Assembly (NCBI GenBank): GCA_018725275.1
Contig: QLUC01000004.1
Location: forward strand, 1-32,549
DNA: 32,549 bases
Source of the DNA: Bacillota bacterium
Lineage (GTDB): Bacteria; Bacillota; UBA994
Direction of reading: 5' to 3'
In this document: positions 1 to 32,549 of the stretch, piece after piece
Numbering within the stretch: the first letter of the stretch is position 1
How the letters are laid out: every line of letters begins with the position of its first letter
Program-made: the position numbers and the translations under genes
The notes under the pieces: generated by a model
Seen by the model: only the letters and a program-made list of their open reading frames with translations
Databases searched by the model: none
What the model was told of the DNA's origin: nothing

Positions 1-7
1 TCTTAGA

Positions 8-55
8 CAAAAATAAAAACCACCCACCGATAAAATCCTTTTATCAATAGATGGT
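8..55 (-). terminator. Rho-independent terminator of tmRNA gene
   Basis: Minus strand: ACCATC-tatt-GATAAAA-gga-TTTTATC-ggtg-GGTGGT followed by TTTTATTTTTG; lies just 3' of the tmRNA CCA end. Confidence 0.7.
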
Positions 56-63
56 AGTTAATT

Positions 64-414
64 TGGTGGAGGCGGGGGGAGTCGAACCCACCGTCCGAAG
101 ATATGCCTGCCAGCGCTTCTCCGAGTGCAGTCAGCGATTTGGTGATTCGCCCCTTCCTACGCCCACTGACGGGCTGAGGACCTCGCTAGTCTATTGTTTT
201 CGGGAGACTTACTAGACGCTCAGTAACCCTACTCCTGCTTTCATGACGCCAGTGACCGCCCTCGCAGGAAAAGTGCGGGCCGACGACTGCCTAACTAGGC
301 AGCGAACGCTAACTTGTTGTTTGCGTTTGTTTTAGTTTTCCCTGTTTTACGGGTATCAGGACCCCGACTCGCTGCACTGACCAACTCTACCCCCGTCGAA
401 ACCTTTACGCCCCC
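64..414 (-). ncRNA. ssrA: tmRNA (transfer-messenger RNA); tag peptide (A)GKTKTNANNKLAFAA*
   Basis: 5' GGGGGCGTAAAGGTTTCGACGGGGGTAG and 3' GGTTCGACTCCCCCCGCCTCCACCA on minus strand; acceptor stem GGGGGCG/CGCCTCC with the third pair G.U (alanine identity); tag frame GGG AAA ACT AAA ACA AAC GCA AAC AAC AAG TTA GCG TTC GCT GCC TAG at 295-342; adjacent to smpB. Confidence 0.97.
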
Positions 415-418
415 AAAT

Positions 419-901
419 TTATGCCTCGCCTTTTTGGCGAAGACGAAAGGCCTGCTCAATGTCACGCTTGGCTTCTTTATCGGCTTCGGCTTCGCGTTTA
501 TCGTGAACTTTCTTGCCGCGCGCCAAGCCAAGTGCTACTTTTATTTTACCTCTTTTTTGATAAAGTCGCAAGGCCACTAAAGTGTAGCCTTTTTGCATGG
601 TTAGGCCGATAAGGCGGTTTATCTCACGTTTATGCAGGAGTAGCTTTCTTTGACGGCGCGGCTCGTGGTTAAACTGGTTCCCTTGGTCATAGGGGCTGAT
701 ATGGGCATTAATCAGGTAGCACTCGCCGTCAACAATAGCGGCATAGCTGTCCCTCAAGTTGGCTTTGCCCTTCCTGATGGACTTTACCTCGGTGCCGGCC
801 AGAGCTAAGCCCGCTTCATAGGTTTCGTCAATAAAGTAGTCGTGGTAGGCCTTGCGATTGTCGGCAAAAAGTTTTTCTTTGTCTTTTTCTTGTTTAGTCA
901 T
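419..901 (-). CDS. smpB: SsrA-binding protein SmpB
   Basis: 160-aa ORF; ADNRKAYHDYFIDETYEAGLALAGTEVKSIRKGKANLRDSYA is typical SmpB; adjacent to ssrA. Confidence 0.97.
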   Translation of the reverse strand: MTKQEKDKEKLFADNRKAYHDYFIDETYEAGLALAGTEVKSIRKGKANLRDSYAAIVDGECYLINAHISPYDQGNQFNHEPRRQRKLLLHKREINRLIGLTMQKGYTLVALRLYQKRGKIKVALGLARGKKVHDKREAEADKEAKRDIEQAFRLRQKGEA

Positions 902-906
902 CTTAA

Positions 907-2364
907 TTACTCCTCAAGGGGGCGCATGGTGGGGAACAGCACCGCATCGCGTATATTGGGCAGGTCGAGCAAGATTTGCATGAGGCGGTCCACACCGAGT
1001 CCCCAGCCAGAAATTGGCGGCATACCGTATTCCATGGCCTTGAGGTAGTCTTTATCCATGGGCATGGCCTCGGCATCGCCCTGGGTGCGGAGCGCACTCT
1101 GCATCTCTAAGCGCTGCTCTTGCTCTAGGGGGTCGACCAACTCGGAGTAACCATTGATAATCTCCGCGCCATCGACGACCAGCTGAAAGCGATCAGCACG
1201 CGAGGCATCGAGGTCATTGGCACGAGCGAGTGGCGAAAGCTCGATTGGGTGCATTATGAGGAAGGTTGGATTAATGAGCTTGGGACGACTTACTTTCTTG
1301 TAGAGCAGGTCGACCAAGTTGCCCTTGCCTAGTTTTTTTAAGTTGGCGTGCTCAAGCTGAATGCCGCGCGCCAAGATGGCGCTTAAAAGCGCTGGAGCAT
1401 CCTCGCATTGGTCAATATCGATAGCACAATCCTTTAAGATGAGCTCACGGAAAGTTACCACCGGCCACTCTCCGCCAAAGTCCACCGCCTCACCCCGTAT
1501 GTTCACCACCGCCGAACCGAAAAGTTTGGTCACAACATGGACAACCATCTCGCGCATGAGCCGCATATTGTCCTCATAGTCAAAGTACGCGCTATAGCCC
1601 TCGATCATGGTAAAATCTTGCAGATGCGCAGGGCTGATGCCTTCGTTGCGGAAACAACGGGCAACCTCAAAGACATGGACGAAGCCCCCGACCACGAGAC
1701 GCTTTAGATACATCTCGGGGGCGATGCGGAGGTAGAGGTCGATGTCTAGGGCATTGTGATGCGTAACAAAGGGTGCGGCCAAGGCGCCTGAGGGTTGGTT
1801 GGTGAGGATTTGGGTCTCGACCTCGATGAATTCGCGACTTTCTAAGAAGTTGCGGACTTCTCTGAGCAGGCGCGAGCGCAGAAGGAAGACCCGGCGGCTC
1901 TCCGGACTGGAGATAAGGTCGAGGTAGCGCTGACGATAGATGGCTTCGACATCCTTGAGGCCATGCCATTTTTCGGGGAGCTCGCGGAGGGCCTTACCGA
2001 GGAAGGTATACGAGGCAGCCTGCACCGTCTTCTCTCCGGTCTTGGTGGTGAAGGTGGTGCCAGCCACGCCTAAAAAGTCCCCAATGTCGATGATGCGATG
2101 AAAAACATCGTACTGCTCGCCGAGCAAATCCTTCTTTAGGGCCACTTGCACCTTGCCGTTAATGTCCTGTAAATGCACGAAGGTGAGCTTGCCCATCTTA
2201 CGAATGGCGACAATGCGGCCTGCCACCCGCACATCTGATATCTCGTCCGGCAGATGCGCGGCCTGAGTGAGGGTGTGCGAAACCGCATAACGGGCGGGGT
2301 AGGGGTCAAGGCCGAGCTCCTGCAAGGTCCGTAGTTTCTCTAATCTATAATCCTGTGCACCCAA
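907..2364 (-). CDS. lysS: Lysyl-tRNA synthetase, class II
   Basis: 485-aa ORF with class II LysRS motifs (FRNEGISPAHLQDFTMIEGY, GWGLGVDRLMQILLDLPNIRDAVLFPTMRP); TTG start preceded by AAGGAGG with 8-nt spacing. Confidence 0.96.
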   Translation of the reverse strand: MGAQDYRLEKLRTLQELGLDPYPARYAVSHTLTQAAHLPDEISDVRVAGRIVAIRKMGKLTFVHLQDINGKVQVALKKDLLGEQYDVFHRIIDIGDFLGVAGTTFTTKTGEKTVQAASYTFLGKALRELPEKWHGLKDVEAIYRQRYLDLISSPESRRVFLLRSRLLREVRNFLESREFIEVETQILTNQPSGALAAPFVTHHNALDIDLYLRIAPEMYLKRLVVGGFVHVFEVARCFRNEGISPAHLQDFTMIEGYSAYFDYEDNMRLMREMVVHVVTKLFGSAVVNIRGEAVDFGGEWPVVTFRELILKDCAIDIDQCEDAPALLSAILARGIQLEHANLKKLGKGNLVDLLYKKVSRPKLINPTFLIMHPIELSPLARANDLDASRADRFQLVVDGAEIINGYSELVDPLEQEQRLEMQSALRTQGDAEAMPMDKDYLKAMEYGMPPISGWGLGVDRLMQILLDLPNIRDAVLFPTMRPLEE

Positions 2365-2427
2365 GACCGACGCCTCCTTACATGACCCAAGGCCCCCAAA
2401 ATGGAGGCCTCCTCGGGCTGTTGCTCA

Positions 2428-2456
2428 ATTGTACAGAGAAAGGCAGTTGCTGTCAA
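2428..2456 (-). promoter_or_regulatory. Predicted sigma-A promoter for lysS
   Basis: Minus strand TTGACA (2451-2456), 17-nt spacer, TACAAT (2428-2433). Confidence 0.75.
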
Positions 2457-3116
2457 CTAACCGTCTTGGATCATGCCGTCAGCCAGGCGAATTACCCTTT
2501 CGCTCCGGCGGGCTATGTCCATGTTGTGGGTGACGAGGATCACCGTGAGCCCTTGGCGGTGCAAATCGTTAAACAGGGACATGACTTTTTCGCTATTCTT
2601 GCTATCTAGGTTGCCGGTGGGCTCATCGGCCAGCAAAATCTTGGGGCTGTTAATCAGGGCCCTGGCGATGGCCACCCGCTGCATTTCGCCTCCGCTCAGT
2701 TCACGCGGCAGATGGTTGCGGCGAGAACTGAGTCCGACAATCTCTAGTAGGTCTAGGGCTCGGCTTTTACCGGTGGGGTTAAAGAGTAGAGGTAACTCGA
2801 CATTCTCTTTGACGGTCAAGGTGGGGAGCAAGAAAAATTGCTGGAATACAAACCCAATATTCTGTTGGCGCACTTTCACGAGTTGGCTTTCTTGAAGGCC
2901 GGCGACTTCTTGCCCATTTAACAGATAGCTGCCGGAGCTAGGCGTGTCTAAGCAGCCCAAAAGGTTCATGAAGGTAGTCTTGCCGGACCCGGAGGGGCCG
3001 ACCAAGGAAATGAGTTCTCCTTGTTTGACGGTAAGGCTGGCCTCTTGCAGGGCGTGTACTGTCTCGCTACCCCGGTGGTAGTTCTTGCTAAGTTTATCTG
3101 TAACCACGAGGTTCAT
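2457..3116 (-). CDS. ABC transporter ATP-binding protein (MacB/LolD-like)
   Basis: Walker A GPSGSGKTT, signature LSGGEMQRVAIARAL, Walker B ILLADEPTGNLD; start set to ATG 3116 by SD spacing (ORF track begins at 3125). Confidence 0.95.
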   Translation of the reverse strand: MNLVVTDKLSKNYHRGSETVHALQEASLTVKQGELISLVGPSGSGKTTFMNLLGCLDTPSSGSYLLNGQEVAGLQESQLVKVRQQNIGFVFQQFFLLPTLTVKENVELPLLFNPTGKSRALDLLEIVGLSSRRNHLPRELSGGEMQRVAIARALINSPKILLADEPTGNLDSKNSEKVMSLFNDLHRQGLTVILVTHNMDIARRSERVIRLADGMIQDG

Positions 3117-3117
3117 G

Positions 3118-4278
3118 CTATTCACTCCTTATCGCTTCCATGGGACTAAGTTGTGAGGCCCTGATGGCTGGATAGGCTCCGGCCACCAAACCGAGCAACA
3201 AGGCGCTGAAAAGACTGATAAAAACCATCTCGAGGTCGAATACTAAGAGGTCGCCCAGGGGAGCGAAGGGGATTACCCCGCGGATAAGAGGCTCAATTAA
3301 CCTGCCACCTCCAAGGGACGCCAAGATGCCCAGCACGCCGCCCGAAAGAGATAACAAGACGCTTTCAATCCACACGAGCGAGATGATGTCGCTCTGACTG
3401 GCTCCAACTGCCTTCATCATGCCAATTTCACGCGTGCGCTCGAACACCGACATGAGGATGCTATTCATGACCCCCAGCGCACTGATGACCACCGCAATGA
3501 CCACGATCGAATTGATCATGGCCTGGGCAGAACTCATCAAGGTCTGCGCCGTGGCCAAAACCTGCGACATGGTGATAGCCTGGACGTCGGGCAACGATTC
3601 AACGCTGTCCACTACCTGTTGCACCAGGCTCAAATCTTCTAATTGAATGGCGATAGAGGTAACTTTGCCGGCGGCGTTAAAGATTTCTTGCGCTGTCAGC
3701 AACGGCAGGTAGATAAACTGGTCATCCTGAGTGCCTGTTTTTTCGAGCAAGCCGCTGATGACAAACTCTCGCTCGACCCCGGGCAGGCGGTAAATGCCCC
3801 CTATGTCTAAGCCCATCGCCGTGGCCATGACCTCAGGCAAAATAACGGAGTTGGCATCGACAAACATTGTGCCGCGAACGGTCCACCATGGCCTCATAGC
3901 GAAGGATTCTTCGTTCATCCCAAAGATGACGATGTTCTTGCCGTGAGGGATAACTAGCAGGTTCATAAACATGCCCACAGCATTTTGCACATTGGGCATC
4001 TCCCTAATGCGCGCGACATCCTCGACGTTCAAATAGTCCTCAATGACCCCGCCGTGCATAATGAGGGCGGTGGCTTCGTAAGGGCAGCCCTTGGCGATGG
4101 CCAGCATATGGGCGCCTAATCTATTGAGTTCTTGCCGCATCGAGGCCTCGTAGCCCTTACTAAAGGCCATAAAGCTAAAAAGCATAGATATGCCGATAGC
4201 TATCCCGAGGACGGTCAAAAAAGTGCGAAAACGTCGGCGCAAGAGATTCTTCAGCGCTACCTGCAGGTATTTGAACAC
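3118..4278 (-). CDS. ABC transporter permease (MacB/FtsX family)
   Basis: N-terminal TM, extracytoplasmic domain and C-terminal FtsX-type TM block (REIGMMKAVGASQSDIISLVWIESVLLS); GTG 4278 is better spaced from GGAG than the ORF-track start at 4284. Confidence 0.93.
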   Translation of the reverse strand: MFKYLQVALKNLLRRRFRTFLTVLGIAIGISMLFSFMAFSKGYEASMRQELNRLGAHMLAIAKGCPYEATALIMHGGVIEDYLNVEDVARIREMPNVQNAVGMFMNLLVIPHGKNIVIFGMNEESFAMRPWWTVRGTMFVDANSVILPEVMATAMGLDIGGIYRLPGVEREFVISGLLEKTGTQDDQFIYLPLLTAQEIFNAAGKVTSIAIQLEDLSLVQQVVDSVESLPDVQAITMSQVLATAQTLMSSAQAMINSIVVIAVVISALGVMNSILMSVFERTREIGMMKAVGASQSDIISLVWIESVLLSLSGGVLGILASLGGGRLIEPLIRGVIPFAPLGDLLVFDLEMVFISLFSALLLGLVAGAYPAIRASQLSPMEAIRSE

Positions 4279-4296
4279 GGGCACAACTCCTTTTTC

Positions 4297-4313
4297 TACT
4301 ACACACTGTAGTA
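4297..4313. promoter_or_regulatory. Predicted BlaI/MecI-type operator upstream of ABC exporter operon
   Basis: TACTACA-CAC-TGTAGTA, 7-bp arms with 3-bp spacer; overlaps a TATACT -10-like hexamer on the minus strand; same arms as 5977-5993. Confidence 0.75.
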
Positions 4314-4323
4314 TAACGTTCCG

Positions 4324-4343
4324 AAAAAAAGCCCCGCGGGGCT
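4324..4343 (-). terminator. Rho-independent terminator after M56 peptidase gene
   Basis: Minus strand AGCCCCGCGGGGCT followed by TTTTTT; overlaps the M56 stop codon. Confidence 0.85.
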
Positions 4344-5250
4344 AACATAGGCCGAGGATGGTCGAGGACAACAGCGCCAGCAACAGCCACAAGGGCACCA
4401 AAGCAACTTGCCGGTGGTCGCTTAATATAGCCCGAATGCGCCGGGATATTGAGGACGGGCGGTAGAAGTGGCTATGTTGCCAAGCGAAGCAAGAGAGATC
4501 CTGGCCCCGTCGCGCTACCTTGAGAATGGCACCCGCGAGGTCGGTCCCAGTGCAGCGCCCAAGAGATGCATAGTCTGCAGCCATCTCGCGCTCGGCGGCA
4601 TAACTCGCCCACGCCAAGTGGGCAAAGGGTGAAAAAAACGCCAAATCTCGCAGCACATGCACTAAATTATAGACGTTGTCCCCCCCGGCTATGTGCGCGA
4701 GCTCGTGCGCGAGCACTGCCTTTAGCTCTTCATCCCCGAGAAGCTCCAGCAAACCACGCGTCAAGACCAATTCCGGTCGAAACACCCCCCGAACAAAGGC
4801 CATCGGGTAGTGGCTATCGAGCACCGCCACCGTGAGTTCTTCCGTATATCCGAGCTCCGGTAACAATGCATAAACTCGACCGCTATGGAACCGGTCGGTT
4901 ATCTCTCGTCCCAGCTTAGCTCTCTTAGTCGCTACTTGCCAAACACGCCAAGCGACATATCCTATCAAAAGCACTACGGTGAACGGCGCAAGAAATTCGC
5001 TATAGTAAGCTGATAGAGTGCAAATTCGGATGGCACCGGGGGTTCCCACCATGTCGCAACCAGCAGTCATGTGGCGCAAGTAGTAGCTGTAAGTAAACAT
5101 CGGCAAGAGCAAAGCGCTGGCATAAAGCATCATCTTGCTGCGGGGTGCCAGTGGCAACAACATACTGAGGAGCATCGCCCCACTGTAAAGGATCGCGCCA
5201 CTGACGGTGACGTACAGAAGATACGGGGCCACAATTAGCGCAAAATCCAC
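4342..5250 (-). CDS. M56 family (BlaR1/MecR1-like) membrane metallopeptidase lacking a penicillin-binding sensor domain
   Basis: 302-aa multi-TM protein with zinc motif VLAHELAHIAGGDN; follows the BlaI-like gene; ends soon after a C-terminal TM (VALVPLWLLLALLSSTILGLC). Confidence 0.9.
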   Translation of the reverse strand: MDFALIVAPYLLYVTVSGAILYSGAMLLSMLLPLAPRSKMMLYASALLLPMFTYSYYLRHMTAGCDMVGTPGAIRICTLSAYYSEFLAPFTVVLLIGYVAWRVWQVATKRAKLGREITDRFHSGRVYALLPELGYTEELTVAVLDSHYPMAFVRGVFRPELVLTRGLLELLGDEELKAVLAHELAHIAGGDNVYNLVHVLRDLAFFSPFAHLAWASYAAEREMAADYASLGRCTGTDLAGAILKVARRGQDLSCFAWQHSHFYRPSSISRRIRAILSDHRQVALVPLWLLLALLSSTILGLC

Positions 5251-5252
5251 CC

Positions 5253-5684
5253 CTAGCCCCCCCTACGGCGCTTGAGCATCTCTTCAAGTTGCCGCAACTC
5301 CTCGGAACTTACCCTATCAAGACAGGTCGCGAAATGCGACATGGTCTGGGCGGCGTGCGAGGACAGCAAAGCATTGACTACCTCGCCCACGGCCTGCGAC
5401 ACAAATGCCTGGCGAGTGAGGGTCGGGCGATAAAGGTAGGAGTTGCCATCAGCAACCCGTGTCAGCAAACCTTTTTCGGCCAGGCGCGTCATGACCGTCA
5501 TTACGGTGGTATAAGCGAGATCGCGCTTAGGGAGGAGGACATTATGCACCTCACGCACCGTCATCTCTCCGGCAGACCAAACAGCTTCCATAATGTCCGC
5601 CTCCAACTCACCGAGAACCTGCCCTAACCCCGCCCTTTGCGTCCTAAACTCGGGAGCGACCGGACGCTGCGGTCTTACCATCAC
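5253..5684 (-). CDS. BlaI/MecI/CopY family transcriptional repressor
   Basis: LGELEADIMEAVWSAGEMTVREVHNVLLPKRDLAYTTVMTVMTRLAEKGLLTR is the canonical BlaI winged helix. Confidence 0.95.
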   Translation of the reverse strand: MMVRPQRPVAPEFRTQRAGLGQVLGELEADIMEAVWSAGEMTVREVHNVLLPKRDLAYTTVMTVMTRLAEKGLLTRVADGNSYLYRPTLTRQAFVSQAVGEVVNALLSSHAAQTMSHFATCLDRVSSEELRQLEEMLKRRRGG

Positions 5685-5959
5685 TACCTGCCCAGCTCAT
5701 AGAAGCGTCCCTGCCCCGCCCAACCAAGGCGAGTGAGCCTTTGCCCATTTTCCCTAATTTCGATTTCAATATGGCAACCATAATCGATGACTTCGGCCGA
5801 AAGATTTGTTAAGCCTGGGTTTGCCTGCTGATAAAAAGCTAAGGCTTCACGCTCGATCGCAGCAAAGTCCCCGCCAGAGTTCAGATTTTGCCAGTAGTTA
5901 TAACCAAAAAAAGCAACCGCCACAACCAAGACACCAATGAGGATATGAATAGGTTTCAC
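5684..5959 (-). CDS. Small membrane-anchored protein of unknown function, first gene of the BlaI/M56 operon
   Basis: About 91 aa with one N-terminal TM (IHILIGVLVVAVAFFGYNYW); overlaps blaI start; GTG 5959 fits the GGAG Shine-Dalgarno better than ATG 5968. Confidence 0.75.
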   Translation of the reverse strand: MKPIHILIGVLVVAVAFFGYNYWQNLNSGGDFAAIEREALAFYQQANPGLTNLSAEVIDYGCHIEIEIRENGQRLTRLGWAGQGRFYELGR

Positions 5960-5976
5960 TCGACACATCTCCTTCT

Positions 5977-5993
5977 TACTACAACATGTAGTA
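5977..5993. promoter_or_regulatory. Predicted BlaI/MecI-type operator upstream of the blaI-M56 operon
   Basis: TACTACA-ACA-TGTAGTA, arms identical to 4297-4313. Confidence 0.75.
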
Positions 5994-6001
5994 GCTCTAG
6001 C

Positions 6002-8386
6002 TTACTCCTGTACGGGTGGCTTGTAAAGGGGTGCGGTAAGGCCTAGGACCTTGGTGAGAAAAACCTGTACAATCTCCGGATCGAACTGCGTACCGGCATA
6101 CTTGTTCATTTCTATGGCCGCCTCCTGCATACTCATGGCTGGGCGATAGGGTCTATCGCTGGTCATGGCATCAAATGCATCAGCCACGGCGATTACCCTC
6201 GCCATAAATGGTACTCCCTCGCCCTGCAACCCCTTGGGGTAACCGTTGCCATCCCACCGCTCATGGTGGGCGATGATGGCGTCGGCTAGGTTCGCAAACT
6301 CGCTGGCGGTGGACAAAATTCTGTAACCCGTTTCGGGATGCTTTTTGATTTCTCGCCACTCGTCCCCTGTCAGCTGACTCACTTTGTCTAGTACGTGCTT
6401 ATCGGTCGCAATCTTGCCGATATCATGGAGCTCGCCCGCACTGGCCAAGGTCTTGACTTGATCATAGCTTAAACCATAGGCGCTGCCAATCTGTTCGCAA
6501 TACTGGCTCACTCGCTGGGCATGCTCCTCCTCGCTCGGACTCTTCACGAGCAAGGCATTCAGAATGGACTTAATTACCAAACTTCTCTTGCTTTGATGCT
6601 CGACAATCTTCTTCTGGTACATATAGGTCTCCGCATCACTAATAACTTGTGAAAACGAACTATCGGCATTGGTCTTGGCGTCCCAACCGATGGATACCGA
6701 AAGATCTAAGTTCCAGACTTTCTGTTGCTCAATACTCTGCTTCAACCTTCGCGCGAGCTTCTCGGCCTCGCTAACGTCAGTCTTAGGCAGGAGTATGACA
6801 AACTCATCCCCGCCGTACCTCGCAACGATTTCGTCACTGCGGCATTCCTCCCGCAACGAGCTGGCCACTTTCTTTATCACTTCATCCCCTACGGCATGGC
6901 CGAAGGCGTCATTAAATAACTTGAGACCGTTCACATCGATGAGCATGATGGTGATGGGGTAGTTTCTCTCACTGTCTAAACGCCTCAACTCCTCCTCGAA
7001 GAAGCGCCGATTGTAAAGCCCGGTGAGATGGTCATGGTAGCTGAGGTACTCGATTTCTTTTTTCTTGGCATGCTTTTCCGTGCTGTCGCGGAAGACTACC
7101 ACCGAACCGACCATTTGCCCACTGGCATTATGAATTGGAGCCGCCGTATCCTCGATTGGCGTTTCACGGCCGTCTTGAGCGATGAGCAGGGTATGGTTGG
7201 CGAGCTCCACGATGGTTTTAGTGGCAAAAACCTCCTCCACCGGGCACTTAGTCGTCTCTCTGGTGTATTCATTGATGATTCTAAATACCGTTTTAAAATC
7301 CAGCCCAACTGCCTCTTCTTGACTCCAGCCGGTAATGCTCTGCGCAATTGGGTTCATAAGTTCGATTTTGCTATCCCGGTCCGTGGTTATGACCCCATCG
7401 CCCACCGAGATGAGCGTGGCATGGAGCTTTTCGTAGTACTCCCTGATCTTTTCTTCGTTAGCCTTAAGCCTATCCACATCGGTTATAATCCCCTCGATGG
7501 CCTCTACCCGGCCACGGGCCCCGTATACAATCTGCCCACGCTCCGCGACCCATTTCTTAGTGCCATCCTTAGTAATGATAAGATATTCCTCGTCAAAGAC
7601 CGTGCCCTGCTCGATAACCATGGTCCATCTTTCGCGCAGATAGGCCCTAAAGGGATGATCAATGAGACTCTCAAAACTCACCACCGCATTGTTGAGCAAT
7701 GCCTGCGGCTCGTAGCCGGTGATTTGGCCACACCCGTCGCTGACATACTGCATAGTCCAGTGCTCGTCGAAGTTGCATCGATAAACCATGCCCGGGATGT
7801 TGGCCACCAGAGTCGCATGCTTGCGCTCGCTCTCACCCAACAAGGCCTGCTCCTTTCGCGACTTCACCACGAGTCGGTATAGTCTAGCGCTGAGCAGGGC
7901 GAATATCGCCACAAAGAACCAGAGCAAGCCTTGATAGTAAGACCGCAGCCTCGCCTGCTCTTCTGCTAACAAGATGGCCGGGGTAATGTCATTGATGATG
8001 GAGTAGAGCATGGGCCTCCCTTCCGCCAGGAAGGGATACGAAAAAACCTCGACCGTTCTATATTCCCCATTCGCTAGGCGGTGCTGAAAAATGAAGTGGT
8101 TTCTTTTTTGCGCAGCGGCCAGCGCCCTTTCGGCCGCTACCTCTTCGGGGGTCATGGTGTTAATTTGCTGGATAGTCATCGACTCGAGCACTACTTGAGG
8201 AAACCCGTAAAAATTTTGCGCCGCGACGTTTGAAAATTCTATATCCCCAGTGGCAACATCAATAACGAGCATGATTGAACCATGCTCGTTAAAAAGCCTA
8301 AAATAGTCCAGAGGCAAGGAAGCCAGAGCAGTGGCTGGCAACAAGGAAATAATCAGGATGGCGGCTAAGAGGCTGAATTTCTTCAA
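6002..8386 (-). CDS. Sensor protein: TM-flanked PAS, further PAS domains, GGDEF, HD-GYP (c-di-GMP turnover)
   Basis: ARYGGDEFVILLPKTD (GGDEF) and HDIGKI...HHERWDGNGYPKGLQG (HD-GYP); PAS-type repeats; N-terminal signal/TM and a second TM WFFVAIFALLSARLYRLVV. Confidence 0.95.
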   Translation of the reverse strand: MKKFSLLAAILIISLLPATALASLPLDYFRLFNEHGSIMLVIDVATGDIEFSNVAAQNFYGFPQVVLESMTIQQINTMTPEEVAAERALAAAQKRNHFIFQHRLANGEYRTVEVFSYPFLAEGRPMLYSIINDITPAILLAEEQARLRSYYQGLLWFFVAIFALLSARLYRLVVKSRKEQALLGESERKHATLVANIPGMVYRCNFDEHWTMQYVSDGCGQITGYEPQALLNNAVVSFESLIDHPFRAYLRERWTMVIEQGTVFDEEYLIITKDGTKKWVAERGQIVYGARGRVEAIEGIITDVDRLKANEEKIREYYEKLHATLISVGDGVITTDRDSKIELMNPIAQSITGWSQEEAVGLDFKTVFRIINEYTRETTKCPVEEVFATKTIVELANHTLLIAQDGRETPIEDTAAPIHNASGQMVGSVVVFRDSTEKHAKKKEIEYLSYHDHLTGLYNRRFFEEELRRLDSERNYPITIMLIDVNGLKLFNDAFGHAVGDEVIKKVASSLREECRSDEIVARYGGDEFVILLPKTDVSEAEKLARRLKQSIEQQKVWNLDLSVSIGWDAKTNADSSFSQVISDAETYMYQKKIVEHQSKRSLVIKSILNALLVKSPSEEEHAQRVSQYCEQIGSAYGLSYDQVKTLASAGELHDIGKIATDKHVLDKVSQLTGDEWREIKKHPETGYRILSTASEFANLADAIIAHHERWDGNGYPKGLQGEGVPFMARVIAVADAFDAMTSDRPYRPAMSMQEAAIEMNKYAGTQFDPEIVQVFLTKVLGLTAPLYKPPVQE

Positions 8387-8527
8387 GATGCACTCTCTCC
8401 AATATAGTTATAGTAGACATATGACTCTAGCAGGCTATATCTCTGCCAAGTTGTCACCCAAATTAGTATTACTATATCACAACAAAGGCATTGCACCAAC
8501 AATTTCTACACCGCGGAGCAACGGCTG

Positions 8528-10666
8528 TTACTCCGCTTCTACCAAGGAAAAATCTATGGTTGATTCTTCCACGTTGACCTTCTCCACCTTGACCAGCACC
8601 ATGTCGCCCAAGCGATAGCGCTTCTTGGTGCGTCGCCCGATGAGGGCATAGTTTTCGGCATCGAGGAGGTAGTAATCGTCGTGGAGAGCGGAGACATGCA
8701 CCAGACCCTCAACCGTGTTCGGTAGCTCCACAAAGAAACCAAAAGAAACGGTGCCGGAAATCATGCCTTGAAAGGTCTCGCCCACTTTATCGGCCATGAA
8801 CTCGGCTTTCTTTAGGCCATCCACAGCGCGCTCAGCCTCAGTGGCGAGGTTTTCTCTGGCGGAGGAGTGCCGTGCGGCCCTATCGACCACCTCTGTGAGC
8901 ACCGGATGACGCTGCTTCGCGAGCTGGCCGACTCTTAAAACCTCTTTGATAATACGATGGATTAGTAAGTCCGGGTAGCGCCTGATGGGCGAGGTGAAGT
9001 GGCAGTAGTACTTGGCTGCCAGACCAAAGTGCCCCGAGCACTGCGGGCTGTAACGGGCGCGCATCATAGCGCGAAGCAGCACACGGTTGATGAGCTTTTC
9101 TTCGGGTCGTCCCACGAGGTCTTGCATGACCTGGCGAAAAGACTGGGGATGTATCGGCCCCCGCGGGGTCTTGATGCGCAAGCCAAAATTATTGAGCAGC
9201 AAATTGAGGTCCTCTATTTTTTCTGACAGGGGCTCTTCGTGCACTCGGTAGACAAAGGGCACTTCCATCGCAAAAAAGCGCTCGGCGATAGTTTCGTTCG
9301 CGGCCAGCATGAACTCCTCAATGATGCTGTCGGCGACTGTCGGGTTCCGCTGGGCAATGTCGATGGCCTTACCTTGACTGTCTAGGGTGATTTTGGCTTC
9401 GGACAATTCAAAGTTGATGGCGCCGCGTCTGGCGCGCTTGGCGAGGAGTACCTGGCGCAGAGCTGCCATGTGCTCTACATGGGTGAGTTGCGCGGCGTAC
9501 CGCGTGCGAAGCTCCGGGTCGCCCTCGAGTAATGAATTGACCTCCGTGTAGGTAAACCTCTCGCACGTCCTAATGACGCTCTCAAAAAGGTCCTGACGGA
9601 CTACCTGTCCGCTAGGGTCAATTTCCATCTCTAGGCTGAGAGCAAGGCGATCTACCCGCGGGTGCAGGCTACAGATGCCATTAGAGAGCTCCGGGGGTAA
9701 CATCGGTATAACTTGATTGAGCAGGTAAATACTCGTGCCGCGCCAGAAAGCCTCGCGATCGAGAGCGGTGTTTTCGGGCACATAATGAGCCACGTCGGCG
9801 ATATGGACCCCCAGGCGGTAGTTGCCATTCTCGAGTAGCTCAACTTCTACGGCGTCGTCAAGGTCTTTGGCATCGGCGCCATCGATGGTCACTATGTTGT
9901 TCCCACGCAAATCGCGCCTACCCACGATGTCTTGCTCGCAGATCTCGAGGTTACGCCCGTGGAGTTCTGCTACGACCTCGCCGGGAAATTCGCGCGGCAA
10001 GTTAAGTTGCCTAGCCACGGCCGATATAGCAACCGAAGGTGCCGTGGCTACACCCAAAATTTCGATAACTTCGCCCTCAGGGCCATGCCGCCGCACCGGC
10101 CAGCGCATTATGCGGACCACAACCTTGTCGCCATCCTGCGCCTGCATAGTCTTGCCTTTGGGAATCAAAATATCGACTTGTAAGCGCTTCTCGTCCGGTT
10201 TGACAAAGCCCATTTCTCCATTAAACCCGCTGAAATTGCCGACAATATGGTCGTTCCCCCGGCTGAGGACACGGATGATCTCCCCCTCGGCCCGGCGATC
10301 GGCCGTAGGCTTCTGTAACAGTCGCGCCACCACCCGATCATTGTGCAGGGCATCGCCTAGGGCGTGGCTCGGGATGTAGACATCACCTTCTTTGCCGCCA
10401 TTTTGCGGTATCACAAAGCCATAGCCTTGTTTTTGCATCGCTAGTTGTCCGACCACTAGGTTCATCTGCTCCGGCAAACCGTAGCGGTTGTAGCGCGTCT
10501 TTATGATGAAGCCTTCCTGTTCTAAATGCGCAACTACTTCCTTCCATGGCGCATCCCCACCGTGCTCCTCGGCCAGCGCGGCCACTAACTCCCCCTCGGT
10601 CATGGGTTTATATATTCTTTGCTTCATGAACCCGAGTATTTTTTCTTGGTCTTGCATCTTAATCAC
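8528..10666 (-). CDS. rnr: Ribonuclease R
   Basis: RNB motifs (TIDGADAKDLDDAVEVE, HFTSPIRRYPDLLIHR) and C-terminal S1 domain; ATG 10657 is an alternative start. Confidence 0.97.
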   Translation of the reverse strand: MIKMQDQEKILGFMKQRIYKPMTEGELVAALAEEHGGDAPWKEVVAHLEQEGFIIKTRYNRYGLPEQMNLVVGQLAMQKQGYGFVIPQNGGKEGDVYIPSHALGDALHNDRVVARLLQKPTADRRAEGEIIRVLSRGNDHIVGNFSGFNGEMGFVKPDEKRLQVDILIPKGKTMQAQDGDKVVVRIMRWPVRRHGPEGEVIEILGVATAPSVAISAVARQLNLPREFPGEVVAELHGRNLEICEQDIVGRRDLRGNNIVTIDGADAKDLDDAVEVELLENGNYRLGVHIADVAHYVPENTALDREAFWRGTSIYLLNQVIPMLPPELSNGICSLHPRVDRLALSLEMEIDPSGQVVRQDLFESVIRTCERFTYTEVNSLLEGDPELRTRYAAQLTHVEHMAALRQVLLAKRARRGAINFELSEAKITLDSQGKAIDIAQRNPTVADSIIEEFMLAANETIAERFFAMEVPFVYRVHEEPLSEKIEDLNLLLNNFGLRIKTPRGPIHPQSFRQVMQDLVGRPEEKLINRVLLRAMMRARYSPQCSGHFGLAAKYYCHFTSPIRRYPDLLIHRIIKEVLRVGQLAKQRHPVLTEVVDRAARHSSARENLATEAERAVDGLKKAEFMADKVGETFQGMISGTVSFGFFVELPNTVEGLVHVSALHDDYYLLDAENYALIGRRTKKRYRLGDMVLVKVEKVNVEESTIDFSLVEAE

Positions 10667-10716
10667 TGCTCCCTTCGCCCTCGTTCTTATTATGTGCTGA
10701 GATCCCCATAGTCATT

Positions 10717-12051
10717 TTAGGCGATATAACTAGCCAAAGCTCGGGCGAGGACCGCAGCTAAGACCTTTTTGTTGTGCTCTTTTAGGTCGTCGGCAAATTT
10801 GTCCAGCCCGACAACGAAAATGAAGAAGTAAAGAGGAATTTCGCGGCTCGCCTTTAACTCCAACAATGTCTCCTGCCAAGCAAAAAGAGCTTCCTCGCGT
10901 TCTTCGCTTTTTGCGAGACAAATCTTGAGCAAGTGGCGCAGGGGTTTGAAGGTAGCGGTAACTGGGGGCAGTGTCTTGCTCACGGTTCGGGTCGCCAAAC
11001 AACGAAGCCAGTAAAGCACTAGATGCAAGTCCTCGTTCTCGCTCTCACTCGACAAGGCCTCAAGAAAGGTGCGCAAATCCTCATCTTTCGCCCACCTGGC
11101 CAGACCACATTGCAAGATTACCACGGGGTCACGCACCGCGATCGGCATCGGCAGGGAAATTTCGGCTCCTGCTCTCCCCTCGGCTCGTGCCACCGCAAAG
11201 CGGGCGAACTCGCGGGTCAGCTCAGCCCTTTCCGCCAGCGCTGAGTTACTGACCTGTGCGGCGAGAAACTCTACTTCATGGGCCGCGGCCACGAGCTTTG
11301 CTAGGCTGCCTTGCTTGGTCGCTGTGCGCAACATGTTGTGGCCTAAAGTTTCCCATTTGATGTCCATGTCCTCTTGGCAGGCCCGGTACTTAACCGCAAG
11401 AAAAATGGCCCGGCGATGCATTTTCATGGCTTGGTCATAATCCTGCTCTAGGTGAGCGGCAATAGCTAGGTAACGATAACATTCTAAGCAAAGCAAAAGA
11501 TACTTCTGTGGTCGGGCCGCTACCCGCTTTTGCAGGGTGCGCTGAGCAAAACGCAAAAACTTTTGCGCAAGGTCCGCCTGACCTAGCAGACAAGCGCTCT
11601 TGCCGGCAAGTAACTTGGCCTGTGCTAAGGCCATTGGCTGGAGATCATCACCGTGTAAGGCGAGTAGGTGCGTGAGCACCGCCAAGCTGCCGCGGTAATC
11701 CCCGCCCAAAAAGTGCCGCTCCGCCAGCACCACTTGTTCAACAGCCCGGGTCGGCATATCAGGCAGTGGTCTGCCTGTGTATCCCCCGAGAGGTTCAGAT
11801 TCATCCACCGCGGGCCGAGGCGAGTAGAGTCTGCTGGGATGGGCGTGCAGAAGCAAGGATAGACCCTCGATGACCTGCTCCTTGGTGCTCTGCGGCTCGC
11901 TGTCGCCGAGAATGGTCGTGAGATACTGCTTGGACGTACCGAGGAGGCGTGCCGCCTCCGCCACGGTCATATTGTTCTCGGCGAGCAAGGCTCGCACATT
12001 CCCTACCCACGTTGCCTTAAACAAATACCCGCCCCCCTCGCCGTAGAGCAT
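10717..12051 (-). CDS. HTH (XRE-like) transcriptional regulator with helical, TPR-like C-terminal region
   Basis: VRALLAENNMTVAEAARLLGTSKQYLTTILGD is an HTH; the rest is alanine-rich helical repeat. Start codon uncertain. Confidence 0.7.
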   Translation of the reverse strand: MLYGEGGGYLFKATWVGNVRALLAENNMTVAEAARLLGTSKQYLTTILGDSEPQSTKEQVIEGLSLLLHAHPSRLYSPRPAVDESEPLGGYTGRPLPDMPTRAVEQVVLAERHFLGGDYRGSLAVLTHLLALHGDDLQPMALAQAKLLAGKSACLLGQADLAQKFLRFAQRTLQKRVAARPQKYLLLCLECYRYLAIAAHLEQDYDQAMKMHRRAIFLAVKYRACQEDMDIKWETLGHNMLRTATKQGSLAKLVAAAHEVEFLAAQVSNSALAERAELTREFARFAVARAEGRAGAEISLPMPIAVRDPVVILQCGLARWAKDEDLRTFLEALSSESENEDLHLVLYWLRCLATRTVSKTLPPVTATFKPLRHLLKICLAKSEEREEALFAWQETLLELKASREIPLYFFIFVVGLDKFADDLKEHNKKVLAAVLARALASYIA

Positions 12052-12125
12052 CTCGCCGTGGCATGGAACATATAGCTGTTTCTCCCGTCTAACAAATTGA
12101 AACCAGAATGAAGGGAGAAAGATTC

Positions 12126-12611
12126 ATGAAACGCATTTTAATCCTCACCCTAATCCTCACCTTGCTCGCTCTACCGGCTTCAGGTATGCTGAAAATTCTT
12201 GATCCCGCTATCGCCGCGGAATTAGAGCTCATCGCCCGCACCCATGTTGCTACCGAGAGGAACATCCCCCTCGCCCAAGTCGTAGTTGCTGACCCTTGGT
12301 TGCTTGAACTGCGGGGCCTCGAAATGGAGGTCTATGTGATCCCCCTCGTCATCCGCGAAGAGAAAGTCACCGCCTATGTCCGCGTCAAGGATAAGGCCAT
12401 CCTCACTGAGAAGGAAGTTGATACGCTGAAGGGCGAAGAGGCCGCATTAATGACCAAGAGCGACCGAGCCTTTATTACCACCCTAGCCGCAGCCGAAGTC
12501 GCTGTCCCCACCGAAACGCCCACCAGCATGCTCCCCTATGCCTTAGCCGGCGGACTCGCCACCGTGGCCCTAGGAGCCGGTCTCATCATCGTCAAACGCA
12601 AAAAGCGCTAA
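12126..12611 (+). CDS. Exported membrane-anchored protein of unknown function
   Basis: Signal peptide MKRILILTLILTLLALPASG, C-terminal hydrophobic segment and KRKKR tail; AGGGAG upstream of ATG 12126 (ORF track begins at 12108). Confidence 0.7.
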   Translation: MKRILILTLILTLLALPASGMLKILDPAIAAELELIARTHVATERNIPLAQVVVADPWLLELRGLEMEVYVIPLVIREEKVTAYVRVKDKAILTEKEVDTLKGEEAALMTKSDRAFITTLAAAEVAVPTETPTSMLPYALAGGLATVALGAGLIIVKRKKR

Positions 12612-12630
12612 TTGACCGCTCACTCTCAGT

Positions 12631-12675
12631 ATAACCGAAGGGCTGCCCCAAGCACAGGGGCAGCCCTTCGGTTAT
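12631..12675. repeat. Perfect 19-bp inverted repeat (7-nt loop) between convergent genes
   Basis: ATAACCGAAGGGCTGCCCC-aagcaca-GGGGCAGCCCTTCGGTTAT; includes the stop codon of the minus-strand HD gene. Confidence 0.9.
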
Positions 12676-13223
12676 AGCCCTAGCTCTTCCGCCCGCGGCT
12701 GCATGGCCATGAGGGCAAGAGAGACAAACTCGGCAAGAGAAAGGCCGATCTCGCGGCAAGCGGCAATGGTCTCACGGTTCGCTCCGCGCGCAAAGCTCTT
12801 CTCGTGGTAACGGTTTAAAACAAAGTCGGTATCGATGGCGGAGAGCTTCTTGGTAGGGTGAATGAGCGCTCCGGCGACTATGAGCCCGGTCACGGGGTCA
12901 CTACAGTACAGGGCCTTCTCTAACATGCTGTCGCGGGGCAGGCCATGACATTCATTATGGGCACGCACGGCGTTCACCACCGAGCTTGGCAAGCCATAGT
13001 CCGCCAACATCTCAGCCCCCATCAGGCTATGGACCGCGGGTTTATCCGCCGTTAGGTCATAATCGATGTCATGCAGTAGGCCAGTCAAACGCCAAAGGGC
13101 GACATCTTCGCCAAAGCGCGCCGCCAACTCACCCATGACCATTTCCACAGCCAGCATGTGCTTTTGCAAATTCTTGTTCTTGACATGTCTCTTTACCAAA
13201 TCAAGGGCCGCACTACGCTCCAC
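12672..13223 (-). CDS. HD domain (HDIG-type) phosphohydrolase-like protein
   Basis: LTGLLHDIDYDLT and VRAHNECHG metal-site motifs; GTG 13223 follows GGAGGAG (ORF track start 13241 is a TTG). Confidence 0.85.
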   Translation of the reverse strand: MERSAALDLVKRHVKNKNLQKHMLAVEMVMGELAARFGEDVALWRLTGLLHDIDYDLTADKPAVHSLMGAEMLADYGLPSSVVNAVRAHNECHGLPRDSMLEKALYCSDPVTGLIVAGALIHPTKKLSAIDTDFVLNRYHEKSFARGANRETIAACREIGLSLAEFVSLALMAMQPRAEELGL

Positions 13224-13239
13224 AAAAGCTCCTCCTCCC

Positions 13240-13284
13240 AAGTAAGAAGGGCGGCTGGCAGCAGTACAACGCTACCAACCGCCC
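13240..13284 (-). terminator. Rho-independent terminator of hppA
   Basis: Minus strand GGGCGGTTGGTAGC...GCTGCCAGCCGCCC (14 bp including two G.U pairs) followed by TTCTTACTT. Confidence 0.8.
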
Positions 13285-13321
13285 ATGAGTGGTTAATATG
13301 GGGAACCGTCCCCGTGGTCGT

Positions 13322-15400
13322 CTAGACGAATAAAGGAGCGAAAACGAGGGCTACAATGGCCATGAGCTTGATGAGGATGTTCATCGAAGGGCCGGAGGTG
13401 TCCTTGAAAGGATCGCCCACGGTGTCGCCGACGACTGCGGCTTGGTGAGTCGGAGTACCCTTGCCGCCGTATTGACCGCCCTCGATGTACTTTTTGGCAT
13501 TATCCCACGCGCCACCGGCATTGGCCATCATTATAGCCAACAGTACCCCCGTGACTAAGGACCCGGCAAGCAAGCCCCCCAGCGCTTCCTTGCCCAGGAA
13601 GAGGCCGGTAGCCAGCGGTGCAATGACGGCGATTAACCCGGGGATGATCATTTCCTTGAGGGCCGCGGAGGTGCTGATATCGACACAACGGGCATAGTCG
13701 GGGCGTCCCGTGCCCTCCATAATTCCAGGAATCTCTTTAAACTGACGGCGCACTTCGCCAATCATTTGGAAAGCCGCGCGACCGACGGCCTGCATGGTCA
13801 AAGCGGCGAAGAGGAAGGGCAGCATGCCCCCCAAGAACAGCCCGATAATGACATCGGAAGATAGAATATTAATGGTTGTGAGCTGCACCACCGTGGCATA
13901 GGCCGAGAACAAGGCCAGTGCCGTGAGCGCTGCCGAGCCGATGGCAAAACCCTTGCCGATAGCGGCGGTGGTGTTACCGACGGCGTCGAGGTTGTCGGTT
14001 ATCTTGCGCACAGATTTGTCCAGGCCGGCCATTTCGGCGATGCCGCCGGCGTTATCGGCGATTGGACCATAGGCGTCTACCGCCACCACCATGCCGGTCG
14101 TGGCCAACATGCCCACCGCGGCAATGGCAATGCCCAAGAGTCCGGCGAAATAAACGGAGATAGAGATGGCAATGGCGATGACGATTATGGGCGCGGCAGT
14201 GCTGAGCATGCCTACCGCCAGACCGGTGATGATTGTAGTCGCCGGGCCGGTTTGGGCGGCAGCGGCAATGCTCTGTACGGGCTTATTCTCACTCGAAGTG
14301 TAGTACTCGGTGATTTGTCCGATAGCCACGCCCGCTACTAAACCGGCCACTACAGCGTAGAAGACGCCAATATCTACGTTCAAGAAGCGAATCATCGCGA
14401 AAGCCCCGGCCACAGTAAGGGCCCCGGCGACATAGGTGCCATTGCTTAAGGCGCGCTGCACATTCGCACCCTCGCGGGCGGTGACAAAACGCGAGCCGAT
14501 GATCGAGGCGATGATGCCAATGCCGGCTAAAAGCAGGGGCACTAAGACTGCATGCCAAGGGTTGTCCCGGAGAGGATTAGTTGCTAGGGGGACGATGCCT
14601 ATGGCCATAGCCGCCACTATTGAACCGACATAGGATTCAAAGAGATCGGCACCCATGCCCGCCACGTCACCGACATTATCGCCGACATTGTCCGCGATAA
14701 CGGCGGGGTTTCTTGGGTCGTCTTCGGGAATACCGGCTTCGACCTTACCTACCAAGTCAGCACCGACATCGGCGGCCTTGGTGTAGATACCGCCGCCCAC
14801 ACGCGCAAAGAGGGCAATGGAGCTCGCGCCCAAGGCAAAGCCATTGACCATGGAGAGTAGCACGGTGAAAGCACCGGTGGGGCTGGCGTCAATGGCCGCA
14901 CAAGCGGGGCAATGCGCCAAGGGGTCTAGGATGACCATGCCGGCATGGACAATACGAAATGCTATGAAGAGAACGCTGATACCGATTAACCCGAGCCCGA
15001 CCACCGACATGCCCATGACGGCACCGCCGGAAAAGGCCACGGCAAGAGCTTTATTCTGCCCATGCTGGGCGGCGGCGGCGGTGCGCACATTGGCTTTCGT
15101 GGCCACCGTCATGCCAATGTATCCGGCAAGCATCGAGCTCGCCGCGCCATATAGGAAGGCTACAGCCGTAGATAGATTGATTTGCCAGGCAATAGCGATA
15201 AACAATACCAAAACAAATATAGCCAAACTCTTGTATTCTCGGCGTAAAAAAGCCATCGCACCCTCTTGAATGGCCTGGGCTATTTCTTTCATGCGTGAAT
15301 TTCCGGCATCTTGGCGAGTAACTTGATCTGCCAAAAACCACGCAAACAACAGCGCCAGCACGCCCGCCGCGGGAGCTGACCAGAGTAACAACTCTTCCAT
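13322..15400 (-). CDS. hppA: Membrane-bound (V-type) ion-translocating pyrophosphatase, K+-dependent type
   Basis: [20 protein letters not shown] and [27 protein letters not shown]; Ala in GNTTAA is the K+-dependent signature. Confidence 0.96.
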
Positions 15401-15431
15401 ATGTCTACCTCCTGTTCTAACTGCAACCCTA

Positions 15432-15467
15432 ACTACAAGAAGGGCAGCCGCGACTTCGCGCTGCCCT
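15432..15467 (-). terminator. Rho-independent terminator of secG
   Basis: Minus strand AGGGCAGCGCGA-ag-TCGCGGCTGCCCT followed by TCTTGTAGTT. Confidence 0.75.
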
Positions 15468-15474
15468 CATACCC

Positions 15475-15717
15475 TTACTGCACTACGGCGATAGTTAACG
15501 AAATCACCATAAACGCAATGCCCAGCCCAATGGTCAGCTTATTAAAGAATGCATCCATGTTCTTCTTACGCCCAAATAGTGTTTCCGCCCCACCCGCTAT
15601 AGCGCCTAGACCAGCGGCGCGGCCGCTCTGCATGACTATCGAGACGATAACGCCGACAGCGATTAGGCCTTGTATTATCTTTAGAACGATGAGCAACTTG
15701 CTCTCCCCCCCCATCAC
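15475..15717 (-). CDS. secG: Preprotein translocase subunit SecG
   Basis: 80-aa two-TM protein typical of SecG, located after eno. Confidence 0.92.
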   Translation of the reverse strand: MMGGESKLLIVLKIIQGLIAVGVIVSIVMQSGRAAGLGAIAGGAETLFGRKKNMDAFFNKLTIGLGIAFMVISLTIAVVQ

Positions 15718-15730
15718 ATAAACTCAACTG

Positions 15731-15759
15731 ATTCTAGCACAGCCCACCTTGCTTGACAA
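15731..15759 (-). promoter_or_regulatory. Predicted sigma-A promoter for secG
   Basis: Minus strand TTGTCA (15754-15759), 17-nt spacer, TAGAAT (15731-15736) with extended -10 TGC. Confidence 0.7.
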
Positions 15760-15771
15760 CCAAAGCCGAGA

Positions 15772-18573
<2,802 letters not shown>

Positions 18574-18581
<8 letters not shown>

Positions 18582-19341
18582 AGGTCTTGCTCCCCGCAAG
18601 GCTGGCAATTTGGGCGAAGCTTTCGCCCTTTAAGCTCACCCCGCCAGCGAGAACTCCGCCAACAAACTCCGCTGCCAAGAAACCAGCCGCATTCTCGGGG
18701 GTGACGCTCCCACCATAGAGCAGCCGCACTTGCCCCGCCGGCACCTTGTTACGCGCCAGTTGGTAGATTGCCCTGAGCATTGCAGAAGCCTGCAAAGGGG
18801 TTGCAGCCTGCCCTGTACCGATGGCCCAGATCGGCTCATAGGCAATGGCAATTTCTTTGACCTCTCCCTCAAGGAGGGACAACCCCGCCATAAGCTGCGC
18901 GAGGACATAGTCTTCGCCCCGATTAGCACGGCGCGTGGCGAGTTCCTCCCCTACGCAGAGCACTGGGGTTAGACCATGCCTCACTGTGGCCGCCACTTTT
19001 ATGGCGACAGAGGCATCGTTCTCGCCAAAATACTGCCGCCGCTCCGAGTGCCCCACGAGGACATACTGACAACCCATTTCTTTAAGCATGGGCAGAGAAA
19101 CCTCGCCGGTGTAAGCGCCGCTGTCCTCGTGGTACACATCTTGCGCGCCGAGTTTGATCTCGGTTGCGGCAAGCAAGCTGCCGACATGAGATAACAGGGT
19201 AAATGGCGGGCAAATGCACAAATCCACCTCGCCTTGCGCATCTAGCGCACTCTGGATGCTCCGGATGAGTGCTTCGCTCCCTTTGAGCGAGCCGTTCATT
19301 TTCCAGTTGCCGATAATTAAAGGCCGGCCCAAACTATTCAC
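18574..19341 (-). CDS. tpiA: Triosephosphate isomerase
   Basis: IGNWKMNGS, VGHSERR, AYEPIWAIGTG, LYGGSVTPEN. Confidence 0.98.
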
Positions 19342-20533
19342 CTCGGCCAGCCTTTTCGGTCAGGGCGGCCACGCCAGGCAACACCTTACCCTCAAGGAAC
19401 TCGAGCGATGCGCCGCCACCGGTGGAGATATGAGTCATTTTTTCTGCCAGCCCCGCCTGTTCGACGGCCGCGGCACTGTCCCCCCCACCTACAACCGTGA
19501 CCGCGCCGGAGCCAGCCAATGCCTCCGCAACATCGAAGGTGCCCACCGCAAAAGCGGGGTTCTCAAAAACCCCCATGGGGCCATTCCACAGTACCAAGCG
19601 GGCAGCAAGAACGACCTTGGCAAATTGCTCAGCGGACCTTGGGCCAATATCCACAATCATCTTGTCCGGCGGTATATCCGCTACCGCGACAATAGTCCCA
19701 GAATCATCAGAGATTGCATCGGCGACCACTACGTCCTCGGGCAAGTAAATGCTGATATGCGCCCTCTCCGCCATATCCAAGAGCTCCGCAGCCAGCTCCA
19801 AGCGCTCCGATTCTACTAAGGACTTGCCGATTTCGTACCCCTTGGCCTTGAGGAAGGTGTTGGCCATGCCGCCCCCGATAATGAGGCTATCGACGCGAGT
19901 GAGTAGCTGCTCGATGACCTTTATTTTGTCGGAGACCTTGGCCCCACCCAAGATGGCGAGGAAGGGGCGCCGCGGATTTTCTAGCACGCCGCCAAGAAAA
20001 TCCAGTTCCTTTTGCATGAGCAGCCCTGCCACCGCAGGTTTGAGAAACTGCGTAACGCCAGACACCGAAGCGTGGGCGCGATGGGCGGCCCCGAAAGCGT
20101 CGTTAACGTAGATCTCGGCAAGCTTGGCTAGCTCGGCCGCAAAAGCAAGGTCATTCTTTTCTTCTTGGGCGTGAAAACGCAAATTCTCAAGGAGCACCAC
20201 CTCGCCATCGGCCAGGCGCAGGGTGGCAGCCAGCACTTCCTCACCAATGCAGTCGGGGAGGAGGCGCACCTCCTGCCCAAGTAGCGACGAGAGGCGAGCT
20301 GCGACCGGGGCCAGACTGTAACGCAGGTCCCGCTTGCCGCTGGGCCGGCCAAAGTGGCTCGCCAAAACGACCTTCGCCTTTTTCTCGCGCAAGTGCAGAA
20401 TGGTCGGCAGCGCCGCCCTAATGCGGGTGTCGTCGGTAATCCGCCCCATTTCGTCCAAGGGCACATTAAAGTCGACCCGCACCAAGACGCGTTTGCCGGC
20501 AACGGCAATATCTTTAATGCTGAGTTTAGCCAT
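19334..20533 (-). CDS. pgk: Phosphoglycerate kinase
   Basis: RVDFNVPLD, SHFGRPSG, VVGGGDSAAAVEQ; start at MAKLSIKD (ORF track extends to 20602, overlapping gap). Confidence 0.98.
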   Translation of the reverse strand: MAKLSIKDIAVAGKRVLVRVDFNVPLDEMGRITDDTRIRAALPTILHLREKKAKVVLASHFGRPSGKRDLRYSLAPVAARLSSLLGQEVRLLPDCIGEEVLAATLRLADGEVVLLENLRFHAQEEKNDLAFAAELAKLAEIYVNDAFGAAHRAHASVSGVTQFLKPAVAGLLMQKELDFLGGVLENPRRPFLAILGGAKVSDKIKVIEQLLTRVDSLIIGGGMANTFLKAKGYEIGKSLVESERLELAAELLDMAERAHISIYLPEDVVVADAISDDSGTIVAVADIPPDKMIVDIGPRSAEQFAKVVLAARLVLWNGPMGVFENPAFAVGTFDVAEALAGSGAVTVVGGGDSAAAVEQAGLAEKMTHISTGGGASLEFLEGKVLPGVAALTEKAGRGE

Positions 20534-20535
20534 GA

Positions 20536-21543
20536 CTATACCTGTGCATAGTGGTCGGCGATGAGGGACAATACATCGACCATACGGCAGGAGAAACCCC
20601 ATTCATTGTCATACCAAGCGCATACCTTGGCCATGTTCTCGCCGATAACCATGGTTAGGGCTAGGTCGATGATGGAGGAGCGAGGGTCCCCCACATAGTC
20701 AACCGAAACTAAGGGTTCATCGCTAACTCCGAGGATGCCCTTCATGGGTCCATCGGCGGCAGCCCTAAAGGCAGCGTTAATCTGCTCGGCGGTCGCCGGC
20801 CTCGCCAGTTCCACGGTCAAATCTACCACGGATACGGTGGTGGTGGGCACACGCAAGGCAAAACCATTGAGTTTGCCCTTGAGCTCCGGCAGAACGAGCC
20901 CTATGGCCTTCGCCGCGCCGGTGGTGGAGGGGATGATAGACTGACTGGCAGTGCGGGCGCGACGCAAATCAGAGTGGATCTGATCGAGAATGCTTTGGTC
21001 GTTGGTGAAGGCATGGATCGTGTTCATAAGACCCTTGACGATACCAAATTCATCGCTCAGCACCTTGGCCATGGGGCCGAGACCATTGGTCGTACAAGAG
21101 GCATTCGAAATAATATGGTGTTTGGCATGATCATACTTGTCCTGGTTACAGCCGAGGACCAAAGTTAGGTCCTCGCCGGTAGCGGGAGAACTAATGAGCA
21201 CTTTCTTTGCTCCCGCTGTGATGTGTTTGCCGGCGGTGTCACGCTCTTTGAATTTACCGCTACACTCTACAACCACATCGACCGCCATTTCACCCCAGGG
21301 CAAGCGCAGAGGGTCTTTCTCGGCCAACACCTTGATGAAACGACCATCGACCACGATGCCTCCCTCGCCAAGGGAGACCTCCGCGTCAAAACGGCCATAG
21401 TTAGAGTCATACTTGAGTAAGTGGGCCAGCCCTTTAGCGTCAGCTAAGTCGTTGATGGCTACAATCTCTAGGTCGCTCCGTTGGTGAGCTATGCGAAACA
21501 CCTGACGTCCAATCCGCCCAAACCCATTGATGGCTATTTTCAT
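20536..21543 (-). CDS. gap: Glyceraldehyde-3-phosphate dehydrogenase, type I
   Basis: [43 protein letters not shown]. Confidence 0.98.
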
Positions 21544-21578
21544 AGGTACCCTCCTTGTGCTCTAGGCCTAAGCCAATT

Positions 21579-21593
21579 TGTTACATTATAACA
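21579..21593 (-). promoter_or_regulatory. Predicted extended -10 promoter of glycolytic operon, within a TGTTA-N5-TAACA palindrome
   Basis: Minus strand TGTTATAAT (TGnTATAAT); no good -35; the inverted repeat overlaps the -10. Confidence 0.55.
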
Positions 21594-21853
21594 TTGAAGT
21601 CCTCGCGCTGAAAGCCCAACAACCGCAACCTCGCCGCTCGCTCGGCAGGACAAATGCCTTGCCGCAGCGAAAACTAAAAAAAACACAGCCATTACCTCGT
21701 TGTGCCACGGAATGACCAGGGCGTACTCCTAGTTATGTATTCGTTGCGACGGCGTTGACATCGTCGACTGCACCTTGCTCAGCGGTCGCCTATGTTGGGT
21801 CTTTGGTGGACGAGGTAGTTACTAGCTTCGATCAGGAATAGGGGGGTAAATTA

Positions 21854-23326
21854 GTGGCTCTCATGACAAAAGACGAATATATCGCCAGCATCAGAAAGCT
21901 CAATCTCAATGTCTACCTCTTGGGGGAACGAATTGAAAGCCCAGTCGATCACCCCATCATTCGCCCTTCCCTAAATTCGGTGGCCGCCACCTATGAATTG
22001 GCCGAACAAGCCGAGTATCATGGCCTTATGACGGCGCGTTCGTCTTTGACGGGCGAAACAATTAACCGCTTCTGCCACTTACACCAGAGCACAGACGACC
22101 TATTGCAAAAAGTGAAGATGCTCCGCCTGCTCGGCCAAAAAACCGCGGCCTGTTTTCAGCGCTGTGTGGGCTTAGATGCCTTTAATGCGCTCTACGCAAC
22201 CACCTTTGAGCTAGACGCCAAGTATGGCACAGAGTACCACGCGCGGTTTGTGCAGTACCTTAAGTATGTGCAAAAGCATGACCTGACAGTGAACGGTGCG
22301 ATGACCGACCCGAAGGGAGATCGCTCCCGGGCACCGCACGCCCAGGAAGACCGCGACCTGTACCTGAGGATAGTCGAGGAAGGCGAAACCGGCATAGTCG
22401 TGCGCGGGGCCAAGGCCCACCAGACTGGGGCGGTCAACTCCCACGAACATTTGGTCCTGCCAACGGCGGCCCTAGGTCAAGAGGATCGCGACTACGCCGT
22501 ATCTTTCGCCGTGCCCTCGGACAGCCCCGGCATCATCATGATCTACGGTCGCCAGAGCTGTGACACCCGCAAGTTAGAATGTCAGTCGGGCGTCGACTTA
22601 GGCAATGCCCAGTATGGCGGACACGAGGCCTTAGTCATTTTCGACAATGTCTTTGTGCCTTGGGAGCGAGTCTTTATGTGCCGTGAGTATGAGTTTGCGG
22701 GCATGTTAGTCGAGCGTTTTGCCGGCTACCACCGCCAAAGCTATGGCGGTTGCAAGGTGGGGGTGGGCGATGTGCTCATTGGCGCCGCTGCTTTAGCCGC
22801 CGACTACAACGGAGTCATAAACGCGCGCCACGTTAAGGATAAACTTATCGAAATGACTCATCTCAACGAGACTCTCTACGCTTGCGGTATAGCCTGCTCG
22901 GTCGAGGGCCAGCCGATGGCGGCCGGCAATTACTTGGTGGACCTGTTGCTCGCCAATGTCTGCAAGCAAAACATCACCCGTTTTCCGTATGAAATTGCCC
23001 GTCTGGCCGAGGACTTGGCAGGGGGGCTGATGGTGACAATGCCCGGGGAGCAGGACCTGAGAAGCCCCGAAATCGGCCACTGGGTGGACAAGTACCTCCG
23101 CGGCCGCTCCGGCATCAGTACCGAAGACCGTATGCGTGTTCTCAGGCTCATCGAAAATATCACTCTAGGCGGCGGCGCAGTGGGTTACCGCACCGAGTCC
23201 ATGCACGGAGCCGGATCTCCCGAGGCGCAGCGCATCATGATAGCGCGCCAAGGAAACCTGGAATTTAAGAAAGCTTTGGCGCGAAAGATCGCCCAAGTAG
23301 AAGCAACCATAGATGGAGGGGCATGA
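21854..23326 (+). CDS. 4-hydroxybutyryl-CoA dehydratase (AbfD)/4-hydroxyphenylacetate 3-hydroxylase family protein
   Basis: 490 aa; CFQRC (C-x3-C) and HRQSYGGC (H-x6-C) match the AbfD [4Fe-4S] ligand pattern; GTG start with GGGGGG 7 nt upstream. Confidence 0.88.
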   Translation: MALMTKDEYIASIRKLNLNVYLLGERIESPVDHPIIRPSLNSVAATYELAEQAEYHGLMTARSSLTGETINRFCHLHQSTDDLLQKVKMLRLLGQKTAACFQRCVGLDAFNALYATTFELDAKYGTEYHARFVQYLKYVQKHDLTVNGAMTDPKGDRSRAPHAQEDRDLYLRIVEEGETGIVVRGAKAHQTGAVNSHEHLVLPTAALGQEDRDYAVSFAVPSDSPGIIMIYGRQSCDTRKLECQSGVDLGNAQYGGHEALVIFDNVFVPWERVFMCREYEFAGMLVERFAGYHRQSYGGCKVGVGDVLIGAAALAADYNGVINARHVKDKLIEMTHLNETLYACGIACSVEGQPMAAGNYLVDLLLANVCKQNITRFPYEIARLAEDLAGGLMVTMPGEQDLRSPEIGHWVDKYLRGRSGISTEDRMRVLRLIENITLGGGAVGYRTESMHGAGSPEAQRIMIARQGNLEFKKALARKIAQVEATIDGGA

Positions 23327-24522
23327 TGAAGAAGCAATACCCTTTAGAAGGACTTCGCGTGCTCGACCTTTCGCGCGTGCTAGCCGGGCCTTACTGCACC
23401 ATGATGCTCGGCGATTTGGGCGCAGAAATCATCAAGATTGAAGCTCCCGGGGTAGGAGATGATGCCCGGGCCTTCGGACCATTTGTCGGCGAAGAAAGCG
23501 CCTACTTCATGAGCCTCAACCGCAACAAAAAAAGCCTGACCCTCAACCTCAAAAATGAGGATGGTAAGGAGATTTTTAAGCAATTGGTGCGGCAAGCCGA
23601 TGTGGTGGTGGAGAACTACCGCCCCGGCACCATGGAGAAACTGGGCCTTGGCTATGACCTGCTCGCGGCTCTTAACCCCCGGCTCATCTATACCGCCATA
23701 TCTGGCTTTGGCAACACCGGGCCTTACCGCCGGAAGGCTGCCTATGATGTCGTAGTGCAGGGCATGGGTGGCATCATGAGCATCACGGGCTTTCCCGATG
23801 GCCTACCGACCAGGGTTGGAGCTTCCATCGGTGACATCAATGCCGCCTTGTTCGGCACCATCGGCCTTTTGGCCGCGCTCAACAGGCGCAATATAACCGG
23901 GCTAGGGCAGATGGTTGATGTGGCCATGCTCGACTGCCAAGTGGCGATGCTCGAGAACGCTATCACCCGGTACGAAGTCACCGGGGATGTGCCCAAACGC
24001 TTAGGCAATCGCCACCCTTCGATAACACCCTTTACTGCCGTTGCCGCTATGGACGGGCACATGGTACTGGCCATCGGCAACGACCACCTCTGGGGGCAAT
24101 TCTGTACCCTAGTAAATCGGCCAGATTTAGTTACTGACCCACTTTACCGGAACAACAGAGCGCGTACCGAAAACTGGACGACGCTAGAGCCATTGCTCGA
24201 AGTAATCTTCAGGCAGAGAACCATCGCCGAGTGGATTGCCGCTCTCGAATCTATTGGCGTGCCCTGTGGGCCAATCAATACCATCGACAAGGTTTTGCAG
24301 GACCGGCAAGTGCTCGCCCGCAACATGATTGAAGAAGCCGTGCACCCCCTAGCCGGGAAAATGCGCATGGCCGGGTCCCCCATCAAGCTGTCAGATGCGC
24401 CCGAACTGGTAGTGCGAGCACCCTCACCCACCCTCGGACAACACGGCGCCGAAATATTAGCCGAGCTACTCGGGCTAGATGCCGCCGCTATCCGCATTTT
24501 GCAAGAGAAAGGGGCGATCTAG
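23323..24522 (+). CDS. CaiB/BaiF family III CoA-transferase
   Basis: LEGLRVLDLSRVLAGPYCTMMLGDLGAEIIKIEAPGVGDDAR, GQMVDVAMLDCQ (catalytic Asp region); overlaps the previous stop codon. Confidence 0.95.
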   Translation: MMKKQYPLEGLRVLDLSRVLAGPYCTMMLGDLGAEIIKIEAPGVGDDARAFGPFVGEESAYFMSLNRNKKSLTLNLKNEDGKEIFKQLVRQADVVVENYRPGTMEKLGLGYDLLAALNPRLIYTAISGFGNTGPYRRKAAYDVVVQGMGGIMSITGFPDGLPTRVGASIGDINAALFGTIGLLAALNRRNITGLGQMVDVAMLDCQVAMLENAITRYEVTGDVPKRLGNRHPSITPFTAVAAMDGHMVLAIGNDHLWGQFCTLVNRPDLVTDPLYRNNRARTENWTTLEPLLEVIFRQRTIAEWIAALESIGVPCGPINTIDKVLQDRQVLARNMIEEAVHPLAGKMRMAGSPIKLSDAPELVVRAPSPTLGQHGAEILAELLGLDAAAIRILQEKGAI

Positions 24523-25784
24523 GTCTTTCTTTGTCCTCGCGGCAAGATGCTTAGTACCTCGCGGTACTTGGCAACGGTGCGCCGCGCGATGTTGATGCCT
24601 TCTGCGGCCAGTTCTTTTTTCACTTCTTCATCGCTCAGGGGGAAGCTCTTATCTTCTTGACTGATGAGCTGGTTGATTCTCTCTTGTACGGCCCGTGAAG
24701 CCACTCTGCCGTGGAGCGCCTGCACATGAGCAGAGAAGAAGTCCTTGAGCGGCAGAACCCCACGCGGAGTCAGGGCATACTTGTGGCTCACGGCGCGACT
24801 CACCGTCGATTCATGCACCCCGACCTCACTCGCCACTTCCGCCATGGTGAGGGGCCGTAAATATGCCTGCCCGTGCTCCAAGAAGGAAGACTGCCATGTC
24901 GCCAGGATATCCGAGATGCGTAGCAGCGTATCCCGTCTCTGTACTGCTGCCCGCGCGAGCCAGCGCCCCTGCTGGTAGCACTGGCGCAAGTACTTCTTGG
25001 TATTTCGGTCGGCCTCGCCTAGCAACTGACAGTACAGACTATCCATCCTCCGCTCGTTAATGAGCGGTTGTTTTACTTCGGCGTGAAAGCTGTCCGCCAC
25101 CTTGGTGAAACAAACATCGGGGGACACCGAGCCGGTACCGGTATATTGCCACGAGGCGTACCTGCCCCCAGGCGCGGCATCGCAAGTTTTTAGCTCCGCG
25201 AGCACCGCCTGCACCTCTCTCCTAGAGATGCCGGTTAGGCTGGCCACCCTGTCCGCACTGGGCTTAGCCTCGGCAAAGTAAGTCCTGATGATTTTTTCTC
25301 TGCCCTCGGTCAGTAAGTCGCGATTGGCCATCTGCAGGAGGAAACTCTCACACCAGCTTTCTGCCGCAAAACCAGGGGGCCCCAAGGCCTGGAGCAGCCA
25401 CTTACCCAGCCGGAGTGTCGCCCTGGCAATGCCCAGTTCGCGCGCCAGGTTTTCGTCAATTGACGGCAACAATCCGCGGTCGTCTAAAGAGTCCACGAGT
25501 GCGATTGCGGCTCGCTTGACAGGGGGCGGGGCGTCGCTCAATCTAATTTCGGTGCGAAGTTCATCCCTAGGGTCTACCGCCATACTTGGGCTCGTCCTTG
25601 GCCAGAACCGCCCCTCCCAGGGAATAGTTTTTATTTCTAAAAGGGGGTTTTCGGCGGCCTGGCTTAGTAAGTAGCTTTCAAGTTCGGCATTCGTCATGAG
25701 CAAGAGTAAGATGGCCTGCTTGAGCTTGGCCGTCATGACGATATCGCCGCGGAGAATCGGTGTTTGCTCAAGCAATGGCCGCAC
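24519..25784 (-). CDS. rpoN: RNA polymerase sigma-54 factor
   Basis: Region I LKQAILLLLMTNAELESYLLSQAAENPLLEI; RpoN box ARRTVAKYREVL. Confidence 0.96.
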   Translation of the reverse strand: MRPLLEQTPILRGDIVMTAKLKQAILLLLMTNAELESYLLSQAAENPLLEIKTIPWEGRFWPRTSPSMAVDPRDELRTEIRLSDAPPPVKRAAIALVDSLDDRGLLPSIDENLARELGIARATLRLGKWLLQALGPPGFAAESWCESFLLQMANRDLLTEGREKIIRTYFAEAKPSADRVASLTGISRREVQAVLAELKTCDAAPGGRYASWQYTGTGSVSPDVCFTKVADSFHAEVKQPLINERRMDSLYCQLLGEADRNTKKYLRQCYQQGRWLARAAVQRRDTLLRISDILATWQSSFLEHGQAYLRPLTMAEVASEVGVHESTVSRAVSHKYALTPRGVLPLKDFFSAHVQALHGRVASRAVQERINQLISQEDKSFPLSDEEVKKELAAEGINIARRTVAKYREVLSILPRGQRKT

Positions 25785-25805
25785 AGCGGAGCTCCTCTCT
25801 ATCTT

Positions 25806-26099
25806 CTACTCATGGCTGATGTTGGTCTGAGCTTCGCCCAACCCGTCTTGAATAAAAGCAACTATGGTTTCTAGGGCGGAGGATGGGTCGACTGATGAGC
25901 GCACCACCACCTCGATTTCGGCTCCACGGGTTAGTTCCCAGCCGATAAGGGCGAGCAGGCGCGTAATGGGCAGTACCTCTCCCTTGTAACCGAGCAAGAG
26001 CTCCACATCGAGCTTGCCCGCTAGTTCCCTAAGACGCGCGAAGGGGCGAAAATGCAGCACTGCATTGACGATTTGTACCTTGACCCGAACTTCTCTCAC
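25806..26099 (-). CDS. HPr-family phosphocarrier-like protein (His15 retained, Ser46 position Arg)
   Basis: 97 aa aligning without gaps to B. subtilis HPr across LHFRP ... PITRLLALIGWELTRGAEIEV; overlaps the whiA stop. Confidence 0.85.
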   Translation of the reverse strand: MREVRVKVQIVNAVLHFRPFARLRELAGKLDVELLLGYKGEVLPITRLLALIGWELTRGAEIEVVVRSSVDPSSALETIVAFIQDGLGEAQTNISHE

Positions 26100-27037
26100 C
26101 CTGGTGCTACCCCCCCATAACCTAACTCTTTGGCGAGCTCCTCTATTTTGCGCAAACGATGGTTCACCGCTCCTTTGCTGAGGGGCGGACTAAAGTACAA
26201 GCCGAGCTCCTGCAGACTGGCCTCGGGATGCTTGGCACGCAGCTCGGCCGTCAGGCGCAAATTCGGCGAGAGATTATTTGTGCCCAACACTTGGTCGACA
26301 TACCTGATGCATTCTATATGCCGCCAAGCCGTTGAAATGGTCTTATTAAGATTGGCCGTTTCGGCATTTACCAGGCGATTGACTTGGTTGCGCATGGATT
26401 TGCGCACGCGCGCATCTTCCACCTTAAGCAGGCTGGCATGGGCACCAATCAAGTTAAGAAAGTCAACGACCTGCTCGCCTTCTTTAAGGTAGACCACCAA
26501 GAGCTCCTTGCGGCGGGTGAGGCGCGGCGAGAGACCATAGTCCTCTAAGACTTGCCGCAAGTAATCCGCAGTCTCTTGGTACTCGCAGACCATCTCGAGG
26601 TGATAACTAGCCTTTTGGGGGTCACTCATGCTCCCTGAAATAATAAACGCTCCCCTGAGGTAAGCGCGGTTACAACACTCACTCTCGGGCGTGTCTAGAT
26701 GCGTAAAGAAACTGCTGGCTTCGCCGTCCCACAGCCCGACTTCTAGGAGAAGTTTATCGGCCTTCGGGGCAAATAGCAGGTACATGCGGTTCTTGCGAAA
26801 GGCGGAGCGCCGACGGATAAAGACCCTGGCCTCGGGCTGGCGTTCCTTCAGGAGTTGCAAGACAAGCCGCGCCACCGCCGGGTTTTGGGTATGGATATTA
26901 AGCCCCATACCACCGGCGCGCGAGAGCTGCAAGATACCGCCGTGACGAATGATGGCGGCTAATTCGCGCCGACGACAGCAAGGCTCACTGTCGATGATGC
27001 GCACCAGCTCTCCCTTGACATCCTCCGTAAAGGTCAC
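26096..27037 (-). CDS. whiA: DNA-binding protein WhiA
   Basis: N-terminal FTEDVKGELVRI, C-terminal NLNKTISTAWRHIECIRYV and ASLQELGLYFSPPLSKGAVNHRLRKI. Confidence 0.96.
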   Translation of the reverse strand: MTFTEDVKGELVRIIDSEPCCRRRELAAIIRHGGILQLSRAGGMGLNIHTQNPAVARLVLQLLKERQPEARVFIRRRSAFRKNRMYLLFAPKADKLLLEVGLWDGEASSFFTHLDTPESECCNRAYLRGAFIISGSMSDPQKASYHLEMVCEYQETADYLRQVLEDYGLSPRLTRRKELLVVYLKEGEQVVDFLNLIGAHASLLKVEDARVRKSMRNQVNRLVNAETANLNKTISTAWRHIECIRYVDQVLGTNNLSPNLRLTAELRAKHPEASLQELGLYFSPPLSKGAVNHRLRKIEELAKELGYGGVAPG

Positions 27038-27116
27038 CGCGCTCCCCCCCTAGCTTTGCTCCTGCCGTAGCTTTAATAATTCGCCTCGCCACCCTCATTC
27101 CCTGCCGCCGCCAGCC

Positions 27117-27157
27117 ACAAGACAAGAAGGGCCCCCGCATTTAGCGGTGGCCCTTCT
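27117..27157 (-). terminator. Rho-independent terminator of glnA
   Basis: Minus strand AGAAGGGCC-A-CCGC-taaat-GCGG-G-GGCCCTTCT followed by TGTCTTG. Confidence 0.75.
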
Positions 27158-27161
27158 ACGC

Positions 27162-28487
27162 TTAATGAACCGATAAATACCGTTCTAACTCCCACGGATG
27201 AACCGCCATTTCATGCAGGCGGCATTCAGCTCTCTTGGCGGCAATGAAACGGGTGAAGATGTGCTCGCCTAATGCTCCACGCATCAACTCACTTTGGGAA
27301 AAATGGTGCAGGGCTTCCTGGAGGCTCCCCGGCAGGCTGGCAATCCCTGCGGCCAAGCGGTCTTCTTCACATAAATGATAGATATTGCAACCCATGGGTG
27401 AAGGAGGGGTGAGCTTTTCCTTTATCCCCTGCAATCCGGCTGTGAGCGCTACGGCAAAGGCTAGGTAGGGATTGCAGGAAGGATCGGGGCTACGCAGTTC
27501 TAGGCGGGTGCTATTGCCACGGCGTGCCGGAACCCGGATGAGCGGGCTTCGATTGCGCTCTGACCAGGCGATATAGACAGGCGCTTCATACCCCGGCACC
27601 AAGCGCTTGTAAGAGTTGATGAGCGGGTTAGTGATGGCCGTAAACTCTAAGCAATGGCGCATTAACCCCGCTAAGTAAGACATGGCTATGCGGCTCAACT
27701 GATGGGGCGCATGTTGGTCATAGAAGGCATTGCTACCATTGACAAAAAGGGATTGATTGATATGCATGCCGCTGCCCGCCTCGCCAAAAAGGGGCTTGGG
27801 CATAAAGGTAGCGTGCAGCCCATGCTGCATGGCGATGGTGCGCACCACCAGTTTAAAAGTGGTGACGTTGTCGGCGGCCGTTAGGGCATCGGTATACCTA
27901 AAATCAATCTCGTGCTGTCCGGGGGCACATTCATGATGCGAGGCTTCCACATGAAAGCCCATCTCCTCCAGGGTCAGGACGATGTCCTGACGAGCATCCT
28001 CGCCGCGGTCGATTGGGGACAAATCAAAGTACCCACCGCGGTCATTGGTGATAGTGGTCGGCCCCCCATCAGGGTCGCGCTTGAACAGAAAGAACTCGGC
28101 CTCGGGTCCCACCTGCATGACATACCCCATTGCTTGCGCTTCGGCCACTGCTCTCTTTAAAGTGCCCCGCGGGCAGCCACTAAAGGGGGTGCCATCAGGA
28201 TTCAGCACATCGCAAATTAGGCGCGCGGTCGGTGCCTTATCCTTGGTCCAGGGAAAGACGGCATAGGTGGCGGGGTCGGCTTTAAGGAGCATGTCCGACT
28301 CTTCAATGCGGGCAAAACCCTCGATGGAAGACCCATCAAACATCAATTGTCCGTCTAGGGCGGTTTCGATTTCATCGACTGAGATGGCCACATTCTTGTT
28401 CACCCCGAGGATGTCCGTAAATTGGAGGCGAACAAACCGCACCTTGTCTTCCTTCACTCTCGCTAATACATCTTGTTTCGTAGCCAT
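27162..28487 (-). CDS. glnA: Glutamine synthetase, type I
   Basis: FDGSSIEGFARIEESDM, GSGMHINQSL, NRSPLIRVPARRGNSTRLELRSPDPSCNPYLA. Confidence 0.97.
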   Translation of the reverse strand: MATKQDVLARVKEDKVRFVRLQFTDILGVNKNVAISVDEIETALDGQLMFDGSSIEGFARIEESDMLLKADPATYAVFPWTKDKAPTARLICDVLNPDGTPFSGCPRGTLKRAVAEAQAMGYVMQVGPEAEFFLFKRDPDGGPTTITNDRGGYFDLSPIDRGEDARQDIVLTLEEMGFHVEASHHECAPGQHEIDFRYTDALTAADNVTTFKLVVRTIAMQHGLHATFMPKPLFGEAGSGMHINQSLFVNGSNAFYDQHAPHQLSRIAMSYLAGLMRHCLEFTAITNPLINSYKRLVPGYEAPVYIAWSERNRSPLIRVPARRGNSTRLELRSPDPSCNPYLAFAVALTAGLQGIKEKLTPPSPMGCNIYHLCEEDRLAAGIASLPGSLQEALHHFSQSELMRGALGEHIFTRFIAAKRAECRLHEMAVHPWELERYLSVH

Positions 28488-28651
28488 GCCCTACACCCTT
28501 TCCGAACTATAATGGCCTAATATTACACGAATATTCGCGCCCTGTCTAGGCAAATTCCTTGGCGCATTCCCTTGAGATGATTTCGCCGGTGCGAGCAAGA
28601 ACGCATGATGGACCTATAAATGGAGAGCCTAACATTTAAGGGAGTGAGCGA

Positions 28652-30133
28652 GTGGACAACTGGTGGGACCTCCTCAAGCGCTTTTTTATGGCAGAAGATG
28701 CTACACGCAGTACGCATAGCGCGATCCCCTCACGCGGCTTTCAAGGCAATCTTGCCTATCTGCGGGAGCGCTTTACCAATGTCCACGATTTTAGTGTGAG
28801 GGAGTTGCAATTAGGGGGCGACGGAAAAAAAGCGGCCGTAATCTACCTAGAGAGCCTGACCAACCCTGCCAGAATCGCCGAAGAAGTACTCATCCCGCTC
28901 GGCAGTTTCATCGGCATGGCCGAGAGGCAGCAAGCAAAAGTGCGTCCTTTGTTGGCTAAACAATTCCTTTCATCCTCCAACCTAGAAGAAACAACGGATT
29001 TAAAGCAGGCCGAAGGACTGCTGCTCGACGGCTGGACCATCATCCTGATGGATGGGCTACATACAATTCTCGCGGTTGGCACTCAGTCTAACCCCGGACG
29101 TGCGGTGACCGCGTCTGAAACAGAAACTTCTATTTTTGGCCCTAAGCAGGCCTTCGTGGAAGCGCATGCGGTCAACTTGGCCCTTCTGCGGCAAAAACTT
29201 AAAACCCCCAAACTTAAATTAGAGGAATTCCGTTTAGGGACCAAGTCCCCCACCAGCGTTATGTTCGTGTATCTTGAAGGAACTGCGCCGGACACTTTTG
29301 TCCGCGGGGTTAGAGAACGTTTAGCGAACATCGAGGTGGAGGTGCTCATCGAGAGCTCCTATCTTGAATCCCTGCTCGGGATAAGCACCCTCTCTCCATT
29401 CCCGCAGGCCATTTACACCGAGCGCCCCGACAAGGTCACCGGAAACCTCCTCGAGGGCAGAGTCGCCCTAGTAGTTGACGGCTCCCCTGATGTCTTGGTG
29501 TTACCAACGGCTTTTCCTGACCTGTTTCAAGTTGCTGATGACTACTACCAGCGTACTCTCCCCAGTTTGCTCATTCGCTTCCTCAGGGTGATCGCATTTT
29601 TCCTTGCCACCACCCTGCCCTCGTTGTATGTTGTGCTCATCAGTTTCAATTACGAAGTTCTACCCACCAACCTGATCATACCGGTGGCCATTTTCCGCAG
29701 CGGCGTGCCCTTCCCCCCGTTCATCGAGCTGTTCGGCATGCTCCTCATCGTCGACATACTGCAGGAAGGAGCCACTCGGCTGCCCTCCAAGGTGGGCCAG
29801 ACAATAGGTGTCGTGGGCGGTTTCGTCCTGGGACAGGCCGTCATTGAAGCCGGGCTGATCAGTCCGTTGTCGCTAATCACGGCTGCGCTTTCCTTTATCG
29901 GTTCCTTTGCCATTCCCGACTACAGGGTAGTTGGCCTGGTACGCATCCTGCGCTATGCGCTACTGCTGGGGGCAAGCCTACTTTCTGGGGTTGGCGTGGT
30001 GGCCGTGTGGCTCGCGGTATTTATCCATATCGCTTCGCTGGAAGTGCTTGGGGTGCCTTACTTGCGCCCGATAGCTCCCCTTTCTCTAAAAAGCATGGGT
30101 GATTTTATCTTGCATCGAAAGAAGGATGAGTGA
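28652..30133 (+). CDS. Spore germination protein GerA family (GerAA-like)
   Basis: RDFSVRELQ-type N-terminus (HDFSVRELQLGGD), ESSYLESLL, ERPDKVTGNLLEGRVALVVDGSP, PFPPFIELFGMLLIVDILQEGATRLP; GTG start. Confidence 0.95.
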   Translation: MDNWWDLLKRFFMAEDATRSTHSAIPSRGFQGNLAYLRERFTNVHDFSVRELQLGGDGKKAAVIYLESLTNPARIAEEVLIPLGSFIGMAERQQAKVRPLLAKQFLSSSNLEETTDLKQAEGLLLDGWTIILMDGLHTILAVGTQSNPGRAVTASETETSIFGPKQAFVEAHAVNLALLRQKLKTPKLKLEEFRLGTKSPTSVMFVYLEGTAPDTFVRGVRERLANIEVEVLIESSYLESLLGISTLSPFPQAIYTERPDKVTGNLLEGRVALVVDGSPDVLVLPTAFPDLFQVADDYYQRTLPSLLIRFLRVIAFFLATTLPSLYVVLISFNYEVLPTNLIIPVAIFRSGVPFPPFIELFGMLLIVDILQEGATRLPSKVGQTIGVVGGFVLGQAVIEAGLISPLSLITAALSFIGSFAIPDYRVVGLVRILRYALLLGASLLSGVGVVAVWLAVFIHIASLEVLGVPYLRPIAPLSLKSMGDFILHRKKDE

Positions 30134-30136
30134 GCC

Positions 30137-31246
30137 ATGCCGAGACAGCCTCGAGTCACGCACTGGCAGTACTTCACCCTAATTTCTGGCGTTCTCATCG
30201 CTAACGGCATAATGTCTATGCCGCGCGCAGTTGCCGCTGATGCCGGACGGAGCGCCTGGCTGGTAATACTCCTTGTTGGATGCATCGTCGCGGTGCTCAC
30301 CTGGCTAGCGCACCTTGTCGCCAGCCACTTCCCTACGCGCGATGCGGCGGAATGGCCGAAGACTTTGCTCGGGCCAATTTTGGGGCGAATCTGGATGTTG
30401 GCCTACTTAATGCGTGCCATCATCTTCTTATTGCTTACGGCCCAACTATACGCCGGGTATTTATCGGTGCGCTTATTTCCCAGAACCCCCACCCATGTCT
30501 TTGCCCTCTTAGTCTTGGCACTGTCACTACTGGCGGTGCTCGCAAAAGTCCGCGGGTTCGCTCGCTTTTCAGAGGTAGCCTTCTATATGTCTATCCCTCT
30601 TATTCTATTTATCATCATCCCTTTCACCAAGGGAAACACCTTGCACCTCTTGCCCCTTGTGGGGGACACTCCGCCCTCTGACTTACTGAAGAGCGCCTTA
30701 GCAGCCTCCTACAGCTATGCTGGCTTTGATTTCTTGTGGTTCGTTTATCCTCACCTTCGTCGCAAGGCCTCTGCCGGTACTGTAGCCTTTGGAGCTGTAC
30801 TGCTGACCGCAATAGTCTACGCTTTTGTGACTGCCACCACCATCATGTATTTCGGCCTAGAAAAATTAGGCCTCATCTTCCTGCCAACGTTAGCGGCGCT
30901 TCGCGGCATCGAGATGGTGCTTTTTGAGCGCATCGACAGCCTGATGATGTTTGCGTGGCTTTCAACGGTGGTGATAACTGCGGCCGCCCAACTGTACACC
31001 GCTACCCGCCTAGTGCAGGGCTTGGCCAATGGGCTTTCGTTTCCTAAAGTTGCCGCAGGACTCAGCGGACTTTTCTTTATTGTAGCGTATAGCGTAACCG
31101 ACCTGCCACTATATCAAACCATTGCTATTTCAGATATTTTTGGCATTTTTGACCTGTCTTTCTTTGTCACCAGCATTTTTGTGTTCTTAATATTGGCTTT
31201 GGTACGCAACCGCAAGGGGGACAAGTGCGATGAACCGGCAGATTAA
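30137..31246 (+). CDS. GerAB/endospore germination permease family protein
   Basis: Multi-TM protein, ITHWQ-like N-terminus (VTHWQYFTLISGVLIANGIMSMPRAVA), second in a gerABC-type operon. Confidence 0.92.
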   Translation: MPRQPRVTHWQYFTLISGVLIANGIMSMPRAVAADAGRSAWLVILLVGCIVAVLTWLAHLVASHFPTRDAAEWPKTLLGPILGRIWMLAYLMRAIIFLLLTAQLYAGYLSVRLFPRTPTHVFALLVLALSLLAVLAKVRGFARFSEVAFYMSIPLILFIIIPFTKGNTLHLLPLVGDTPPSDLLKSALAASYSYAGFDFLWFVYPHLRRKASAGTVAFGAVLLTAIVYAFVTATTIMYFGLEKLGLIFLPTLAALRGIEMVLFERIDSLMMFAWLSTVVITAAAQLYTATRLVQGLANGLSFPKVAAGLSGLFFIVAYSVTDLPLYQTIAISDIFGIFDLSFFVTSIFVFLILALVRNRKGDKCDEPAD

Positions 31247-32429
31247 ATTGTTCATTTTAGTGGCGCTATCGTTGTTGCTCACGGGTTGCTGGGATGCAAT
31301 GCCAGTTGAAGACAGAAACATCGTTTTGGCCGTGGGAGTAGACTATTTACCTGATGCGCCCCACTACCTAATCACTTTCGTCGCCCCGATTATCGCAGAA
31401 CAGCGCACGCAGCCAGCGCGAGTGCAAAGTTTCCGGGCCACGGGCCTCGCGGAGGCCTTGGCCATGGCCGGTCACGCCGATGGGCAGATCTATTCTTTTG
31501 GGAAACTACTAGCGGTGGTCTTCGGCGAAAACGCTGCCCGCCAAGGGGTCTCGACAGCGCTAAACGACCTCTTTATGCACCCTAACCTGCGCATCCAAAG
31601 CTACGTGACGGTAGCTCTAGGAACCGCTCATCAACTCCTCACCGTGGTCCTACCTGAGGGGCAAAGTGTCGACATCTACCTCAAGGATATGTTGGACCGC
31701 GCCAAGATAAGGCGCGATGCCCCGCCTATTGCCCTAGATCGCTTTACCTCCTCCATGGTCACCCCCGGCATTGATGCGAGCACTCCCCTCCTTGCAGCCA
31801 TCGGTACCACCGACCCGCGCCCACTTGAGCAAAGGGGAGCGGATGGAGGACGCGGGATAATGTTCGAAGACATCCAAATAGTCGGTAAAGCGGCCTGGCA
31901 AGGCGACCGTATGGTCGGCACCATGACCCTAACGGAACTACAATACCTCTCTATTGCCCAAGGAACCTCGCACGATTTATCGATGCAGGTGCTTCTTCCA
32001 CCTAACACCCCTTTCACTCCCGAAAACAATCGCCTGATCATCAGCTTGGAAAAGACCAAGTCATCGTGGCAGACTCAAGTTATTGACGGCAAATTTCATT
32101 TCAATCTAAAAACAGAAACAGTGCTCAGCCTCACCAACTACCAAGGGAAAATTGATCTAACCAAGGAGGAGAACGCCGAGAAACTCGCCGAGATACTTGC
32201 CACGGTCATCAAGCAGGGCATTACGAAATCATTGCAGGACTTATTCTCGTTTGGCAGCGACCCCATTGGCCTGGGCCAAATGGTGCGGGTTAAGCACCCT
32301 TTGGCCTGGGATGCCAAGACTTGGACAGAAGCACTGAAGAAAGCGACCTATAGTGTGAGTGTCAAGATCCAAATCAGAAACATTGGTTTGACCATAACCC
32401 GCTTTGAGCCCAAAGGCAAAAATCCGTAG
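31230..32429 (+). CDS. Ger(x)C family spore germination lipoprotein (GerAC-like)
   Basis: Lipobox LLLTGCWDAMPVEDR; overlaps gerB end by 17 nt. Confidence 0.94.
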   Translation: MNRQIKLFILVALSLLLTGCWDAMPVEDRNIVLAVGVDYLPDAPHYLITFVAPIIAEQRTQPARVQSFRATGLAEALAMAGHADGQIYSFGKLLAVVFGENAARQGVSTALNDLFMHPNLRIQSYVTVALGTAHQLLTVVLPEGQSVDIYLKDMLDRAKIRRDAPPIALDRFTSSMVTPGIDASTPLLAAIGTTDPRPLEQRGADGGRGIMFEDIQIVGKAAWQGDRMVGTMTLTELQYLSIAQGTSHDLSMQVLLPPNTPFTPENNRLIISLEKTKSSWQTQVIDGKFHFNLKTETVLSLTNYQGKIDLTKEENAEKLAEILATVIKQGITKSLQDLFSFGSDPIGLGQMVRVKHPLAWDAKTWTEALKKATYSVSVKIQIRNIGLTITRFEPKGKNP

Positions 32430-32549
32430 CGCAACTAGGTGGCAGGCCCCATGTGGGCATTCAATCACATTGCCCGCGCACGGACGGACCTAATAAACAT
32501 TAACCACCGACGGCAGCACCTCTAAGAAGATCTCTTCGCCAACGAAAAA

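Follow-up and report, generated by a model that had tools for sequence, protein, structure and literature searches.

Paired candidate operators tie a BlaI/M56 unit to an FtsX/ABC cassette in a Bacillota family, and conserved cysteines suggest a BlaR1/BlaI variant that responds to metals or thiols

The DNA analysed here, a stretch of 32,549 nucleotides from a Bacillota bacterium (the window), carries two consecutive gene units on its minus strand. The first consists of the genes for a small membrane-anchored protein (5684-5968; 94 aa, or 91 aa from the GTG start at 5957-5959 to which the alignment points), a BlaI-family repressor (5253-5684) and an M56 (BlaR1-type) protease of 302 aa with a HELAH zinc motif (4342-5250). 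The second consists of the genes for a MacB/FtsX-type permease (3118-4284; MacB_PCD and FtsX, 388 aa) and the cassette ABC ATPase, which is MacB/LolD/FtsE-like (2457-3125).

The initial annotation placed a TACTACA-N3-TGTAGTA dyad 5' of each unit, and both dyads are exact and lie at the coordinates it gave. Operator 1 (5977-5993; TACTACAACATGTAGTA, reading TACTACATGTTGTAGTA on the minus strand) is located between the promoter and the Shine-Dalgarno sequence of the small protein-blaI-M56 unit, and operator 2 (4297-4313; TACTACACACTGTAGTA, reading TACTACAGTGTGTAGTA on the minus strand) is located immediately 5' of the Shine-Dalgarno sequence of the permease gene; each operator thus directly precedes the Shine-Dalgarno sequence of its unit. 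In the genome-wide motif scan that the annotation called for, these two sites were the only exact matches in the 1.74-Mb genome; the reversed pattern gave 0 matches in the same 1.74-Mb assembly, and 100 shuffles of the window gave a mean of 0.40 matches with ≤3 mismatches. A single exact match without an operon relative nearby was found in genome G008 and is taken as chance.

Within the window's family, the operon occurs in seven of eight genomes (the window's own included), and the relatives of the M56 protease are 38-96% identical to that of the window. In all seven, the gene order is small protein, BlaI, M56, permease and ATPase with lysS downstream, and a 17-bp dyad is found at both positions despite diverged surrounding DNA; another of the proposed checks, synteny of the operators in relatives, therefore gave the predicted result. 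The TACA/TGTA core that had been assumed for the operators was not retained: it is present in the window and absent in G003-G005 and G007, and the inner A/T varies among relatives. Because the dyads of the family relatives keep the positions TACTAY-N5-GTAGTA, we take this to be the core. Scanning with it returned both sites and at most one stray site in each of the seven genomes, while the eighth family genome has neither the operon nor a TACTAY-N5-GTAGTA site. In total, we conclude that the tie of BlaI/M56 to the ABC operon by two predicted operator sites is well supported. The Peptococcaceae MAG JAGXSS01 (isolate CROMO_A_245) is the closest relative, and the family also includes the Bacillota MAG QLUS01 (HKB212); their sample names hint at an origin in serpentinising, alkaline waters.

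The two operators differ in their promoter context. The predicted blaI-unit promoter (5999-6027, minus strand) consists of the -35 hexamer TTTACA (6022-6027), a 17-bp spacer and the -10 hexamer TAAGCT (5999-6004), and stops 5 bp short of operator 1; in all seven family genomes, operator 1 sits 5-8 bp past a good -35/-10 pair. Operator 2 has no -35 hexamer in any of the seven genomes and at most a -10-like hexamer. In the window, this hexamer is TATACT on the minus strand (plus-strand positions 4310-4315), and its overlap with operator 2, as originally described, is borne out. The initial annotation had further argued that a terminator at 4324-4343 separates the units and that operator 2 therefore marks an independent promoter. 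A candidate intrinsic terminator (AGCCCCGCGGGGCT followed by a T run, minus strand) does lie there, directly past the M56 stop codon, with its stem at 4330-4343 and the T run adjoining; however, the terminator-like hairpin is kept in the three members of the genus and absent in the four other family genomes, and its predicted fold is no more stable than those of shuffled sequences (z = 0.48). Thus, a terminator between the units is plausible but weak. The case for an independent promoter is likewise weak, with the overlapping TATACT in its favour and the missing -35 hexamer in all seven genomes against it, and the whole argument would hold only for the window's genus.

Operator 2 might instead lack a separate promoter and act as a roadblock, keeping transcription that starts at promoter 1 from running on into the exporter genes. 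The missing -35 hexamer and the missing terminator in four of the seven genomes are in line with this, as are distant loci in which the exporter directly follows M56 (e.g. L215 and L217-L220), which show only operator 1, the BlaI operator, as expected for one operon. By contrast, the -10-like TATACT overlapping operator 2 in the window and in L018, with the terminator-like hairpin before it, speaks for a promoter of its own, and we regard the roadblock as a possible but doubtful variant. It concerns one step and is compatible with all other explanations considered here.

The repressor was correctly recognised as a BlaI-family protein (PF03965, 7.6e-32). It is the single copy above the cut-off in the genome, with one further match below the cut-off, and its profile matches 1sd4 and 1okr. 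Its best NCBIfam match is CopY_TcrY, which might suggest that BlaI itself is a CopY-type intracellular metal sensor to which M56 is an accessory. However, this match reaches 69.8 bits and thus stays below the cut-off of 121.95, the window BlaI sequence lacks the C-terminal CxCx4CxC tail of CopY, and there is no conserved cysteine in the BlaI alignment, making a CopY-type sensor very improbable. The locus does resemble the CopY/CopA copper operon in that a repressor of the BlaI superfamily precedes a transporter and the signal is possibly a metal; it differs from it in the missing cysteine tail and the sub-threshold score of its repressor, in the participation of a protease, and in its target, which is an FtsX/ABC unit and not a P-type ATPase.

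The better guide is BlaR1/BlaI (MecR1/MecI), with which the locus shares a BlaI-family winged-helix repressor, an M56 zinc protease and dyad operators that precede both the regulatory and the target operon. In that system, BlaI represses from dyads, and BlaR1 responds to a cell-wall drug and cuts BlaI at N101|F102 and itself at S283|F284 (PMC9834060). The position in the window BlaI that aligns with the S. aureus cut site is H117|F118 or L118, and S260 of the window M56 aligns with the autocleavage site; the residues at the cut sites thus keep a plausible pattern, judged by alignment, and cleavage of both proteins is plausible. This pattern makes it natural to assume that the ABC unit is derepressed via BlaI cleavage. 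The absence of a beta-lactamase was also correctly noted: none is encoded at the locus, PF13354 has no match in the genome, and the one PF00144-type hydrolase, encoded on another contig, has no operator. Neither a regulated beta-lactamase nor a low-affinity PBP was found as a target.

The M56 protease (PF05569, 8.3e-18) is a single copy in the genome and contains the HExxH...E signature of its family, with H182, E183, H186 and E222 invariant. Its profile matches S. aureus BlaR1 (8exp) with 4.6e-12 from TM3 to TM4 including the protease domain, and the alignment continues until about residue 322 of BlaR1, just short of the sensor domain. In agreement with the initial annotation, the protein has no C-terminal penicillin-binding sensor domain; its chain stops with the last TM helix, at residue 302 (secondary structure from a model with pLDDT 74 and pTM 0.72, used for this purpose only). 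Among 20 M56 proteins encoded in BlaI/M56-FtsX/ABC operons of this type, with 20-96% identity to that of the window, only 12 columns are invariant, i.e. P50, C65, C77, H182, E183, H186, F206, E222, D226, K244, R271 and C302. Three cysteines, C65, C77 and C302, are therefore as conserved as the zinc ligands (20 of 20). C65 and C77 are located in the extracellular loop that connects TM2 with TM3, and C302 forms the C-terminus; given where the alignment with BlaR1 ends, C302 stands where the sensor domain would begin.

For comparison, we used 76 other M48/M56 relatives from a broad M56 contig scan, mostly more distant M56 and M48-like proteins, and found a C-terminal cysteine in none of them; it was also absent from the six BlaI-M56 pairs without the cassette. 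A C77-like cysteine is present in these six cassette-free pairs; C77 alone is therefore not specific, and some of the cysteines could simply form a structural disulfide. In the wider set, the M56 of L217 has one cysteine before HExxH, and that of L220 ends in ...VVCQF.

The small protein is predicted to have an N-terminal TM helix followed by an extracytoplasmic helix and four strands (model, pLDDT 78). Pfam and NCBIfam searches of the small proteins gave nothing significant, and the best Foldseek match of this model in the PDB had an E-value of 0.75; therefore, we assign no fold to it. It contains an invariant YGCH motif (C65), of which GCH is invariant also among distant relatives. Its conservation equals or exceeds that of BlaI and clearly exceeds that of M56. 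The small-protein gene is next to blaI in the window's family; in most distant loci, it stands directly before the permease gene. These properties, together with the fact that M56 and the small protein each have an outer cysteine, would suit a circuit that reads exporter load: the small protein would be an exporter subunit that holds M56 inactive, perhaps via a disulfide between M56 C302 and its own C65, and that is released on engagement by the substrate or the exporter. Against this, six loci (L215, L217-L219, L224 and L225) combine a Cys-ended M56 with the cassette and lack a recognisable small protein, and we consider sensing of this kind quite unlikely.

Outside the family, relatives of the small protein were found with its profile (A1) in 25 of 399 genomes of the phylum, and in 14 genomes outside the family, the BlaI, M56 and FtsX/ABC genes are again neighbours. 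They occur in two forms, BlaI-M56-[operator]-DUF2318-small-FtsX-ABC-FtsX and [tandem operators]-small-FtsX-ABC-OB-fold protein-BlaI-M56. Further M56-DUF2318 loci came from searches with PF05569 and PF10080, and some of them lack a recognisable small protein. In the 25 loci analysed from other Bacillota families, BlaI/M56 is again found beside an FtsX/ABC cassette, usually with DUF2318. Counting dyads with at least 9 of the 10 arm bases of TACTA-N7-TAGTA in these 25 loci, we found 46 within the 16.7 kb of BlaI or exporter promoter windows and 11 in the other 256 kb, where the figure of 46 overstates the number of separate events because some of the loci share a genus; with permuted arms (29 permutations), the in-window mean was 0.7 and the maximum 3. 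The window itself has all features of this two-operator group, i.e. BlaI, a Cys-ended M56, the FtsX/ABC cassette and dyads of the TACTA-N7-TAGTA type. In L143 and L242, the cassette adjoins an OmpR-type response regulator and a histidine kinase in place of BlaI/M56.

Conserved outer cysteines are present not only in M56 but also in the small protein, the permease and DUF2318. The window permease has a single cysteine, C67, in a KGCPYEA motif within the periplasmic core domain, and this cysteine is kept in 10 of 10 permeases of the window type; the first permease of the DUF2318 cassettes contains CxxCP. The DUF2318 partner in the distant loci was identified as PF10080, and DUF2318 adjoins M56 in many genomes. 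DUF2318 genes belong to the inferred CsoR copper (meta-)regulon of gut Firmicutes (PMC4938975), while C. jejuni needs fetABCD, which includes DUF2318, to grow normally when iron is low (PMC10783030). This literature fits a metal or thiol role, with copper in one case and iron in the other, and does not single out one metal. PF10080 has no match in the window's genome or in the whole family. The metal link of the window is therefore indirect, and rests on the cysteines and on the shared ancestry of regulator and cassette.

The distant loci and C. jejuni FetABCD (fetMP-fetABCDEF, with DUF2318, two permeases and an ATPase) are alike in encoding DUF2318 together with FtsX, ABC and FtsX proteins and in having extracytoplasmic CxxC residues (PMC10783030). 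The window differs from FetABCD: its operon has one permease and an ATPase and contains neither DUF2318 nor FTR1/P19 or thioredoxins, and its regulator is BlaI/M56 and not Fur. Moreover, mutual scores among the BlaI-linked cassettes are far above those of Fet-type Bacillota loci. The locus is also unlike MacAB tripartite systems, since permease and ATPase are separate ORFs and no adaptor gene is found alongside. Among BlaI/BlaR1 circuits, the consulted passages of a report on Clostridium thermocellum (Clo1313_0696 and Clo1313_1845) describe tiny regulons with 6-5-6 inverted repeats (PMC8457756), a geometry that the window operators share with the GTCTAT-N5 BlaI motif; the half-site, GTCTAT, is different, and the targets named in these passages are BlaR1-like and hypothetical genes, with no mention of an ABC cassette. 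In the openly accessible literature that we searched, we found nothing that joins BlaI/M56 to DUF2318 or to an FtsX/ABC cassette.

FtsX/MacB-type ABC units can act at the outer face without transporting a substrate across the membrane, and peptides, lipoproteins or the cell wall are frequent targets of MacB/FtsX/LolD-type systems. The label "exporter" is thus a family-based guess. The initial annotation had proposed that M56 senses an envelope or peptide signal and derepresses the exporter. In a reading of this kind, M56 or the small protein would detect cell-wall damage or an antimicrobial peptide, which the MacB-like ABC unit would then export or dislodge. Besides these habits of the transporter family, such a signal has in its favour that a cell-wall drug triggers BlaR1/BlaI (PMC9834060). 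However, the locus encodes neither a peptide-binding nor a penicillin-binding domain, and inspection by eye of the genes beside the cassette in the listed loci revealed none for peptide biosynthesis, an adaptor or immunity. Moreover, the conserved feature is a cysteine, and the recurrent partner is DUF2318. We therefore consider an envelope or peptide signal unlikely. The regulon interpretation keeps its BlaI, its sensor-less M56 and its paired operators. A thiophilic metal or a thiol redox change appears to be the better candidate for its signal, judging by the invariant cysteines on the outer side of protease, small protein and permease and by the DUF2318 partner of the distant relatives.

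On balance, the locus is best explained, with a probability of roughly 0.55, as a self-contained BlaR1/BlaI variant that responds to a metal or to thiols through cysteines. By analogy with the known families, BlaI would bind operator 1, in the start region of the small protein-blaI-M56 unit, as well as operator 2, and repress both units, and M56 would relieve this repression by proteolysis. M56 would be activated by a change at extracytoplasmic cysteines, either through binding of a thiophilic metal (copper or an ion like it) or through the formation or reduction of a disulfide. The sensing residues would be C65 and C77 of M56, in the loop known to signal in BlaR1, joined by C302; C65 of the small protein possibly takes part. 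Active M56 would then cut BlaI, which would turn on the regulator unit together with the FtsX/ABC cassette. The cassette itself carries an outer-face cysteine and is related to the DUF2318-FtsX-ABC cassettes. It is the outer face that is the new part relative to BlaR1/BlaI, from which the window system differs in its lack of both the penicillin-binding sensor domain and the beta-lactamase target and in having outer-face cysteines, an FtsX/ABC target and the core TACTAY-N5-GTAGTA. The gene architecture, the operator dyads with their conservation and the cysteine signature are read directly from the sequences, whereas repression of both units by BlaI and its relief by M56 are deduced from the known families. 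The most tentative parts of this scheme are what the signal is, what the small protein does and on which substrate the ABC cassette acts.

BlaI/M56 pairs without a beta-lactamase are common, and to our knowledge, few of them have an assigned signal or target. For the pairs described here, it is now possible to name the FtsX/ABC cassette as the predicted target, TACTAY-N5-GTAGTA as the operator code and the three invariant cysteines as a candidate sensing site. More tentatively, and at somewhat less than even odds, the locus may represent a BlaR1-type receptor class widespread in Bacillota, in which a three-cysteine extracellular site, sometimes aided by a small detachable GCH protein, replaces the beta-lactam sensor, and in which the membrane protease would read extracytoplasmic metal or thiol redox, cut BlaI and turn on an FtsX/ABC metal/thiol cassette. 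If this is correct, protease-receptor signalling would cover not only antibiotics but also metals or redox, and it would offer a physiological handle on DUF2318/FtsX/ABC cassettes, which are poorly understood.

In the window, the tmRNA gene (ssrA; 64-414, minus strand; tag ANNKLAFAA) adjoins smpB (419-901, minus strand), and lysS comes after this pair; therefore, the circuit is flanked by ssrA-smpB-lysS and by the HD-GYP/rnr block. An ORF of 444 aa adjoining rnr (10717-12051, minus strand) had no match in a Pfam search. Elsewhere in the window, the glycolytic genes for GAPDH, PGK, TIM, iPGM and enolase lie in a row (15772-21543, minus strand), close to which an H+-pyrophosphatase is encoded (13322-15400).

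Among the loci from other Bacillota genomes, an OmpR-type response regulator and a histidine kinase replace BlaI/M56 beside the DUF2318-FtsX/ABC cassette at L143 and L242. Two other neighbourhoods of DUF2318 were read by eye at loci L238 and L243: ZnuABC-like genes divergent from a DUF2318 cassette in the first and an HMA-containing protein followed by a DUF2318 gene in the second.

BlaI-M56 pairs also occur without the exporter cassette. At L226 (G025 C25:565001-574000), the M56 protease of such a pair is Cys-ended, and the same genome additionally carries the full circuit. The M56 proteins of the pairs at L227 and L229, which are adjoined by CACTAC-N5-GTAGTG-like dyads, do not have Cys as the last residue.

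Three overlapping candidate operator dyads precede the small-protein gene at L135 (4966-5012) and at L136 (5152-5198). At both loci, the dyads are in register with a 15-bp period, as if several BlaI dimers bound side by side.
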